Positions 1 to 64,000 of a stretch of DNA of 64,000 nucleotides are shown one piece after another. The stretch is taken from NCBI RefSeq assembly GCF_020731145.1, contig NZ_JAJFZN010000002.1:682001-746000 (forward strand). Reading direction: 5' to 3'. Position numbers and translations under genes: made by a program. Within the stretch, counting starts at the first letter, position 1, and each line of letters opens with the position of its first letter. The notes under the pieces are model-generated. The model made no database searches and had not been told where the DNA came from. It saw nothing but the letters and a program-made list of their open reading frames with translations. The stretch is from Sneathiella sp. HT1-7. GTDB taxonomy: Bacteria > Pseudomonadota > Alphaproteobacteria > Sneathiellales > Sneathiellaceae.

Positions 1-758
1 GAATTGAAGAAAATGCGGCGCGGCTTCAGGCTGGGGAATATCTTGTTCCGGCCGCGATTTCCGGCATTGACCTGATGGCGCTGTTTGTCTCGGGCAAGGT
101 GATCGAGCGACGGCTGACAATCCCCGAAGGCCTGCAAAGCCGCGAGATAAAAGCGCTGGTTGAGGCCGCACCTGGGCTTGAGGGGGAGATTACGCGGGAG
201 ATGCCCGAAGGGGCGTTCCTGCCTGAGACTTACCAATATCGCCTTGGGGATAGCCGGGATGAACTGGTTGGGCGCATGGCGGCGGCGATGCAAGGGGCGA
301 TTGCGTCGGTCATCGCGACAACACCGCTTCCGAAGGAAATAAAAACCCCGGAAGATCTGGTCATACTTGCCTCCATCGTCGAGAAGGAAACCGCAGTTCC
401 CGAAGAGCGGCCGCGCGTCGCCGGGGTGTTTCTCAATCGATTGCGTAAGGGGATGATGCTGCAATCGGACCCAACAGTGGTCTATGGTGTCACGCTGGGC
501 AAGCGCGATCTTGGTCGTCCGCTCAGTAAGAAGGATCTCGCCACCCCGACTGAGTATAACACCTATCAGATGATGGGGCTGCCCAAGGGGCCGATTGCCA
601 ATCCGGGTCTTGAAAGCCTGAGCGCCGTATTACAGCCCGAAGAGACGAAGTTCCTCTATTTCGTGGCTGACGGGACGGGCGGGCATGCTTTTTCCACCAC
701 GTTGGACGGGCATAACGACAATGTCCGCAAATGGCGCAAGCTCAACAAAAACAAGTAA
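1..758 (+). CDS. mltG: Endolytic murein transglycosylase MltG (5' end missing)
   Basis: The reading frame is open from base 3, so the N-terminal membrane anchor and part of the LysM-like region lie outside the window. The visible part begins with a short stretch containing LQAGEYLVPA and runs to the normal C-terminus. The catalytic domain carries the VEKET motif that holds the catalytic glutamate of the YceG/MltG family, followed by the conserved NRL and SDPTVVYG segments. MltG is an inner-membrane enzyme that cuts nascent glycan strands and is thought to end their elongation. A later in-frame ATG at 75 would cut into the conserved region, so it is not the start. In many alphaproteobacteria mltG precedes yicC and gmk, and the same order is seen here with one extra gene between. 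Confidence 0.93.
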   Translation, partial: IEENAARLQAGEYLVPAAISGIDLMALFVSGKVIERRLTIPEGLQSREIKALVEAAPGLEGEITREMPEGAFLPETYQYRLGDSRDELVGRMAAAMQGAIASVIATTPLPKEIKTPEDLVILASIVEKETAVPEERPRVAGVFLNRLRKGMMLQSDPTVVYGVTLGKRDLGRPLSKKDLATPTEYNTYQMMGLPKGPIANPGLESLSAVLQPEETKFLYFVADGTGGHAFSTTLDGHNDNVRKWRKLNKNK

Positions 759-839
759 AACCTCTCCACCGCCTGATTTGACACAAATAATCGCTGCCAG
801 ACGTCATTGCCGAAAATGATTAGGTAAGGAGCGGGCCCC

Positions 840-2045
840 ATGGCGGTGAGTACGGATACGATACAGACGTTGCTCCGGCAGCGTCAGGACCTGCGGGAGG
901 CCCTGCTTAACTTGCGTAAAGAGATTGCGACTCTCGATGCCTCCTCCCTTGATCTGGTGAACAAGAATATAAAGACCTCCGCCCCGCCGACTGTGGCGGC
1001 TCAGCCCGCGCCCTCGCTTGCAGTCAAACCTGCTGCCGCGGAAATTCCGTCCAAGGAGACGCCTGAACCGCCGTCTGAGCCTGAACAACAAACCGGAACG
1101 GTGGCTCCCGCGTTGGAAAAAAATACGATATCGCCAGAGGCCCCGACCCGCAAGGAGCCTGTGTTGACGGCGCCAACTGCCGCGCCACAAAAGAAGCCTG
1201 AGGCTACACCGAAGCTGGCGACGGATGAGGATCAGCAATCTGCCCCGAAAGAAGAGGCCAAAAAGGAGTCGGCCGAAAAATCGGATGTGCCCGACGATCC
1301 GCCAAAGGAAGAAGAGGGGGATCACGATGATCTAACGGAGTTGTTGGAAAAGGCGCGGGCTTTATCGGACTATTTGCTCGATCACCCATCCAAACTCCCT
1401 GCGGCGGAGCTGGGGGCGCTTGATGCCGCCATCACGGTGAGTGAGGCGGCCAATACCCCGGCGGAGAAGAAAGCCTGCTATCATACTTTGCAGGCGGCCT
1501 ATCGCAAGATATCGGCGGCAACTTTTGCGGCCTCCGGCATAAGTGGCACAACACTGCAGGATAGCGCGGCGGGGGCACCGCTCCTCTGGACGATCCCTTT
1601 TGCAATTTCCCTCCTGATCCTTATCGTCTTTCCGCTTTTGCTGCTCGCCCGGCATCTGATCGGGGAGATGTTCACCAATGATTTCGCCGTCGACCTCATC
1701 TGGTCCTTCGGGCTTGCCGCCGCTTTTCTCTGGGGCGTGGTGGGGGCGCTTACGTTGCTCGCGCTTAATATCGCGCGGTTGGTGTATCGCCGCCGCTTCG
1801 ATGGCGGGGGGCGAAGATCACCCGCCTTGCGCGGCGCTCTTGGTGGGCTGATCGGGGCGGTGGCGTTCATGATCGCCGAGGTTTGGCTCCCCATGAGTGA
1901 CGCGACGGCAGATTTCGCCCTTGATGCGATTGCCTTTGCGGGTGGGATGCTTTCCGCGATCCTGTTCGTTGCCTTGCAACGGATGATCAATGCCATCACG
2001 GGCTGGATTGAACCCGCGACACCCGTCAAGATCGTTAAAAAATAG
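840..2045 (+). CDS. Unknown protein: Pro/Ala/Glu-rich linker plus C-terminal membrane domain
   Basis: I do not recognise a family. The 401-residue product starts with a short helical, charge-rich segment (about residues 1-40), then a long low-complexity stretch rich in Pro, Ala, Glu and Lys (about 45-155), then a small helical segment. The C-terminal part has about four hydrophobic helices, at roughly residues 245-265, 280-305, 328-348 and 358-378, with Arg-rich loops between. There is no signal peptide, so the N-terminal 240 residues are probably cytoplasmic and the protein anchored at its end. A purine-rich sequence (GGTAAGGAGC) lies just before the ATG. It sits between mltG and yicC on the same strand, which hints at envelope work but proves nothing. 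Its composition suggests a tether or scaffold. Confidence 0.75.
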   Translation: MAVSTDTIQTLLRQRQDLREALLNLRKEIATLDASSLDLVNKNIKTSAPPTVAAQPAPSLAVKPAAAEIPSKETPEPPSEPEQQTGTVAPALEKNTISPEAPTRKEPVLTAPTAAPQKKPEATPKLATDEDQQSAPKEEAKKESAEKSDVPDDPPKEEEGDHDDLTELLEKARALSDYLLDHPSKLPAAELGALDAAITVSEAANTPAEKKACYHTLQAAYRKISAATFAASGISGTTLQDSAAGAPLLWTIPFAISLLILIVFPLLLLARHLIGEMFTNDFAVDLIWSFGLAAAFLWGVVGALTLLALNIARLVYRRRFDGGGRRSPALRGALGGLIGAVAFMIAEVWLPMSDATADFALDAIAFAGGMLSAILFVALQRMINAITGWIEPATPVKIVKK

Positions 2046-2120
2046 CGCCGCGCGCTTGTCGCCTCCCGCGGAAGCGGATATACAGGAACGCATATCCTGT
2101 CCCTTGCGCATGAGGCCAAT

Positions 2121-3011
2121 TTGACCATAAACAGTATGACCGGCTTTGCCCGGGCGAGCGGCTCCTTCGACGGGGTTGGCTGGCTTTGGGAAGTGAAAAG
2201 CGTCAATGGCCGGGGGCTTGAGGCACGCTGCCGCTTACCGTCGGGCTTCGACCACCTTGAGGACAAGCTACGCAAGCTGGTCAAAGCGCGATTTGAGCGC
2301 GGCAATATTAATGTTCATCTCCAGCTTGAAAGCAGAACGGCAGGTGTGGCTTATCAGGTCAATCGGGGATTTCTCGAAGAGCTGCTCACCCTCGCCGGGC
2401 ATTATGTCGATGATGATCAGGCGCGTCGCCCCCGGATGGATGGCATGCTCGCGCTGCGCGGTGTGATCGAGCCGAAGGAGGATCCCGCCGCTGATGTTGA
2501 TACCGATGCCTTCACGGCGTCGCTGCTCACCTCGGCGGAGGAACTGATGGAGAGTCTGGCTGCTGCGCGCGGAGAAGAGGGGGCACAGCTTTTCCCGGTC
2601 CTGCTTGCGCAGCTCGATGAGATTGAGACGCTGGTCGGTCGCGCAGGCGAGATCACTAAAAGCTGGCCCGAGCGGGCCCGCGCCAAGATCAAGGCGCAGA
2701 TGGCCCTGATCCTGGAGGCGGCGGAGTTGGATGCGGGACGGCTGGAACAGGAACTCGCGCTGTTGACGACGAAAGCGGACATCTCGGAGGAGATTGACAG
2801 GCTTACGGGCCATATCGCGGCAACGCGCGAATTGCTGGAAGGTAGCACGAAAGGCAGTGTGGGGCGACGGCTTGACTTTATCTGCCAGGAATTCAACCGC
2901 GAGGCCAACACTCTGTGTTCAAAGGCCCATGACAAAGATCTCACGCAGATCGGTCTCGATCTCAAGGTGCTGGTGGATAAAATGCGCGAGCAGGTTCAGA
3001 ATATTGAGTAG
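2121..3011 (+). CDS. yicC: YicC family endoribonuclease
   Basis: The 296-residue protein has the YicC N-terminal hallmark (NSMTGFARASG near the start, then VKSVNGRGLEARCRLP) and the C-terminal DUF1732 block ending in GLDLKVLVDKMREQVQNIE. Both domains are present and the length is normal for the family. YicC/YloC proteins are hexameric endoribonucleases linked to stationary-phase survival and RNA turnover. The start used is TTG at 2121, because family members begin only four to six residues before the SMTG motif; the ATG at 2136 is the alternative and would trim five residues. gmk follows after 12 bases on the same strand, the usual yicC-gmk pairing. Confidence 0.92.
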   Translation: MTINSMTGFARASGSFDGVGWLWEVKSVNGRGLEARCRLPSGFDHLEDKLRKLVKARFERGNINVHLQLESRTAGVAYQVNRGFLEELLTLAGHYVDDDQARRPRMDGMLALRGVIEPKEDPAADVDTDAFTASLLTSAEELMESLAAARGEEGAQLFPVLLAQLDEIETLVGRAGEITKSWPERARAKIKAQMALILEAAELDAGRLEQELALLTTKADISEEIDRLTGHIAATRELLEGSTKGSVGRRLDFICQEFNREANTLCSKAHDKDLTQIGLDLKVLVDKMREQVQNIE

Positions 3012-3023
3012 GAAGAGTTAAAG

Positions 3024-3674
3024 ATGTCACCTGAAGTTGAGACAGAGGCGCTGACGCGGCGGGGGTTGATGCTGGTACTGTCCTCTCCATCGGGAGCAGG
3101 GAAAACCACAATTTCCCGCGCACTCTTGGAAGAGGATGAGGGGCTGGTTATGTCCGTCTCTGCGACCACTCGCGCGCGCCGTCCCGGCGAAGATGAGGGC
3201 CGGGACTATTATTTTGTCGAGCCTGTCGATTTCAACCTGATGATTAATCGCGACGAACTCTTGGAATACGCAAAGGTGTTTAACCATTATTATGGCACGC
3301 CGCGCGCTCCTGTTGAGAAGGCTCTGTCAGAGGGGCATGACATCCTGTTCGATATCGACTGGCAGGGCACGCAGCAGCTCGCCCAGAAATCAGGCGATGA
3401 TCTGGTGAGCATTTTCATCCTGCCGCCGTCCACCGCCGCGCTGGAAAAACGGCTCAAGACCCGGGCGCAGGACTCTGCGGAAGTGATTGCACAGCGGATG
3501 TCCAAGGCATCGGAAGAGATCAGTCATTGGCGGGAGTATGACTATGTGGTCGTCAATAAGGATGTCGATCAATGCCTTGCCGAGGTGAAGGCGATCTTGA
3601 AGGCGGAACGGCTCCGCACCCAGCGCCGGGCGGGCCTCATCGATTTCGTCAGTCGCCTGCGCGAGGGTTACTGA
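3024..3674 (+). CDS. gmk: Guanylate kinase
   Basis: It phosphorylates GMP to GDP with ATP, an essential cytoplasmic step of purine nucleotide supply. The P-loop SPSGAGKT sits at residues 21-28, followed by the GMP-binding region with [18 protein letters not shown]. The C-terminal lid and the conserved [10 protein letters not shown] segment are intact. The product is 216 residues, normal for the family, with a short N-terminal extension of about a dozen residues before the core. An AGGAAGAG ribosome-binding site precedes the ATG. Its last seven bases overlap the end of the convergent rsmA gene, so no room is left for an intergenic terminator between them. Confidence 0.97.
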
Positions 3675-4501
3675 TCGGCGTAGACCCGCGCCAGCGCGCA
3701 GAATTCCTCCACGGTGAGTTCCTCAGCCCGGCGGGTCGGGGTGATCCCGGCTTTTTCCAGCATGTCTTCCGTCGGCTTGCCGAGGGGTTTGAGGCTGGCG
3801 CGCAGCATCTTGCGACGCTGACCAAAGGCGGCGGCCACCACCCTCTCCAATATCTTCTGGTCGGCGGGGAAGGCGGGCGTGTCACGCGGGCGCAAGGTGA
3901 CGACGGTGCTGGTCACCTTTGGAGGTGGAGTGAAGGCACGCGGCGAGATATCAAACTCCCGCTTTGTCTCGCACAGCCATTGGCAGAGGATGCTGAGGCG
4001 ACCATAGGCCTTTGTACTTGGCACGGCCGTGATACGGTCGGAGACTTCCTTTTGGAACATTAAGGTGAGACTTGAGAACCGATCCCGTTTTCCCAGCCAT
4101 TTGATCAGCAGCGGCGTCGCCACATTATAGGGCAGGTTGGCAATGATCTTCGCCTTGCCGTCAAACAGTGCGGTCTCTTCAATTTCCAATGCATCGTCAT
4201 TCACCACTTCCAGACGGCCGGGATAGGCGTTTGAGATATCGGCCAAGGCGGGGAGGCAGCGGGTATCCTTCTCGATGGCGATGAGGCGTTTTGCGCCCGC
4301 GTCCAATATGGCGCGGGTCAGGCCGCCGGGGCCGGGACCAATCTCGATCACCGTCTTTCCCTCTAGTTTCCCGGCGCAGCGGGCAATGCGTCCGGTGAGA
4401 TTGAGGTCGAGCAGGAAATTCTGCCCGAGTGATTTCTCCGCATTGAGGCCATATCGCGCGATCACTTCACGCAGCGGGGGGAGGGCGTCGCCCTCAGTCA
4501 T
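3668..4501 (-). CDS. rsmA: 16S rRNA (adenine1518/1519-N6)-dimethyltransferase RsmA (KsgA)
   Basis: It dimethylates two adjacent adenines in the terminal helix of 16S rRNA using S-adenosylmethionine, a late quality step of small-subunit assembly. The N-terminal SLGQNFLLD motif, the SAM-binding EIGPGPGG (residues 53-60) and the catalytic NLPYN (122-126) are all present. Length (277 residues) is normal. It is the last gene of the lptF-to-rsmA operon. Its start overlaps the end of pdxA by eight bases, consistent with translational coupling. The pdxA-rsmA pairing is conserved across proteobacteria. Confidence 0.97.
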
Positions 4502-5471
4502 TATTTTTGTCGGTCATCGCCGCCGCCATATGCATTGCCGCGATCAGGCTTGCCGGATTTGCAAGGCCTTTGCCGGCGATATCCTCCGCGGTGCCATGGT
4601 CGGGCGAGGTGCGGATGAAGGACAGGCCAAGCGTGACATTGACCCCGCCATCGAAATCGAGGGTCTTGATCGGGATCAGCGCCTGATCATGATACATGCA
4701 GATCGCCGCGTCATATTTTTCCCTCGCTGCTGCATGGAACATGCTGTCCGCCGCATAAGGCCCGGTAATATTCATCCCGTTCGTGCAGAGCTTATCTATC
4801 AGGGGGCGGAGAAGCATTTCCTCCTCGTCTCCGATGCTGCCATCCTCCCCTGCATGGGGGTTTAGCCCGGCAATCGCAAGGCGCGGATTTTCAAGCCCGA
4901 AACGACTTTTTAGGTCCGCATGGGTGGTTTCGATCACACGGGTGAGCAGATCGGCGCTTAGCTTCGCGGGCACCTCCCGGATCGGGATATGGACTGTCGC
5001 GGGCACGACTTTCAGCTTCGGACAGGCGAGCATCATCACCGACTGGCCCGGCCGCTCATCAAGTGCGGCGAGATATTCCGTATGGCCCGGATGGGTAAAG
5101 CCTGCCTCATACAGTCGCTTTTTATGGATCGGGTTGGTGACGAGGGCATGGACTTGCCGGTTCCTGCAAAGCTCGGTGCCGAGGCGAATGGCCTCAATCG
5201 TTTGCTCCGCGTCATTGAGTGTCGGATCAAGCGGGAGGAGCGGGAGTGCACCCGAAAAAACGCCGCGCGCTTCCTCCGGTGATGTGATCTCGGCCAGCGG
5301 CACTTTAGGCTCGAACGTTTCAAGCTGCGCCGCGATAACCTCCCGTCCGCCGATCAGGAAAAAGGGCGAGAGCCGTTCTTCCTTGCGGAGAGACCAGGCT
5401 TTCGCCGTAACCTCGATGCCGATCCCGTTGGGGTCGCCCATGGTGACGGCAAGGAGAGGCACATCGGTCAT
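4494..5471 (-). CDS. pdxA: 4-hydroxythreonine-4-phosphate dehydrogenase PdxA
   Basis: It oxidises 4-phosphohydroxy-threonine in the DXP-dependent pyridoxal phosphate pathway, acting as a metal-dependent cytoplasmic dimer. The N-terminal GDPNGIGIE motif is at residues 12-20 (GDPxGIGPE in most homologues, so Pro is replaced by Ile here). The metal-ligand histidine regions [17 protein letters not shown] and [10 protein letters not shown] are present, as is the C-terminal [12 protein letters not shown] block. The 325-residue length fits. It follows surA by 18 bases and overlaps rsmA, matching the classic surA-pdxA-rsmA order. Confidence 0.96.
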
Positions 5472-5489
5472 GATCTCACCGTCGCGCGC

Positions 5490-6755
5490 CTAGCGGGTCT
5501 CAATGGTCGCGGCATTATGGATATCCTGCAGATAGCCGCGTGCCCGGTTCTCGGCCCGGCGGATCAGGATTTCCTTTCGGATCTCGTTGGGGTCGTTGCT
5601 GCGTGCCTGCGGATCATCGCGGTCACAAACAACGAAAATGCGATAAAGATCTTCGTCCTGATAAGGTTCACTGACATCCCCTGTATCCATGTCTTTCAGG
5701 ATTTCCTTGATATGATCCGGCATGTCACCGAGGCGCAAGCGACCGATATTCCCGCTATCAGAACTGTTCAATTCCGTCAGCAGATCAGGGAGCTGCTCGC
5801 ATCCTTCGATCACGTTGCTGATGGCGGAGGCGAGATTTTTCTGCGTTGCGGCGTCCGAATTTTCTCCGCTGCCAGCCGGAACGACGATTTGCGTGATATC
5901 GAAGGTCACGTCATCAGGGTCGGTATCCAGAATTTTGCGGGATTGCTGTACCAGCAGGATATAATATCCATCGGTCGTGCGTATCGGATCAGAGACTTCC
6001 CCCGGGCGTAAGCTGGGAAGAACAGCTGCAATTTCTGGTGGGACTTCATCTTCCAGCACCCATCCGATCGACCCCCCGGAGGCGGCTGTTGCGCCCTGAC
6101 TGATCTGAGCAGCGGCGCGCTGAAACGAGGCGCCGGACCGAAGCTGAGAAACAAGGTCGGCAACCGCATTGCGGACCTGAGTTTCGGGCGTGTTGGACTC
6201 AACAGGCAGATATATCTCGCTGAGCAGATATTCGCTCTTGCCCTTGTTATTTTCCAGCCGCTGTTGCACGGACTCCACTTCCTCATCCGAAATGGTAATG
6301 CGGGTCATGATCCGTTCCTGGATTACCCGGTTCCATGTCAGGTTGGCGCGAACCTGCGCCAGAATGGTCTCGATATCAACATTGCCCTGCTGGAGCATCC
6401 GGTCTATCTGGCCCGGTTCCATGCCATTGTTTTTCTCAAGGAAAGAAATCGCTTCAAACACCTGTTCATCGCTAACGGAAATATTGAACCGCGCGGCTTC
6501 CTGCATCTTCAACCGGTCGTCAATCAGCCGCGCCACGGTCGGGTTGATGAGCTGCTGGCGGGTTTCTTGTGTGTCGGGAAAGCCGGAGAGCAAAATTGTA
6601 AGCGCAATTCGCTGGTTCAGGTCATAGCCGGAAATGATCTCGTCATTAACGATAGCGACAATTTTCTGCACATCCTGCGCCAGAACTGTCGTCATGACAA
6701 ACAACATAGCCATGCCTGCGAGCAGGGAGCTTTTCAACATTTGACGGATTAGCAT
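5490..6755 (-). CDS. surA: Periplasmic chaperone / peptidyl-prolyl isomerase SurA
   Basis: A signal peptide (about residues 1-26, ending near VLAQ) precedes the SurA N-terminal chaperone domain with IVAIVNDEIISGYDLNQRI. A PPIC-type parvulin domain lies around residues 170-275 (GGSIGWVLEDEVPPEI, then DGYYILLV). A second, more degenerate PPIC-like segment ends near residue 395. The 421-residue size matches SurA. It escorts unfolded outer-membrane proteins through the periplasm, including LptD, which is encoded just upstream in the same operon. Translation could also begin at the second Met (residue 6); either start leaves a signal peptide. Confidence 0.93.
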   Translation of the reverse strand: MLIRQMLKSSLLAGMAMLFVMTTVLAQDVQKIVAIVNDEIISGYDLNQRIALTILLSGFPDTQETRQQLINPTVARLIDDRLKMQEAARFNISVSDEQVFEAISFLEKNNGMEPGQIDRMLQQGNVDIETILAQVRANLTWNRVIQERIMTRITISDEEVESVQQRLENNKGKSEYLLSEIYLPVESNTPETQVRNAVADLVSQLRSGASFQRAAAQISQGATAASGGSIGWVLEDEVPPEIAAVLPSLRPGEVSDPIRTTDGYYILLVQQSRKILDTDPDDVTFDITQIVVPAGSGENSDAATQKNLASAISNVIEGCEQLPDLLTELNSSDSGNIGRLRLGDMPDHIKEILKDMDTGDVSEPYQDEDLYRIFVVCDRDDPQARSNDPNEIRKEILIRRAENRARGYLQDIHNAATIETR

Positions 6756-6834
6756 TCTTAAAAATCTTTACGTGTTCTTACAAAAATATTCCGCCACTTT
6801 ATGCAGCTAGGACATAGAATAACCTGTTCCGACC

Positions 6835-9003
6835 CTAGTTGAAAGGCAGCAGTCTGAATTTGACGCTGACCCGGGTTTCCGGCTCGACATCCCGGTCACG
6901 TGTGAAAGAACGTTTTGCTTCCAGTGCAAACCCGAAACATTCATCCAGATATTCAAAACCGAGTGTCCCGTCAATGGAATTACCGCTGTTGACGAGATTG
7001 CGCCGATAGCTGCCATAAACGCTCCAGAAATCGGCGACTTTTGTCTTGCCCTCGACATAGATTTCCTCGCGTTTGTCCTGTGTCAGACCATTGGGGTCAT
7101 CGCGCAGGTAAACATAGCCAAGGTTGAACCAGTTGTCCGTTGTGCCCAACGCCATGGTCACCTCGTTCCGGGCAAGATAGAGGCTGTCATGATCGAGACG
7201 TACACGGTTCACGAATTGCAGATAATCGGCGGGGCGGATTTCAAGACGGGCGACATAATCTGAGAACTGATCTTCCAGACCGGTGCCGTTGGCAAAGCCG
7301 GTGTTGTCGCTGAAATTATAGCTCTGCCCGAACAGGAAGGTGGTGTACCCACCGGAGGCCCCATAGACCCCCATGTTGATGCCGTAGTTAACACGGCCAC
7401 CGGTTTCTACTTCGTCGAGACCAGCATAACGGTTGGAGCCGAACAGGTTTGTATCGTCAAATTCAAAGCTGAGGCTGTCCTCGTTCGGGGTGTCTTTATC
7501 CCCAATTACATCGGACCAGACAGCCTCGACAATTGGTTCGACCAGTTGGCGAATGGAGCCGGACTGGCGGACAAAGGGATAGCGCCATTCAATTGAGGCG
7601 GAGGGGACAACGCGGCCATAGAAGTCATTCTGGTCCGTCGCGCTGGAGGGATCATCCGGATTGGCGAGGATATCATGAGCATAATAAAGATCACCGCGGA
7701 GCGACGTATCGAAGGTGATGACCTGGCCGTTCGCCGTGGTGTAGGGAACGTGATATCCGCCCTCCAGCGAGAAGCGGTCAGTGTCTTGCCCATCGGTCCG
7801 GTATATCGCAAGGGCATCGGCATCGGCGCTGAACCGGCCACCAAAGGAATTAGGCTCACCAACATAGGAATAGTTCCACCAGGCGGGCACAACCGGGGTC
7901 TCGCCCGAGACATCTTCTTCGGTCAGCCCCTGAAAACTATAGGCGCTAAGGAGCGAGAAATTTCGGCCCCGCTGTCCTTGCAGATAGACGGTCGAGGTCA
8001 AGGTGTCGTCATCGCTGATGTCGTATTTATCGAGATAGGTATCGTTAGTCGTGCGGAAAACATCGAAGCCCCAAATCCATCCGTCATCAATTTTGAACTG
8101 GCCGTCGCCGCGAATATGTCCCTGAAACTCGTCATCCCCGGTCTCTATATTGTTATCGTCCACTTCCTCGACATAGGTGAGGGAGCCGTCAATCTTGAAG
8201 TTGCCGCTCTCGACCGCCTGACGATATTCCGCCGCCATCTGCAACCCTTCCTTGGTGGTCAGTGTCGGCGTAACGGTCAGGTCTTTGTCTTCGGAAATGA
8301 CATAGTAATAGGGAATGCTGATGCCATAGCCGAGGGTGGATGAATCAAACACTGTGGGTGCGAGGAAGCCGCTCTCGCGATCGACCGTCGGGTCGGGATG
8401 AGAGAAATAGGGGGTATAGGCAATCGGTACGCCGAAGAATTCCAGAAAGGCGTTGCGATAGGTGATGGTTTTTTCCGACCGGTCATGAATAACCTTTTCG
8501 GATTTGATCTGCCAGATCGGCGCGCGCTCCGGATCCTCGCGGCAGGGCTCACAGCTTGTAAAAACAGCCTTTGTCATGACTGTTCGGTTTTCATTCTCAC
8601 GCACCGCGTCATGGGCGGCGAGGCGGGAATTATCGGTGAAGAGGAGCTTGAAATCCCGGATCGCCCCGGTTTTGAGTTCGTTCTCAAGCTCCATATTATC
8701 CGCAAACAGGACGTTGCCCGTCGGGTCCACCAGAACGACATTCCCGTCTGCCCGGACCGTATCAGTGGCAATGTCATAAATCAGTCTGTCGGATTTCAAA
8801 ATGCGATCACCCTGCACAATCTCGACGTTGCCGGTGGCTTCGACCCGTTGCTCGGCGTTGAAATACGTCACCTCATCCGCGCTGAGGAGGGCTTCCTTGG
8901 AAAGATCGAGCTCGTCCGACGGCGCTTCCTGCCCGACGGCGACGCTGATCGGGGCGGGTAGCAGCAGAAGCGCTGCAAGGGAAAGAGGCATCATCCGCCG
9001 CAT
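6835..9003 (-). CDS. lptD: LPS-assembly protein LptD
   Basis: This outer-membrane beta-barrel inserts lipopolysaccharide into the outer leaflet together with LptE. The 722-residue product starts with a signal peptide (about residues 1-24), then a periplasmic OstA/LptA-like beta-jellyroll domain (about 35-150, with VEATGNVEIVQGD). The long remainder is the LptD C-terminal barrel and ends in an aromatic residue-rich strand with terminal FN. A CEPC pair lies after the jellyroll and one Cys near the C-terminus (ECFGF), so an inter-domain disulfide like that of other LptD proteins is possible. It lies three bases after lptG, which places the inner-membrane export complex and the outer-membrane acceptor in one transcript. 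Confidence 0.95.
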   Translation of the reverse strand: MRRMMPLSLAALLLLPAPISVAVGQEAPSDELDLSKEALLSADEVTYFNAEQRVEATGNVEIVQGDRILKSDRLIYDIATDTVRADGNVVLVDPTGNVLFADNMELENELKTGAIRDFKLLFTDNSRLAAHDAVRENENRTVMTKAVFTSCEPCREDPERAPIWQIKSEKVIHDRSEKTITYRNAFLEFFGVPIAYTPYFSHPDPTVDRESGFLAPTVFDSSTLGYGISIPYYYVISEDKDLTVTPTLTTKEGLQMAAEYRQAVESGNFKIDGSLTYVEEVDDNNIETGDDEFQGHIRGDGQFKIDDGWIWGFDVFRTTNDTYLDKYDISDDDTLTSTVYLQGQRGRNFSLLSAYSFQGLTEEDVSGETPVVPAWWNYSYVGEPNSFGGRFSADADALAIYRTDGQDTDRFSLEGGYHVPYTTANGQVITFDTSLRGDLYYAHDILANPDDPSSATDQNDFYGRVVPSASIEWRYPFVRQSGSIRQLVEPIVEAVWSDVIGDKDTPNEDSLSFEFDDTNLFGSNRYAGLDEVETGGRVNYGINMGVYGASGGYTTFLFGQSYNFSDNTGFANGTGLEDQFSDYVARLEIRPADYLQFVNRVRLDHDSLYLARNEVTMALGTTDNWFNLGYVYLRDDPNGLTQDKREEIYVEGKTKVADFWSVYGSYRRNLVNSGNSIDGTLGFEYLDECFGFALEAKRSFTRDRDVEPETRVSVKFRLLPFN

Positions 9004-9006
9004 TTT

Positions 9007-10104
9007 CTAGCCATCCTCCAGATGAAACATCATGGCCAGCCCGAACAAGGTGATGGCCACGGCGGGAATCCAGGCGGAGAAAATGATTGGCAGACTCCCC
9101 GACAATCCCAACGCATAGATAATATCCGTCATGAAATAAAATACAAAGCCGGTGGTAATGCCGCCGAGCACCATCAACACGGTGCGACCCTGCCGTAAGG
9201 TACGCAACGAGAAGGTCGCGGCGACCAGCACCATGGCCAGCATCAGGATCGGTCCCGCCATCAGGCTGTACCAATGCAGACGGTGGCGATCACCAGAAAA
9301 ACCGGCGAGTTCCAATGTCTCGATAAAACCGGGGAGGTCCCAGAACGAGAGCGTCGCCGGGGAGGCAAAGCTTTCCTGAATTTGCAGGACCGTAAGTGTT
9401 GTCGGCAGTTCCAGTTTGTCGCGCCGCTCCGCCGGTTTGTTGGGGCCGGTGATCACGACATTATCGAGTTCCCAGTATCCCGGATGGAGCCGTGCCTGAT
9501 CGGCATCGATCCGGCCGGTAAACTGGTCTTCGGGGTCATACTCGAAAATGATGACGTCCGTCAGGTCGAGACCGCGGTTGATGGCCCCGCGCGCATGAAT
9601 GACCGACAAGCCGTCCTCGTCCAGCTGCCTGAGCCAGAGATCGTTGGTGGAGAGGGTCAGCAGGTTCGATTTCGTCTCGAAATATTTCGCCTCCATCCGG
9701 TCGTTACGGGCTTGCATCTCGGCGGCGATGGGATTGATCACGGTCAGGACCAGCAAACCGACGATAAAGGCAATGAAGAGAGAGGGGAAAAGAAATTGCC
9801 AGACCGACACCCCGGTTGCGCGGATGACGGTGAGTTCGCTGGATTTCGACAGACGGAAGAAGGTCAGCATACCTCCGAACAGCGCGATAAAAGGCAGCAG
9901 TTTCAGCGCCAATGTCGGAATGCGCAGCAGCACCATCTCCAGCAGGATGAAGATCGTGATATCGCCGCGATCACCGCCCCGGCGCAATGCCTCGATAAAA
10001 TCGGCGAGGAACACAATAGTCATCAGCACGCCGAAAATAACGGCGACATTCTTGATGAACTGCTTGGCAAGGTAGATGGAAAGCGTTTCAGGTAACAACA
10101 TCAA
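9007..10104 (-). CDS. lptG: LPS export ABC transporter permease LptG
   Basis: LptG is one half of the LptB2FG inner-membrane complex that extracts LPS and pushes it along the Lpt bridge. The 365-residue YjgP/YjgQ-family protein has the expected plan: an N-terminal pair of membrane helices with LAKQFIKNVAVIF and ALKLLPFIALFGGML, a periplasmic beta-jellyroll (about residues 125-265), and three C-terminal helices. It overlaps the end of lptF by four bases (ATGA type), so the two permease subunits are probably translationally coupled. Confidence 0.95.
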   Translation of the reverse strand: MMLLPETLSIYLAKQFIKNVAVIFGVLMTIVFLADFIEALRRGGDRGDITIFILLEMVLLRIPTLALKLLPFIALFGGMLTFFRLSKSSELTVIRATGVSVWQFLFPSLFIAFIVGLLVLTVINPIAAEMQARNDRMEAKYFETKSNLLTLSTNDLWLRQLDEDGLSVIHARGAINRGLDLTDVIIFEYDPEDQFTGRIDADQARLHPGYWELDNVVITGPNKPAERRDKLELPTTLTVLQIQESFASPATLSFWDLPGFIETLELAGFSGDRHRLHWYSLMAGPILMLAMVLVAATFSLRTLRQGRTVLMVLGGITTGFVFYFMTDIIYALGLSGSLPIIFSAWIPAVAITLFGLAMMFHLEDG

Positions 10105-11234
10105 CCGGGCTCCCCACTGGGCAAGCTATCCGGCGGCGCTTTGCTGTCAAGGAATGGCACCCGCCCGCCGCTGGCGAGATAGGCCGCCCCGAGCGAGACA
10201 ATAACGGGGAGCAAATAGAGGGTGGTTGTGACCAGTACCGGCTGCACAGTCGCCCGGAACAGCGCCATCGCCCCGATCAACAGCAGCACCCCGACAGCGG
10301 CGGCAATGGTCATGCGTGTCGCCCGGCCCCGGCGGGTAAATTCCCCACCCATCACCCCGGCAAGCGCAATCATGACAAGCGCCACCGCATAGAGTGGCAG
10401 CACGATGCGCTGGTTAAGTTCCGCCGTCAGCTTGTGCATTTCCTGCGTAACTCGCTCACTGTCTTCCGGTTTAACCAGCTCCCAGATATAGCGATGTTCC
10501 GGCGAGAGCCAGCGGGCGCCGCTCTTCTTCTCGAACTGGCTGATATCGAGGGTATATTGATCGAAATAGAGCAGGCTGAGCTTGGCATCCTCTTTCGAGA
10601 CTTCCTGCAAGTTCCCGGCGTTCATGATAAAACGCGGACCTTCCTCGGTCTTCACGAAGGCCCCGCGCTCGGCCATATAGGTCACGGGTTTTTCCGGTAC
10701 CCGCTCGTCATGCACCAGAATACCCAGCATCTCGCCCGCAGGTGTTTTTTCACGGATATAGACGGTTACGCCATCGGTGAGGGTGTTGAACACGCCCTCG
10801 CGCAGCACCACAGCGGCAAGGCTGTCCTGCCAGGCAACCCGCAGTTCAGTCACTGTCCGGTTGCCGTAGGGCACAAGGATAAACCCAAGAAAATACATCA
10901 CCAGCGCAACAATCAGCGCGAGATAAATCGCGGGCTTTATGAGTGCCGATTTGCTGAGGCCCGCCGCCCACATCACGATCAATTCGCTGTCCGAATACAG
11001 CTTGTTAAAGGCGAACAGGGTTCCGAAGAAAAGGCCGAGCAGCAAGGTATAACGGAGGATCTCCGGCAACAGCAGCAGCGAGAGATAGAGAAAGGTCGAA
11101 ACCGGCAAACCGTTAATCAGCTTTTCGACGAACTTGAGCGACTGAGACAGCCAGATCACCCCGGTCAACGAAAAGGTTATGAAGAGCATGGGAACGGCCA
11201 ATTGCTTCATAATATAACGGTTAATATTTTTCAT
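10101..11234 (-). CDS. lptF: LPS export ABC transporter permease LptF
   Basis: LptF is the second permease of the LptB2FG exporter. The 377-residue protein begins with NRYIMKQLAVPMLFITFSLT, followed by the conserved YLSLLLLPEILRYTLLLGLFFG helix pair, a periplasmic domain and three C-terminal helices ending in a polar tail. It is the first gene of the minus-strand envelope operon. The promoter should lie in the 130-base gap shared with the divergent pepA gene. lptB and lptA/lptC are not in this window. Confidence 0.94.
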   Translation of the reverse strand: MKNINRYIMKQLAVPMLFITFSLTGVIWLSQSLKFVEKLINGLPVSTFLYLSLLLLPEILRYTLLLGLFFGTLFAFNKLYSDSELIVMWAAGLSKSALIKPAIYLALIVALVMYFLGFILVPYGNRTVTELRVAWQDSLAAVVLREGVFNTLTDGVTVYIREKTPAGEMLGILVHDERVPEKPVTYMAERGAFVKTEEGPRFIMNAGNLQEVSKEDAKLSLLYFDQYTLDISQFEKKSGARWLSPEHRYIWELVKPEDSERVTQEMHKLTAELNQRIVLPLYAVALVMIALAGVMGGEFTRRGRATRMTIAAAVGVLLLIGAMALFRATVQPVLVTTTLYLLPVIVSLGAAYLASGGRVPFLDSKAPPDSLPSGEPG

Positions 11235-11364
11235 GGGGGGGAGTATAGCGATAGTTTTGCTTGTTGCCAGTCAGGAAAGGACGCGCTATGAAAAATATTA
11301 CGCATACATAGTTGATGACGCTCGGTATTGCTGAGTCAAATTCTAAAAACAATAGGAATTTTCC

Positions 11365-12873
11365 ATGAAGTTCGCATTTTCTGAAATCTCCCTCCCCAAA
11401 CGCGGGTCACTCGCCGTCGCGATCTATGCCGACAATGCCTTCTCCCCAACGGCAGAGGATGTGGACAAGAAAACAGGCGGCGCGCTCACGCGGGCGCTGG
11501 AAACCAGCCGGTTCAAGGGCAAGAAAGGCGACTTTCTGGAAATCATGGCACCGAACGGTCTGGAAGTTTCCCGCGTGATCCTGTTCGGCCTTGGCGAGGT
11601 GGAAAAGCTGGGCCAGACGGATATGGAAACATTGGGCGGATCGCTGGTGAAGCGTCTGAACACGTCCGGCGCACGAAGTGTGACGGTCATCCTTGATGAG
11701 TTGAACGCCGATGAGATCAAGACGAACGAGGCGGCGGCCTCTGTCGCGGCGGGCGCGATGATGGGCTCCTATCGGTTTCAGAAATACAAGACCGATATCG
11801 ATGACGCGAAGGAGCCGACACTCACGCGAATGACTGTGTCCTGCAAGGGCTCGGCGACCGCGCGTAAAGCCTTCGCTGATCAGGAAGCGCTGGTCGAGGG
11901 GGTCTTTCTCACCCGCGATCTGGTGAGCGAGCCGGCGAACACGCTCTATCCGCAAAGCTTCGCAGATCGCTGCCTTGAGCTTACCGACATGGGCGTTCAT
12001 GTGGAAATTCTCGATGAGGCGAAGATGGAGCGGCTCGGCATGGGCGCGCTGCTCGGTGTGGGGCAGGGCTCCCGCCGCGACAGCCGCATGGTCATCATGC
12101 AGTGGAATGGCGCAACCGGCAAGAAAGCCAACCGCAAGCCGCTCGCCTTCGTCGGCAAGGGTGTTTGCTTTGATACTGGCGGCATCTCGCTGAAACCCGG
12201 CCCCGGCATGGAAGAAATGAAGTGGGATATGGGCGGCGCGGGCACGGTCACCGGCCTGATGAAGGCGCTGGCGGGTCGTAAGGCCAAGGTCAACGTGGTC
12301 GGTGTCATCGGCCTCGTCGAGAATATGCCAGACGGCAATGCTCAGCGGCCGGGCGATATCGTCACCTCCATGTCCGGGCAGACGATCGAGATTTTGAACA
12401 CCGACGCGGAGGGCCGCCTCGTGCTTGCCGATGCGCTCTGGTACACGCAGGACCGGTTCAAGCCGGAATTCATGGTTGATCTTGCGACGCTGACCGGCGC
12501 CATCATCATCGCGCTCGGCCATGAAAACGCCGGGTTGTTCTCCAACAGTGACGAGCTTTCCGAGCAGATTTTTGAGGCCGGCAAGGCCGTGGGCGAGGGG
12601 GTCTGGCGCTTTCCTCTATCCGACGCCTATGCCAAACAGACGAAATCGCCGATTGCGGATTTGCAGAATATCGGTACCGGCGGGCGCGGCGCGGGCTCCA
12701 TCGTCGCCGCCGAGTTCCTGCAAAAATTCGTCAACGACGTGCCGTGGGTCCATCTCGATATCGCCGGCATGGCCTGGTCGAAGGCCGACAAGCCGACGGT
12801 GCCAAAGGGCGGCACGGGCTATGGCGTCCGCCTGCTCGACAAGTTCGTGCGGGATAATTACGAGGGCAAATAG
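11365..12873 (+). CDS. pepA: Leucyl aminopeptidase (M17 family)
   Basis: A cytosolic two-metal exopeptidase that removes N-terminal residues from peptides; in some bacteria PepA also binds DNA. The 502-residue protein has a variable N-terminal domain (about 1-170) and the M17 catalytic domain. That domain carries the metal/lysine motif VGKGVCFDTGGISLKP (around residue 265) and the family signature NTDAEGRLVLAD (around residue 345), so the active site looks complete. pepA followed by holC is a common proteobacterial arrangement and is seen here with a six-base gap. Confidence 0.96.
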   Translation: MKFAFSEISLPKRGSLAVAIYADNAFSPTAEDVDKKTGGALTRALETSRFKGKKGDFLEIMAPNGLEVSRVILFGLGEVEKLGQTDMETLGGSLVKRLNTSGARSVTVILDELNADEIKTNEAAASVAAGAMMGSYRFQKYKTDIDDAKEPTLTRMTVSCKGSATARKAFADQEALVEGVFLTRDLVSEPANTLYPQSFADRCLELTDMGVHVEILDEAKMERLGMGALLGVGQGSRRDSRMVIMQWNGATGKKANRKPLAFVGKGVCFDTGGISLKPGPGMEEMKWDMGGAGTVTGLMKALAGRKAKVNVVGVIGLVENMPDGNAQRPGDIVTSMSGQTIEILNTDAEGRLVLADALWYTQDRFKPEFMVDLATLTGAIIIALGHENAGLFSNSDELSEQIFEAGKAVGEGVWRFPLSDAYAKQTKSPIADLQNIGTGGRGAGSIVAAEFLQKFVNDVPWVHLDIAGMAWSKADKPTVPKGGTGYGVRLLDKFVRDNYEGK

Positions 12874-12879
12874 AGCTCC

Positions 12880-13332
12880 GTGACCGAGGTCAGCTTCTAT
12901 CACCTGCAATCGGACCCGATCGAGCGGGCGCTCCCGCGTCTGCTCGAAAAGGTGACGGAGCGCGGCTTTCGTGTGATTGTGCGCGGGGTGACGGAGGAAC
13001 GGCTGGAGATACTGGATGAGGCGCTCTGGACCTACCGGGGCGAGAGTTTCCTGCCCCATGCGCGCGACGAGTCCGGCCTCGATCCCGCGGCGCAGCCGAT
13101 CCTGCTCACCCTCTCGGGCGAGGGGAATGCCAATGCCGCCACCGTCCTCGTCCTGACCGAGGATGCCGCGGCGGACGACCTCACAAAATTTGAGCGTTGC
13201 CTCTATATGTTCGACGGCAATGACGAGTTCGCGCTAACGGCGGCCCGCACCCGCTGGAAAGCCTTCAAGGAGGGCGACATTCCTGTCAGCTACTATCAGC
13301 AGACAGAGGCGGGGTGGGAGAAAAAGGCGTGA
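12880..13332 (+). CDS. holC: DNA polymerase III chi subunit
   Basis: The 150-residue protein matches HolC from its start (VSFYHLQSDPIERALPRLL) to its end (DGDIPVSYYQQTEAGW-like tail). Chi links the clamp loader to single-stranded DNA-binding protein. The start is GTG at 12880, six bases after the pepA stop. A second, 5'-truncated copy of the same gene lies about 530 bases downstream, so this intact copy is presumably the working one. Confidence 0.93.
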   Translation: MTEVSFYHLQSDPIERALPRLLEKVTERGFRVIVRGVTEERLEILDEALWTYRGESFLPHARDESGLDPAAQPILLTLSGEGNANAATVLVLTEDAAADDLTKFERCLYMFDGNDEFALTAARTRWKAFKEGDIPVSYYQQTEAGWEKKA

Positions 13333-13405
13333 GGGGGCATTGATGACATGATAGAGCCGCTTAAAAATTCCACTCCCGTCATTTCAAGCACGAACTCACT
13401 CTGAG

Positions 13406-13443
13406 CCTGCCAATAAGCGCCGTTTCTGGCAGCCTTTGGCAGG
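13406..13443. repeat. Inverted repeat with three TGGCAG-type elements
   Basis: CCTGCCAA at 13406-13413 is perfectly complementary to TTGGCAGG at 13436-13443. A further TGGCAG copy lies between the arms, so alternative hairpins are possible. It sits between the stop of holC and the stop of the opposite-strand gene at 13459, and no T-run follows on either strand. It could be a weak bidirectional transcript end or a repeat scar next to the rearranged region. Confidence 0.4.
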
Positions 13444-13458
13444 ATCATGATTGCCTGA

Positions 13459-13752
13459 TCAATCGTCCGTCGGTACCGAATGGGGCAACTGGCGCGTACT
13501 ACCGGCGAGAATCTCTGCCATCAGCGTCTGAGCATCGGGTTTCTGATACTTTACAAACGGTTCCTTGGCGTCCGGAGCATGGCACATGCCGATCGCTTTC
13601 CAATAGTCGGCGACCGTGCATTCCTGCAGCCACCCGTCAAAGCACATAGTTGTTCCCTGCGGGTAATACCCGCCCTGATATAGGCATGCAGCGGATGCCG
13701 GACCCGCCGCCAACCCGGAAAGCACAATTGCGACAGCCGCTACCTTTTGCAT
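13459..13752 (-). CDS. Small secreted protein, unknown function
   Basis: The 97-residue product has a clear signal peptide with cleavage after ASA (about residue 21). A mature domain of about 75 residues contains four Cys in a pattern like CLYQGG, TMCFDGW, QECTV and GMCHAP, so two disulfides in the periplasm are likely. The first Cys directly follows the predicted cleavage site, but the sequence before it (PASA) fits signal peptidase I better than a lipobox. I do not recognise a named family with confidence; the Cys-Tyr-Gly/Pro-Gly start is reminiscent of DUF1496-type small periplasmic proteins. It lies on the opposite strand between the intact and truncated holC copies. Confidence 0.65.
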   Translation of the reverse strand: MQKVAAVAIVLSGLAAGPASAACLYQGGYYPQGTTMCFDGWLQECTVADYWKAIGMCHAPDAKEPFVKYQKPDAQTLMAEILAGSTRQLPHSVPTDD

Positions 13753-13862
13753 CGTCCGTATCTCCCGTAAATATAGTTACATCTAATCTGATATTTCTCA
13801 TATGCTCTTCTAATAATATTCAAACATAGGTCAACTCAGGCACTGATGGAAGCACTTTCGCT

Positions 13863-14165
13863 CTGCGGCCATCCGACAGCTTCCTGCCCTATGCGCTGGC
13901 GGGGGAGGGCGTCGATCCGGCGGCGCAGCCGGTCCTGTTGACCCGGGCGACGGAGGGGAACGCGAACGGCGCCGCGGTGCTGGTGCTGATCGAGGATGCC
14001 CCCGCCGCCGACCTCGCGACGTTCGACCGCTGCCTCTATCTCTTCGACGGCGAGGACGAGGCCTCCCTCACCGCCGCCCGCGCGCGCTGGCGCGAACTGA
14101 AAGACGGCGACATCCCGGTCAGCTACTACCAGCAGACGGAGGCGGGCTGGAAGAAAATGGCGTGA
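13863..14165 (+). pseudogene. 5'-truncated second copy of holC
   Basis: Read in frame from 13863, the sequence gives SDSFLPYALAGEGVDPAAQP and continues to YYQQTEAGWKKMA, collinear with the last 100 residues of the intact HolC at 12880-13332. The 3' ends are nearly identical at DNA level while the middle has drifted. Faint similarity continues upstream to about 13845, but with a small deletion that breaks the frame, and the first half of the gene is absent. A TTG at 13938 could start a 75-residue fragment, but that lacks the N-terminal half of the fold. I take it as a relic of gene duplication or of recombination with a divergent allele, not as a functional chi subunit. Confidence 0.8.
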
Positions 14166-14356
14166 GGAGAATTTATGTGCGGGGCGCGCCCCGTCGCTTC
14201 GGCCATGCGCGGATGGACGTGATCCGCCACCGCGACCGGACGTTCTTCCACTCCCACCAGTTCAAGCACGAACTGATCCTCTTCGCCTTCTTCCTCGTCG
14301 CCCTCTACGCCTATTTCGAACTGATCTCATCGCTGGGGATTGAGGATAAGATTTAG
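14162..14356 (+). CDS. Small membrane protein, unknown
   Basis: A 64-residue frame begins with GTG overlapping the stop of the truncated holC (GTGA), or with later starts at 14177 (GTG) or 14213 (ATG, 47 residues). The product has a basic N-terminus and one hydrophobic helix, LILFAFFLVALYAYFELI, near the C-terminus, which predicts a single-pass membrane protein with an Arg/His-rich cytoplasmic side. I do not recognise it. It may be a genuine small gene that once followed holC, or a chance frame in a remodelled region. Confidence 0.4.
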   Translation: MRRIYVRGAPRRFGHARMDVIRHRDRTFFHSHQFKHELILFAFFLVALYAYFELISSLGIEDKI

Positions 14357-14365
14357 GGGTGTTAA

Positions 14366-15037
14366 GGGGGTAGAGGCCAGCGGCTGGAGGCGGAGACGGG
14401 CCTTCACTACAACTATTTCCGCGACTATGACCCGACCACGGGCCGCTACCTGCAGAGCGACCCCATTGGCCTTGCGGGCGGCATTAATACCTATGGCTAT
14501 GTCAGCGGCAATCCGGTCAATTATGTGGATCCGACGGGCGAGTTTGCTTGTGGAGGTGTCTGTCTTGCCTTGGCCGGGGCCGCCGTTGGTGTGGGGATTG
14601 ACTACCTCTTGGAGCTTCATGAAAATAATTGGGAGCCCAAATGTGTTAATTTATTCGAATTCGCTAAGGAAGAAGCGCCATGGTTACTGCTGCCTGTGGC
14701 AGCTAAAGGTGTAAAATACGCTAAAACACTTTGGAAAGCGGCGAAGAAGACAGAAAAAGTTAGCGACCCGCTAAAAAATAAAATACCTCAACCTACCAAG
14801 CATGGTCTGAATCAAAAAATAAACAGAGGCGTCAAATCTGTGGATGAGCTTGATGCGCTAAAAAATCCATTAACTAAAGGGCCAATTAGATATGATTCTA
14901 TGGGACGTCCTAGTCAACGGTATGTTGGGCAGAAAGCAGAAGTGGTAATTAATCCCAACACAAATAAGGTGATTTCTGTTAATCCAACTTCGACGAAGAA
15001 AGCGACGCGTTTGCTACGACAGATGGAAGGTAAGTAA
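14366..15037 (+). CDS. Orphan RHS C-terminal module: RHS core tail plus toxin domain
   Basis: The frame opens at 14366 and begins with the RHS-repeat-associated core motif ([20 protein letters not shown], then [14 protein letters not shown] and [10 protein letters not shown]). In complete RHS proteins this marks the junction with the variable toxin tip. The rest of the RHS protein is missing and no good start exists before GTG 14525. The variable tip (about residues 55-223) is AT-rich, unlike its surroundings. It has a hydrophobic stretch, then a compact C-terminal domain with [32 protein letters not shown] and SVNPTSTKK. This His/Arg/Thr-Ser layout resembles BECR-type RNase toxins of polymorphic toxin systems, but that is inference. 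An immunity-like gene starts at its last base. Confidence 0.8.
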
Positions 15038-15276
15038 TGATAAAAATAAATCACGATGATGTAAAAATTATGCTGAGAATTCCTCAATTAACACCCGATT
15101 TACGTAAAATTTTGGTTTCTATTCCAGATGGTGGAAATATTTCAAATGAACAGGCGGATGAACTACGTGATATAGTTGGAGAACGTTTAACGGAAATTGG
15201 TTTTGACGAAAACTATGAAGTAAATGAGGAAGGAAAGAAATTCGAAGACCTAATAGATAAGCTTTTTACCGGATGA
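15037..15276 (+). CDS. Putative immunity protein for the RHS toxin tip
   Basis: A 79-residue acidic protein, predicted mostly helical, whose ATG overlaps the toxin stop (TAATG), the tight coupling usual for toxin/immunity pairs. It has no signal peptide or membrane helix, which fits a cytoplasmic inhibitor of a nuclease. Base composition is strongly AT-rich like the toxin tip, so the two probably arrived together. I do not recognise a named immunity family; the role is inferred from position, size, charge and composition. Confidence 0.7.
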   Translation: MIKINHDDVKIMLRIPQLTPDLRKILVSIPDGGNISNEQADELRDIVGERLTEIGFDENYEVNEEGKKFEDLIDKLFTG

Positions 15277-15295
15277 TCTTGGATGACATGTACTA

Positions 15296-15497
15296 AGTGA
15301 CGATCTGCCCTCGGTCTTTGCCGACGCGATCAGGCTGGTCTCCAACGACGGGGAGGAGATGAATTTCGTCCATCCCGATCATCTGGGCGCGCCGCAGAAG
15401 ATGACGGATGTGGATCGCAATATCGTCTGGGATGCGAGCTTCCTGCCCTTTGGCGAGGAGGACAGCCTCATCGGCTCCGCCGCCAACAATAACCGCT
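15296..15497 (+). pseudogene. RHS fragment lacking both ends
   Basis: An open frame carries NFVHPDHLGAPQKMTDV and then WDASFLPFGEEDSLIGSAAN, the segment that in intact RHS proteins lies directly upstream of the PGQ...ETGLHYN core. It ends abruptly at about 15497, exactly at the stop codon of the opposite-strand ABC-F gene. In protein order it should come before the fragment at 14366, but it lies after the toxin/immunity pair. An ATG at 15359 could start a short peptide, but no function is expected. Confidence 0.8.
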
Positions 15498-17387
15498 CTA
15501 AGCCGCGCCGAGTTCTTCCAGTTCTTCCGTCAGCGCGAGCCATTTTTCTTCCGCCTCGGCGAGGTCCGCTTTCAGGCGGCCGATCTGGCCGGTGAGTTTG
15601 GCCTGATAGTCCGTGCCCTTGTCGTAGGTGGCGGGGTCGGCGAGTTCGGTTTCCAGCGCGGCCTGCCGGGAGGCGAGGGCCTGCATCAGCTGCTCGAGCT
15701 TTTTCACCTCCTGCCGCTTGGGACCGAGGGCGGCGCGGGCGGCGGCGCGGGCCTTGCGGGCCTCCTTGCCGGAGAGCTTCGGCGCGCCTGTCTCGGCGCC
15801 CGGTTTGCGGCCATTGCCGCCGCGCCCGGCGTCCAGAATCTCTTTCTTGTAATCCTCGATATCGCCGTCATAGGCATGCACGCCGCCATCCTTGACCAGC
15901 CAGAGCCGGTCGGCGACGAGGGAGACGAGATGCGGATCATGGCTGATCAGCAGCACCGCGCCCTCATATTCGTTGAGGCCCTGGATCAGCGCCTCCCGAC
16001 TGTCGACATCGAGATGGTTGGTCGGCTCGTCAAGGATCAGCAGATGCGGCTTTTCCTCCGCGATCAGGCAGAAGTTGAGCCGCGCCTTCTCGCCGCCCGA
16101 AAGCTGCTTGACGGGCGTGTCGGTCTTCTGGCGGGTGAAGCCGAACTGGCCGAGACGGGCGCGCACCTTTGACTCTTGCGCATTCTCCATCTTCGCGGCG
16201 AGATGCTGGTAGGCGGTTTCGTTCTCATGCATTTCGTCGAGCTGATGCTGCGCGAAGAAGCCGATTTTCAGCTTGTTCGATTTCTGCATATTCCCGGTTT
16301 CGGGTTGCAGCCGGTTGGCGAGCAATTTCGCGAAGGTCGACTTGCCGTTGCCGTTGGAGCCCAGCAGCGCGATGCGGTCATCCATGTCGATGCGCAGGTC
16401 AAGGCCGCGCAGGACTGGCTTTCCGGGCTCATAACCGACGGCGCAATGCTCCATTGTGATAATGGGGGAGGAGAGCGGCTCAGGCGCGTGGAAGGTCAGG
16501 CTTGCCGTATGTTCATCGACAATGCCGACGACGGGCTTCATCTTCTCCAGCATCTTCACGCGGCTCTGCGCCTGTCGTGCCTTTGACGCCTTGGCGCGGA
16601 AGCGATCGACAAAGCTCTGCAGATGCTTGCGCTGCGTTTCCTGCTTGCGGGCCATGCCGGCCAGAAGCTCCATCTGCTCGCGGCGGGTTTTCTCGAAGAA
16701 ATCGTAGTTACCGGTGTATTTGACGAGCTTCATCTGGTCGAGATGGGCAATCTCCGTCACCACGTTATTCAGCAGGTCCTTGTCATGGCTGATGATGACG
16801 AGGGTGCGCTGATACCCGCGGAGGAAATTCTCCAGCCACAGCGTCGCCTCCAGATCGAGATAGTTGCTCGGCTCATCAAGGAGGAGCAGGTCGGGTTCCG
16901 CAAACAGCGTACCCGCGAGCGCGACACGCGTCCGCCAACCGCCGGAGAAGGAGGAGCAGGAGCGCTGCTGCGCCTCATGATCGAAGCCAAGGCCAGCGAG
17001 GATTTTTGCCGCCCGTGCCTCCGCCGTGTGGGCGTCGATATCGGCAAGGCGGGTGTGGATCTCGGCAATGCGCATGCCATCGGTGGCGGTCTCCGCCTCC
17101 TTCATCAGGCGCGCCCGCTCGACATCGGCGGCGAGTACGGCCTCGATCAGGCTTTCCGGACCGCCCGGCGCTTCCTGCGGCAGGACACCAAGGCGCGCAC
17201 CATTGCGCAGCTCTATCGTGCCGCCATCCTGCTGGATTTCATGGGTGATCATCTTGAGCAGCGTTGACTTGCCGGTGCCGTTGCGCCCGATCAGGCCAAA
17301 TTTATGCCCGACCGGAATATGCAGCGAGGCATTTTCCAGCAGTGTACGTCCGGCGATGCGGTATGTCAGATCTTTGATTTGAAGCAT
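15498..17387 (-). CDS. ABC-F family ATPase (YheS/Uup-like)
   Basis: The 629-residue protein has two ABC ATPase domains in one chain and no membrane segments. Walker A GRNGTGKST is at residues 34-42 and the second, GSNGNGKST, near residue 350. Signature motifs FSGGWRTRVALAG and LSGGEKARLNF are present, with Walker B segments LLLDEPSNYLDL and LILDEPTNHLDV. The inter-domain linker and a charged C-terminal coiled coil (about 550-629) fit the ribosome-associated ABC-F group, and the closest look is YheS. Such proteins act on stalled or starting ribosomes. The start at 17387 (MLQIKDL) is preferred; the frame continues upstream to 17654 but that would run through the divergent ArsR promoter. Confidence 0.9.
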   Translation of the reverse strand: MLQIKDLTYRIAGRTLLENASLHIPVGHKFGLIGRNGTGKSTLLKMITHEIQQDGGTIELRNGARLGVLPQEAPGGPESLIEAVLAADVERARLMKEAETATDGMRIAEIHTRLADIDAHTAEARAAKILAGLGFDHEAQQRSCSSFSGGWRTRVALAGTLFAEPDLLLLDEPSNYLDLEATLWLENFLRGYQRTLVIISHDKDLLNNVVTEIAHLDQMKLVKYTGNYDFFEKTRREQMELLAGMARKQETQRKHLQSFVDRFRAKASKARQAQSRVKMLEKMKPVVGIVDEHTASLTFHAPEPLSSPIITMEHCAVGYEPGKPVLRGLDLRIDMDDRIALLGSNGNGKSTFAKLLANRLQPETGNMQKSNKLKIGFFAQHQLDEMHENETAYQHLAAKMENAQESKVRARLGQFGFTRQKTDTPVKQLSGGEKARLNFCLIAEEKPHLLILDEPTNHLDVDSREALIQGLNEYEGAVLLISHDPHLVSLVADRLWLVKDGGVHAYDGDIEDYKKEILDAGRGGNGRKPGAETGAPKLSGKEARKARAAARAALGPKRQEVKKLEQLMQALASRQAALETELADPATYDKGTDYQAKLTGQIGRLKADLAEAEEKWLALTEELEELGAA

Positions 17388-17464
17388 GGGGCACTCTCTA
17401 ACAGAAAGCGCGCCCGCCCGAAAGCCGGAAAATCGCCTATAGACGCGAATTCGGAGCGTTCTTC

Positions 17465-17494
17465 TTGACATGCAGGTAAATACCTGCATGATAT
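17465..17494 (+). promoter_or_regulatory. Promoter with overlapping ArsR-type operator
   Basis: A consensus -35 TTGACA at 17465-17470 is followed by TGATAT at 17489-17494 as the likely -10 (18-base spacer). A perfect palindrome covers the spacer: CATGCAGGTA (17469-17478), two bases AA, then TACCTGCATG (17481-17490). A repressor bound there would block RNA polymerase. The arsR-like gene starts 20 bases downstream, so autorepression by that protein is the obvious reading, though not shown. Confidence 0.75.
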
Positions 17495-17513
17495 CCAGCC
17501 TAGGGAGTAGAGT

Positions 17514-17837
17514 ATGAGTGACGACAAGACATTCAAGGCGCTGGGCGATCCGACACGCAGGAAACTGCTGGACCTGCTCTGCGAGAAGAACGGGCAGACG
17601 CTTGGGGAGTTGTGCGGGCACCTGGATATGCGGCGCCAGTCGGTGACGCAGCATATCGGGCTGCTGGAGGAGGCTAATCTTGTCTCAACGGTAAAGCGGG
17701 GGCGGGAGAAGCTTCATTTCCTCAACCCGGTGCCGCTGCAGACCATCTATGAACGCTGGATACGAAAATTCGAGCAGCAGCGCCTCGCCCTGCTGCATGA
17801 CCTGAAAACGGAACTGGAAGGAGAGACTGATGACTAA
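17514..17837 (+). CDS. ArsR-family transcriptional regulator
   Basis: The 107-residue winged-helix protein has the ArsR fold throughout: FKALGDPTRRKLLDLL, the recognition helix MRRQSVTQHIGLLEE and the wing VSTVKRGREKLHFLNP. No Cys-rich metal site is seen in the DNA-binding helix, so it is not an obvious arsenic or metal sensor; it fits the subgroup paired with AHSA1/SRPBCC proteins. It overlaps the next gene by eight bases and is preceded by a palindromic operator, so it probably controls its own small operon. Confidence 0.92.
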   Translation: MSDDKTFKALGDPTRRKLLDLLCEKNGQTLGELCGHLDMRRQSVTQHIGLLEEANLVSTVKRGREKLHFLNPVPLQTIYERWIRKFEQQRLALLHDLKTELEGETDD

Positions 17838-18306
17838 GGAAAAGACGACTTTTGTATATGTGACTTTTATCCGCGCGACGCCCGAAAAGATATTCGAGGC
17901 GATTACCCGGCCCGAAATTGCCGCCCGCTACTGGGGCCATGAGAATGTCTCCGACTGGAAGGTCGGCTCGAAATGGGAGCATGTCCGCGACAATGACGAG
18001 CGCAAGGTCAATATTGCGGGCAACGTGCTTGAGGTCGACGCGCCCAACCGCCTCGTGATCAGCTGGTCGGACCCGTCCGAATATGACCTCCCGGAGAAAC
18101 ACAGCCGCGTCACCTTCGACCTGGTGCCGTATGAGGATATGGTGAAGCTGACAGTCACCCATGACGAACTGGAAGCCGGCAGCGGCATGGCAGCCGGAAT
18201 CAGCAAGGGCTGGCCGCTCGTGCTCTCCAGCCTCAAGTCCTATCTGGAAACAGATGAGCCGATCGATGTCTTCGCTGAGCCCTGCGCCACCGGTGCGGCG
18301 GCGTAA
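17830..18306 (+). CDS. SRPBCC / AHSA1 domain protein
   Basis: The 158-residue protein is one START-like SRPBCC domain. Typical segments are FIRATPEKIFEAITRPEIAA, YWGHENVSDWKVGSKWEH and VTFDLVPYEDMVKLTVTHD, with a C-terminal helix GWPLVLSSLKSYLE. Members have a hydrophobic pocket that binds small lipophilic ligands, but specific functions are mostly unknown. Its start overlaps the ArsR gene, and ArsR-AHSA1 pairs are widespread, so the two are presumably co-regulated. A broken GFA gene follows 26 bases later and may once have belonged to the operon. Confidence 0.9.
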   Translation: MTKEKTTFVYVTFIRATPEKIFEAITRPEIAARYWGHENVSDWKVGSKWEHVRDNDERKVNIAGNVLEVDAPNRLVISWSDPSEYDLPEKHSRVTFDLVPYEDMVKLTVTHDELEAGSGMAAGISKGWPLVLSSLKSYLETDEPIDVFAEPCATGAAA

Positions 18307-18332
18307 GGCCGTCATTCTGAACGGATTATATC

Positions 18333-18552
18333 ATGACGGAAAAAACACTATTCCGGCGGCTGCGCCTGCGGGGCGGTGCGCTACGAAACCGACAGCGCCC
18401 CGGTATTTGAACTTCATTGCCAATGCCATCATTGTCAACGCGGTAGCGGGACGGGGCACAGTTCCCTCCTGAACTTCCCGGACCGCAGCGCGGTTCAACT
18501 CGGAGGGAAGATGGCGGAATGGCGGATGCTGGGCGACTGGGTGACGTCATAG
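18333..18552 (+). pseudogene. Broken GFA-family (Mss4-like) gene
   Basis: Starting at ATG 18333 the frame is wrong after four codons. If one A is removed from the six-A run at 18340-18345, the product reads MTEKHYSGGCACGAVRYE, then VFELHCQCHHCQRGSGTG and continues to LGDW before a stop at 18550. The CxC and CxxC zinc ligands are those of the GFA (glutathione-dependent formaldehyde-activating enzyme-like) family. The second half, including the usual FCxxCG motif, is missing. It therefore carries both a frameshift and a 3' truncation. A sequencing error in the A-run could explain the first but not the second. Confidence 0.75.
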
Positions 18553-18566
18553 CGCTGCAATCAGGG

Positions 18567-18600
18567 CCGGACGGGAGAGGGAATTCCGTCCGGTTCTCTC
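18567..18600 (+). terminator. Probable weak intrinsic terminator
   Basis: CCGGACGG at 18567-18574 pairs perfectly with CCGTCCGG at 18586-18593, giving an 8-bp stem with an 11-base loop, followed by a pyrimidine-rich tract (TTCTCTCTATTT). The tract is not a clean T-run, so termination may be partial. It would end the ArsR-AHSA1 transcript. Confidence 0.5.
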
Positions 18601-18675
18601 TATTTACTGTACGACTGACTGGAATTGTGTATATAAATAAAGCATATCATTTCACTCCGTCTATAAGTTCTCCTG

Positions 18676-19941
18676 ATGCGCCAACCAAAGATCCTGACGA
18701 CAATCCAGTCCTATAGCTGGTCCATATTTGTATCCGATTTACTTGCGGGCGCGACCGTTGCCATGGTTGCCTTGCCGCTCAGCCTTGCGATTGCAATCGC
18801 ATCCGGGGCGGACCCGGCGAAGGGCATTGTGACCGCCATCGTTGCGGGGTTCCTGATATCTCTACTGGGCGGGAGCCGGGTGCAGATCGGTGGGCCGACA
18901 GGTGCCTTTATCGTTGTAGTTTTTGGGGTGATTGCCGAGCATGGTTATGACGGCCTCGTTCTGGCGACCTTTATGGCGGGCATAATTCTGCTCATAGCGG
19001 GTTACTTTCGAGCCGGAAACCTGATTGCGTTCGTGCCCGAGGCCGTCGTGAACGGCTTTACCATCGGGATCGGCGTTATTATCGCTACGAGCCAGCTCAA
19101 GGATTTCCTGGGTTTGTCGGTGGTAGAAGATCCGGCTGACTTTCTGGAGAAAATCCCGGCACTCTGGGAAGTGCGGGAGACATTCAGTCTGGCGACCTTT
19201 GCCGTCGCGATCGTGACGCTTGTTCTGATTGTTTTTCTGCGCCGGGTTGCACCGCGTTTTCCGGGGCTGATCGTCGCCGTGGGGGTTGGCTCGGCTCTGG
19301 TGGTGTTCATGAATTTACCGGTGGATACGCTCGGCTCCCGCTTTGGGGAGTTGCCAAGCCAGTTGCCCTGGCCGGAATTACCGGATTTTTCCGTCTCGCG
19401 GATTATCGAACTGCTTCCCTCTGCCTTTATCATTGCCTTTCTGGCGGCCGTTGAATCGCTGCTCTCCGCCATGGTTGCGGACAAAATGATCGAGGGACAT
19501 CACAGGCCGAATGCCGAGCTCTCCGCGCAGGGTGCCGCCAATATTGCGTCGGCGCTGTTCACGGGCCTTCCGGCAACCGGCGCGATTGCGCGGACGGCAA
19601 CGAATATCAAGGCGGGCGGTAAAACGCCAGTGGCGGGGATCATCCATGCGGCCGTCATATTGCTGGTGATGCTACTCGCGGCACCGCTTGCAAGCTATCT
19701 TGCGATGCCAGCTCTTGCCGCGCTTTTGATCGTTACCGCCTGGAACATGACCGAGCCGCATAAATGGGGCGAGTATTTGCGCGGGCGAAAGAGTGACATC
19801 TTTCTTTTGTTTCTGACCCTTATCCTGACCGTTGTCGTCGATTTGACTGTGGCCATTGGCGCCGGGGTCTCCATCGGCCTGGCCCTGCGGTTTAGTCGAC
19901 GCAAATCCGTGGAAAGCGACTGGACCCCACCGGACAGGTAA
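18676..19941 (+). CDS. SulP-family anion transporter without STAS domain
   Basis: A polytopic inner-membrane protein of 421 residues with the SulP core: [20 protein letters not shown], then [20 protein letters not shown] and the [15 protein letters not shown] helix. Family members move sulfate, bicarbonate or other anions. Most are 500-600 residues long with a cytoplasmic C-terminal STAS domain; here the chain ends soon after the last helix ([17 protein letters not shown]), so the STAS domain is absent. The substrate cannot be told from sequence. The short 5' region is AT-rich with a poor ribosome-binding site. Confidence 0.9.
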
Positions 19942-20041
19942 AATACGGCAAAACCCATCAAACGCCTTGCCGCCTGCGCGCGGGAGCGCTATAAGGCGCG
20001 GAAATATTCCTTCGTCCCCTATATTTAAGGTGAGTGACCCA

Positions 20042-20464
20042 ATGGCTATTGAACGTACTTTCTCCATCATTAAACCCGATGCAACCCGCCGCAACCTGAC
20101 CGGCAAGATCAACGCCAAGCTGGAAGAAGCCGGCCTTAAGATCGTCGCGCAGAAGCGCATTCGCATGACCCGCGAAAATGCCGAGACTTTCTACAGCGTT
20201 CATAAAGAGCGTCCGTTTTTTGGTGAGCTGTGCGATTTCATGGTGTCCGGCCCGGTTGTTGTTCAGGTTCTGGAAGGTGAAAACGCCATCATGAAGAACC
20301 GCGAAGTCATGGGTGCAACGAACCCCGCCGATGCGGATGAAGGCACAATCCGCAAGGAATTCGCCGAAAGCATCGAAGCCAACTCCGTGCATGGCTCCGA
20401 CAGCCAGGCCAACGCCGCGATTGAGATTTCCTATTTCTTCTCCGGCTCCGAAATCCACGCATAA
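20042..20464 (+). CDS. ndk: Nucleoside diphosphate kinase
   Basis: The 140-residue protein is full length, from [17 protein letters not shown] to the active-site segment SVHGSDS with the phosphohistidine. It transfers gamma-phosphate from ATP to NDPs, balancing nucleotide pools. The ATG at 20042 with an upstream AAGGTGAG is chosen; the open frame upstream has no family similarity. A strong terminator follows the stop. Confidence 0.98.
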
Positions 20465-20482
20465 GCGGACACCACTCCAAAG

Positions 20483-20512
20483 AAAAGGCCCGCTGATCAG
20501 CGGGCCTTTTTT
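20483..20512. terminator. Strong bidirectional intrinsic terminator
   Basis: A perfect GC-rich palindrome, AAGGCCCGCTGATCAGCGGG plus its closing bases, is flanked by four A on the left and six T on the right. It lies between the convergent ndk and bactofilin genes and can serve both strands. Confidence 0.93.
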
Positions 20513-20530
20513 GCGTCTGTATACTGGCCG

Positions 20531-20953
20531 TTATTTCTCGCCGCTGGCGACCTCGGATTTATCGAGAAAGGTGACGGTATCGGGCAGGTCGCGTGGGTTT
20601 TCGCTATGTTTTAAATGACCATCGATCTTGGCGCCGGGCTCAATGCTGAGGGAGGCATGGACGATGTCGCCCCTGATTGTCGCGGTTGAGGTCACGGTGA
20701 TTTCCTCTCCGCGCAAGCTTCCATTCACCGCACCGCGAATGATCAGGGTGCCTGCGTTAATATCTCCGTTAATCTCGGCATTCTGGCCGATGGTCAGGGT
20801 CTTTGCCTGCACATTGCCACTGACCTGTCCATCGATCTGGATTTCCCCTTCGGAAAGGAGGTTCCCCTCAATATTGAGGTTTTCCGCGATGATCGAGGGC
20901 ATGGCGTTGGATTTGGCGGATTTCGTATCGGTTTTGCTGTTACCGGAAAACAT
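20531..20953 (-). CDS. Bactofilin
   Basis: The 140-residue protein is a single bactofilin (DUF583) domain: SIIAENLNIEGNLLSEGEIQ, VSGNVQAKTLTIG, then regularly spaced Gly/Ile repeats (INAGTLIIRGAVNGSLRGE) that build a right-handed beta-helix. Bactofilins polymerise without nucleotide and scaffold local cell-wall enzymes. Flanking residues are disordered and no membrane-binding helix is obvious. The gene directly follows an M23 peptidase on the same strand (21 bases), the common pairing in which the filament positions the hydrolase. Confidence 0.93.
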   Translation of the reverse strand: MFSGNSKTDTKSAKSNAMPSIIAENLNIEGNLLSEGEIQIDGQVSGNVQAKTLTIGQNAEINGDINAGTLIIRGAVNGSLRGEEITVTSTATIRGDIVHASLSIEPGAKIDGHLKHSENPRDLPDTVTFLDKSEVASGEK

Positions 20954-20974
20954 GGAATAACCTCTTTCGCAGAA

Positions 20975-22420
20975 TTAGTCGGCGGCGGCTTTCTCAAGCT
21001 TCGGCGTTGCTTTGAACGCATATCGACCGGCCTTGATAAAGTTTGCCGGGTTCTGATGCTCGCCTTCATAGATGACTTCATAATGGACATGACGGCCGGT
21101 GCTTCGACCGGTTGATCCCATCACGCCAATTTCGGTTCGGTATTCGATCTTGTCGCCCTTCTTGACGAGCGCCTTCTTCAAATGGCCATAGCGCGTCTTG
21201 AAACCGAGCCCGTGGTCGATGGTGACCATGGTGCCATAGGCGCCGTTCTTGCCCGCGAAGGTGACAACACCTGGTGCGGTGGCCAGAATTTTTGAATTTT
21301 TCGGCCCCGCGATATCAACGCCGGAATGAAAGGCGGTGCGCTTGGTCATCGGATCCCGCCGCTTGCCGAAGCTCGATGTGATATAGCCGACATCCACAGG
21401 CCGGGCGAGGGGGAGTTGCTTGAGCAAAGTCTGCAGGGATTCCCAGCGGGCGAGGCTCGCCTCCATCTTCTGGGTCTGGGCGTAGAAGTCCTGCTCCGTT
21501 TCCAGTAGCTTGACGCCGGGCACAGCGGCCACAAATGGCCCGCCTAGTCCGGCCTCTGCATCGCTGTGGCCGAGGAGTTTTTCGGGGTCAAGGCCCGTGA
21601 GGACAATAATCTCGCGCAGTGCCATCACGCTTTCATTCGTGCGGTCGTGAATGCGGCCGATCAGGTCCTTGTTCTCGCTCGAAATTTTTGTCAGGCGGGA
21701 GCGCAGCTCGCTCACTTCGGCGTTCAGTTTACCTTCGGAGTGAACGCGGCTGTTGAATTCATTTTTCAGGCTGGCAAATTCAGTGCGGGTGTGCTCCAGC
21801 TCCTTGTAAATCTCGTCCTTTGTCGAGGCATAGAGATTGACCAGCCCCCGGAGGGAGGCGATCCGTGAATGGGTCTTCTCGCGGTCAGTATCGGCCTCAT
21901 CGCGCTGACGGGCGGTCTGGAACAGCGCCTTGTTCAGCTGCATGATCTCCAGTTCAAGCTGTTCGCGCCGGGCGTTAGTACTGTGCAGGCTCTCACCGAG
22001 GGTGCGGATGCGATCTTCCAGCGATTTCTTCTGTGTTTTGTCGCCCGCTTTACTTGAGGCAAATTCCAGTGCCTGCTCAACGATCTGACGGTCGGCCAGC
22101 ACATCCTCAAGACGGGCATATTGCTGATCCAGCTCGTTTTGGGTCGCAATGATTTTCGATTGCGCCAATTCGAAATCGGAGGAGACTGAGTTGAAGTCAG
22201 ATTGTAAGGAGAGGAGGGTCGCTTGTTGTATTGTTATTTCGCGGTATTGCAGCGCCCCCGATACCATAAGATAGGTAAATACACCGCCAAAGCCGACGGC
22301 GGCGGCAAAGCCCATCGCCTGCGCTGCAACGGAAAGCTTGAGATATTTGAGCTCACCCCGGGTGGAGATGATCACCTGACGGTCCGTAAAGAGTTTATCT
22401 ATGACGGCCTTCAGCCTCAT
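20975..22420 (-). CDS. Membrane-anchored M23 peptidase with coiled coil
   Basis: The 481-residue protein has a cytoplasmic N-terminus of about 30 residues, one membrane helix (about 33-55), a long periplasmic coiled coil (about 60-280) and a C-terminal M23 LytM-type domain. The zinc-site motif FHSGVDIAG (near residue 365) and HVHYEV (near 445) are intact, so it should be an active endopeptidase cutting peptidoglycan cross-links, unlike EnvC-type activators. The neighbouring bactofilin suggests a cell-shape or stalk/curvature role like that of the CcmA-Csd system, which is inference. Confidence 0.92.
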   Translation of the reverse strand: MRLKAVIDKLFTDRQVIISTRGELKYLKLSVAAQAMGFAAAVGFGGVFTYLMVSGALQYREITIQQATLLSLQSDFNSVSSDFELAQSKIIATQNELDQQYARLEDVLADRQIVEQALEFASSKAGDKTQKKSLEDRIRTLGESLHSTNARREQLELEIMQLNKALFQTARQRDEADTDREKTHSRIASLRGLVNLYASTKDEIYKELEHTRTEFASLKNEFNSRVHSEGKLNAEVSELRSRLTKISSENKDLIGRIHDRTNESVMALREIIVLTGLDPEKLLGHSDAEAGLGGPFVAAVPGVKLLETEQDFYAQTQKMEASLARWESLQTLLKQLPLARPVDVGYITSSFGKRRDPMTKRTAFHSGVDIAGPKNSKILATAPGVVTFAGKNGAYGTMVTIDHGLGFKTRYGHLKKALVKKGDKIEYRTEIGVMGSTGRSTGRHVHYEVIYEGEHQNPANFIKAGRYAFKATPKLEKAAAD

Positions 22421-22529
22421 TTGCTCATCCTGCTTCTTCGTTTCGTATCAATAATTACGGGAATAATGGATAATAGATACTGATTTTTCTGTTAACATCA
22501 ACCGCTGTCAGAGGCGCCTAAAATTTGCC

Positions 22530-23351
22530 CTATTTTGTCTGTTTTTGAGGGAGAGGTGTAGACAAGGGGTGGTAGTAATTGGCGGGCAATCCTGCAATCT
22601 CGCGTGCGGTATCGTTAAACGGAGGTTTTAAAAGGCCTTTAAAGAATTTCTGCACAAGATCCTGCCATGTCTTTTGTGCATCAAGGCCACTTTTTTCGCA
22701 AAAATGGTGGAACCAGCGGCTGCCGATCGCGACGTGACCAATTTCGTCTTTTAAGATAACATTAAGGACGTTGACGCTCTTTTCGTCACCGATTTTGCCG
22801 AATCGGGTAATCATCGCCGGCGTCACATCCAGGCCTCGCGCCTCCAGTACCATCGGCACGACGGCAAGCCGGGCGGCGAGGTTTTCGCGCGTCGCCATTG
22901 CCGCTTCCCATAACCCGTCATGGGCGGGAAAGTCTCCGTAACTAAACCCAAGTTCGGCAATCCGATCAGCGAGCAAATTGAAATGCTTTGCCTCTTCATC
23001 CCCGACGCGCACCCAGTCATCATAGAAATCGCGGGGAAGGCTCTCATTCGTGAAGCGCGCGACCATGTCCCAGGCGAGATCAATGGCGTTCAGCTCGATA
23101 TGCTGTACTGCATGGAGTAACGTCGCCCGCGCCGTATCGGACTGACCTCGCCGACGCGGCATCTCCGCCGGGGGGAGAAGTTCGGGCCGCGCGGGCCTTG
23201 CGGGCCGGTCGGGCGGGGCGGTGATGCCAACTTCCATCATGCCGTTCGATGCGCGCCAGGCGATCGCCGCGCTCCGGCTTTTGACAGCCTTCTGCGCGGC
23301 GTCCGGCTCATTCAGGATGGCAACGGCAAGATCAGAGAGGGTTGTTGTCAA
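22530..23351 (-). CDS. DUF455 ferritin-like protein
   Basis: The 273-residue protein matches DUF455. It has a helical bundle with probable di-iron ligands in HAVQHIELNAIDLAWDM, GDEEAKHFNLL and LKDEIGHVAIGSRWFHH, arranged as E/H pairs on four helices. The biochemical role is not settled; the fold is that of ferritin-like oxygenases such as MiaE. It starts four bases inside the end of the peroxiredoxin gene, and the DUF455-PrxQ pairing recurs in alphaproteobacteria, suggesting a link to oxidant handling. Confidence 0.85.
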   Translation of the reverse strand: MTTTLSDLAVAILNEPDAAQKAVKSRSAAIAWRASNGMMEVGITAPPDRPARPARPELLPPAEMPRRRGQSDTARATLLHAVQHIELNAIDLAWDMVARFTNESLPRDFYDDWVRVGDEEAKHFNLLADRIAELGFSYGDFPAHDGLWEAAMATRENLAARLAVVPMVLEARGLDVTPAMITRFGKIGDEKSVNVLNVILKDEIGHVAIGSRWFHHFCEKSGLDAQKTWQDLVQKFFKGLLKPPFNDTAREIAGLPANYYHPLSTPLPQKQTK

Positions 23352-23809
23352 AGGTCGCCCGCAGCTTCCAGCACCGCGTCCACATGGCCCTTCACCCGCA
23401 CCTTGCGCCAGACATTGCGGATAACGCCGTCGCCATCGATCAGAAAGGAGGACCGCTCAATGCCCATATATTCGCGCCCGTAATTTTTCTTCATGACCCA
23501 GACCCCGAAGGCCTCACACGTCGCGCCGTCTTCATCGGCGGCAAGGATCACTTTGAGCCCGTGCTTTTCGCGGAAATTTGCATGCTTTTTGAGAGAATCC
23601 TTCGAAACCCCGATGATTTTCACGCCGAGCTTGTCGAACTCTTCAAGTTTTTCCGAAAATTCGATGGCCTCGGTTGTGCATCCCGGTGTGTTGTCCTTGG
23701 GGTAGAAATAGATGACGAACGACGTGCCTTTCAGCGAAGCGAGGCTCACATCCTCCCCGCCATCGGTGGGCATATTAAATTCCGGGGCTTTCTCTCCAAC
23801 GTCGGGCAT
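23348..23809 (-). CDS. bcp: Peroxiredoxin, BCP/PrxQ type (probably 1-Cys)
   Basis: The 153-residue AhpC/TSA-fold protein has the active-site segment FYPKDNTPGCTTEAIEF with the peroxidatic Cys at residue 44. The resolving Cys that E. coli BCP has five residues later is Ile here, and the alternative PrxQ resolving position in the next helix (NFREKHG) is Arg. A third, structural Cys (ATCEAFGVW) remains. It would therefore need an external thiol to finish its cycle. It detoxifies hydroperoxides in the cytoplasm. It lies 14 bases after glnE and overlaps the DUF455 gene. Confidence 0.92.
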   Translation of the reverse strand: MPDVGEKAPEFNMPTDGGEDVSLASLKGTSFVIYFYPKDNTPGCTTEAIEFSEKLEEFDKLGVKIIGVSKDSLKKHANFREKHGLKVILAADEDGATCEAFGVWVMKKNYGREYMGIERSSFLIDGDGVIRNVWRKVRVKGHVDAVLEAAGDL

Positions 23810-23823
23810 GGGTCTCTCCTTTG

Positions 23824-26820
23824 TTAATCACCGGCGAGATGGTCATTCAGAAGCCGGTCGATATCGTCCTGTGCGGTTTTGAGCTTTTTAGCAAGCGCGT
23901 CAAAATTATCAACCTCTCCGGCTTTGGCGAGCGCATTTTTAAGGGCGAGAGGGATGCTCTCGTCGATTTTCCGCCCGCCGAGGCAAAGCTGCTTGAGCCC
24001 GCTGATATTAAGATAGAGCTTGAGAATATCCATCAGCCTGTCGGCTGTTTCTTCTGGCAGGATCCCTGATGCCTTCATCTCTTTCAGGCTGTCCATGGAA
24101 TTGGGATGGAGGATGTCCGGATGCTCCGGCCCGTATTTGAGACGAAGATACTGGCAGAGGAATTCCAGGTCCATCAGCCCACCTTTCGCATGTTTGATGG
24201 CGAGCGGGTTGTCGCTGCCATGCTGTTTCAGCACCCGCGCGCGCATACTGAGGGTATCTTCGCGGATTTTCTCCGCGTCACGCTTGGTGAGCGCAATCTC
24301 GCGCAGCATTTTCTCGGTTTTCTCGCAAAGCGCGGCATCGCCTGCCACCACCCGCGCACGGGTGAGGGCCAGATGCTCCCACGTCCATGCCTCGTCCTCG
24401 TAATATTTGTGGATGCTGGCAAGGGGGAGAGCGATGGGGCCGGATTTACCATGCGGACGAAGGCGCATATCCACCTCATAGAGCTGGCCCTCCCCGGTGT
24501 GGACGCTAAGCGCATTAATATAGCGTTGGCAGAAGCGGGTAAAATAAAGACCGGCAGAGATCGGCTTCTTGCCGTCGGTGACCATATCTTCCTCCGGTGT
24601 GTCAAAGACGAAGATCAGGTCCGCATCGGAGGCCGGGGTCATCTGTCGACTGCCAAGCTTGCCCATGGCAATCACGGCGAACTCTCCGCCCGGCACGACG
24701 CCATGGGTGCGGGCGAATTCGTCGCGCACCTTGATCAGCATCGCCTCCAGAATCACGTCCGCAACATCGGAGAAGGCGGGACCGGCAGCAACGGTCGCGC
24801 CGAGGCCGGTGCCATGATCCTCATGATCGAGGATCTGCACGCCCAGGCGAAACTTGCGGTCATTCGCCCAGCGGCGGGTGTAGTCGAGGATATCCTGAAA
24901 ATCCCGCGCGGTGGAGAGGATTAATTCGAGATCGGCGGCGAGATAATCCTTCGGCGGCAGCGGCGCCATGAATTCACTATCCAGCACACCATCGAGCAGC
25001 ATCGGATTGCCGGAAAGGGTTTCCGCAAGTTCCGGCGCCATGCCCATCACCTTCGCCAGCAATTTCAGCAAACTCGGGTGCGCCTTGAACATGGTGAAAA
25101 GCTGAACCCCGGCGGGCAGCTTTTGCAAGAACACATCGAAACGGGTGAAGGCGGCGTCCGGGTTACTGGTATCACCAAGGGCTTCAAGGATGTTCGGCAT
25201 CAGGCTGGTCAGGATTTGCTGAGAGCGGACATTGCGCGTCGCACGGTATCGGCCATGGTGCCATTCGCGGATTTTCTGAGAGATGGCGCTGGTATTCTCA
25301 AACCCAAGTTCGCCGAGGGAGACAAGCGTTTCCGGATCATCGTCCGCCCCGGTGAAGACAAGGCGGCCTGCTTTACGGTCTGTCGTCTCCTCAAACGCGA
25401 AAAGCTCATCGTAATGGCCCTGCACGGTTTCAAGCGTGGCGCGGAGGCTCTTGCGAAATTCCTCCGCGTCGTCGAAGCCGAAGAAGACACCGAGTTTGCG
25501 AAAATCTTCCGGGTCGTCGGGCAGGAGCTGGGTTTGCTCGTCATGGGTCATCTGCAGGCGGTGCTCCAACTCGCGCAAATAAACATAAGCCTCTTGCAAT
25601 TCTTCGCGCACGCTGGTGCCGATCTTGCCCGCGGCGGCGAGTTGGGAGAGGGTGCCAAGCGTCGTCACCTCGCGCAAGAGAGGGTTGCGCCCGCCCTCGA
25701 TCAGCTGCTGGGTCTGGCAGAAAAACTCGATCTCTCGAATGCCACCCCGGCCGATCTTGATGTTATGCCCTTCCAGCGAGATTTTCGAAAATCCCTTATG
25801 GGTATGAATCTGCGACTTGATTGCCTGAATATCCTCAATCGCGGCAAAATCCATCGATTTGCGCCAGATGAAGGGCGTCAGAAATGAGACAAACTCCCGC
25901 CCGGCGGTGAGGTCTCCGGCGATGGCGCGGGCCTTGATCATGGCGGCACGTTCCCAGTTCTGGCCCTGGCTTTCGTAATAGACATGGGCCGCGCCGATGG
26001 AAAGCGCGATGGGCGTCGCGCCGGGATCGGGCCGGAGCCGCAGATCGGTCCGGAAGACATAGCCGTCGCGGGTGCGTTCCTGCATCATGGTGACGAGGTT
26101 GCGGGCGATGCGGACGAAGCAGTCCTGAACCGAGCGGCGACCGGTATAGGTAGTCTTCGCCGCATCAAAGAGAATAATGAGATCGATATCGGAGGAATAA
26201 TTAAGCTCCCCCGCACCGAGCTTGCCCATGCCAATGATAATCAGGCCGCTGTCCTTTGTCGGATCGTCCGGGTAGGGCAGGGTCAATTCGCCCTTGTCGC
26301 TCGCGGATTTGAGAAGATGTCGGCAGCAGATTTCCACCGCCGTGTCGGCAAAGGTGGACAGAACGCCGGTGATCTTCATCAATTCCCAGACTTCGCCCAT
26401 ATCGCAGAGCGCCGTGAGCAAGGCAATGCGCCGTTTCGCGACACGCAGCGCGGCCATTACCGCGTCACGATCCGCGTCCAACTCGCAATCCGCGTGAAGC
26501 TTATTATATATCCATTGATGTGTCCGGTCGGCACCTTCCTCGACCAGATGCCGGAGGAGATATGGCTCCGCCAGCAGGCAGCTCGATAGAAACGGGCTGT
26601 TGCCAAAAACACTGGCAAGGATTTTCGGGCCGGCGTCGGTTTCGGCAAGACGTACGGCGAAGGCCGCCAGCTCGGGGTCATTGGCGGTGACCTCCTGCCA
26701 GCTTTCAAGCCCGACCACGAGCAATTCGGCATCGCCGGGAGAGGGTAGTTCCGCCATCACATCGAGGAACGGAATTTTTTTAATTTCTGCGATATCCTGC
26801 ATTCCTAATCCGGGTTGCAT
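23824..26820 (-). CDS. glnE: Bifunctional glutamine synthetase adenylyltransferase/deadenylase
   Basis: The 998-residue enzyme has two nucleotidyltransferase domains in tandem. The deadenylase half carries GAGELNYSSDIDLIILFD near residue 205 and the adenylylating half GSRQMTPASDADLIFVFD near 725. Each is followed by a GlnD-PII-uridylyltransferase-like helical domain, and the central regulatory region is intact. It tunes glutamine synthetase in response to PII and nitrogen status. It is the first gene of the run glnE-bcp-DUF455-M23-bactofilin. The promoter should lie in the 73 bases up to the divergent gene at 26894. Confidence 0.97.
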   Translation of the reverse strand: MQPGLGMQDIAEIKKIPFLDVMAELPSPGDAELLVVGLESWQEVTANDPELAAFAVRLAETDAGPKILASVFGNSPFLSSCLLAEPYLLRHLVEEGADRTHQWIYNKLHADCELDADRDAVMAALRVAKRRIALLTALCDMGEVWELMKITGVLSTFADTAVEICCRHLLKSASDKGELTLPYPDDPTKDSGLIIIGMGKLGAGELNYSSDIDLIILFDAAKTTYTGRRSVQDCFVRIARNLVTMMQERTRDGYVFRTDLRLRPDPGATPIALSIGAAHVYYESQGQNWERAAMIKARAIAGDLTAGREFVSFLTPFIWRKSMDFAAIEDIQAIKSQIHTHKGFSKISLEGHNIKIGRGGIREIEFFCQTQQLIEGGRNPLLREVTTLGTLSQLAAAGKIGTSVREELQEAYVYLRELEHRLQMTHDEQTQLLPDDPEDFRKLGVFFGFDDAEEFRKSLRATLETVQGHYDELFAFEETTDRKAGRLVFTGADDDPETLVSLGELGFENTSAISQKIREWHHGRYRATRNVRSQQILTSLMPNILEALGDTSNPDAAFTRFDVFLQKLPAGVQLFTMFKAHPSLLKLLAKVMGMAPELAETLSGNPMLLDGVLDSEFMAPLPPKDYLAADLELILSTARDFQDILDYTRRWANDRKFRLGVQILDHEDHGTGLGATVAAGPAFSDVADVILEAMLIKVRDEFARTHGVVPGGEFAVIAMGKLGSRQMTPASDADLIFVFDTPEEDMVTDGKKPISAGLYFTRFCQRYINALSVHTGEGQLYEVDMRLRPHGKSGPIALPLASIHKYYEDEAWTWEHLALTRARVVAGDAALCEKTEKMLREIALTKRDAEKIREDTLSMRARVLKQHGSDNPLAIKHAKGGLMDLEFLCQYLRLKYGPEHPDILHPNSMDSLKEMKASGILPEETADRLMDILKLYLNISGLKQLCLGGRKIDESIPLALKNALAKAGEVDNFDALAKKLKTAQDDIDRLLNDHLAGD

Positions 26821-26893
26821 GCGTTACGATACAAACGTCAATTATCGGGACAGACTTTTTTTATACAAGCACTATTAAAAGCGAATTTTTAAG

Positions 26894-29800
26894 TTGGTCA
26901 GAACTACTTCCAGATTATTGTACCGGACCTTGATGGGGGCCGTTGTTCTTGTCTTCCTCGTGGCGCTCGCGTTGGTGGCGGGACTGTCGCGCGGGCCGAT
27001 GTCACTATCCTTTATCGAACCTTATGTCGTGCAGATTCTGGAGGCACAGTATCCAGAGGTTGATTTTTCCTTCCGTAAACTTGAACTGGAATGGAACGGT
27101 CGTGACAAAAACCTGATGGTGGCGATCGATAATCTGGAAATAGCGGAAGAGAAACGCCGGGTTGTCTCCATCCCGGATGTGACGATGGTGTTCAGCGGTG
27201 CGGCGCTCCTGCGCGGGCGGATTGCTCCGGCGGAACTTGAATTTACCGGACTTAAAATACGCCTTACCCGCAACAAGAATGGCGAGATCAAGTTCGGTTA
27301 TGAGCATAGCCTGATGGCCGAAGCAGGCACCAGTGGAGTAAAGACAACCAACCCCGATGAGAACTCGGAAGAAGTCGCCCTGGAGGAAGGCTATCTTGAT
27401 ATCCTGAAGGAACTCAGTAAGGAGCCAGACCCTGAGAGCCTGACTGGTTATCTCGAACGGCTGGAGCTCTATGATTCCGCTGTCTTTATCGAAGATGAGA
27501 TACTGGGCCGGTTTTGGCGGGTGACTGGTGCGGATGTCTTTGTATGGCGCGAAGAACGGGGCCTGAGCGGCCAAGCCAGCGGTACCATCAAGGTCGGGAG
27601 CGAGAATGTCTCTGTGGTGGCGTTCGGTGACTATGATCGGGAACTCAAACGCACACAGATTGATGGGCAGTTTAATGACCTGCCACTCCCGCTGGTTGGC
27701 GCGCAGGTGGCAGAGCTGGAGATGCTGAAAGGCATTAATCTCATCTTGTCTGGACATGTCAATCTCGACCTCGATGAAAAATTCAGCTTCGATATGTTAG
27801 GGTTCGATGTAAAGGCGGGCGCCGGTGCCGTCGATCTGCCGGACTTGTATAAACAGCCTTTGCCAATTGATTCCGTCTCGGTTTCGGGGGAGGTGACAGG
27901 CGATTTCACGAAGGTCACAATCGATAGTGTGAAGGCCGAAACCCTAGGCGCGAAGGTTGATATGACGGGGGCCGTTGATATTGCCGAAGAGGGGGTGGGC
28001 CTCTCGATCAAAGGGGATCTGGCAAATTTGACCGTCAATGACCTTGGGCGATTTTGGCCCTATTCCATGGCGAGCAATGGCTATGACTGGGTGACGAAGA
28101 ATATCCGCGACGGCACGGTGCCGAAGGCGAGCTTTACCATTGACCTGCCGCCTGGCGCGCTTTCGAGTGGGAATATCCCGAAAGATTCCGTCGTTCTTAA
28201 ATTCGATTTGAAAGGCGGTTCGGCCGATTATTACGCGCCGCTTCCCAAGGTGACCGATATTGATGGCAGCGGGGTGCTGACGGAAACCGGGGTCACAATT
28301 ACCGGCTTAACCGGTAAGCTTGGCAGCCTTGATGTAACCTCTGATAAGGTGATCATTAACGAATTTGATAAATATGACCAGCTTGCCGATATCGTCATCC
28401 GCGTGACGGGCAGCAGCCAGGAAATCTTTACCTTCCTCGATCTGGAACCACTCGGCCTCGCGTCGCCCTACGGCATTGTTCCTTCCGCCATGACGGGGAC
28501 GGGAACGGTTGATGCGTCGTTTAAATTCCCGCTGCGCTTTGATTTGACGCTTGAAAAGGTCGAATATTGGGCGAAGGGCGATTTTACCGATGCGACCATC
28601 CCGGACGTGGCGGAGAATGTGACCCTCACGGATGGTGCGCTGAAAGTCGCGGTTGATCCGAAGGGTGTGCAGGTAACGGGATCGGCTGCGCTCAACGATG
28701 TGCCCGCTGACATCAAGGCGGAAAGCTGGTTCTCGGGTGCGAAAAAAGGCCATCGCCGCTATGTCTTGACCGCCACTCCCAATGACGCGGATCGCAAGGC
28801 GCTCCATCTGGAGACGTCCTATCTTGCGGGCCCGATGACGGCGGATATCACCCTTGAAACCATCCCTGACGGTAGCGCCAGCGGAGAGATCAAGCTGGAT
28901 GTCACGGAGACAGAAATCCATGTGGATTCCCTTCACTGGTCAAAAGCGGCGGGTGTGGCCGGAACATTTACGGCAGAGATCAATTCTGATACGGCGGATG
29001 TGACGACGCTTTCCAATGTCGCGGTTGCGGTCGGGGACCTGACGGCGGCAGGTACGGCGAAGCTGACGGGTGGCCTGCTGACCGACCTGACAATGCCGAG
29101 TGTCCGTTATGGCGAAAATGACTTCAATGTCTCCTTCACCCAGGCGACGGCGGGCGACATGAAAATCAGGGTGCGGGGGACTCAGTTCGACCTGAAACCC
29201 TTTGTGGTGGCGACTTATGACCTGAACGAAGTGGATATTGACGGCCCGGAAAAGAGCCGCCAGATAGATATTCATGTCGATTTCGACCGGGTGTTGCTCG
29301 ATCAGGATCTCACTCTTGATAATGTTAGCTCCGATATGCGCATTGACGGAAACCTGATTACAACGGGCATGGCCAAGGGCAAGTTCGAGGGCGACAAGAG
29401 CTTCGAATTCACAATCAGGCCTTCTGCAAAGGGGCGGCAGGTAAGTTTCATTTCCGACGATGCGGGGTCTCTCTTTCGGGGGCTGGACCTTTATGACGAT
29501 TTCCGTGACGGCAATCTGAAACTGACCGCCGAGATCGACGATAGCCTGCCATCCCGCCCGGCTACGGGAGCAATTAATATCAAGGATGTGCGGGTGGTGA
29601 ACGCGCCGGTGCTGGGCAAGATACTGACCCTCGGCTCCCTTGGTGGTATTGTTGACCTGCTGCGGGGTGATGGGATGGTCTTTGCCACGGTGGAGGGGCC
29701 CTTCACCTATGAGAACGGGATTTTCAAAACGAAGGATTTTCGCGCTATCGGCTCTATCGGGATCACCCTGACTGGTTCTGTGGATCAGCCAGCCGACAAG

Positions 29801-30076
29801 ATCGACATGTTCGGAACTGTTATTCCATCCTATACCCTGAATTCCATGCTGGGAAATATACCAATCCTGGGTACTCTTCTTGTTGGCAAGAAGGGAGAAG
29901 GGATCTTCGGCTTTTCCTACAAGGTAACAGGCGGACTGAAAGATCCGGATATTGACGTCAATGCCGTTTCAGCGCTGGCACCGGGCATCCTCCGCCGGAT
30001 GTTCTTCGAACCTTGGGATCAGGATGATATTCAGCCGCCATCAACCAACAAGCCGGACAACCGCCCGAGCCCTTAA
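26894..30076 (+). CDS. AsmA-like / DUF3971 (YhdP-like) envelope protein
   Basis: A 1060-residue protein with one N-terminal membrane helix (about residues 13-31) and a very long periplasmic part. It begins LSFIEPYVVQILEAQYP and contains the DUF3971 segment and, near the end, the AsmA-like C-terminal block (LGGIVDLLRGDGMVF, then SYTLNSMLGNIPILGTLLVG). These large repeating-beta-groove proteins are believed to bridge the periplasm and carry phospholipids to the outer membrane. The start is TTG at 26894, chosen because it gives a proper basic N-terminus before the helix. A Pro/Asn/Asp-rich tail follows the domain. Confidence 0.88.
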   Translation: MVRTTSRLLYRTLMGAVVLVFLVALALVAGLSRGPMSLSFIEPYVVQILEAQYPEVDFSFRKLELEWNGRDKNLMVAIDNLEIAEEKRRVVSIPDVTMVFSGAALLRGRIAPAELEFTGLKIRLTRNKNGEIKFGYEHSLMAEAGTSGVKTTNPDENSEEVALEEGYLDILKELSKEPDPESLTGYLERLELYDSAVFIEDEILGRFWRVTGADVFVWREERGLSGQASGTIKVGSENVSVVAFGDYDRELKRTQIDGQFNDLPLPLVGAQVAELEMLKGINLILSGHVNLDLDEKFSFDMLGFDVKAGAGAVDLPDLYKQPLPIDSVSVSGEVTGDFTKVTIDSVKAETLGAKVDMTGAVDIAEEGVGLSIKGDLANLTVNDLGRFWPYSMASNGYDWVTKNIRDGTVPKASFTIDLPPGALSSGNIPKDSVVLKFDLKGGSADYYAPLPKVTDIDGSGVLTETGVTITGLTGKLGSLDVTSDKVIINEFDKYDQLADIVIRVTGSSQEIFTFLDLEPLGLASPYGIVPSAMTGTGTVDASFKFPLRFDLTLEKVEYWAKGDFTDATIPDVAENVTLTDGALKVAVDPKGVQVTGSAALNDVPADIKAESWFSGAKKGHRRYVLTATPNDADRKALHLETSYLAGPMTADITLETIPDGSASGEIKLDVTETEIHVDSLHWSKAAGVAGTFTAEINSDTADVTTLSNVAVAVGDLTAAGTAKLTGGLLTDLTMPSVRYGENDFNVSFTQATAGDMKIRVRGTQFDLKPFVVATYDLNEVDIDGPEKSRQIDIHVDFDRVLLDQDLTLDNVSSDMRIDGNLITTGMAKGKFEGDKSFEFTIRPSAKGRQVSFISDDAGSLFRGLDLYDDFRDGNLKLTAEIDDSLPSRPATGAINIKDVRVVNAPVLGKILTLGSLGGIVDLLRGDGMVFATVEGPFTYENGIFKTKDFRAIGSIGITLTGSVDQPADKIDMFGTVIPSYTLNSMLGNIPILGTLLVGKKGEGIFGFSYKVTGGLKDPDIDVNAVSALAPGILRRMFFEPWDQDDIQPPSTNKPDNRPSP

Positions 30077-30083
30077 GTGAGCG

Positions 30084-31337
30084 TCAGACCGGCTGGATCA
30101 GGTAGTGCCGCTTCTTGCCCGCCGAAAGCTTAATCCGGCCGTCCGCATCAAGATTATCAAGACTGACGATCGCTTTCTCGTCAGAGATTTTCTCATCATT
30201 CAGCCGGGCGCCTCCACCCTTGATCAATTTCCGCGCCTCGGAGTTGGAATTGGCGAGACCTGTCCGCTGAAATAAGGCGGCGGCGAGAACACCCTCTTCA
30301 AGCTCCGCTTTCGGGATTTCCAATGTCGGAAGGCCTTCCGCGGTCTGTCCCATTTCGAACGTCTGCCGGGCGGTTTCGGCTGCGGCCTCGGCGGCCGACT
30401 TGCCATGGGCCATTTCGGTGCAGGCATCGGCGAGGATTTTCTTCGCCTCGTTCAGCTCCGCTCCGTCGAGATTTTCCAGACGCGCCACTTCATCCATCGG
30501 GATTTCGGTGAACAGCCGGAGGAACTTGCCGACGTCAGCGTCTTCGGTGTTGCGCCAGAACTGCCAGTAATCATAGGCGCTCAACATGTCTTCGTTAAGC
30601 CAGACGGCACCGCCCGCGGTCTTGCCCATCTTCGCACCAGAGGAGGTGGTGAGCAGCGGGGAAGTCAGGCCGAACAGGGAGAATCCATTCGTTCGCCGGC
30701 CAAGTTCGACGCCATTAACAATATTGCCCCACTGATCTGAGCCGCCAAGCTGCAGGCTGCAATTGTATTTCTTCTTGAGTTCGACGAAATCATAGGCTTG
30801 CAGGATCATGTAGTTGAACTCGAGGAAGGTCATGGATTCCTCGCGTTCCAGCCGGAGCTTCACGCTATCAAACGACAACATCCGGTTGATGGAGAAATGG
30901 GGGCCATAATCGCGCAGGAACTGGATGTACTGGATATTATCGAGCCAGTCGGCGTTATTGACCATGATCGCGTCGGTCGGACCATCCCCGAAGGTGAGAA
31001 ATTTCTCGAATACCTTCTTGATGCCATCCATATTTTCCTGGATCACTTCGTCGGTGATCAGCGGGCGACTTTCATCACGCCCCGTCGGGTCACCGACTTT
31101 CGTCGTCCCGCCGCCCATCAGCACGATTGGCTTGTGTCCGGCCTTCTGAAGACGACGCAAAATCATGATTTGCATCAGGCTGCCCGCATGGAGGCTCTTT
31201 GCTGTGCAGTCAAACCCGATATAAGCCGTGACGATCTCGTCAGCAAAGGCTTTATCCAGCGCGTCAATATCTGTACATTGATGCAAGTAGCCGCGTTCAG
31301 TGAAGACTTTAAGGAAGTCGGAGCGTAATTCGGTCAT
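30084..31337 (-). CDS. tyrS: Tyrosyl-tRNA synthetase
   Basis: A class I aminoacyl-tRNA synthetase of 417 residues. The HIGH-type motif is HAGS at residues 50-53, the tyrosine-binding [10 protein letters not shown] segment is present, and KMGKT near residue 235 is the KMSKS motif. An S4-like RNA-binding domain ends the protein. The start at 31337 (MTELRSDF) is preferred over an upstream ATG at 31376, whose extra 13 residues have no family match. The end faces the AsmA-like gene with seven bases between stops. Confidence 0.97.
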
Positions 31338-31420
31338 GGGACGTAATTCTGTTCTAATGAGGATCAAGAGCGCCATCGTTTAGCACATATGGTGCGCATT
31401 TTAAAAGTGCGGGATAGCAT

Positions 31421-32542
31421 ATGACGACAATTAAGCAAAATCACGGTGAAAACGCGCCGGTTCGTGCCCTTGGACTGATGAGTGGAACGTCGCTCGACGG
31501 GGTGGATGCGGCAATCATCGAAACCGATGGCATTGAGGTTTTCGATCATGGTCCTGTTCGTTCCACCCCTTACGATCCGGCATTCCGCGCCCGCCTGCGT
31601 GAGGTTCTGGGGAAAGAGTCGGCTCCCGCCGAACTTATCGTGGAATTTACGAAGGTGCAGGCGGATTTTGTGCTTGCATTGCTGGAAGCGAATAACCTTT
31701 CGCCCGCCGATATCGACCTGATTGGCTTTCACGGCCAGACGATTTTTCACGATCCCGCCAACCGTCTCACTGTGCAGATTGGCGATGGTGTGTTGATGGC
31801 GGAGCTGACCGGCATCGATACGGTCGCCGAATTCCGTCATGCGGATGTTGCCTCAGGTGGGGAAGGGGCCCCGTTTGCGCCGCTCTATCATCGGGCGCTG
31901 GCGACGGAGCTTGAGGGCCCGCTCGCAGTACTTAATCTCGGTGGGGTTGGCAATGTCACCTATATCGAGGGGGAGACAGTGCTGGCCTTCGATACCGGAC
32001 CGGCGAATGCGCTCCTTGATGACTGGGTTTTGACCCATACGGGCCAACCCTTCGATGAGGGCGGCAAGATCGCGGCGACGGGGCAGGTGAATGAGGCAGT
32101 TCTCGCACAACTGCTCGATAATCCCTATTTCGATCTGAAACCACCCAAAAGCCTCGACCGTGATGAATTTCCGGTGGCGGCGGCCATCAACGGCCTCGGT
32201 CTTGAGGAAGGGGCGGCGACCTTGCTGCATTTCACGAGTGAGAGCATCCGCCGCGCGCTGCCTCATTTGCCCGGAAAACCCGCACGGTGGCTGTTGACAG
32301 GCGGTGGCCGCAAGAACCCGGCCCTAGTGCAGGCGATTGAAATAGTCACCCAGGTTCCGGTGGAACCGGTGGAGGCGGTTGGTTGGCGCGGCGATGATCT
32401 GGAGGCCGAAGCCTTTGCCTTTCTCGCCGTGCGGTCTGTGCGGGGACTGCCGCTCAGCCTGCCAACGACGACGGGCGTGCCAGAACCGATGACGGGCGGG
32501 CGATTTTACGCCGCGCCGTCAAAGGAACGTGTAAGGGCTTAA
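31421..32542 (+). CDS. anmK: Anhydro-N-acetylmuramic acid kinase
   Basis: The ASKHA-fold kinase of 373 residues converts anhydro-MurNAc from turned-over cell wall to MurNAc-6-phosphate. The hallmark GLMSGTSLDGVD is at residues 18-29. VIGFHGQTIFH-like (LIGFHGQTIFH), the LNLGGVGNVTYI block, and FDTGPANALLDDW follow, and the C-terminal GGGRKNP segment is intact. It is divergent from tyrS, an arrangement common in alphaproteobacteria. The first 14 residues are variable, so the exact start is less certain. Confidence 0.95.
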   Translation: MTTIKQNHGENAPVRALGLMSGTSLDGVDAAIIETDGIEVFDHGPVRSTPYDPAFRARLREVLGKESAPAELIVEFTKVQADFVLALLEANNLSPADIDLIGFHGQTIFHDPANRLTVQIGDGVLMAELTGIDTVAEFRHADVASGGEGAPFAPLYHRALATELEGPLAVLNLGGVGNVTYIEGETVLAFDTGPANALLDDWVLTHTGQPFDEGGKIAATGQVNEAVLAQLLDNPYFDLKPPKSLDRDEFPVAAAINGLGLEEGAATLLHFTSESIRRALPHLPGKPARWLLTGGGRKNPALVQAIEIVTQVPVEPVEAVGWRGDDLEAEAFAFLAVRSVRGLPLSLPTTTGVPEPMTGGRFYAAPSKERVRA

Positions 32543-32544
32543 AG

Positions 32545-33204
32545 TCAGTCTTCTTCTTTATCTTCGCCATTAAGGCGCATGTCGAGATAGTCATCGACGG
32601 ACACCATCAGTTTATCGAGGGTGTTTTCGAAGAAATGGTCGGCGTCGGCGATTTCATCATAATCGATCGTGATGCCCTTCTGCGCCTTCAGCTTTTCAAC
32701 CAGCTTCTTGATATCTTTGCGCGGGACCAGAACATCCTGATCGCCATGAATGATAATGCCGGATGACGGGCAGGGGGCAAGGAAGGAGAAGTCATACATA
32801 TTCGCGGGCGGCGCGACGGAAATAAACCCGGCAACTTCCGGTCGGCGCATCAGAAGCTGCATCGAGATCCAGGCGCCGAAAGAAAAGCCGGCGATCCAGA
32901 CAGCGGGCGCATTCGGGTTATGGGTCTGCATCCAGTCGAGCGCGGCGGCGGCATCGGAAAGCTCTCCCACACCATGATCATAATCGCCCTGGCTGCGGCC
33001 GACGCCCCGGAAATTGAAGCGAAGAACCGAGAAACCGCGCTTTTTGAAGGTGGTAAAAAGGTTATAGACGACCTTGTTATTCATCGCGCCCCCATATTGA
33101 GGATGGGGATGGAGGATCAGGGCGAGCGGAGCGTTCGGATCATCGGAATGGTGATAGCGCCCTTCCAGGCGTCCTTCGGGTCCATTAAAAATAACGTCGG
33201 GCAT
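32545..33204 (-). CDS. Alpha/beta hydrolase (small, DUF-type)
   Basis: The 219-residue protein belongs to the compact alpha/beta-hydrolases that begin IFNGPEGRLEGRYH and have LHPHPQYGGAMNNKVV. The nucleophile elbow GFSFG places Ser108; an acidic residue in HGDQDVLVP and a His in ADHFF complete a plausible triad. No signal peptide is present. The substrate is unknown. Its stop lies two bases from the convergent anmK stop. Confidence 0.88.
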   Translation of the reverse strand: MPDVIFNGPEGRLEGRYHHSDDPNAPLALILHPHPQYGGAMNNKVVYNLFTTFKKRGFSVLRFNFRGVGRSQGDYDHGVGELSDAAAALDWMQTHNPNAPAVWIAGFSFGAWISMQLLMRRPEVAGFISVAPPANMYDFSFLAPCPSSGIIIHGDQDVLVPRKDIKKLVEKLKAQKGITIDYDEIADADHFFENTLDKLMVSVDDYLDMRLNGEDKEED

Positions 33205-33418
33205 TTCTTTTTTAATTCCTACAACAGCTTCAATATCGAGCCGAAAAAAACCTGAATATGACCCATTTTTCAGCCTGCCGCCGCGAACGACCTGTCAAAG
33301 GAATACGAATGGTATCCTTGACGGTCCTCCCGATATGCATATATCTGTTTATTAAGGGCGCTTTAAACCTCAGGTGAATTCCGCTACAAGAGCGGCACAA
33401 TACAGAAGGTAAGGGCAA

Positions 33419-34183
33419 ATGTTCAAGCATATTAGCGAAGAAATTAGCTGCGTGATGGAACGCGACCCCGCGGCACGGAGCCGATTTGAGGTTGCGCTGC
33501 TGTATCAGGGCTTCCACGCCATCGTCCTGCATCGCCTTGCCAATTGGCTGTGGGAGCGAAAATGGCGCTTGCTTGCACGGCTCTTGTCGCAGTTCAGCCG
33601 CTTCCTCACCGGCATCGAAATTCATCCCGGTGCAAAGATTGGCCGCAAGTTCTTTATCGACCATGGCATGGGCGTTGTCGTCGGGGAAACGTCAGAAATC
33701 GGCGACAATGTGACCCTTTACCATGATGTAACATTAGGCGGTGTCGCGCCGTCGATTGATTCCGATGCACAGCGCGGCGTTAAGCGTCATCCGACGTTAG
33801 GGGATGGTGTGATCATCGCCTCCGGTGCGCAGATCATTGGCCCGATCACCATCGGAAGATGCTCCCGCGTTGGCGCAAACTCGGTCGTCCTCAAGGACGT
33901 GCCGGAAAATACCACGGTCGTCGGTGTACCGGCCCGCGCAGTGAATGCCAGCAAGAAAACACCTCTGGATGAGAGATTCGCTGCCTATGGCGTCGGGAAT
34001 CATGACTTGCCCGATCCGGTCTTCAAGGTGATGGACGGCTTACTTGATAAAGTGCAGTCGCTGTCCATGCGCGTGGAGGAGCTGGAAAATGAGCGCCGAG
34101 CAGAGGCCGATGCGCCGATTGCGCTGAAACCCAAGAAGAAGCCCACCACCCGCGCCGCCAGCAAGGCGAAGACGGACACTTGA
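33419..34183 (+). CDS. cysE: Serine O-acetyltransferase
   Basis: It makes O-acetylserine from serine and acetyl-CoA, the first step of cysteine synthesis. The 254-residue protein has a short N-terminal helical domain ([20 protein letters not shown]) and the left-handed beta-helix of hexapeptide repeats with the active-site region [20 protein letters not shown] and the LGGVAPS loop. The C-terminal tail is Lys/Ala-rich and longer than usual. A GAAGGTAAGGG ribosome-binding site precedes ATG 33419. Its partner cysK lies at 51475-52485; a cysteine desulfurase follows here, so this is a sulfur-metabolism cluster. Confidence 0.94.
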
Positions 34184-34222
34184 TCTCAACGAATGACCGC
34201 CCCGGCGGGTCTGATTGTGCTT

Positions 34223-35338
34223 ATGGCGAAAACCGTTTATCTCGATTTTAACGCGACTGCCCCAATCCGGCCGGAGGTGGTGACCGCTATGGTTGCCATG
34301 ATGGAGGCGGGGGGCAATCCATCCTCCGTTCATCAGGCGGGCCGTATAGCGAGAAACCGGGTGGAGGAGGCGCGGGCGTCGCTTGCCGATCTTCTGGGAT
34401 CCAAACCGCCGGAGATTGTCTTTACTTCCGGAGGGACAGAGGCAAATAACTTCGCCCTTACAGCTTTCCCGGCTCGGCCGCTTTTTATCTCTGCCGGGGA
34501 ACATGATTCGGTCCTCGCTGCGGCAGGGGAAGCAACGTTTCTCCCGCTTAACAGTGACGGTCTGCTGGAAATGGCCGCGCTGGCCGATCTTTTGGAAGCG
34601 GCGGACGAACCGGCGTTTGTCTCCGTCATGCTTGCCAATAACGAGACCGGGGTGATCCAGCCGATTGCCGATATTGCCGCTCTCGTTCATGAGAAAGGCG
34701 GCATCCTGCATTGCGACGCGATTCAGGCTGTCGGTAAAATCCCCCTTTATTTTTCTGAGCTGGGCGCGGATATGATGTCCGTTTCCGCGCATAAATTCGG
34801 CGGGCCGCAGGGGATTGGCGCGCTTGTTGTGCGGGATGGTCTTGCCGTACCGCCTCTGCTGAAAGGCGGCGGGCAGGAACTGGGCCGGCGTGCGGGCACG
34901 GAGAATGTCGCCGGGATCGTCGGCATGGGCGTAGCGGCACGATCAGCGATGGAGGGTCTTAAGAGTTATCAGGCGGTCGCTCATCTGCGCGATTCCTTGG
35001 AGGAACGGCTGCTTGTTATGTCGCCAGAAAGCCAGGTCTATGGAAAAGGGGCCCCGCGAATTCCCAACACGACGACGATTTCCATGCCGGGCGTTGCGTC
35101 GGAGTTGCAGGTCATGTCCCTTGATCTCGATGGTATTGCCGTGAGTGCGGGTTCGGCCTGTTCGTCCGGCAAGGTCAAGGCCAGCCATGTGCTCACCGCC
35201 ATGGGCGCCAGTGACGAGGAGGCCGGATCTGCCATTCGCATCAGTCTTGGCTGGTTAACGACAGCGGCGGATATTGACGCTCTGGTCGAGAGCTGGACAA
35301 AGCTCTACCGCCGGAAATCGCCGAAATATGCAGCCTAA
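34223..35338 (+). CDS. Cysteine desulfurase (NifS/IscS family)
   Basis: A PLP enzyme of about 371 residues that takes sulfur from cysteine as an enzyme persulfide. The PLP lysine is in SVSAHKFGGPQG (about residue 190) and the persulfide Cys in SAGSACSSGKVKASHVL (about residue 312). The short loop and SSG sequence place it in the IscS/NifS-like group I. The start at 34223 (MAKTVYLDFNATAPIRP) matches the family; an ATG at 34193 would add ten residues without a better ribosome-binding site. It lies between cysE and a 2Fe-2S ferredoxin. No iscU, hscA or sufBCD gene is nearby, so the acceptor is unknown. Confidence 0.92.
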   Translation: MAKTVYLDFNATAPIRPEVVTAMVAMMEAGGNPSSVHQAGRIARNRVEEARASLADLLGSKPPEIVFTSGGTEANNFALTAFPARPLFISAGEHDSVLAAAGEATFLPLNSDGLLEMAALADLLEAADEPAFVSVMLANNETGVIQPIADIAALVHEKGGILHCDAIQAVGKIPLYFSELGADMMSVSAHKFGGPQGIGALVVRDGLAVPPLLKGGGQELGRRAGTENVAGIVGMGVAARSAMEGLKSYQAVAHLRDSLEERLLVMSPESQVYGKGAPRIPNTTTISMPGVASELQVMSLDLDGIAVSAGSACSSGKVKASHVLTAMGASDEEAGSAIRISLGWLTTAADIDALVESWTKLYRRKSPKYAA

Positions 35339-35404
35339 CCTCTGGACAGGCGGCGACGGGCAGGATAGGTAAAATAGGAAGAGTATTCAGGAGTTTACGC
35401 CCGT

Positions 35405-35734
35405 ATGCCGAAAATGACCTTTATCAAGCCCGATGGCACCCGTCAGGAAGTCGATGCGCCGCTTGGCAGGACAATTCTGGAAATTGCCCATCAGAATAAC
35501 ATCGATCTTGAAGGCGCCTGTGAGGGGAGCCTTGCCTGTTCGACTTGCCATATCATCGTCTCGGAGGAGGATTTCGAACGACTTCCCGAACCGACCGAGG
35601 ATGAGGAAGATATGCTCGATCTCGCCTACGGCCTCACGCGCACCTCGCGCCTCGGCTGCCAGATTGAAATCACTGAGGAACTTGACGATCTCGTGGTGAG
35701 CCTGCCCGGCGGGTCGAACAACATGATGATCTGA
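35405..35734 (+). CDS. 2Fe-2S ferredoxin, ISC/adrenodoxin type
   Basis: The 109-residue protein has the four cluster ligands Cys39, Cys45, Cys48 ([10 protein letters not shown]) and Cys85 (SRLGCQ), the spacing of vertebrate-type and ISC ferredoxins. It would carry electrons for Fe-S assembly or for a P450-like oxygenase. A desulfurase gene precedes it. An adrenodoxin-reductase-like flavoprotein gene at 37226 is close by and is a natural redox partner. The tenA gene begins on the last base of its stop. Confidence 0.95.
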
Positions 35735-36402
35735 TGACCCTTGCTCTTTTTAACCAGCTCAAGGGCGATAACGCGGAGGCTTGGCAGGCCTATACCCATC
35801 ATGATTTTGTCGCCGGCATGCAGAGCGGGGACCTTCCCAAAGCTGCCTTTCAGCATTATCTGAAACAGGATTATCTCTTCCTGATACAGTTTGCGCGCGC
35901 CTATGCGCTGGCCATTTACAAGGCCGATAACCTGACCGAGATGCGCTCGGCACTGGCCGGGGTTAAGGCCATCCTCGAGATGGAGATGGAGTTGCATGTC
36001 GGTTATTGCGCCGACTGGGGCATCGCGGCGGCGGAATTGGAGACGCTGGAGGAGGCGCCCGAGAATATCGCCTATACCCGCTTCGTGCTGGAACGCGGTA
36101 TGGCCGGTGATTTGCTTGACCTGATGGTCGCGCTCAGCCCTTGCGCCATCGGATATGGGGAGATTGGCGCGCGACTTTCAAAATCACGCGAGACCAAGAT
36201 CGAGGGGAACCCCTATATCACCTGGATCGAGATGTATGCAGGCGATGAATATCAGGCGCTTGTCGTGGATATGATGGCGGAGATTGATACGCTGGCCGCC
36301 AAGCGCTTTACCAAGGCGCGCTTTGCCGATCTCTCCAAAACCTTCGCCACCGCCACCCGGCTTGAGGCCGACTTCTGGCAGATGGGTCTTAATGCGGGGT
36401 AG
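35734..36402 (+). CDS. tenA: TenA-family thiaminase II / aminopyrimidine aminohydrolase
   Basis: The 222-residue all-helical protein fits TenA: AAFQHYLKQDYLFLIQFARA near the N-terminus, a central MEMELHVGYCADWGI, and the catalytic Cys137 in SPCAIGYGEIG with a Glu-rich C-terminal helix. TenA proteins salvage the pyrimidine of degraded thiamine by hydrolysing aminopyrimidines. No other thiamine genes are adjacent, so the substrate is inferred from the family only. The ATG overlaps the ferredoxin stop (TGATGA). Confidence 0.9.
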   Translation: MTLALFNQLKGDNAEAWQAYTHHDFVAGMQSGDLPKAAFQHYLKQDYLFLIQFARAYALAIYKADNLTEMRSALAGVKAILEMEMELHVGYCADWGIAAAELETLEEAPENIAYTRFVLERGMAGDLLDLMVALSPCAIGYGEIGARLSKSRETKIEGNPYITWIEMYAGDEYQALVVDMMAEIDTLAAKRFTKARFADLSKTFATATRLEADFWQMGLNAG

Positions 36403-36418
36403 GGTGCTAATCGCCTGA

Positions 36419-37222
36419 TTACATCTCGCCGTCGAGGGTCCAGGCGACGTCATAATCCTTTACATAGTCGCTATGGGTGACGAGGCCGCCAGCCTCCGTC
36501 CAGTAGTGCAGCAGATATTCAGGCGGCTCGAAGGTGGTGCCGAGGGCGTTATTTTCGCCCAGTAGCAGCCGCACCTGATGTGAAGTAGATGGGCAGGTCT
36601 GCACCAGCGTACCGCCGACCAGCTTCTGGATAGCGCGATGCAGATGGCCACAGAGGACGCGTTCGATATGATCATGACGCGCAACGACTTCTGCAAACTC
36701 CGCCATATCGAGAAGGCCCATCTCATCCATACTGGTAAGGCCGGTCTTGAACGGCGGGTGATGGAGCATGATAACCACGGGCCGCGCGGTTTCGGCCTTT
36801 AGTTCCTGATCCAGCCAGTCAAGTTGCTCCTCGCCGAGGCGACCTTGTGGTTTCCCGTGGATATTGGTGTCGAGACAGATAAATTTAAGCGGCCAGCCGT
36901 CCACCACGTAATTCAGCTTGCCCTCTTTCGGCAAGTAATCATGCTCGGGGAACATTTCCCGCAAAAGCGAGCAGTCATCATGATTGCCGGGCAAGAGATA
37001 CACCGGCATCTCGAAGGTGGGAAGGATATCACGCAGGACTTCATATTCTTCCCGCTTGGCGGTGTTCACCAAATCTCCGGTGAGGAAGACAATATCGGGG
37101 CGGTTGACACTGTTGTTGACGTGTCGTGCGGCGTCAATCAGTTTATCGGCGGGATGATAGAGTTCATTAAACTCGTCTTCCGGCACCACGACATGGCAAT
37201 CGCTGAGTTGAGCAATCAGCAT
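36419..37222 (-). CDS. cpdA: Cyclic-nucleotide phosphodiesterase, CpdA type
   Basis: A calcineurin-like metallophosphoesterase of 267 residues. The dimetal motifs are SDCH (residues 7-10), GD (49-50), GNHD (79-82), a middle HHPP and GHLH near residue 195; all ligands are there. Family members split cAMP or related phosphodiesters. It follows the ferredoxin reductase gene by three bases, so the two are co-transcribed, though no functional link is evident. Confidence 0.9.
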   Translation of the reverse strand: MLIAQLSDCHVVVPEDEFNELYHPADKLIDAARHVNNSVNRPDIVFLTGDLVNTAKREEYEVLRDILPTFEMPVYLLPGNHDDCSLLREMFPEHDYLPKEGKLNYVVDGWPLKFICLDTNIHGKPQGRLGEEQLDWLDQELKAETARPVVIMLHHPPFKTGLTSMDEMGLLDMAEFAEVVARHDHIERVLCGHLHRAIQKLVGGTLVQTCPSTSHQVRLLLGENNALGTTFEPPEYLLHYWTEAGGLVTHSDYVKDYDVAWTLDGEM

Positions 37223-37225
37223 ATC

Positions 37226-38545
37226 CTATCCTTCTTCCTTCACAATAGAGAGCATATCACGGGTCCGGACAAATTTCTTCCTCGGAGATGTGCCGCCGCC
37301 GCGAGCCACTTCTGCTTCGTCTATTTTCTTCCAGTCGTCAAAAGAGACAGTGTGGATATCTTTCTCCCGGCACCAGGCATCCAGCCCTGCGGGACCCGGC
37401 TTCGCGGGATCACAGCCGTCGTCAAAATCGGCGAGCATTCGGTCAACCACATTCTGACTGTCGATACGGTTGGTGCCGATGGTGCCAGATGGGCCGCGCT
37501 TCGCCCAGCCGACCACATAGAGACCGTCGGCGACGCGTCCTTCGTCATTCTTGATGATGCCTTTTTCAACGGGCAGTCCTTCAAGAATACCCATCTCATA
37601 GCCGATGCAGGAGACGAGAAGCTGGCAGTCTATCTCATAGGTCTCGCCGGTGCCGACGGCCTTCCCATCGACAATTTTATTCCGTTCGAAACGGACACCG
37701 GTGATCGCCTCATCGCCCAGAATCTCGACGGGGCTTGCCAGAAAATCGAGATGGATAGAGCGGCCTTCTATTCCTGGGCGGATCTGCTCGAAACTACGAA
37801 GGAGGTCGAGATTGGTGTTGACGACTTTCTCTTCCTTTTTATCCTCGGAAGTGAACCCCTCGGGCAGGGCGGTCTTGTCCGTATAGGTTTTGGCGGAGGT
37901 CAGCTCGGCAAACTCGCCCAGTTCCTTTGATGAGAACTGCGCATTTTCCGGCGCTCGTCGTCCTACCACATGGACCCGTTTGAGCGGGCTTCTGAATATC
38001 TCGCTGGCGGCATGTTCGGCGAGATCGGAGGTAACCATTTCATCCTCCGTCCGCATCAGGATGCGTGCGACATCAAGGGCAACGTTGCCATTGCCGATCA
38101 CGACCGCCGTTTCGATTTCAAGGTTGGGCACCGCATCGCGATATTCCGGATGACCATTGTACCAATAGACGAAGGTCTGCGCGCCGAAAACGCCTTCCTT
38201 GTCTTCACCGGGGATGCCGAGATTGCGATCCTTCGGCGTACCGGTTGCGATGACCACCACGTCATAAATCTCCCGCAGCTTTTCCAGCGGGATATCGGCG
38301 GAAAGGCCAACATTGCCAACGAAGCGGACATTGTCATTTTCCATGATCTTGTCATAGGCGCGGGTGACATTCTTGGTGGTCTGGTGATCCGGGGCGACCC
38401 CGGCCCGCACCAGCCCGTAGGGCGTGGCCAGCTTGTCGATGATATCGATCTGGCTTTCGGGGTTTTTCTTGACGATGGCACCCGCCGTGTACATACCCGC
38501 CGGACCGGAGCCGACGATACAAATCTTCAATTTCCCTGCAGACAT
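37226..38545 (-). CDS. Ferredoxin/adrenodoxin-NADP+ reductase-like flavoprotein
   Basis: The 439-residue protein resembles FprA and adrenodoxin reductase. An FAD-binding GSGPAGMYTA lies at residues 12-21, followed by ATPYGLVRAGVAPDHQTTKN, the hallmark of this group, and an NADP-binding VIGNGNVALDVARIL near residue 150. The C-terminal GWAKRGPSGTIGTNR loop is also typical. It would pass electrons from NADPH to a ferredoxin such as the one at 35405. The C-terminal about 25 residues are charged and less conserved. Confidence 0.93.
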   Translation of the reverse strand: MSAGKLKICIVGSGPAGMYTAGAIVKKNPESQIDIIDKLATPYGLVRAGVAPDHQTTKNVTRAYDKIMENDNVRFVGNVGLSADIPLEKLREIYDVVVIATGTPKDRNLGIPGEDKEGVFGAQTFVYWYNGHPEYRDAVPNLEIETAVVIGNGNVALDVARILMRTEDEMVTSDLAEHAASEIFRSPLKRVHVVGRRAPENAQFSSKELGEFAELTSAKTYTDKTALPEGFTSEDKKEEKVVNTNLDLLRSFEQIRPGIEGRSIHLDFLASPVEILGDEAITGVRFERNKIVDGKAVGTGETYEIDCQLLVSCIGYEMGILEGLPVEKGIIKNDEGRVADGLYVVGWAKRGPSGTIGTNRIDSQNVVDRMLADFDDGCDPAKPGPAGLDAWCREKDIHTVSFDDWKKIDEAEVARGGGTSPRKKFVRTRDMLSIVKEEG

Positions 38546-38588
38546 TTTCCCAAGCTCATTCTTGTTTTTGAAATATCGTTATACGGAA

Positions 38589-39524
38589 CTAGCGTTTTTT
38601 CAATCCACCAAAGCGCCGGTAAAATTCTTCCGAGGCGGGCGGTAGTCTCCCTGTCTCATTTTCAAGTATCGTCATCAAATATGTCTCTGCTCCCTCCCAG
38701 ACCAGATCATAGATGGTCCGAAACAAGCTGCGTGCCTGATTTCCGTTCCATCCCTTCGGCAGTAATTCCGCAGGTAACATCGGGTCTCGCAAGAGCACCC
38801 GACGGTAATCATGCACCAAGAGGCTACGAATGATAAAACATTTTTTTTCGTCAAGACTTGGGGCCCGTCCCTCACCATCGGCGAAGCGGCCGAAATGATG
38901 GATAAAGCGGGCGTAGTCGGCCTCCAGCTCCTTGAGGGCCCAGCCCTTTGCTACGAGGATTTCCGGCGCGTCGAATGGCGCAGCCCCGGTGCCGGTCGCG
39001 CGTAAGGCCGTGACTTTCCCCGCAAGATCAAGATCGCTGAGCAGACTATCGACGCTTTCGGCGCTTGCCGTCGGATGGGCATAAATGCCGCCGCCGAGAT
39101 TGCCAAAGCCGAGCCAGCCAAGTTCCGTCTCCAGCTTGCGGCGGTCTTTCTCGGCAAGCTCCCGCCGGAGGGCGAAAAGGAACAACCAGTTGCCGTCCCA
39201 TGAGATATCCCCCGATGCATAGATACGGCGGGTTGCCTCGGCAAAACGATGGCCGCCGGTCTTTGTCAGGCGATAGAAGCTGCGCCGTCCGATCTGGTTG
39301 GAGGCGAGCAATCTTTCCTTCTGCAGACGGAAGACAGCAGTGCGGACCACACGCTCGTTCAGGCCGAGCGGCGCGACGAGATTGATCAAGCTACCGAGCC
39401 AGACCGTGCCGCCATGCGGCGCAACCGCGTCGCCCCAGACCGTCACGAGCAGAGATTTCGCCTTTAAATCGAGCTTGCTGAATAGCGGCGTGATCATTGG
39501 ATCGGTGGCAAGAGGCTTGTTCAT
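38589..39524 (-). CDS. PaaX-family transcriptional repressor
   Basis: The 311-residue protein matches the PaaX layout: an N-terminal winged helix (SLLVTVWGDAVAPHGG, then GLNERVVRTAVFRLQKERLL), a central DEAD-like ligand region and the PaaX C-terminal domain with the conserved MLPAELLPKGWNG. PaaX represses phenylacetate degradation and responds to phenylacetyl-CoA. No paa genes are in this window, so its targets are elsewhere or different. The start at 39524 has a good GGAAAGGG site; the frame continues upstream to 39716 without family similarity and into the divergent regulator's promoter region. Confidence 0.85.
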   Translation of the reverse strand: MNKPLATDPMITPLFSKLDLKAKSLLVTVWGDAVAPHGGTVWLGSLINLVAPLGLNERVVRTAVFRLQKERLLASNQIGRRSFYRLTKTGGHRFAEATRRIYASGDISWDGNWLFLFALRRELAEKDRRKLETELGWLGFGNLGGGIYAHPTASAESVDSLLSDLDLAGKVTALRATGTGAAPFDAPEILVAKGWALKELEADYARFIHHFGRFADGEGRAPSLDEKKCFIIRSLLVHDYRRVLLRDPMLPAELLPKGWNGNQARSLFRTIYDLVWEGAETYLMTILENETGRLPPASEEFYRRFGGLKKR

Positions 39525-39675
39525 GCACTGCCCTTTCCGCCCGGATGATAATACCGGTCCCTGATCCCGCGTGAATGCGCCAATTTTAGCCCTTAGCTTC
39601 CTGTTTTTATTTTTCGTATTATCCTTTATAGTCTGTTCCGATCCAACGCGACAAGAGGGGCTCTGTTTCAGGGAT

Positions 39676-40377
39676 ATGCAAAATCTTGATAAGATAGAAC
39701 TGCTGAGCGAACTCACGCCTCAGGAACGGATGGACATTGCCGCGAAATGCAACTGGCGGACCTATGGCGCGAATGAACAGATTCTGGAGCGGTCAACAGA
39801 CAGCCGCGATATGTATTTCGTCGTCTCGGGAAGCGTCAATATCGTCAATTATGGTGTCTCCGGGCGGGAGGTGACTTACGCCACCGTGGGTGAGGGGCAG
39901 TATTTCGGTGAACTGTCGGCGATTGACGGCCGCGCCCGTTCGGCCAATGTGGTGGCAAGTTCGCGCTGCCTGCTAGCGAGCCTCAGCCCGGAACTGTTTC
40001 GTGATCTCTTGATGCGCAACCCTGCAATCATGATGGCGGTGCTGCAGCGGCTTGCGCGGATTATCCGTATCAATGACGATCGTATCCTCGATCTTTCGAC
40101 CTTGGGCGCAGTGCAGCGGGTCTGTCAGGAACTGCTCCGCATGGCGGAGCCCGATCCGGTGACACCGAACAGTTGGCTGATCTATCCGATGCCAACCCAG
40201 AGTGTGATTGCCAGCCGTGTCTCGACAACGCGCGAGACGGTGGCGCGCGTCCTCGGCCAACTCGGCCATGAGGGGATGGTCCTTAAAAAAGGGAAGACGC
40301 TTTATCTGAAGGATCGCGGCGCGATTGAGGATTATATCAAGACCCTCGCCATGACGCCGAGCCAGAGTAACCGCTAA
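39676..40377 (+). CDS. Crp/Fnr-family transcriptional regulator
   Basis: The 233-residue protein has an N-terminal cyclic-nucleotide-type beta-roll (MYFVVSGSVNIV, GEGQYFGELSAIDGRARSA), a dimerisation helix and a C-terminal winged helix with SVIASRVSTTRETVARVLGQL. It lacks the N-terminal Cys cluster of FNR. The phosphate-binding cassette GELSAIDGRARSA is CRP-like, so cyclic AMP binding is plausible. The start at 39676 is preferred; an upstream ATG at 39571 would add a hydrophobic leader not expected in this family. It diverges from the PaaX gene. Confidence 0.9.
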   Translation: MQNLDKIELLSELTPQERMDIAAKCNWRTYGANEQILERSTDSRDMYFVVSGSVNIVNYGVSGREVTYATVGEGQYFGELSAIDGRARSANVVASSRCLLASLSPELFRDLLMRNPAIMMAVLQRLARIIRINDDRILDLSTLGAVQRVCQELLRMAEPDPVTPNSWLIYPMPTQSVIASRVSTTRETVARVLGQLGHEGMVLKKGKTLYLKDRGAIEDYIKTLAMTPSQSNR

Positions 40378-40390
40378 GCTTTCCCGTAAA

Positions 40391-41467
40391 TCAGGATCGG
40401 CTGATCGTGACCGCTTTCACGAGTGCCCAGACGGGGCTGTCCTTTTTGAGCTTCATTTCCTCAAATGATTTGCGGGTGATCCGCGCGGTCAGGGGGAAGC
40501 CGACATCAAGAAGCAATTCTTCCATCCCTTGTGCACCACTGCAATGATCGATCACGCGGCCCTTGAAACGATTGAGGATCGAGATGGATTTTGGCTCTGT
40601 CTCGGACAGAGCGACATCACGCGCACGGATACGCAGGCGCACGGGACTGCCTATCTCCTTCGCGCTGCCCGTGATATAGAGCTTGCCGCCGCTCTCTGTT
40701 TTCAGAGTGAGCATATGATGGCCGGGCTCGTAGACGGTGACTGTCGCCTCGATCAAGGTGCCCGCATCATATCCCCCCGCGAAGGGAATAAGATCGAGCC
40801 GGTTCAGGATGTTGCTGATCGGACCGACGGCCTTCATCTCCCCCTTGTCGAGCAGCAGTAGTGTATCGGCAAGACGGGCAATTTCCTCAATCGAGTGGGA
40901 GATATAGAGGGTGGTGAGGTTGAATTCTGATTTCAAATCCTCGATCAGCGGGAGAATTTCTGCCTTGCGCGCGTCATCAAGACTGGAAAGCGGCTCATCC
41001 ATGACCAGGATTTTCGGATTGCTGAGGATTGCCCGACCGATGGCGACCCGCTGACGTTCGCCCCCCGAAAGAGAGGCGGGCTTGCGCTCCAGTAGGGCAG
41101 TGAGACCAAGAATATCGACGACTTTATCAAAGGAAACAGGGGGGGCTTTTCCAGCGCGACGACCGCTGCCATAGGTGAGGTTGCCGCGCACGGAAAAATG
41201 CGGGAACAGGCGATGCTCTTGAAAAACAAAGCCGATATGTCGCTGATGCGCGGGGACATTAATGCCCTTCGCGCTGCTGAACAGCGTGCGGCCGGCAATC
41301 TCGATATGACCCTCATCGGGGGTTACCAGACCAGCCAGCATCTGCGCGAGCAGGGTTTTTCCTGCACCCGATGGACCGAAGAGGGCGGTCAGTCCATCTT
41401 CCGCGTTGAACTCTGCGTTCAGGTGAAAGCGGCCGAAGGATTTTTTAAGGCGGATATCAGAGGCCAT
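40391..41467 (-). CDS. modC: Molybdate ABC transporter ATP-binding protein ModC
   Basis: The 358-residue ATPase has Walker A GPSGAGKT, the signature LSGGERQRVAIGRAI and Walker B ILVMDEPLSSLDD. It ends in a MOP/TOBE-type oxyanion-binding domain (about residues 290-355), which identifies ModC and not a generic ATPase. Start at 41467 (MASDIRLKKSF), where ATG overlaps the modB stop (TGATG). It energises molybdate or tungstate uptake through ModB. Confidence 0.93.
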   Translation of the reverse strand: MASDIRLKKSFGRFHLNAEFNAEDGLTALFGPSGAGKTLLAQMLAGLVTPDEGHIEIAGRTLFSSAKGINVPAHQRHIGFVFQEHRLFPHFSVRGNLTYGSGRRAGKAPPVSFDKVVDILGLTALLERKPASLSGGERQRVAIGRAILSNPKILVMDEPLSSLDDARKAEILPLIEDLKSEFNLTTLYISHSIEEIARLADTLLLLDKGEMKAVGPISNILNRLDLIPFAGGYDAGTLIEATVTVYEPGHHMLTLKTESGGKLYITGSAKEIGSPVRLRIRARDVALSETEPKSISILNRFKGRVIDHCSGAQGMEELLLDVGFPLTARITRKSFEEMKLKKDSPVWALVKAVTISRS

Positions 41468-42162
41468 CAGATTCCCCCACCCAACCGGCGGACAGAACGG
41501 CGGGTCAGCCATTCGGAGAGGGCAATCGCGGCAAAGGCCAGCACGACAGATATAATGACCAGTCGCCAGACTGCCGTTTCCGCATTTGGGGTCTGCAAGA
41601 GCGTATAAATTGCGAGTGGCAGGGTCTGTGTCTCCCCCGGGATATTTGCAACAAAAGTAATGGTCGCGCCAAACTCCCCGAGCGCGCGCGCAAAGCCCAA
41701 GGTTATCCCGGCCAGAATACCCGGCAAAATAAGCGGCAGTGTGATGGTTAGGAAAACCATGAAGGGCGGCCGGCCGAGGGTGAGGGCGGCAACCTCAAGG
41801 GTCCTGTCCACGGCCTCGATCGCCTGACGGATGGCGCGGGTGATGAAGGGAAAGGCCATCACAGCAGTGGCCGCGACCACACCTTTCCAGTTGAAAATCA
41901 GGGAAATGCCGAAATACTCCAGCAGCCAGCCGCCGATCGGTCCGCGATTGCCAAGCAGGACCAAAAGGAAGTAGCCAACCACCACCGGCGGCAGAACTAT
42001 CGGGAGATGCACCAGCACGTTAAGGGCCGTCTTGCCGTAAAACTCCCGCCGCGCCAGCAGCCACGCCATCACAAGGGCGGGGAGCAATGAAATGCCGACG
42101 CACCAGAGCGCGACTTTCAGGGAAAGCAAGATCACCTCCAGCTCTGCCGGGGAGATACTCAT
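41467..42162 (-). CDS. modB: Molybdate ABC transporter permease ModB
   Basis: A 231-residue permease with about five membrane helices and the cytoplasmic EAA loop with EVAALTLGRPPFMVFLTITL. VHLPIVLPPVVVGYFLL and RALGEFGATITF are typical of ModB. Its first four bases overlap the end of hisI. The periplasmic binding protein gene modA, normally next to modB, is not in the window. Confidence 0.93.
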   Translation of the reverse strand: MSISPAELEVILLSLKVALWCVGISLLPALVMAWLLARREFYGKTALNVLVHLPIVLPPVVVGYFLLVLLGNRGPIGGWLLEYFGISLIFNWKGVVAATAVMAFPFITRAIRQAIEAVDRTLEVAALTLGRPPFMVFLTITLPLILPGILAGITLGFARALGEFGATITFVANIPGETQTLPLAIYTLLQTPNAETAVWRLVIISVVLAFAAIALSEWLTRRSVRRLGGGI

Positions 42163-42560
42163 GTTGTGGGGGTCTTGCCCCCGTAGATCTCCTCGGGGGA
42201 AATCTCCACCTCGCTGATAATCTCGATCTTCCCGTCGCGTACGCTCTGGAAGAAGCAGTTATGACGCCCGGTATGGCAGGCAACCCCGGTCTGTTCGACC
42301 AGCAACAGAAGCGTATCGCCGTCACAATCGATGCGGAAATCTACAAGTCGTTGCACATGGCCAGAAGATTCCCCCTTACGCCAGAGCTTTCCGCGCGAAC
42401 GTGACCAGTAGCAAACCTGTCCTTTTTCGAGGGTTTCCTGAACGGCATCGCGATTCATCCAGGCCATCATCAGGACTTCGCCTGTGTCATGCTGTTGCGC
42501 AATCGCGGGAACCAGGCCATTCGCGTCAAAGGTAATATTGTTAAGTATGTTGCTGTCCAT
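42159..42560 (-). CDS. hisI: Phosphoribosyl-AMP cyclohydrolase
   Basis: The third step of histidine synthesis. The 133-residue stand-alone enzyme has the metal-binding DCDGDTLL and the zinc ligands in GVACHTGRHNCFF. It is not fused to HisE, the usual alphaproteobacterial state. Its overlap with modB (ATGA type) puts molybdate transport genes downstream in the same transcript. Confidence 0.96.
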   Translation of the reverse strand: MDSNILNNITFDANGLVPAIAQQHDTGEVLMMAWMNRDAVQETLEKGQVCYWSRSRGKLWRKGESSGHVQRLVDFRIDCDGDTLLLLVEQTGVACHTGRHNCFFQSVRDGKIEIISEVEISPEEIYGGKTPTT

Positions 42561-42612
42561 GTAAAATTTGCATCCAATTTTATCGAATCACTTTCCGATT
42601 CGTCATATTATA

Positions 42613-43788
42613 CTATTTTGCCGCGTTTAGCCGATCGAAGCCGCTCTTTAAATCTGCTATCAGGTCATCGACCGACTCCAGCCCAACATGAACCCGGATC
42701 AGCGGATTTTTATTGTCCCATTTCGTGGCAGTACGCACACTCGTCGGGTCAGCGGGAAGGATCAGACTTTCATACCCGCCCCAGGACGATCCCATGCCGA
42801 AAAGTTCCAGATGATCGAGAAAAGCGGCGAGCGCATCGTTCGAAATTTCATGAAGTCGGAAAGAGAACAGTCCGGAAGCGCCAAGAAAATCACGCTTCCA
42901 CAGGGCGTGGCCTGGATCATCCGACAGGGCAGGGTGAAAAACCTCTGCCACTTCCTTGCGACCCTTCAGCCATTCGGCAATTGCTATACCGTTTTCCATA
43001 TGCTGTTTCAGACGCACAGATAGAGTGCGGATACCACGCTGCGCCAAGTAGACATCGTCCGGCCCCGTCGTTTGGCCGAGCAAGTTTGCGCCTTTCTGGA
43101 GGGTTGGCCAGCAGTCCTTCGTTGTTGTGACAAGACCGATCATCACATCGCTATGGCCGACGATATATTTCGTGCCGGCCTGAACCGAGACATCTACACC
43201 ATGATCGAACGGTTTATAGAAGAGCGGAGAGGCCCAGGTGTTATCCATCACGACCAGTGCATCCCTTGAATGCGCTACGTCCGCGATGGCCGGGATATCC
43301 TGCATCTCGAAGGTGAGGGAGCCGGGTGACTCGACATAAACAAGCCGGGTATTGGGGCGTATGAGGTCTGCAATACCCGCGCCGACATGCGGATCATAAT
43401 AGGTTGTTTCTACCCCAAAACGCTTCAGATATCCGTCGCAGAAAGACCGGACAGGGCTGTAGACAGTGTCGAGCATGAGGATGTGGTCCCCGGCCTCTAC
43501 GAAAGCAAGGATCGCGTTGGCGCAAGCCGCCATGCCGGAGGGGAAAACCTGTGCGCGATAGCCGCCTTCCAGTTCCGCAACCGCATCTTCCAGCGACCAG
43601 GTTGTTGGAGTGCCAATACGGCCGTATGAGACAACCCGTTCGCCTGCGGCACGGGCGGCATGGGCTTCCTGTCGCGCCTTCAATGACGGAAAGAGAACGG
43701 TCGAAGCGTGATAGACTGGTACGTTTACGATGCCGAAATTGGATTCTGGATCGCGCCCGGCGGTAACAATTTTTGTTTCATCTTTCAT
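42613..43788 (-). CDS. metC: Cystathionine beta-lyase
   Basis: A PLP enzyme of the Cys/Met metabolism family, 391 residues. It has SYGRIGTPTTWSLEDAVAEL, the PLP-contact VMDNTWASPLF and the lysine in VQAGTKYIVGHSD. The TWASPLF and GRIGTPT features favour beta-lyase over gamma-synthase. It splits cystathionine to homocysteine on the way to methionine. Start chosen at 43788; an in-frame ATG at 43821 would add eleven residues. It is divergent from the aap operon. Confidence 0.92.
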   Translation of the reverse strand: MKDETKIVTAGRDPESNFGIVNVPVYHASTVLFPSLKARQEAHAARAAGERVVSYGRIGTPTTWSLEDAVAELEGGYRAQVFPSGMAACANAILAFVEAGDHILMLDTVYSPVRSFCDGYLKRFGVETTYYDPHVGAGIADLIRPNTRLVYVESPGSLTFEMQDIPAIADVAHSRDALVVMDNTWASPLFYKPFDHGVDVSVQAGTKYIVGHSDVMIGLVTTTKDCWPTLQKGANLLGQTTGPDDVYLAQRGIRTLSVRLKQHMENGIAIAEWLKGRKEVAEVFHPALSDDPGHALWKRDFLGASGLFSFRLHEISNDALAAFLDHLELFGMGSSWGGYESLILPADPTSVRTATKWDNKNPLIRVHVGLESVDDLIADLKSGFDRLNAAK

Positions 43789-44102
43789 GGGAAGGAGCAG
43801 CCCTTTGATTTGTTTTTGCAATTGCTATTTGCATATAGGATGGGCGCTTAAGTTAAAAGTGCAAAATTTTTCGGGAATGACGCTACGGAAAGTAAATTAT
43901 TTCGCACTTGCAGCATATTTTTCCATTGACGCATGTTATAAAAATATTATCGTCAAGGACTTAGAGGGTCATGATAACATATATTATGATCTTCACGCGT
44001 ATTTCACTCAAGTACTCATGATAAGGGTACGGTACTTAATGGAAGTATGTGATTTACCGGAGAGAATATTGAGACTTATCAATGGACAGGAAGGTTATTT
44101 TC
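43789..44102. other. AT-rich divergent intergenic region, metC/aapJ
   Basis: About 310 bases without a supported gene. It must hold promoters for metC (leftward) and aapJ (rightward). Two copies of CATGATAA occur, at about 43971 and 44018, and AAGTGC/GCACTT arms flank a 40-base stretch near 43855-43910. No clean consensus promoter is visible. A frame crosses the region but its composition is not coding-like. Confidence 0.5.
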
Positions 44103-45119
44103 ATGAGAAAAGCGAGTTTTATTGCTGTCGCTACTGCAGCAACTTTTATGGCGACAGCGGCAACCGCAGCGACGCTGGATGATGTCAAGGCAAAGGGCTT
44201 TATTCAATGTGGCGTAACAACGGGTCTGGCAGGTTTTGCCGCACCTAACAATGATGGTAAATGGGAAGGCTTCGACGTGGACTTCTGCCGCGCGATGTCT
44301 GCCGCCGTCTTCGGGACTCCGGATAAAGTCAAATACACGCCGACGACAGCAAAAGAGCGGTTCACCGCCCTGCAGTCCGGCGAAATTGACGTGCTGGCCC
44401 GGAACACGACCTGGACCTTCAGTCGCGACGTTAACCTCGGATTCGAATTTGTCGGTGTTAACTATTATGACGGTCAGGGCTTCATGGTCAAAAAGGCACT
44501 CGGCGTGAAATCCGCGCTTGAGCTTGATGGCGCCCGGATCTGCGTGCAGTCCGGTACAACCACCGAACTGAACCTTGCCGACTACTTCACAGCCAATGGC
44601 ATGAAATACGACTCAGTCGTTTTCGACACAGCAGACGAAGTTCGTGAAGCGTATCTGAAAGATACCTGCGACGTTTACACGACGGACCAGTCCGGCCTGT
44701 ATGCACAGCGTTCGGTTATTGCCGACCCTGAAGCACATATCGTTTTGCCGGAAGTGATCTCGAAAGAGCCGCTCGGCCCGCTCGTCCGTCACGGCGACAA
44801 CCAGTGGGGTGATATTGCCCGCTGGACATTGAACGCCATGGTCGAAGCAGAAGAGCTGAATATCTCCTCTGCCAATGTTGATACATTGAAAGCGGACACC
44901 AAGAACCCGAGCATCCAGCGTATCCTCGGCACCTCAGGTGACCTCGGACAGCAGCTCGGCCTCACCAACGAATGGGCTTACAACATTATCAAGAATGTCG
45001 GCAACTACGGCGAAAGCTTTGCCCGCAACCTTGGTGAAGGAACCGCCCTTAACATTGCGCGCGGACTAAACGCTCAGTGGAACAAGGGAGGCATTCTCTA
45101 CGCTCCGCCACTGCGCTAA
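44103..45119 (+). CDS. aapJ: Amino-acid ABC transporter, periplasmic binding protein
   Basis: The 338-residue protein has a signal peptide (about 1-23, ending ATAA) and a family 3 solute-binding fold with FIQCGVTTGLAGFAAPN, GFDVDFCRAMSAAVFG and VLARNTTWTFSRDVNLGFEF, the pattern of AapJ/BztA general L-amino-acid binders. The ATG at 44103 has GGACAGGAAGG eight bases upstream and is preferred to ATG 44082. It is the first gene of aapJQMP. A hairpin after it may protect its mRNA and give more binding protein than permease. Confidence 0.95.
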   Translation: MRKASFIAVATAATFMATAATAATLDDVKAKGFIQCGVTTGLAGFAAPNNDGKWEGFDVDFCRAMSAAVFGTPDKVKYTPTTAKERFTALQSGEIDVLARNTTWTFSRDVNLGFEFVGVNYYDGQGFMVKKALGVKSALELDGARICVQSGTTTELNLADYFTANGMKYDSVVFDTADEVREAYLKDTCDVYTTDQSGLYAQRSVIADPEAHIVLPEVISKEPLGPLVRHGDNQWGDIARWTLNAMVEAEELNISSANVDTLKADTKNPSIQRILGTSGDLGQQLGLTNEWAYNIIKNVGNYGESFARNLGEGTALNIARGLNAQWNKGGILYAPPLR

Positions 45120-45142
45120 GGGTCTAGATTATGTAATTAGAG

Positions 45143-45183
45143 GGAGCGTGTGGCCTGTTTCGATCGGACATGCGCTCCTTTTG
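45143..45183 (+). terminator. Hairpin between aapJ and aapQ
   Basis: GGAGCG (45143-45148) pairs with CGCTCC (45173-45178), and the stem can extend inward with a small bulge; a short T4 tract follows. In binding-protein operons such a structure reduces read-through or stabilises the upstream mRNA. Confidence 0.5.
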
Positions 45184-45229
45184 CCTTTTGGCAGCCGTAA
45201 TCTTAACAATCCCTGGGGAGGTGTAGTTT

Positions 45230-46423
45230 ATGACGGCAGAAGCAGCAGATCTTGAAGTTGCCAAGATCAACAAGTTTCGCGACCCGCGATACCGAGCGAT
45301 TTTTTATCAGATTGTCGTTGTCGTGCTTATCGCTCTGTTTGTCTGGTATGTTGGACATAATACAGCTGTAAATCTGGAAAAACGCGGCATCGCGTCCGGA
45401 TTTGGTTTCTTAAGCCAGCCTGCGGGCTTTGGCATCGGTATTGTCCTCTTGATGGACTATAGCAGCCAGACATCAACTCATCTTGATGTTCTGATCATCG
45501 GTATTATCAATACCCTCGCCGTATCGATCTCAGGCATTTTCCTGGCAACCCTCATCGGTTTTATCTTCGGTGTCCTGCGGCTCTCCAAGAACTGGGTCGT
45601 CAACAAGATCGCCGCCGTTTATATAGAGGTGATCCGAAATATTCCGCTGCTGGTGCAGCTGATGTTCTGGTATTTCGCGGTTCTGTCGGTGTTGCCGCTG
45701 GTGAAAGACAGTATCCATATCGGCGATAATTTCCTGATCAACAACCGGGGTGTCAGTTTCCCGGCTATTATCCCCGCAAGCGGATTCTGGCTTATTACAG
45801 TGGCGCTGCTCGTGGCCATCGTCCTTTGCTTTGTCGTCAAAAATTGGGCGCATAAACGCCAGGACCTGACCGGACAGATTTTCCCTGTGTTCTGGACGAG
45901 CGTCGGGCTGATTATCGTTTTGCCGGTGATCGCGTCCCTGATTATGGGCAATCCGTTCGAAATCAATTATCCTGAATATGGCCGGTTCAGCATAACTGGC
46001 GGCTGGTCACTAGAACCGGAATTTCTCGCACTGTTGCTGGGATTATCGATCTATACCGGTGCCTTTATCGCCGAGATTGTCCGCTCGGGCATCAACGCGG
46101 TGAGCCATGGCCAGACAGAGGCAGCGCATTCCCTGGGCCTGAGCCCGGGCAAGACGACCCGACTTGTGGTTTTGCCGCAGGCGCTCCGTGTCATCGTTCC
46201 ACCCTTGACGAGTCAATATCTGAACCTTGTCAAGAACTCGTCGCTCGCCACCGCCATTGGGTATGCGGACATTACGGCCCTCTTTGCCGGAACGTCACTT
46301 AACCAGACCGGTCAGGCGATTGAGTGCATTATGATCACAATGATATTCTACCTGTCCATAAGCCTCCTGATTTCGATGTTTATGAACTGGTACAATAAAC
46401 GCATTGCATTGGTGGAGAGATAA
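45230..46423 (+). CDS. aapQ: General amino-acid ABC transporter permease AapQ
   Basis: A 397-residue inner-membrane protein with about eight helices and a His/Glu/Asp-family permease signature. The C-terminal EAA loop reads GQTEAAHSLGLSPGKTTRLVVLPQALR, split across the conserved Gly. The long periplasmic insert before the last helices is typical of AapQ/BztB. It pairs with AapM to form the channel. It lies 110 bases after aapJ and one base before aapM. Confidence 0.95.
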   Translation: MTAEAADLEVAKINKFRDPRYRAIFYQIVVVVLIALFVWYVGHNTAVNLEKRGIASGFGFLSQPAGFGIGIVLLMDYSSQTSTHLDVLIIGIINTLAVSISGIFLATLIGFIFGVLRLSKNWVVNKIAAVYIEVIRNIPLLVQLMFWYFAVLSVLPLVKDSIHIGDNFLINNRGVSFPAIIPASGFWLITVALLVAIVLCFVVKNWAHKRQDLTGQIFPVFWTSVGLIIVLPVIASLIMGNPFEINYPEYGRFSITGGWSLEPEFLALLLGLSIYTGAFIAEIVRSGINAVSHGQTEAAHSLGLSPGKTTRLVVLPQALRVIVPPLTSQYLNLVKNSSLATAIGYADITALFAGTSLNQTGQAIECIMITMIFYLSISLLISMFMNWYNKRIALVER

Positions 46424-46424
46424 G

Positions 46425-47528
46425 ATGGCAATAGTTAAAACAGAACGCCACGAAGATCTGCCACCTCCCGCCAGCCAGACCGGCGTGATTGGATGGATGC
46501 GGGAGAATTTATTCTCCAGCCCGTTGAACGCACTCCTAACGGTGGTGTCGCTCTATGTGATCTGGTGGGCAGTGAGCGGAATAGTCTCCTACGCCTTCAT
46601 CAACGCTAATTTTGTCGGGGAAACCCGGGAAGATTGCACCGGGACAGGGGCCTGCTGGGTCTTTATCAAGGCCCGGTTCGGACAGATCATGTACGGCTTT
46701 TACCCGGTTGAAGAACGCTGGCGCGTTGATATCGGGTATGTTCTTGCAGCAATCGGGCTGTTCCTTGTTCTCTCTGACGTGGTCAAGAACAAGAAATGGC
46801 CGGCGGTCTATATGTTCGTCTTCGTACCGGTCGTTTGTTACTTCCTGTTTTATGGAGGGTCTTTCGGTCTGGAAGTCGTAGAGACTTCCCAGTGGGGCGG
46901 GTTGTTCCTGACCTTGGTGCTGGCATCGGTGTCGATCTTTGTCGCGCTGCCGCTCGGTATTGTCCTTGCGCTTGGACGGCGATCAAGCATGCCGATTGTG
47001 CGGATGCTCTGCGTTGGCTTTATTGAGTTTGTTCGCGGGGTGCCGTTGATCACAGTCCTGTTCATGGCCTCGGTCATGTTGCCGTTGTTCCTGCCAGAAG
47101 GTATGAACTTCGACAAGCTTATCCGGGCGCTCGTCGGCATGTCGCTTTTCTCCGCGGCCTATATGGCCGAGGTGGTGCGCGGTGGATTGCAGGCGATCCC
47201 CAAAGGCCAGATGGAGGCCGCGAAAAGCCTCGGCCTTGGATATTGGCAGGCAATGGGGCTTATAATACTGCCTCAGGCGCTTAAGATTGCAATTCCCTCA
47301 ATCGTCAACACCTTCATCGGTCTGTTTAAGGACACGACGCTGGTGCTGATCATCGGGTTGCTGGACTTGCTCAGCATTGTTAAAGCTGGAACCACCGATA
47401 AGGAATGGGTCGGGATGGCGACCGAAGGCTATGTCTTCGTTGCGGCCGTCTTCTGGGTCTTCTGTTTCGGTATGTCGCGTTATAGCATCTGGTTGGAGAA
47501 CAAACTCCACACCGGTCACAAAAGATAG
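46425..47528 (+). CDS. aapM: General amino-acid ABC transporter permease AapM
   Basis: The 367-residue partner permease has the EAA loop KGQMEAAKSLGLGYWQAMGL and ends in a short polar tail. The periplasmic part holds two Cys (EDCTGTGACWVF), the conserved feature of AapM/BztC. ATG 46425 lies one base after the aapQ stop and is preceded by GGAGAG; an earlier GTG-type start at 46404 would overlap aapQ. Confidence 0.95.
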   Translation: MAIVKTERHEDLPPPASQTGVIGWMRENLFSSPLNALLTVVSLYVIWWAVSGIVSYAFINANFVGETREDCTGTGACWVFIKARFGQIMYGFYPVEERWRVDIGYVLAAIGLFLVLSDVVKNKKWPAVYMFVFVPVVCYFLFYGGSFGLEVVETSQWGGLFLTLVLASVSIFVALPLGIVLALGRRSSMPIVRMLCVGFIEFVRGVPLITVLFMASVMLPLFLPEGMNFDKLIRALVGMSLFSAAYMAEVVRGGLQAIPKGQMEAAKSLGLGYWQAMGLIILPQALKIAIPSIVNTFIGLFKDTTLVLIIGLLDLLSIVKAGTTDKEWVGMATEGYVFVAAVFWVFCFGMSRYSIWLENKLHTGHKR

Positions 47529-47540
47529 GAGGGCGGAAAT

Positions 47541-48311
47541 ATGAGTGAAGCTGCCATGACACAAACTGATATGGATGTCGCGATTCAACTGATCGGGATG
47601 CATAAATGGTATGGTGAGTTCCATGTCCTGAAAGACATCAACCTCACAGTGGAGCGGGGAGAGAAAATCGTTGTCTGCGGGCCGTCTGGCTCGGGCAAGT
47701 CAACGATGATCCGCTGCATTAACCGACTGGAGGAGCATCAGCAGGGCCAGATCATTGTGGACGGGATTGAACTCACAAACGATGTGAAGAAGATCGATGA
47801 AATCCGCCGTGAGGTGGGGATGGTCTTCCAGCATTTTAATCTGTTTCCGCATCTGACGGTTTTGGAAAACTGCACGCTCGCGCCGATTTGGGTCCGCAAG
47901 ACCCCGAAGGCGGAGGCCGAGGAAACGGCGATGAAGTTCCTTGAACGGGTGAAAATCCCCGAACAGGCGCTGAAATATCCGGGGCAACTCTCGGGCGGAC
48001 AGCAGCAGCGTGTGGCGATTGCCCGCTCGCTCTGCATGAACCCGCGCATCATGCTGTTTGATGAGCCGACATCGGCGCTTGACCCGGAAATGATTTCAGA
48101 GGTGTTGGACACCATGATCAGTCTCGCCGAAGAGGGTATGACCATGATCTGTGTGACCCATGAAATGGGCTTCGCCAAGACGGTCGCCGATCGGGTGATC
48201 TTCATGGACGCCGGCGAGATTATCGAGCAGGCGCCACCAACGGAATTCTTCGAGAATCCGCAAAGCGAACGGACCCAGCTTTTCCTAAGCCAGATCCTGC
48301 ACAACGGCTGA
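47541..48311 (+). CDS. aapP: General amino-acid ABC transporter ATP-binding protein AapP
   Basis: The 256-residue ATPase has Walker [10 protein letters not shown], the signature [15 protein letters not shown] and Walker [16 protein letters not shown], with the amino-acid-importer feature [17 protein letters not shown]. It drives import through AapQM. GGAGGGCGG precedes the start. A strong terminator closes the operon. Confidence 0.97.
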
Positions 48312-48330
48312 TAAACTATTCTATCGAAAG

Positions 48331-48364
48331 AAAAAGCCCGGCGATAAATTGTCGGGCTTTTTTG
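48331..48364. terminator. Intrinsic terminator after aapP
   Basis: AGCCCGGCGA/TTGTCGGGCT form a stem with one mismatch, flanked by an A-run on the left and six T on the right. It sits between convergent genes and can work in both directions. Confidence 0.9.
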
Positions 48365-48377
48365 TGGGAAAAGGGAC

Positions 48378-49193
48378 TTAACTCCCCGCGCCGAGGGATT
48401 TCCAGTATTTGGTATTGAGCTTGCCGATCATTCGGTCGTGCCAACTGCCCAAGCAGCCACGGAAGCTGAGGCTACCGGCGATGGTGCGGTCATAGCATTC
48501 CTTAACAACAGCGTTTGCATTGTCCTTCGCACCGCTCGCAAAGCCGGAGCTTTTGGTGATTTCCTGATAGCTCGCGCGGACGGTGGCGCGATCTTCATCG
48601 CTGGCCCGGCCGCGCCAGGGCAGGCGGTTGATCGCCTGATTGATAAGCTCTGCTGCGTCGCGCTTGTTCTCATCCAGATCGACGAGCTGCGTCGCCGCCG
48701 CCCGGAGCGGTCCGGTGGCGAGCAAGATATCCTCCTCCGTCTGAGGCTTCACGTCATTGGCAATTGGCAGCGGGACAAGGGAGAGATTTTTCGGCACGGA
48801 AATGCTCACCTCCAGTGGGCCGTATTTCGTCAGCTGGCTTTCCTGAAAGGCGAGGCGCACCGCGTTATGGCCGCGCGCGGCGGTAATCTCAAGCGGGAGA
48901 TGGGCGAGGGAGATTTCTTGCCCCGCTGCGTTCCGGCCCATAAGATCGAAGAAGGTCTCTCCATGCACATAGTATCCCGCGCCAATATTAGGGGAGGCGC
49001 GATGTTCCTGGAGGCAGATGGTGGTCAGCTCCACCGTGCATTCTCCGGCCTCGCAGGTGACGGGGAGTTTCAGGTCCGTTGCCGCAACGGCCAAGATCTG
49101 TGGTGCGGCAAGGGCTGGCAGGGCGGCTATGGCCGCGGTCAGCGAAGCCGCAATAAAGAGGGAGGGCTGATGTTTCTTGTTCAGGGGCGCCAT
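48378..49193 (-). CDS. Periplasmic protein of unknown function
   Basis: The 271-residue product has a signal peptide (about 1-29, ending ALAA). The mature protein starts with a Cys pair in VTCEAGECTVELTTIC and a beta-rich region (about 35-145), then a helical part with two more Cys (KECYDRT, RGCLGSW). I recognise no family. Placement between the aap terminator and a GNAT gene gives no functional clue. The Cys pattern suggests two disulfides. Confidence 0.7.
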   Translation of the reverse strand: MAPLNKKHQPSLFIAASLTAAIAALPALAAPQILAVAATDLKLPVTCEAGECTVELTTICLQEHRASPNIGAGYYVHGETFFDLMGRNAAGQEISLAHLPLEITAARGHNAVRLAFQESQLTKYGPLEVSISVPKNLSLVPLPIANDVKPQTEEDILLATGPLRAAATQLVDLDENKRDAAELINQAINRLPWRGRASDEDRATVRASYQEITKSSGFASGAKDNANAVVKECYDRTIAGSLSFRGCLGSWHDRMIGKLNTKYWKSLGAGS

Positions 49194-49286
49194 GTGAAAA
49201 CCTCCGCGCGTAACGAAACCGGCATATACATCAGAATAAACTTATATTCCTAACCGGTCAACGCGGAGATGATCACTTCCAGGCGA

Positions 49287-49844
49287 TCAGATATCTTCTA
49301 TGGGGTCAATCTCGATCTCGCGGCGGCGGATCGGTTCGAACCCGGCGCGCTGATACATCGGCAGCGCCTTCGGATGGTCCAACGTGCAGGTATTGACGGT
49401 TACCCGTTCCGGTCCCTTTTCCCAGGCTTCTTCCAGTGCCCAGTTGAGAAAATAGGGGCCAAGCCGCATTCCGATAAATTCGGGCATGATCCCGAAATAG
49501 GCGACATCGACGGCATCGGGCATTTCGGCTGCGTTCAGTTCGACAAAGCCCGCGGGCACGCCTTTGATATAAAGCACATAGACTTCGGTTGTTTCCGCCT
49601 GAAGAATTTCTTCAAGTTCCGCATCAGGGACAAGACGACGATCAATCCATCCCCAGTCTCGCCCGACCGTGTTGTAAAGATAACGATAAAAGGATACCGT
49701 CGGCGTCTCCGCGCGGATAATCGCGTGGGGGATAGCCGGGGGCGGGGGTGGTGCGGCGTTCTGCCGTTCCGTCATTTCAAGGAAAGTGATGGTAACGGGC
49801 CATTTGCCCGTGTGGGTCGGTGTCGGGGGGCGTTTAATCGGCAT
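49287..49844 (-). CDS. GNAT-family N-acetyltransferase
   Basis: The 185-residue protein has the GNAT core: YVLYIKGVPAGFVELN, the acetyl-CoA-binding stretch FGIMPEFIGMRLGPYFLNWA (a variant of the Q/RxxGxG/A loop), and the closing VNTCTLDHPKALPMYQRAGF. The N-terminal 45 residues are Pro-rich. Substrate unknown. It lies two bases after sseA, so the two are co-transcribed. Confidence 0.88.
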   Translation of the reverse strand: MPIKRPPTPTHTGKWPVTITFLEMTERQNAAPPPPPAIPHAIIRAETPTVSFYRYLYNTVGRDWGWIDRRLVPDAELEEILQAETTEVYVLYIKGVPAGFVELNAAEMPDAVDVAYFGIMPEFIGMRLGPYFLNWALEEAWEKGPERVTVNTCTLDHPKALPMYQRAGFEPIRRREIEIDPIEDI

Positions 49845-49846
49845 TC

Positions 49847-50704
49847 TTACTTTCCGGTTTCGACTGGCAATTCCTCATCGAGAGCCCATTCGGTCCATGA
49901 TCCGTCAAAAACGGCAACACGTTGATGACCCAGAAGATGCAGGCCGAACGCCAGGACGCAAGCGGTTATTCCCGATCCACAAGATGTAATCACCGGTTTC
50001 TTTAAATCAACTCCTGCACTCTCAAAAGATGCAGAAAGTTCAGCGGCAGGACGGAAAGTTCCATCACCGTCTTTTAGAAGATTTGTGAAGGGCAGGTTTT
50101 TTGCGCCGGGAATATGGCCGCTGCGCAAGCCTTCGCGGGGTTCCGGTTCCGTCCCTTCAAACCGACCGGCGGAGCGGGCATCAAGCACCTGTTCGCGGCC
50201 CTGATTTATATTGCGCGCGACCTGATCTTTTTCGCGCAGGAGGAAGCTGTTGATGCGGGATGTGAAATGCCGCTCGGCGGGTTTTACCGGCATATCATCG
50301 ACGGGGCGTCCCTCTGCTTTCCATTTGGGCAGGCCGCCATCGAGAATGGCCACATCCTGATGACCGAAAAGGCGGAGCAGCCACCAGGCACGTGCGGCGC
50401 TGACATTCCCAATGGTATCATAGACAACAATCCGGTTCCCATCGCCGAGGCCAAGTTTCCGCATCCGGCTTGAGAATTTTTCCGGGCTCGGCACCATATG
50501 AGGGAGCGGGTTATCAGTGTCGGCAATCTCGTCAATATCGAAGAAGACGGCGCCGGGAATATGTTCCGCGTCATATTCTGCGCGTGGGTTGCGCCCGGTC
50601 GCGGGCATATGCCAAGACGCATCGACGATCCGTACATCAGGGGCGGCGGCATGCTCCGTCAGCCATTCGGTTGAAACAAGCGAGGATGAATTTACATAGG
50701 ACAT
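49847..50704 (-). CDS. sseA: 3-mercaptopyruvate sulfurtransferase
   Basis: Two rhodanese domains in 285 residues; the second holds the catalytic Cys in the loop CGSGITA near residue 240, the MST-type loop, as opposed to the rhodanese-type CRxGxx. It moves sulfur from mercaptopyruvate to thiols or cyanide. It sits with cysK and alaX in a minus-strand group linked to cysteine metabolism. Confidence 0.93.
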   Translation of the reverse strand: MSYVNSSSLVSTEWLTEHAAAPDVRIVDASWHMPATGRNPRAEYDAEHIPGAVFFDIDEIADTDNPLPHMVPSPEKFSSRMRKLGLGDGNRIVVYDTIGNVSAARAWWLLRLFGHQDVAILDGGLPKWKAEGRPVDDMPVKPAERHFTSRINSFLLREKDQVARNINQGREQVLDARSAGRFEGTEPEPREGLRSGHIPGAKNLPFTNLLKDGDGTFRPAAELSASFESAGVDLKKPVITSCGSGITACVLAFGLHLLGHQRVAVFDGSWTEWALDEELPVETGK

Positions 50705-50744
50705 ATTTTTACTTACACCTTATTCGGTCGTACCGGCTTTGATT

Positions 50745-51458
50745 TCACGCAACAAATTCTAGCGATACTCGCCGGTTTTGCCGACCCTTCTTTTCAATTT
50801 TTCTCACCCTGACTTCCCCGATCTCCGAAGTATTACGCACATGGGTGCCGCCGCAGGGCTGCAAATCCACGCCTTCCACCTTGATCAGGCGGATGCGACC
50901 AGCACCGCGTGGCGGCTGGACAGACATGGTTTTTACCAGTTCGGGCTTTGCGTCGAGCTCTTCTTCGCTGATCCAGTCACTCGTCAGCGCGTGATTTTCA
51001 TTGATAATCCGGTTGAGCTCAACTGTGATTTCTTCCTTATCAAGGGTTGCTTCAGGGAGATCGAAATCGAGCCGCCCCTTGCCGTCGGAAACCTGTCCGC
51101 CGGTCACCGGGTAGGGCAGCACGGCGGAAAGAAGATGCAGGCAACTATGCATGCGCATCAGGCGATGACGCGTATCCCAGTCGATCTCGGCCGTTATCGT
51201 GGCGCCAATGTCGGGGAGGGGGCTTCCCTCCGCCGGGACATGGACGATTTCGTCGGGGGTGTTCCCTTTGACAGCCGTCGCGATTTCAATATTTGTGCCG
51301 TCGGCCAATATCAGCTTGCCCTTATCGCCCGGCTGGCCGCCGCCGGTGGGATAGAAAACTGTCTGGTCCAGAATGATGCCGCCCTGCTCATTCACGCCTG
51401 TCACCACCGCCGACGTTTGAGTTAGATAGGCATCGTCGCGAAAGAGGGACAGTGTCAT
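50745..51458 (-). CDS. Alanyl-tRNA editing protein (AlaX type)
   Basis: A stand-alone relative of the AlaRS editing domain, 237 residues. Zinc-site motifs are HSCLH (HxxxH) and CGGTHVRN (CxxxH), and an N-terminal beta-barrel with FYPTGGGQPGDKG is present. It hydrolyses Ser- or Gly-tRNA(Ala) formed in error. The start at 51458 (MTLSLFRDDAYL) fits the family; a longer frame to 51503 overlaps the cysK end. Confidence 0.92.
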   Translation of the reverse strand: MTLSLFRDDAYLTQTSAVVTGVNEQGGIILDQTVFYPTGGGQPGDKGKLILADGTNIEIATAVKGNTPDEIVHVPAEGSPLPDIGATITAEIDWDTRHRLMRMHSCLHLLSAVLPYPVTGGQVSDGKGRLDFDLPEATLDKEEITVELNRIINENHALTSDWISEEELDAKPELVKTMSVQPPRGAGRIRLIKVEGVDLQPCGGTHVRNTSEIGEVRVRKIEKKGRQNRRVSLEFVA

Positions 51459-51474
51459 GATATTCTCCGGTTGG

Positions 51475-52485
51475 TCAGCTATCGCCGGAGAGCCAAGGAG
51501 CAACCGGCAGGTTCTTTTCTTTCAGCATATCAATGTCCATCAATTTGCTAAAGTATTTTTGCGCGGTATCGCAAAGAACCGTGACAATCGTATGGCCGGG
51601 ACCCATTTCCTTCGCCATGCGGATGGCGCCGGCGACATTGATGCCACTGGAAAGGCCCATCTGTAATCCCTCATGGATGTTGAGGTCATAAAGCACGTTG
51701 AGCGCCTCGACATCGTCGATCTGGAACGGCAGGTCGATATCGAGACCCTCCAGGTTGGCGGTAATGCGGCCCTGGCCGATCCCTTCGGTGATGGAACTGC
51801 CTTCGGACTTCATTTCGCCGTTCTTGTAGTAATTAAAGAGCGCTGCGCCCATTGGATCGGCGAGGCCGATCTTGATGCTCGGGTTTTTTGCCCGAAGTGC
51901 CGTCGCCACGCCAGCGAGGGTACCACCACTACCGACCGCGCAGATAAAGCCGTTGATCTTGCCGTCGGTCTGGTTCCAGATTTCCGGGCCCGTGGTGTCG
52001 ATATGTCCCTGACGATTGGCGACATTATCAAACTGGTTGGCCCAGATAGCGCCACCCGGATGGGTTTTCGCCAGTTCCTCCGCCAGCCGGCCGGAATATT
52101 TGATGTAATTATTCTCGTCCTTATAGGGTTTCGCCGGAACAAGGCGGAGATCCGCACCGCAATATCTTAGAAGCGCTTTCTTCTCATCCGTCTGCGTTTC
52201 AGGCATGACGATGACGGTCTTGTATCCCTTGGCGTTCGCTACAAGGGCGAGGCCGATGCCGGTATTGCCCGCGGTCCCTTCAACGATCAGACCGCCGGGC
52301 TTGAGCAGACCCTTCGCCTCCGCATCCTTGACGATGGCAAGGGCGGCGCGGTCCTTCACCGATCCACCAGGATTGAGAAATTCGGCCTTGCCGTATATAT
52401 CGCAGCCCGTAGCTTCCGAGGCGGCAGTCAGGCGGATAAGCGGCGTGTTGCCGATGCTGTCGATAAAGTCTTTGCGAATTTCCAT
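51475..52485 (-). CDS. cysK: Cysteine synthase A
   Basis: A PLP-dependent O-acetylserine sulfhydrylase of 336 residues. The PLP lysine is Lys44 in NPGGSVKDRAA; the phosphate-binding loop is VGSGGTLAG and the substrate loop EGTAGNTGIGLA (TAGNT in place of the commoner TSGNT). It forms cysteine from O-acetylserine made by cysE and sulfide. It is the first gene of the run cysK-alaX-sseA-GNAT. Upstream lies an AT-rich gap and then phage-type genes. Confidence 0.95.
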   Translation of the reverse strand: MEIRKDFIDSIGNTPLIRLTAASEATGCDIYGKAEFLNPGGSVKDRAALAIVKDAEAKGLLKPGGLIVEGTAGNTGIGLALVANAKGYKTVIVMPETQTDEKKALLRYCGADLRLVPAKPYKDENNYIKYSGRLAEELAKTHPGGAIWANQFDNVANRQGHIDTTGPEIWNQTDGKINGFICAVGSGGTLAGVATALRAKNPSIKIGLADPMGAALFNYYKNGEMKSEGSSITEGIGQGRITANLEGLDIDLPFQIDDVEALNVLYDLNIHEGLQMGLSSGINVAGAIRMAKEMGPGHTIVTVLCDTAQKYFSKLMDIDMLKEKNLPVAPWLSGDS

Positions 52486-52635
52486 GGGATTCTCTGTGGT
52501 TCTTTCTTATTACCATTGTATTTATGTTAATTTGGCGATTTACCCCGGAAGCGTCAAGCGTTGTGGAGGAATAAAATTTTCGACTGATTTTCAGGGTCTA
52601 TTTGTGCAACGCAAATAATGTTTGAAATCTAACAT

Positions 52636-52665
52636 TTGACGTAATAAGTCGAAAGTTGTTATAAT
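52636..52665 (+). promoter_or_regulatory. Predicted sigma-70 promoter
   Basis: TTGACG at 52636-52641 and TATAAT at 52660-52665, separated by 18 bases, within an AT-rich stretch. Transcription would run right into the gene at 52912, giving a leader of about 240 bases that contains the hairpin at 52770. Confidence 0.6.
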
Positions 52666-52769
52666 ATAAATATTATTAATATTACAAAAAAATTGCATTT
52701 ATAATTTTAATGTTGTGTGAGTTTGTACTTTAAACATTTTTCTCAACCGACTTTACCCTTCTTTTTTAA

Positions 52770-52806
52770 GCGCACGCGTCGGCCTCCGATGCGAAAAAAT
52801 GTGCGC
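52770..52806. repeat. Palindromic hairpin element
   Basis: GCGTCGG (52776-52782) pairs with CCGATGC (52786-52792, one G-U), and outer arms GCGCAC (52770-52775) and GTGCGC (52801-52806) pair around an A-rich bulge. No T-run follows on either strand, so it is not a classic terminator; it may fold in the leader RNA or bind a protein. Confidence 0.45.
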
Positions 52807-52911
52807 ATTTATATTTCCGACTACTCCCAAGGCCTACAGAAACGGCAGAATGCCCTCCGTAGCTGGATTATGAGCAAAGCAATAAATCACATTCTATGAT
52901 TGAGAGGAACT

Positions 52912-53421
52912 ATGACATCCAAACAGACGGGCGCTCGCACAGCGCGGGAAGCACTTTTGGCGCCACGTACGACAGATCGCAGCGTCAGATCACCCGCCTG
53001 CGGCCGGAACATAAAATTGCGATCCCGGCCCGGCGCTAATCCTTCGGGAAGACTTAGAAAGACAGATATGAAAGCGCGAGAGCCACGTCTCTTTTCCATG
53101 CTGACGGACGATCAGGTAAGGATTGCGGAGAAAATTGCCCGCGGATTTCATTTGCGTACAGCGGGGCTCGGTATGCGGACGCAAAATTATAGTCGATTAC
53201 CCTCATCAACGGGGAATACGGAGGATTGGCAGGTTGAGTTGATGCGTCGATTTATGCTCTGGGCTGTCCGGGTACAGGAAGCAGGTTTGTCGCTTTCTGC
53301 TGTGCTTGATGTCATTATATTTGGGAAGAGTTGCCGGGCTGTTGATCGAGCGCGAAAGAAGCGAAATGGCTATGCGCGGGCGCAGTTGAATGATGCCTTG
53401 GCGCTTTATGAAAACATATAA
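52912..53421 (+). CDS. Unknown phage-associated protein, possible regulator
   Basis: The 169-residue basic protein is not recognised with confidence. It has an Arg-rich, probably disordered N-terminus (1-55), then a helical C-terminal part with QVRIAEKIARGFHLRTAGLG and MRRFMLWAVRVQEAGLSLSA followed by a GKSCRAVDRARKKRNG segment. The C-terminal layout is faintly like DUF6456-type alphaproteobacterial DNA-binding proteins, a weak impression only. ATG 52912 follows GAGAGGAAC. It ends 24 bases before the late-operon promoter, a place where phages often encode late regulators. Confidence 0.6.
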   Translation: MTSKQTGARTAREALLAPRTTDRSVRSPACGRNIKLRSRPGANPSGRLRKTDMKAREPRLFSMLTDDQVRIAEKIARGFHLRTAGLGMRTQNYSRLPSSTGNTEDWQVELMRRFMLWAVRVQEAGLSLSAVLDVIIFGKSCRAVDRARKKRNGYARAQLNDALALYENI

Positions 53422-53444
53422 AAACACTTAATGATAGAAAAATA

Positions 53445-53481
53445 TTGACAATCGGGGAACGTTTCTTTATACTGATTGTCA
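53445..53481 (+). promoter_or_regulatory. Consensus promoter inside an inverted-repeat operator
   Basis: TTGACA (53445-53450) and TATACT (53468-53473) are separated by exactly 17 bases. The perfect inverted repeat TGACAATC (53446-53453) / GATTGTCA (53474-53481) overlaps the -35 box and the expected start point. A repressor or activator dimer pair could bind both arms. It fires toward an intrinsic terminator about 15 bases after the predicted start and then the terminase operon. Confidence 0.75.
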
Positions 53482-53494
53482 TAGTCGGAAATTG

Positions 53495-53535
53495 GGCCCA
53501 TGGAAATCGAAGAATTTCCGTGGGCCTTTCTTATT
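53495..53535 (+). terminator. Intrinsic terminator just after the phage promoter
   Basis: A 13-bp stem (53495-53507 with 53514-53526, one G-U pair) with a six-base loop, followed by TTTCTTATT. Without antitermination the promoter at 53445 would yield only a transcript of about 55 bases. The region to terS (53536-53705) has no gene but one more hairpin. Confidence 0.8.
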
Positions 53536-53592
53536 GAAGATTAAATCAATAAAAACAACGATAAAAAACCCAGCAAATTAAAAATATAGCCC

Positions 53593-53619
53593 CTCTGAGG
53601 AAATCTATCCTCCTCAGAG
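53593..53619. repeat. Hairpin ahead of terS
   Basis: CTCTGAGG (53593-53600) and CCTCAGAG (53612-53619) form a perfect 8-bp stem with an 11-base loop. No T-run follows. It could act in RNA regulation or be a packaging-related site near the terminase genes; neither is shown. Confidence 0.4.
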
Positions 53620-53705
53620 AACGCCGCATGGCGGAATAATTACGGTTTGAGTGAACACTAAATAGTAGTAAATATACTTATTGTCTATAAATTGAGGCTT
53701 CTGGA

Positions 53706-54107
53706 ATGTCGACCATCGAGCTGATTAAATCTGCCCTGAATAACAAGATATGGCGGCGTAATGTCGCCCTTCCACTGCTAGAGGATATCAAGCAGGCAGG
53801 AAGGATCAATGATATCGTTGCCCTATTGGGGTCCGTCTTTCTGAAGAAGGAGGAAGAGACCGTCCGCCGCTTTGTCGCGGATGTGTTTGCCGGGGAAATT
53901 CTGGAAATCGCTGACGGCGTCAATGATAACGGAGAAGACAAAGAGGCACGGGAGGATATTGCCCGCTCGAAGCTCCGGATCGATACGCGGAAATGGCTGA
54001 TGGCACATTTCGCACCGACGCAATATGGCGAGGGCGCGGCGAATGACAAGGGCAAGCGCAGCTTCCCCGTACCCCGCCTGTACCTGCCGGAAAATGGCCG
54101 TGATTAA
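53706..54107 (+). CDS. Terminase small subunit-like protein
   Basis: The 133-residue protein ends in the region typical of small terminase subunits: AREDIARSKLRIDTRKWLMA followed by HFAPTQYGE. The N-terminal half is helical and acidic-basic mixed. It should recognise phage DNA for packaging. Its end overlaps the large-subunit start by 14 bases. Confidence 0.78.
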   Translation: MSTIELIKSALNNKIWRRNVALPLLEDIKQAGRINDIVALLGSVFLKKEEETVRRFVADVFAGEILEIADGVNDNGEDKEAREDIARSKLRIDTRKWLMAHFAPTQYGEGAANDKGKRSFPVPRLYLPENGRD

Positions 54108-55440
54108 ACCGCAGCCGGGACCGCAGGAGATGTTCCTTGGCACTCCCGCCGACATCGCCATCTATGGCGGCGCGGCGGGTGGCGGCAAGAGCTTTGCCCT
54201 GCTGATGGAGCCACTCCGGCACATGGCGCAAGGGGAGTTCAAGGCCGTTATTTTCCGCCGCACCTCGAAACAGGTAAAGAATGAGGGCGGGCTTTGGGAT
54301 GCGTCCGCCGCGCTCTACGGGACCATTGGCGGTCGGGCGAAGGAAAGCGAGCTGTCTTGGAAGTTTCCGAGTGGAGCGTCGATCAGCTTCGGTCATCTGG
54401 AGCATGAGAAGAACAAGTACGACTGGCAGGGATCGGAACTTGCCTTCATCGGTTTTGACGAACTGACCCATTTCACCGAGACCCAGTTTTTTTACCTGTT
54501 GAGCCGCAATCGCTCCACCGGTCGAGCGCGGCCCTATGTGCGGGGAACCTGCAATCCGGACGCGGATAGTTGGGTTGCCGATTTTATCCGCTGGTGGATT
54601 GATCCGGAAACGGGCTACCCGGTTCCGGGACGGTCGGGCCAACTCCGTTGGTTTGTTCGTGATGAAGATAGTCTTATCTGGGGCGATGATAAACGCGCAT
54701 TGGAGCTGGCGCATCCGGGACAGGTGGCCAAGTCTGTCACCTTTATCGCTGCCTCCATTGACGATAACCGGATCCTGATGGAACGGGATCCGGGCTATCG
54801 CGCCAATCTTGCCGCGCTCTCCTCAATCGATCGGGAGCGGCTGTTAAAGGGAAACTGGAAAATCCGCCCTGCTGCGGGCGCCTATTTTCGCCGAAGCTGG
54901 TTTTCGGTGGTGCCGATGGCACCAGTTGAGGCGCGACGGGTGCGCGGCTGGGACTTGGCGGCCAGCCATATGGAACCGGGGACCTCTCCCGACTGGACCG
55001 TTGGGGCGCGACTCGCCCGGGACGCCAGTGGGGTGTTCTATGTAGAACATATAGAGCGGCTGCGGGGCACGCCGAATGAGGTCGAGCGCGCCATCCGCAA
55101 TCTTGCCATGAGTGACGGGCGGGAGACGCAAATCGCCCTGCCGCAGGATCCGGGGCAGGCGGGAAAGGCGCAAGTCCAGGCGCTCGTCCGGCTGCTCGCG
55201 GGCTTCCGGATAAAAAGCCAGCCTGTCACCGGCAGCAAGGTCGTCCGTGCCATGCCATTCTCGTCGCAGGCCGAGGCGGGCAATGTCCGTCTTGTGGCGG
55301 GACCGTGGAACGCGGATTTCCTCAATGAACTCGAGAATTTTCCGACCGGTCGTCATGATGATCAGGTCGACGCGGTCTGCGAGGCGTTTCACGCTCTCAC
55401 CCAAGTTTCACAGAAATCACAACAGGATATGTACTCATGA
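54094..55440 (+). CDS. Terminase large subunit
   Basis: The 448-residue packaging motor has a Walker A-like P-loop GGAAGGGKS at residues 25-33, Walker B with acidic pair in LAFIGFDELTHF (about 125-137), and a C-terminal RNase H-like nuclease part beginning near RVRGWDLAASHMEPG and ending with FPTGRHDDQVDAVC, which supplies the catalytic acids. ATG 54094 (MAVIKPQPGPQEMFLG) is chosen; the frame extends upstream inside terS without family similarity. The portal gene overlaps the end by four bases. Confidence 0.93.
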   Translation: MAVIKPQPGPQEMFLGTPADIAIYGGAAGGGKSFALLMEPLRHMAQGEFKAVIFRRTSKQVKNEGGLWDASAALYGTIGGRAKESELSWKFPSGASISFGHLEHEKNKYDWQGSELAFIGFDELTHFTETQFFYLLSRNRSTGRARPYVRGTCNPDADSWVADFIRWWIDPETGYPVPGRSGQLRWFVRDEDSLIWGDDKRALELAHPGQVAKSVTFIAASIDDNRILMERDPGYRANLAALSSIDRERLLKGNWKIRPAAGAYFRRSWFSVVPMAPVEARRVRGWDLAASHMEPGTSPDWTVGARLARDASGVFYVEHIERLRGTPNEVERAIRNLAMSDGRETQIALPQDPGQAGKAQVQALVRLLAGFRIKSQPVTGSKVVRAMPFSSQAEAGNVRLVAGPWNADFLNELENFPTGRHDDQVDAVCEAFHALTQVSQKSQQDMYS

Positions 55441-56759
55441 ACGATCCTTCCACATCCTCCCAGCTATATGATTTAATGGCGACGCGCTGGGCACTGCCGA
55501 AGGCGCTGATGGGCGGCACGCTGGCCATGCGGGCCGCGGGCACACGATATCTGCCGCGCCATCCGGCGGAGAATAGCGCCATCTATACGGAGCGGGCGAG
55601 CCGATCAGTGTTGCGCAATCATTTCCGCCGCACCGTGACCAAACTCGTTGGTCGCATCTTTGCCGAACCACTCATCATCTCGGAGGATATGCCAGATGAA
55701 CTGGTCGCGATTTTGCGCAATATCGATCTCGTTGGGAGGGGCCTTAATGTCTTCGCTCGCGACTGGTTCGAGGATGCGCTGGTCTCCGGTCTTTCTCATG
55801 TGCTGGTGGATTTCCCAGCGTCGGCGGGTGGGCAGTCCCTTGCCGAGGAGCGGGAGCAGGGCGCGCGGCCCTATGCGGTCCATGTCCGCGCCGATCAGCT
55901 GATTGCCGCACAATGGGACAGCCGGAGCGGTGACAAGGTGCTGACGCAAATCCGCATTCGCGAGAAGGCGTTGCGCTATCACGGGTTCGATGAGCGGGAG
56001 GAGGAACAGATCCGCGTGATCGAGCCGGATCGCTGGCGTGTCTACCGGCAGGACAAGAAGGGCATCTGGCAGGAGGCGGACGCCGGGGAGAATACCCTGG
56101 GCCGTATCCCGCTTGTCACCCTTTACACCGCGCGGACAGGATTTTTGCAGGCCGAGCCGCCGCTGGAAGACCTCGCGTTCCTCAATCTGGAGCATTACCA
56201 GATCCGCTCCGATCAGCGGAACGCGCTTAATGTCGCGTCCTTCCCGATCCTCGCGGCCTCCGGCTACAACCCGGAGATTGATGGCCCGATCGAGGTGGGC
56301 CCCAACAAGGTGCTGACCACCAGCGAGAGCGAGGGCAAATATTACTATGTGGAGAGTTCCGGTGCGGCGCTGGAGGCGGGGGCGCGAGAGTTGGAGGCGC
56401 TGGAAAAAGCCATGCTGATGTTCGGTCTGCAGTTCGAGACGCCAAAGCAGATGGAGACGGCTACGGGCCGGGCGCTGGACGCCGCCGATGCTCTCTCGCC
56501 GCTTTCCGCCATGGCGATGAACCTGGAAGACAGCCTGAATGCCATGCTGTCGCTGTTCGCGGACTGGCTGGAAATGCCGCTTATCGGCAGTATCGGCGTC
56601 AGCACCAAATCGGGCGCGGCGCAAAATAATGAGCGCGATCTCGATTTCCTATTGGAAGCGCGACGCCTCGGTGACGTGAGCGGGGAGGAACTGATCCGCG
56701 AAGCGAAGACGCGCGGACTTCTAAGTGACAGTCTCAAGGTGAACGCTGCTGCTGACTAA
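55437..56759 (+). CDS. Portal protein, DUF4055 type
   Basis: The 440-residue protein matches the DUF4055 family of phage portal-like proteins: a start with ENSAIYTERASRSVLRNHFR, RIFAEPLIISEDMPDEL, the central FLQAEPPLEDLAFLNLEHYQ and the C-terminal MQFGLQFETPKQMETATG-like LMFGLQFETPKQMETATGRA. Position directly after the terminase confirms the role. It would form the dodecameric DNA channel at a head vertex. Confidence 0.88.
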   Translation: MNDPSTSSQLYDLMATRWALPKALMGGTLAMRAAGTRYLPRHPAENSAIYTERASRSVLRNHFRRTVTKLVGRIFAEPLIISEDMPDELVAILRNIDLVGRGLNVFARDWFEDALVSGLSHVLVDFPASAGGQSLAEEREQGARPYAVHVRADQLIAAQWDSRSGDKVLTQIRIREKALRYHGFDEREEEQIRVIEPDRWRVYRQDKKGIWQEADAGENTLGRIPLVTLYTARTGFLQAEPPLEDLAFLNLEHYQIRSDQRNALNVASFPILAASGYNPEIDGPIEVGPNKVLTTSESEGKYYYVESSGAALEAGARELEALEKAMLMFGLQFETPKQMETATGRALDAADALSPLSAMAMNLEDSLNAMLSLFADWLEMPLIGSIGVSTKSGAAQNNERDLDFLLEARRLGDVSGEELIREAKTRGLLSDSLKVNAAAD

Positions 56760-56787
56760 CCCATCCAACATTTAATTATTTACCCAC

Positions 56788-56811
56788 AGAGCCCCGTTTC
56801 GGGGCTTTTTT
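56788..56811 (+). terminator. Intrinsic terminator after the portal gene
   Basis: AGCCCCG/CGGGGCT stem with a TTT loop and six T, in the 65-base gap before the scaffold gene. It lies inside the presumed late operon, so read-through or antitermination is needed for the genes beyond. Confidence 0.88.
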
Positions 56812-56824
56812 ATTGAGGTTTTCC

Positions 56825-57529
56825 ATGTTTGAATTTCCCATTGACGTGACCGACTTAAGCGAGGTGCCGGAGCAGTACCACGGGCTCTACCAGCCGGAGG
56901 AGGAGGGGTTCACCCTCGATCCCCTGCTCGCCGAAAAGCTGGATGTGTCCGGTCTGCTCTCGGCGCTTGAAAAGGAGCGGGGCAATGCACAGGGCTTCGA
57001 GAAGGAGCTGAAGGCTTGGCAGGCACTCGGCCCCGATCCGGAAACCGCCTGGGCCGATAAACAAAAGGCGCTCAGCGCGGAATTCACGGAACAGTTCGAT
57101 GCGATTATCGAGGCGAAGGACGTGGAGATTACCCGCCTGAAGGAGCTGAACGCCGAGTTCCTGATCACCACCCGCGCGACGGAGGCGCTTTTGAAAGCCG
57201 GCGGTAGCGTCGAGCTGTTGATGCCGCATATTCGCGCCGCGATCACGTTGGTGGAGGAAGAGGGCGCTCCCTCCCTTCGTGTTATCGATACCGACGGCTC
57301 CTTCCGCGAGAAGGCGGAAGGGGTGCCCCTGACCGTCGAGGATCTGGTGGCGGAAATGCGGAGCTCCCCCGTCTTTGCCCGCGCCTTCAACCCGACCGGC
57401 AGCAAGGGCAGCGGCATGGACCCGAGCGGGGTGCCCGTCAATCGCGCCACCATCAATGGACAGAACCAATGGGCGCTCAACGCCCGGATCGAGGATATCG
57501 CCGCCGGGAAGGTGTCGGTCTCGATGTAG
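56825..57529 (+). CDS. Capsid scaffold-like protein
   Basis: The 234-residue acidic protein has a central helical/coiled region (about 40-125, rich in Glu, Lys and Leu) and a disordered C-terminal tail with GSKGSGMDPSGVP. Size, composition and position just before the coat gene fit a phage scaffold, although sequence alone is not diagnostic. ATG 56825 has TGAGG seven bases upstream. Confidence 0.7.
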   Translation: MFEFPIDVTDLSEVPEQYHGLYQPEEEGFTLDPLLAEKLDVSGLLSALEKERGNAQGFEKELKAWQALGPDPETAWADKQKALSAEFTEQFDAIIEAKDVEITRLKELNAEFLITTRATEALLKAGGSVELLMPHIRAAITLVEEEGAPSLRVIDTDGSFREKAEGVPLTVEDLVAEMRSSPVFARAFNPTGSKGSGMDPSGVPVNRATINGQNQWALNARIEDIAAGKVSVSM

Positions 57530-57610
57530 AGAACCAAGTCCGCGGGATGCGGCAGGGCCCGGGACGGGTCTGCAATAACCCCTTAATCCCTTATTCTGGA
57601 GATAAAGAAA

Positions 57611-58741
57611 ATGGCAAATGATATCTCGGCCGCCATGCCGAAGATCCTTGCGCGCGGCCTGATGGCCCTGCGCGAACAGACCGTGATGCCCCGCCTCGTG
57701 AATGGCGATTTCAGTGCCGATGCGGCTGAGAAGGGCGACACCATCGATGTGATCCTGCCGTCCGACCTGACGGCGGATGACGTGACGCCCGGCACAACGC
57801 CGCCGACTCCGACCAGCTCGACATTGGAGAAGGTGCAGATTGAGCTGAACAACTGGAAGAAGGCGGATTTCTACCTCACCGACAAGGAGATGATGGAGGT
57901 CGAGGCGCGGGAGAATTTCATGCCCGTACAGGCGAGCGCGGCCATCCGTGCGCTTGCCAATGCCGTCAACCAGTCGATCCATGCGAAATATACCGGCATC
58001 TATGGTCTGGTCGGCACGGCAGGCACGACGCCCTTTGCGTCGGATGCCAGCGATGCGACGGCAGCCAGAAAGCTGCTGCTGGAGCAAAAGGCCCCGAAAG
58101 AATTCCGCTATGGCGTGCTCGATTTCGATGCGGAATCCAACGCGCTAGACCTCGCGGCCTTCGCTGATGCGGACCGCGCGGGCAGCAGCTCCGCCAAGAT
58201 CGAAGGCGAGATCGGCCGCAAATACGGGATCGACTGGTATAGCGATGACCATGTCGCTACCCATGTGACCGGCGCGGAGGGAACGCCGCTGGTGAAAGGC
58301 GGATCCCAGACCGGCACCAGCCTGATCGCCGATGGCTTTACGACCAAACCCTCCGTCGGCGATATCTTCACCATTGATGGCGACACGCAGCAATATGTCG
58401 TGCAGGCCGCAACGGACCTGTCGGGCACGGACTCGACCCTGACCATCGCCCCGGCGATTAGTTCTGCGCCGTCGGATAACGCGGCGATGACCTTTGTCGC
58501 GGATCATGTGGTCAATCTGGTGTTCAATCGTGATGCCTTTGCCTTCGCCAACCGTCCGCTGGCCCACAGCACCCAGGACATGGGACTCGGCAGCCAGATC
58601 CTTTCGATGACCGATCCGATGACCGGCATCTCGCTCCGCCTTGAGGTGGCGCGCCAGTATAAGCAGGTCGTCTGGGAGTTTGACATCCTTTGGGGTGTTG
58701 CGCTGGTCCGGCCCGAGCTGGCGGTCCGCCTCGCTGGCTGA
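57611..58741 (+). CDS. Major capsid protein, P22 coat-like
   Basis: The 376-residue protein resembles P22-type coat proteins: LARGLMALREQTVMPRLVNG, KGDTIDVILPSDL, VQIELNNWKKADFYLTDKEM and the closing DPMTGISLRLEVARQYKQVV. An inserted beta-rich segment with TIDGDTQQYVVQAATDL (about 255-300) looks like the small I-domain-type insertion. A GGAGATAAAG site precedes the ATG. A strong terminator directly follows, consistent with a need for high, bounded expression. Confidence 0.88.
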   Translation: MANDISAAMPKILARGLMALREQTVMPRLVNGDFSADAAEKGDTIDVILPSDLTADDVTPGTTPPTPTSSTLEKVQIELNNWKKADFYLTDKEMMEVEARENFMPVQASAAIRALANAVNQSIHAKYTGIYGLVGTAGTTPFASDASDATAARKLLLEQKAPKEFRYGVLDFDAESNALDLAAFADADRAGSSSAKIEGEIGRKYGIDWYSDDHVATHVTGAEGTPLVKGGSQTGTSLIADGFTTKPSVGDIFTIDGDTQQYVVQAATDLSGTDSTLTIAPAISSAPSDNAAMTFVADHVVNLVFNRDAFAFANRPLAHSTQDMGLGSQILSMTDPMTGISLRLEVARQYKQVVWEFDILWGVALVRPELAVRLAG

Positions 58742-58748
58742 CCGGAGT

Positions 58749-58783
58749 GGGGAGCGGTACGAAACATCACCGCTCCCCTTTTT
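58749..58783 (+). terminator. Strong intrinsic terminator after the coat gene
   Basis: A perfect 10-bp stem, GGGGAGCGGT (58749-58758) with ACCGCTCCCC (58769-58778), followed by five T. Together with the terminator at 56788 it brackets the scaffold-coat pair. Confidence 0.93.
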
Positions 58784-58810
58784 CTTATGTGATTGAGCAG
58801 GAAAAAATCC

Positions 58811-59281
58811 ATGACCTTGATAACCGAAACCGGCAGCGGCGTGACCGGGGCGACGAGTTACGTGTCGCTTGCCGAGGCGGACAGCCATTTCACTGCGCTC
58901 GCTAATGACGACTGGACCAGCGCCACGGACGGGCAGCGTGAACAGGCGCTGATCCGGTCGGCCCTGCATATCGACAGCTATCTTTATCCCGGCACGGTTC
59001 TTGACTGGGATCAGGGCCTGAAATGGCCGAGGAGTGGCGCCTATGATAGGGACGGTCGGGCCATGACGGGCATCCCCCATGCATTGCGCACCGCGACGCT
59101 GGAGCTTGCGGATATCTTTCTGCGTGATTCCGAGGGCCTCGATGAGCGGCAGGTGACGCGACAGAAGATCGGCCCCATCGAGGTGACGTATGAGGAGGGA
59201 AGGAAGCGCATGAGCTTCGTCTTTCGCCTGCTGCAGCAGATCGGCGCGCGCGCCCAGGACAGCCAGATGGTGAGGGGGTGA
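58811..59281 (+). CDS. Head-tail connector (DnaT-like/gp6-like adaptor)
   Basis: The 156-residue protein fits the phage family annotated as DnaT-like single-stranded DNA-binding or head-tail adaptor: GATSYVSLAEADSHFTALAN, AALIRSALHIDSY-like (ALIRSALHIDSYLYPG) and IGPIEVTYEEGRK. ATG 58811 follows AGGA at a good distance. Its position after the coat protein favours an adaptor role. Confidence 0.75.
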   Translation: MTLITETGSGVTGATSYVSLAEADSHFTALANDDWTSATDGQREQALIRSALHIDSYLYPGTVLDWDQGLKWPRSGAYDRDGRAMTGIPHALRTATLELADIFLRDSEGLDERQVTRQKIGPIEVTYEEGRKRMSFVFRLLQQIGARAQDSQMVRG

Positions 59282-59284
59282 ACC

Positions 59285-59644
59285 ATGCGGAACGAAACTA
59301 TCCGGCGAATGGTGCGCGATCTCTTCGATACCATCGGAGAGGTGGCGGTGAGCGCAACGCTCCGCCAGAAAGCACAAGGGGATTACGATCCCGGCACCGG
59401 CACGGTGGAGACCACAAGCGATACCGCGATCCGCTTGGTGCGGACGGAGAAAAGGCTCGTTGATACGGCGAATGCGGACGGCACGCCGATTGATCCTCCG
59501 CTTCATCATGCGCTGATCGAGTGCGAGGACGTGACGCCGAAGGCCGATGACGACCTGATTATCGGCTCTTCGACTTTCACCCTGTTGCAGGTGGTCGCGG
59601 TCGATACCGGTGCGGGCATTCTTTATGAGGTGAGCTACCAATGA
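59285..59644 (+). CDS. Probable head-closure / neck protein
   Basis: A 119-residue protein made mainly of beta segments (VSATLRQKAQGDYDPGTGTV, DTAIRLVRTEKRLV, LIIGSSTFTLLQVVAV), typical in size and place for a head-tail joining protein. I recognise no exact family. It overlaps the next gene by four bases. Confidence 0.65.
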   Translation: MRNETIRRMVRDLFDTIGEVAVSATLRQKAQGDYDPGTGTVETTSDTAIRLVRTEKRLVDTANADGTPIDPPLHHALIECEDVTPKADDDLIIGSSTFTLLQVVAVDTGAGILYEVSYQ

Positions 59645-60030
59645 GCTATCGCAAAATACAGGCGGTGCTGGATGCGCGGCTTCAGGCTTATGAGTCTGAC
59701 GATGTGGCCTTCCCGGGAACGCCTTATTATCCCGCCCATGGCACCTCATATCTGGAGGTTCAGTTCCTGCCAGCCCCGGCGGAGGGGATATTCCTCGGCT
59801 CCGGCGCGGTGGAGCTGCATACGGGCGACTATCGCATCACCGTCCATGACGCGGATATGGCCTCCGCGCAGAGCCGCATCGATGCCCTGCGGTCGCATTT
59901 CAACAAGGGTCGCGTGCTGACGTTCGAGAGCGTTGATGTTCATCTCGACGGTGCGACTGTGGGCGCCAAAGAGGGCGACCTCAAGAAAATCGCCATCCCG
60001 CTTCTCGTTTCCTGGCGCAGCTATTTTTAA
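59641..60030 (+). CDS. Tail terminator / completion protein (DUF4128-like)
   Basis: The 129-residue protein has the alpha-beta order of tail terminators: an N-terminal helix (IQAVLDARLQAYES), FLGSGAVELHTGDYRITVHD, and ending in IPLLVSWRSYF. It matches the general pattern of DUF4128 phage proteins, which cap the growing tail tube. Confidence 0.7.
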   Translation: MSYRKIQAVLDARLQAYESDDVAFPGTPYYPAHGTSYLEVQFLPAPAEGIFLGSGAVELHTGDYRITVHDADMASAQSRIDALRSHFNKGRVLTFESVDVHLDGATVGAKEGDLKKIAIPLLVSWRSYF

Positions 60031-60041
60031 GGAGCCAATCA

Positions 60042-60947
60042 ATGACCTTTGCCACCGGAGCCCAGCATGGGCTGACCTATATCGCCGAAAGTGTCTTCGG
60101 CACGACGCCGGCCTCGCCGGAGATGACGTCATGTCGTCATACGGCCTGCAGCCTCGGTCTTTCCAAGACGACGCTGGAGACGGCGGAAATCCGCAGCGAC
60201 CGCCAGATCGCCCATCTCCTGCACGGGCAGAAGACCGTCTCGGGCAATATAGATATGGAGCTTTCTTACGGCGCGTTTGATGACATGCTTGCGGCGGTGA
60301 TGCAATCAAGTTGGTCGTCCAATGTGTTGAAAGCGGGCGCGAGCCAGCCGAGCTTCACTTTTGAGCGGGGCTTCGCTGACATTGGCCAGTATCAGGTGCT
60401 GACCGGCTGCGTGATCGACCGACTGCGTCTCAATGTCCGGCCGGATCGGTTGATCGCGGGAACATTTGGTCTTGTCGGCAAATCCTCCGCGATCAATTCC
60501 TCTTCCCTTGATGCGAGCCCGACGGCTGCCGCCGCCAATGACCCGATGGACAGCTTCTCCGGATCACTGGAAGAGGGGGGCAGCAGCATCGGTATCGTGG
60601 TCGGTCTGGAACTGAATATCGATAACGGCCTGGAGCAGGCCTTCGTGATCGGGGAGGACGAGGCGACGAGCCTGTTCGCCGGGCAATCGCGTATTACCGG
60701 GGAAATCACCACCTATTTCGAGGATGCGGCGCTGCTCAACAAATTCGCCGCCCGCACCGAAAGCAGCCTTACGCTTACCTGCAGCGGGGCCGGCGGCAGT
60801 CTTGAGTTCGATCTCCCGCGGATTGTCTACACCGGGGCGGAGAACCCGACGCTGGGCGCAGGGCCGATCACCCTCTCGTTGCCCTTTAGCGCACTCTATG
60901 ACGAGACGGAAGCCACCAACCTGAAAATCACCCGGACCGCAGCATAG
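60042..60947 (+). CDS. Phage tail tube protein
   Basis: The 301-residue protein resembles large tube proteins of siphophages: GLTYIAESVFGTTPASPEM, RSDRQIAHLLHGQKTVSGN, ITGEITTYFEDAALLNKF and LPFSALYDETEATNLKITR at the end. It should polymerise as the tail tube around the tape measure. A GGAG site lies 10 bases before the ATG. Confidence 0.85.
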   Translation: MTFATGAQHGLTYIAESVFGTTPASPEMTSCRHTACSLGLSKTTLETAEIRSDRQIAHLLHGQKTVSGNIDMELSYGAFDDMLAAVMQSSWSSNVLKAGASQPSFTFERGFADIGQYQVLTGCVIDRLRLNVRPDRLIAGTFGLVGKSSAINSSSLDASPTAAAANDPMDSFSGSLEEGGSSIGIVVGLELNIDNGLEQAFVIGEDEATSLFAGQSRITGEITTYFEDAALLNKFAARTESSLTLTCSGAGGSLEFDLPRIVYTGAENPTLGAGPITLSLPFSALYDETEATNLKITRTAA

Positions 60948-60957
60948 GAGGGGTTAA

Positions 60958-61350
60958 ATGCCTAAGAATGTATTTGATGTGGCAGCGTTTGACCTGAAGG
61001 CCCGGTCGGAGGCGGGGGCGCCGCTCACCCTCCGTCATCCCAAGACGGGCGAAGACCTCCCCGCCGTTATCTGGCTGCAGGGGGAGGATGCGGAGAATTA
61101 CCGCAAGTGCCTCCGGTCGCAGATCGACCGGCAGATCATGGAACGCAAGCTGGAACTGACCGCCGCAGAACTGGAGGAACGGCTGATCGAACGGCTTACC
61201 GCGATTACGCTGCGGTTCGAGAATATCGAATTCGACGGTGTGAGTTACGACACCACGCCGGAGAATATCTTGAGGCTCTATCGGGAGCATCTCTGGATCC
61301 GCGAGCAGGTCGCCGCCTTCGTGGAGGACCGGGCCAATTTTTTGCCCTGA
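60958..61350 (+). CDS. Tail assembly chaperone, unshifted product
   Basis: The 130-residue acidic, helical protein sits between tail tube and tape measure, the place of gpG in lambda. It ends NFLP just after a slippery run. A downstream frame at -1 extends it. Both forms would coat the tape-measure protein during tail assembly. Confidence 0.8.
   Translation: MPKNVFDVAAFDLKARSEAGAPLTLRHPKTGEDLPAVIWLQGEDAENYRKCLRSQIDRQIMERKLELTAAELEERLIERLTAITLRFENIEFDGVSYDTTPENILRLYREHLWIREQVAAFVEDRANFLP
61338..61344 (+). promoter_or_regulatory. Slippery heptamer for -1 programmed frameshift
   Basis: T TTT TTG in the frame of the upstream gene fits the X XXY YYZ rule, two codons before its stop at 61348. Slipping back one base lets ribosomes enter the frame that stays open to 61700. 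Confidence 0.75.
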
Positions 61351-61700
61351 CCGCCGCCCGATTGAAAGACTGGGCGGCGCATCAATTCCATCTGTCGGAG
61401 GAGGTGGGCCCGGGTATCACCCGTGCCGCCGCCAACCGTCAGCTTGCAAAAACAACAGGCCGGGAAATCGCCGATATAGCAATGGCTGCGCCGCCACCGT
61501 CCTGCATCGCCCATGTCTGGGGCTGGTTTTTGGTGCTTCTGCCGCTCTATGCAGAGGGGCCTCTGTCGCGCCCGGCACTGATTGCGGCGGATATCGAGGC
61601 GCGCTTCGGCCTCCGCCCCGCAGGGTTTGAGGTCGGGCTTCTCCTCGATCTCTTCACTCTCTGGCGACGGCTACGGCCCAGAGACGCAGAACAAGGATAA
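61344..61700 (+). CDS. Tail assembly chaperone, -1 frameshift extension
   Basis: After a -1 shift at 61338-61344 the chain reads ALTAARLKDWAAHQFHLSEE and continues for 118 residues to LLLDLFTLWRRLRPRDAEQG, making a fusion of about 247 residues, analogous to lambda gpGT. Alternatively a TTG at 61362 could start it alone, but no ribosome-binding site is seen. It is followed after five bases by the tape-measure gene. Confidence 0.75.
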   Translation, partial: ALTAARLKDWAAHQFHLSEEVGPGITRAAANRQLAKTTGREIADIAMAAPPPSCIAHVWGWFLVLLPLYAEGPLSRPALIAADIEARFGLRPAGFEVGLLLDLFTLWRRLRPRDAEQG

Positions 61701-61705
61701 GAATA

Positions 61706-62446
61706 ATGGTAAAAAATACAGATTTATCCGCCTTTGGCGGTATCGATACGGCGCTCAAAGGTCTCGATGCGCTCAGCGACAAGACCCGTAAGGCAGAAAG
61801 GGAAGCACAGCTTCTCACCCGCCAATTCGACGGGCTGAAAAGCGATCTTGCAGGCTCCGGCAGAAACGGCTTCGTCGATGACTTGAATACCGGGCTTGCC
61901 ACCGCGATGGAGGAAATGAACGGCTTTGCGGAGATTTCCGGCAAGGTGGCGGCAAGCATCGGAAATGCCTTTGAAAACGCGTTCGAGAAGCTGCTGATCT
62001 CGGGGAAGGATTTCAAGTCGGTTCTGAAAGGGCTGGAGGCCGATCTCATTCGTCTCGGCACAAAGACATTCACCTCGGCAGCGGGGCAGAGCCTTGGCGG
62101 TTCCGGCGAACTGTTTGGTGAACTTGCGGGCGCGTTTTTCGGCGGTGGCGGTTCGTCGCTCGCCAGCCTGATCCCCGGTTTCTCCACCGGCGGGCAGTTC
62201 ACCGTCGGCGGCGCGTCCGGGGTGGACCAGAATCTTGTCCCCCTTCGTCTGACGCGGGGCGAACGGGTGACGATCGAGACCCCGGCGCAGCAGCGGGGAA
62301 ATAACGCCGCTGCCAGTCCGACGCCGGTTATCAATATGGCGTTCAACATCTCGACGCCCGACGCAGCAAGCTTTCGCCTCAGCCAGACGCAGATCCAGGG
62401 CGAAGCACTCCGTCAGGCGCAACGCAGTCTTAGAAGGAACGGATAA
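61706..62446 (+). CDS. Short tail tape-measure protein, GTA-like
   Basis: A 246-residue protein with an N-terminal coiled-coil-like part (LSDKTRKAEREAQLLTRQFD) and a hydrophobic C-terminal half with glycine-rich FFGGGGSSLASLIPGFSTGG and NLVPLRLTRGERVTIETP, the tape-measure end signature. Such short tape measures are found in the Rhodobacter GTA (gp11) and predict a tail of only a few tens of nanometres. Confidence 0.85.
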   Translation: MVKNTDLSAFGGIDTALKGLDALSDKTRKAEREAQLLTRQFDGLKSDLAGSGRNGFVDDLNTGLATAMEEMNGFAEISGKVAASIGNAFENAFEKLLISGKDFKSVLKGLEADLIRLGTKTFTSAAGQSLGGSGELFGELAGAFFGGGGSSLASLIPGFSTGGQFTVGGASGVDQNLVPLRLTRGERVTIETPAQQRGNNAAASPTPVINMAFNISTPDAASFRLSQTQIQGEALRQAQRSLRRNG

Positions 62447-62449
62447 ACC

Positions 62450-63058
62450 ATGAGCTTTCATGACGTCAGATTCCCGACCCGTGTCTCTTATGGCGCGGTG
62501 GGCGGGCCCCGCTTCTCGACCACGGTGCAGATTTTGAACTCCGGGTATGAGCAGCGCAATATCAACTGGGCGCAGGCACGGCGTGAATACACCGTCGATA
62601 TCAGCCCGAGCCGGGGCGCGGAATGGACCGCCGTGCTTGATTTCTTTCACGCGCGGCGCGGCCGGGCCTATGGCTTTCGCCTGAAGGATTTTTCAGATTT
62701 TGAAATGGCTGAACAATCTATCGGCACCGGCGATAACAGCACCACAGAATTTCAGATTGTCAAGCGCTACATCGACGATGATGAACTGGCCCCGCCCTAT
62801 GACCGGGAGCTGAAGAAGATCGTCTCCGGCACGGTCGAGGTCTCCGTCGGCGGCGCACCCATGGTGAGCGGTTGGAGCGTGGATGAAACGACCGGCATCC
62901 TCAGCTTTGATAGCGCGCCCGCGACGGACGCGGATATCGCGGTGGCTTGCGAGTTCGATGTGCCGGTCCGCTTCGATACGGACCTGATGCAGGCCGCCAT
63001 TCCGGGGCCGGACATCCATCACTGGCAGAGCGTTAAACTGGTGGAGATACGGATATGA
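62450..63058 (+). CDS. Distal tail protein, DUF2460 (GTA gp12-like)
   Basis: The 202-residue protein is a DUF2460 member: DVRFPTRVSYGAVGGPRFST, NINWAQARREYTVDISP, FFHARRGRAYGFRLKDFSDF and the C-terminal HHWQSVKLVEIRI. In the Rhodobacter GTA this family forms the distal tail ring. It starts three bases after the tape-measure stop and overlaps the next gene by four. Confidence 0.93.
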   Translation: MSFHDVRFPTRVSYGAVGGPRFSTTVQILNSGYEQRNINWAQARREYTVDISPSRGAEWTAVLDFFHARRGRAYGFRLKDFSDFEMAEQSIGTGDNSTTEFQIVKRYIDDDELAPPYDRELKKIVSGTVEVSVGGAPMVSGWSVDETTGILSFDSAPATDADIAVACEFDVPVRFDTDLMQAAIPGPDIHHWQSVKLVEIRI

Positions 63059-63900
63059 AGTCTCTCAGTGCGGCCCTGAACAGCCATATCGCCGGGGAGG
63101 TGACCACACTCGCCACCTGCTGGGCGCTGACCCGGCAGGACGGGACGGAAATGTTCTTCACCGATTTCGATGAGGATCTGGAAATCGATGGCGACATCTA
63201 TCTGGCGGCCAGCGGTTATTCCCGCTCGGCTATTGCGAATTCCAGCAGCTTCAGCGTCGATAACCTCGATATCATCGGCAATCTCACCAGCGATGTCATC
63301 CGGGAGGAGGATCTCTTCGCGGGCCTTTATGACTTTGCCGAGGTGCGGATTTTCATGGTCAACTGGCAGGATCTCTCCCAGGGCACCATTCCGTTGCGGC
63401 GTGGCTGGATCGGGGAAGTCTCGGCGCATGATGGCGCCTTCACAGCGGAGCTGCGCGGCCTCGCCCAGGCGCTCCTTTATGAGGTTGGGGAGGTCTATTC
63501 CCCCCTCTGCGGCGCGGACCTCGGAGATAGTCGCTGTGGCGTCGATGTGGACGTACTGACTGAAACTGACGTGGTGGCGAGTGTCACTTCCCGCGATCAG
63601 TTCACGCTCACCGACTATAGCGGCGCGGATGATGTACTGAATGGCGGGGTGCTGACCTTTACCAGCGGTGCGAACGCCGGGCTCTCTTGCGAAATCCGTG
63701 ACTGGATGCAAACGGGTAAGACGCTGACCCTCTATCTGGAAATGCCGTACGAGGTTCAGGCGGGGGATGAGGTTTCCTTCTTTCCCGGTTGCGACAAGCG
63801 CTATGCGACCTGCCGCGATAGCTTCTCGAACCATCACAATTTCCGGGGTTTTCCGCATATTCCGGGCACTGATGCCCTGCTGGAGACCGGCGATGCTTGA
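63055..63900 (+). CDS. Tail hub protein, DUF2163 (GTA gp13-like)
   Basis: The 281-residue protein is a DUF2163 member: an N-terminal LATCWALTRQDGTEMFFTDF, VDNLDIIGNLTSD and the C-terminal NFRGFPHIPGTDALLETGDA. Four conserved Cys, in PLCGADLGDSRCGVD and PGCDKRYATCRD (residues about 148-252), match those that bind an Fe-S cluster in the GTA hub. The peptidase gene begins inside its end. Confidence 0.93.
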   Translation: MKSLSAALNSHIAGEVTTLATCWALTRQDGTEMFFTDFDEDLEIDGDIYLAASGYSRSAIANSSSFSVDNLDIIGNLTSDVIREEDLFAGLYDFAEVRIFMVNWQDLSQGTIPLRRGWIGEVSAHDGAFTAELRGLAQALLYEVGEVYSPLCGADLGDSRCGVDVDVLTETDVVASVTSRDQFTLTDYSGADDVLNGGVLTFTSGANAGLSCEIRDWMQTGKTLTLYLEMPYEVQAGDEVSFFPGCDKRYATCRDSFSNHHNFRGFPHIPGTDALLETGDA

Positions 63901-64000
63901 GCGCGAGGATATCATCACCGAGGCGCGGCGCTGGGTCGGCACGCCCTGGCGGCATCAGGGACGAAGCCGGGCGGGCGTCGATTGCGTCGGGCTGGTCGTT
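63893..64000 (+). CDS. NlpC/P60 tail peptidase (GTA gp14-like), 3' end outside window
   Basis: Only the first 36 residues are visible: a helix, WVGTPWRHQGRSRAGVDCVG, with the catalytic Cys31 of the NlpC/P60 fold. In the GTA cluster this peptidase cuts peptidoglycan during entry and is followed by the large gp15 tail-tip protein, which would lie beyond the window. Its ATG overlaps the hub gene by eight bases. Confidence 0.9.
   Translation, partial: MLEREDIITEARRWVGTPWRHQGRSRAGVDCVGLVV

Follow-up and report, generated by a model that had tools for sequence, protein, structure and literature searches.

At a locus of Sneathiella sp. HT1-7 a consensus-like promoter stands before phage-like late genes and is followed almost at once by an intrinsic terminator, which raises the question of how transcription could pass from this promoter into the genes behind it and which protein might govern the passage. 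The locus lies in the window, by which we mean the whole stretch of DNA analysed (64 kb), and its gene order is cysK (on the opposite strand), a gene for a protein of 169 aa that begins at position 52912 (hereafter the 52912 protein), the promoter-terminator switch, the terminase genes terS and terL and then structural genes (Table 1).

Table 1. Features of the switch and of its neighbourhood, in window coordinates
Feature	Position	Strand	Evidence
Promoter of candidate antiterminator gene, TTGACG-18-TATAAT	52636..52665	+	scan, 11/12
Candidate antiterminator gene, 169 aa	52912..53421	+	homologs in 22/25 family genomes; AF2 models
Direct repeat copy 1, AACACTTAATGATAGAAAA, just 5' of the -35 box	53423..53441	+	sequence comparison
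Late promoter, TTGACA-17-TATACT	53445..53473	+	promoter scan; ortholog comparison
Inverted repeat TGACAATC/GATTGTCA, perfect 8 bp	53446..53481	.	present; not conserved as repeat
Spacer motif GGGGAAC (-27 to -21), candidate antiterminator-binding element	53454..53460	+	ortholog conservation
-10-like hexamer CATAGT (-1 to +5), candidate sigma-dependent pause element	53480..53485	+	ortholog conservation
Intrinsic terminator, +14 to about +52	53494..53532	+	scan, folding, ortholog test
Direct repeat copy 2, AACACTAAATAGTAGTAAA, 5' of terS	53654..53672	+	
Terminase small subunit terS, Sf6 type	53706..54107	+	PF20901, E 6e-12
Terminase large subunit terL	54097..55440	+	phrog_979, E 3e-166
Late genes: portal, scaffold, P22-type coat, adaptor, tail genes, DUF2460, Gp84_N-type hub	55437..63900	+	Pfam, PHROG matches

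The late promoter, its conserved elements and the terminator

Checking of the letters bore out the promoter of the first-pass annotation in full, with the -35 box TTGACA at 53445-53450, a spacer of 17 nt and the -10 box TATACT at 53468-53473, from which we place the putative transcription start at A53481. The 19 kb scanned for promoters hold 15 promoter-like sites scoring at least 9/12, compared with 9.5 (sd 2.9) in shuffles, and the late promoter is one of the two that reach 11/12. The candidate antiterminator gene has a promoter of its own, and when 8 close loci are aligned its TTGAC and a TATA-type block prove to be conserved.

The switch was compared in 21 orthologous copies from Sneathiella, all different and anchored on the promoter, which were kept from 24 loci found; L011, whose gene is cut off by the end of the contig, was left out along with the additional copies L023 and L024, and the promoter of L017 was placed by hand where the automatic scan had picked another site. 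In column counts that are not independent, because the orthologs are related, TTGA of the -35 box is kept in 21/21 copies and the AA 5' of it in nearly all (A at -7 in 21/21 and at -6 in 20/21, counted from the -35 box), the spacing is 17 except in L013 and L021 (18), and the invariance of A2 and T6 of the -10 box is by construction, since the scan demanded them. Within the spacer, GGG at -26 to -24 is found in 20, 21 and 20 of the 21 copies and C-21 in 18/21. Around the predicted start there is a hexamer of the form CANNNT, in which C-1 and A+1 are present in 21/21 and T+5 in 20/21 copies, the bases between them varying more. A -10 element is likewise recognised by sigma region 2 through an A and a T, four positions apart, that stay constant in an otherwise variable hexamer, and the hexamer lies where pause elements of the initial transcribed region are located. 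Further downstream A+10 and A+11 (20/21 each) and GGG at +14 to +16 (18, 19 and 18 of 21) are conserved as well, and a single ortholog, L022, has neither the spacer GGG nor T+5.

The spacer element and the -10-like element are, in their predicted roles, the cis elements of Q/AlpA-type antitermination. The lambdoid late-promoter plan named in the first-pass annotation is supported, with an antiterminator as the likely factor, and the comparison adds to it the spacer motif and the putative pause element. Both GGG and A+1/T+5 occur together at 11 of 922 promoter-like sites (13 stretches, 9 genomes), nine of which are the late cassette, one per genome, and two of which lie elsewhere; because these cassettes served to define the pattern, the count gives its rarity elsewhere and not an independent rediscovery. 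Viral contigs contain five copies of the module, three of them identical to orthologs already counted and two of them new variants, L095 (77% identical to its nearest relative) and L096 (95%). Of 58 TerL relatives on viral contigs, five have regulator and module, while in the remaining 53 the regulator was not found by HMM at E 0.01, some of the flanks being short.

The terminator starts 13 nt past the inferred start and consists of a stem of 14 pairs (53494-53507 with 53514-53527) around a 6-nt loop, followed by TTCTTATT. A strong terminator soon after the start had been noted from the letters of this genome, and these stand as read; the structure is also conserved in the orthologs. The first 60 nt of the RNA fold at -25.8 kcal/mol (z -4.4), a value matched by none of 200 shuffles, and a strict test for a hairpin plus T-tract was passed by 17/21 orthologs compared with 39/1106 control stretches; the four failing copies (L014, L015, L019 and L022) yet show a hairpin followed by T by eye. 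The terminator begins exactly at +14 in 12/21 orthologs. In a 10-sequence subset 96.3% of the cells of the stem are paired, and five pairs are altered on both sides, a number reached in 7/500 shuffles.

Two further features of the region were observed. A second terminator-like hairpin lies on the minus strand at 53591-53621, between the late terminator and terS, and on either side of the promoter-terminator cassette stands a copy of a 19-nt direct repeat, the two copies being about 230 bp apart. Two copies of the direct repeat are also present in L002, L003, L005 and L007, and in L095 by eye; in the genome of the window, copy 1 is the sole match at up to 2 mismatches. A direct-repeat regulon was sought in six genomes at up to 3 mismatches and rejected: matches with at most 2 mismatches lie at the locus in G000, G007, G009 and G022, G002 has such a match elsewhere, and matches with 3 mismatches occur elsewhere in G000, G002, G004 and G022.

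The candidate antiterminator and its possible relatives

Proteins of the Q/AlpA type have a C-terminal helix-turn-helix (HTH) and an N-terminal ring in the RNA exit channel. The 52912 protein is predicted to have a disordered N-terminus, a conserved LRTxGLGxRTQ loop and a C-terminal HTH resembling sigma region 4; in the AF2 models the HTH is confident and preceded by long helices, and the conserved loop is of low confidence. The protein was without a family-model match in Pfam, PHROG and NCBIfam. The first-pass annotation had proposed it as the DNA-binding partner of the switch, a part that is likely for it as a candidate antiterminator and not supported for it as a repressor.

All fold matches of the protein are weak (Z under 8, Foldseek E at least 0.1) and below the level that would be trusted alone. 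They are mostly to sigma region 4 domains, with VIA Z up to 7.0; AlpA in its loaded complex (7xyb_G) ranks 44th of the 50 matches listed, with Z 5.0, rmsd 5.4, 94/114 residues and 18% identity, and the unrelated response regulator DosR (3c3w) reaches a comparable coverage (Z 5.2, 99 residues, rmsd 7.3). Neither AlpA nor 21Q is among the 50 matches listed for the full-length model or in its VIA re-ranking, an absence that carries no weight, and a profile search of the PDB gave no match to any solved antiterminator. The first viral match that the domain model gives in Foldseek is to a DUF6456 protein, at E 0.11 and probability 0.99. Scans of viral contigs with the window, L049 and L023 proteins gave no relatives, and none of the phage records matches the window protein at E 0.1.

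The Pfam model of DUF6456 (PF20057; GafA/GafZ) does not match the 52912 protein, while in a control search it does match in Caulobacter vibrioides. Profiles were then compared with seven aligned DUF6456 proteins (13 loci found with the profile, 12 looked at), and the two families are collinear over 102-107 columns. Regarding significance, the genus alignment A1 gave P 0.039 (probability 1%), and the addition of distant relatives gave P 0.0013 (18%) for A4 and P 0.00024 (44%) for A5; column shuffles reached the score in 1/60 cases for A1 and 0/60 for A4. The score of A4 against DUF6456 is 28.8, compared with 16 for a sigma-4 control set, which takes in LuxR-type proteins, and 17 for an XRE control. 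The 52912 protein is thus possibly a remote relative of the DUF6456 GafA/GafZ regulators of gene transfer agents (GTAs).

One residue of the HTH follows the spacer motif across the orthologs. All 20 orthologs with the spacer GGG carry R151, a residue of the HTH turn, and in L022, the one copy without GGG, R151 is replaced. It is also replaced in two paralogous copies whose promoters lack GGG. This link calls for caution, since the paralog promoters, located by scan, are uncertain and the lineages are not independent. R151 may be the residue that reads the spacer site.

Class-wide, the regulator profile matches 14 of 387 genomes, six of which belong to the genus of the window. L023 (in G021) and L024 (in G005) are second, divergent copies of the regulator with T-rich hairpins, seen by eye, before the next reading frame, and possibly represent the same system in other prophages. 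The more distant protein relatives L048-L056 do not show the same promoter; among them only L049 and L050, from other Alphaproteobacteria, lie just 5' of T-rich terminator-like hairpins and phage-like genes (by eye).

The gene cluster and its inheritance

The head-tail cluster behind the switch is about 15 kb long, and in L057 it runs on past the window to about position 17465, with NlpC-like and Rcc01698_C proteins. The regulator gene is present in 22/25 genomes of the family, which amounts to 22/24 of the genus; the genomes without it are two genus assemblies that are 65-66% complete and G001, which belongs to another genus. The regulator is adjoined by terS in 19/22 loci and by cysK in 14/22, and of the three loci without an adjoining terS, L011 and L022 end too soon and L015 (in G006) has no structural genes there. 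The genes from terS to g17 are present and collinear in 8/9 genomes, including that of the window (~20-40 kb), and G005 has no match to g7. In the complete genome G006 (L088, 1781-7500) regulator, promoter and terminator are kept, the terS-g17 genes were not found at the locus, and no TerL was found anywhere in the genome. An XRE-type gene, whose product is a candidate repressor, adjoins the regulator in 9/22 loci (L013 and L015-L022, G006 included); a search of the window found no such gene.

Regarding inheritance, distances of the regulator correlate with those of TerL (r 0.84, p 0.0001, n 19) and those of TerL with those of cysK (r 0.63, p 0.002, n 12), while the correlation of regulator and cysK distances is not significant (r 0.34, p 0.07, n 14). 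The dN/dS values of four structural genes compared with two relatives are 0.03-0.15, and no integrase or replication families were detected by Pfam and/or PHROGs in the 20 proteins of the cluster from the regulator to g20. Synteny, selection, vertical inheritance and the lack of integrase and replication genes in the cluster together point to a domesticated cluster, either a GTA or something like one; maintained at a single chromosomal site throughout the genus under purifying selection, the cluster is probably a GTA or a similarly domesticated prophage.

The coat protein is of the PF11651/phrog_283 type, from which the RcGTA coat protein differs, and RcGTA-type head genes are not present; the DUF2460 and NlpC-like genes do resemble those of RcGTA. 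According to the available portions of a published scan, 0 RcGTA-like clusters were counted for Sneathiellales (PMC6821227), which fits the different head genes of the cluster, and the literature searched describes neither a GTA of Sneathiella nor this cluster.

The sister genus genome G001 has no relative of the regulator and does have a related terS, a terL that is 62% identical and some related tail genes. In L185 of this genome (reverse complement, about 2712-4252) a reading frame that is unrelated and matches neither Pfam nor PHROG comes first, and after it stand a weaker promoter, a hairpin with T-tract and then the related terS-terL; the promoter-like site is TTGACT-17-CATTAT (9/12) without a spacer GGG (by eye, one genome), and the switch adjoins a CI/LexA-like reading frame (by eye). 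This single genome, judged by eye, hints that the plan of the switch outlives an exchange of its regulator, as among Q families.

Proposed mechanism, alternatives and known systems

We read the locus, with a probability of about 0.7, as the late promoter of a domesticated GTA-like prophage cluster under promoter-loaded (Q/AlpA-type) antitermination by the 52912 protein. Promoter, spacer motif, -10-like element, terminator, synteny and genus-wide conservation come from the sequence, and from these we infer start site, pause, binding, loading and read-through as follows. A sigma-70-type polymerase would start at A53481, and sigma region 2 would grip the -10-like hexamer (-1 to +5), so that the polymerase would pause after about 13-16 nt. 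The 52912 protein would bind the spacer GGG..C via its C-terminal HTH and load onto the paused polymerase, which would then pass the terminator and go on to transcribe terS and the structural genes; polymerase lacking the protein would yield no more than a ~55-nt RNA. The conservation is concentrated on the functional positions (TTGA, GGG..C, C-1 and A+1, T+5 and the terminator), which supports this reading, and the register shared with AlpA, the rarity of the combined pattern at other promoter-like sites, the co-occurrence of R151 with GGG, the sigma-4-like HTH, the collinearity with the DUF6456 profile, the conservation of the terminator and the viral-contig copies of the module count for it also. 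Against it we count the exception of L022, the relatedness of the orthologs, the weak fold matches, the failure to find a sequence match to a solved antiterminator, the regulator-less G001 and the distant relatives L048-L056 without the same promoter.

Rather than loading as an antiterminator, the 52912 protein might be a GafA-like activator that helps initiation, the terminator being merely a barrier to read-through from upstream. GafA is described as binding the RcGTA promoter at -10/-35/TSS and contacting the omega subunit of RNA polymerase in the available portions of PMC9638019, and the DUF6456 relationship is possible; this remains unlikely, since the promoter is already near consensus (11/12), activation alone would still yield ~55-nt RNAs with a terminator at +14, and the -10-like element would be left without a role. 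Alternatively, the terminator could belong to the transcript of the antiterminator gene itself, behind an ordinary and leaky promoter. The hairpin does begin only 72 nt past the stop codon of the upstream gene, and the terminator could also end the mRNA of that gene; as the sole explanation we find this quite unlikely, because the promoter is kept even where the -35 box starts inside the upstream coding sequence (L006, L015, L016, L020, L021 and the hand-placed L017) and the terminator sits at +14 in more than half of the orthologs.

The first-pass annotation had itself seen a repressor-operator switch in the 8-bp inverted repeat, whose arms are TGACAATC at 53446-53453 and GATTGTCA at 53474-53481. 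The repeat exists, being perfect in the window and in L003 and 7/8 in L014, but its operator role was not upheld: across the 21 orthologs the arms match at 4.62/8 positions compared with 4.56 when arms are swapped between species, 42% of permutations equalling or exceeding the observed matching, so that covariation of the arms is absent. Perfect 8-bp repeats (loop 4-40) number 55 in the 64-kb window, four of them within 53400-53700, where the terminator stem can raise the count. The operator model was rejected on the arm-swap test, and such a switch is very improbable here. It is more improbable still that the ~55-nt RNA is a functional small RNA in its own right, as had also been suggested. 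Its first 16 nt are largely conserved and a stable hairpin follows them, but the conserved 5' bases suit DNA elements for sigma, and the best-scoring 5' stems are of 20 distinct kinds among 21 orthologs; with these diverging stems, and with no Rfam match in the window at the gathering threshold, the small-RNA model was rejected.

Returning to promoter-loaded antitermination, its Q-type form is best known from gamma-proteobacterial phages and from AlpA, and the lambda leader is long, that of Sneathiella being far shorter. As far as the available portions of the cited papers describe them, the precedents of 21Q, AlpA and GafZ make each step of the mechanism plausible. The lambdoid Q/PR' system likewise has a spacer element, a -10-like element in the initial transcribed region and a terminator before the late genes; it differs in that the 52912 protein has no Q family match and that the -10-like element of lambda PR' spans +1 to +6, the polymerase pausing at ~16 nt (PMC4604602). 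Spacer element and -10-like element are both needed for 21Q and AlpA (PMC6606751, PMC9371919). For AlpA at PalpB of Pseudomonas aeruginosa the -10-like element spans -1 to +5, with A+1 and T+5 required, the two bases conserved in Sneathiella, and the binding element is GGGACG at -25 to -20, compared with GGG..C at -26 to -21 in Sneathiella, which is within a base in a numbering that rests on the inferred start (PMC9371919). A downstream intrinsic terminator and a C-terminal HTH protein (predicted for Sneathiella) are further likenesses, whereas no sequence homology was found, the AlpA cargo is a cell-death pathway instead of a phage-like cluster and the regulator gene of Sneathiella, unlike that of AlpA/PalpB, directly adjoins the promoter.

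Within the Alphaproteobacteria, GafZ is an experimentally supported antiterminator that acts at a GTA promoter, between the -10 and -35 boxes, and reads through terminators (PMC11150451). The Caulobacter GTA promoter PgtaT resembles the Sneathiella switch as a GTA-type late promoter with a site between -10 and -35, and both systems have a predicted sigma-like HTH and, as inferred for Sneathiella, terminator read-through. They differ in that the GafZ site is a near-palindrome, that terGTA follows the first gene instead of beginning at +14, and that a GafY-like gene adjoins for GafZ where cysK adjoins in Sneathiella; the available portions of the GafZ text are silent on pausing and on a -10-like element. 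Regarding RcGTA and GafA of Rhodobacter (PMC9638019, likewise in available portions), the RcGTA-like tail-end protein Rcc01698_C is shared and DUF6456 is possibly related, whereas the P22-type coat protein and the Sf6-type terminase small subunit set the Sneathiella cluster apart.

Thus, the switch is most likely of the Q/AlpA type and run by a protein that in sequence is unlike the described antiterminators. Base-level conservation across the genus predicts a loading site, a pause element and the residue that may read the site, which makes the mechanism directly testable on a template of 100 bp with a single small protein. The findings also suggest that Sneathiella has a GTA-like element that seems not to have been reported before. 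Tentatively, and at somewhat less than even odds, this would be an undescribed genus-wide GTA with a P22-type head and an RcGTA-like tail tip, and its production would be controlled by an antiterminator family that is new and connects the GafZ/DUF6456 regulators with the nozzle mechanism of AlpA and Q. GafZ provides antitermination in GTAs, and we know of no described mechanism for its loading; if the proposed link is true, a sigma-dependent pause may be the point at which GafZ-type GTA regulators load as well.
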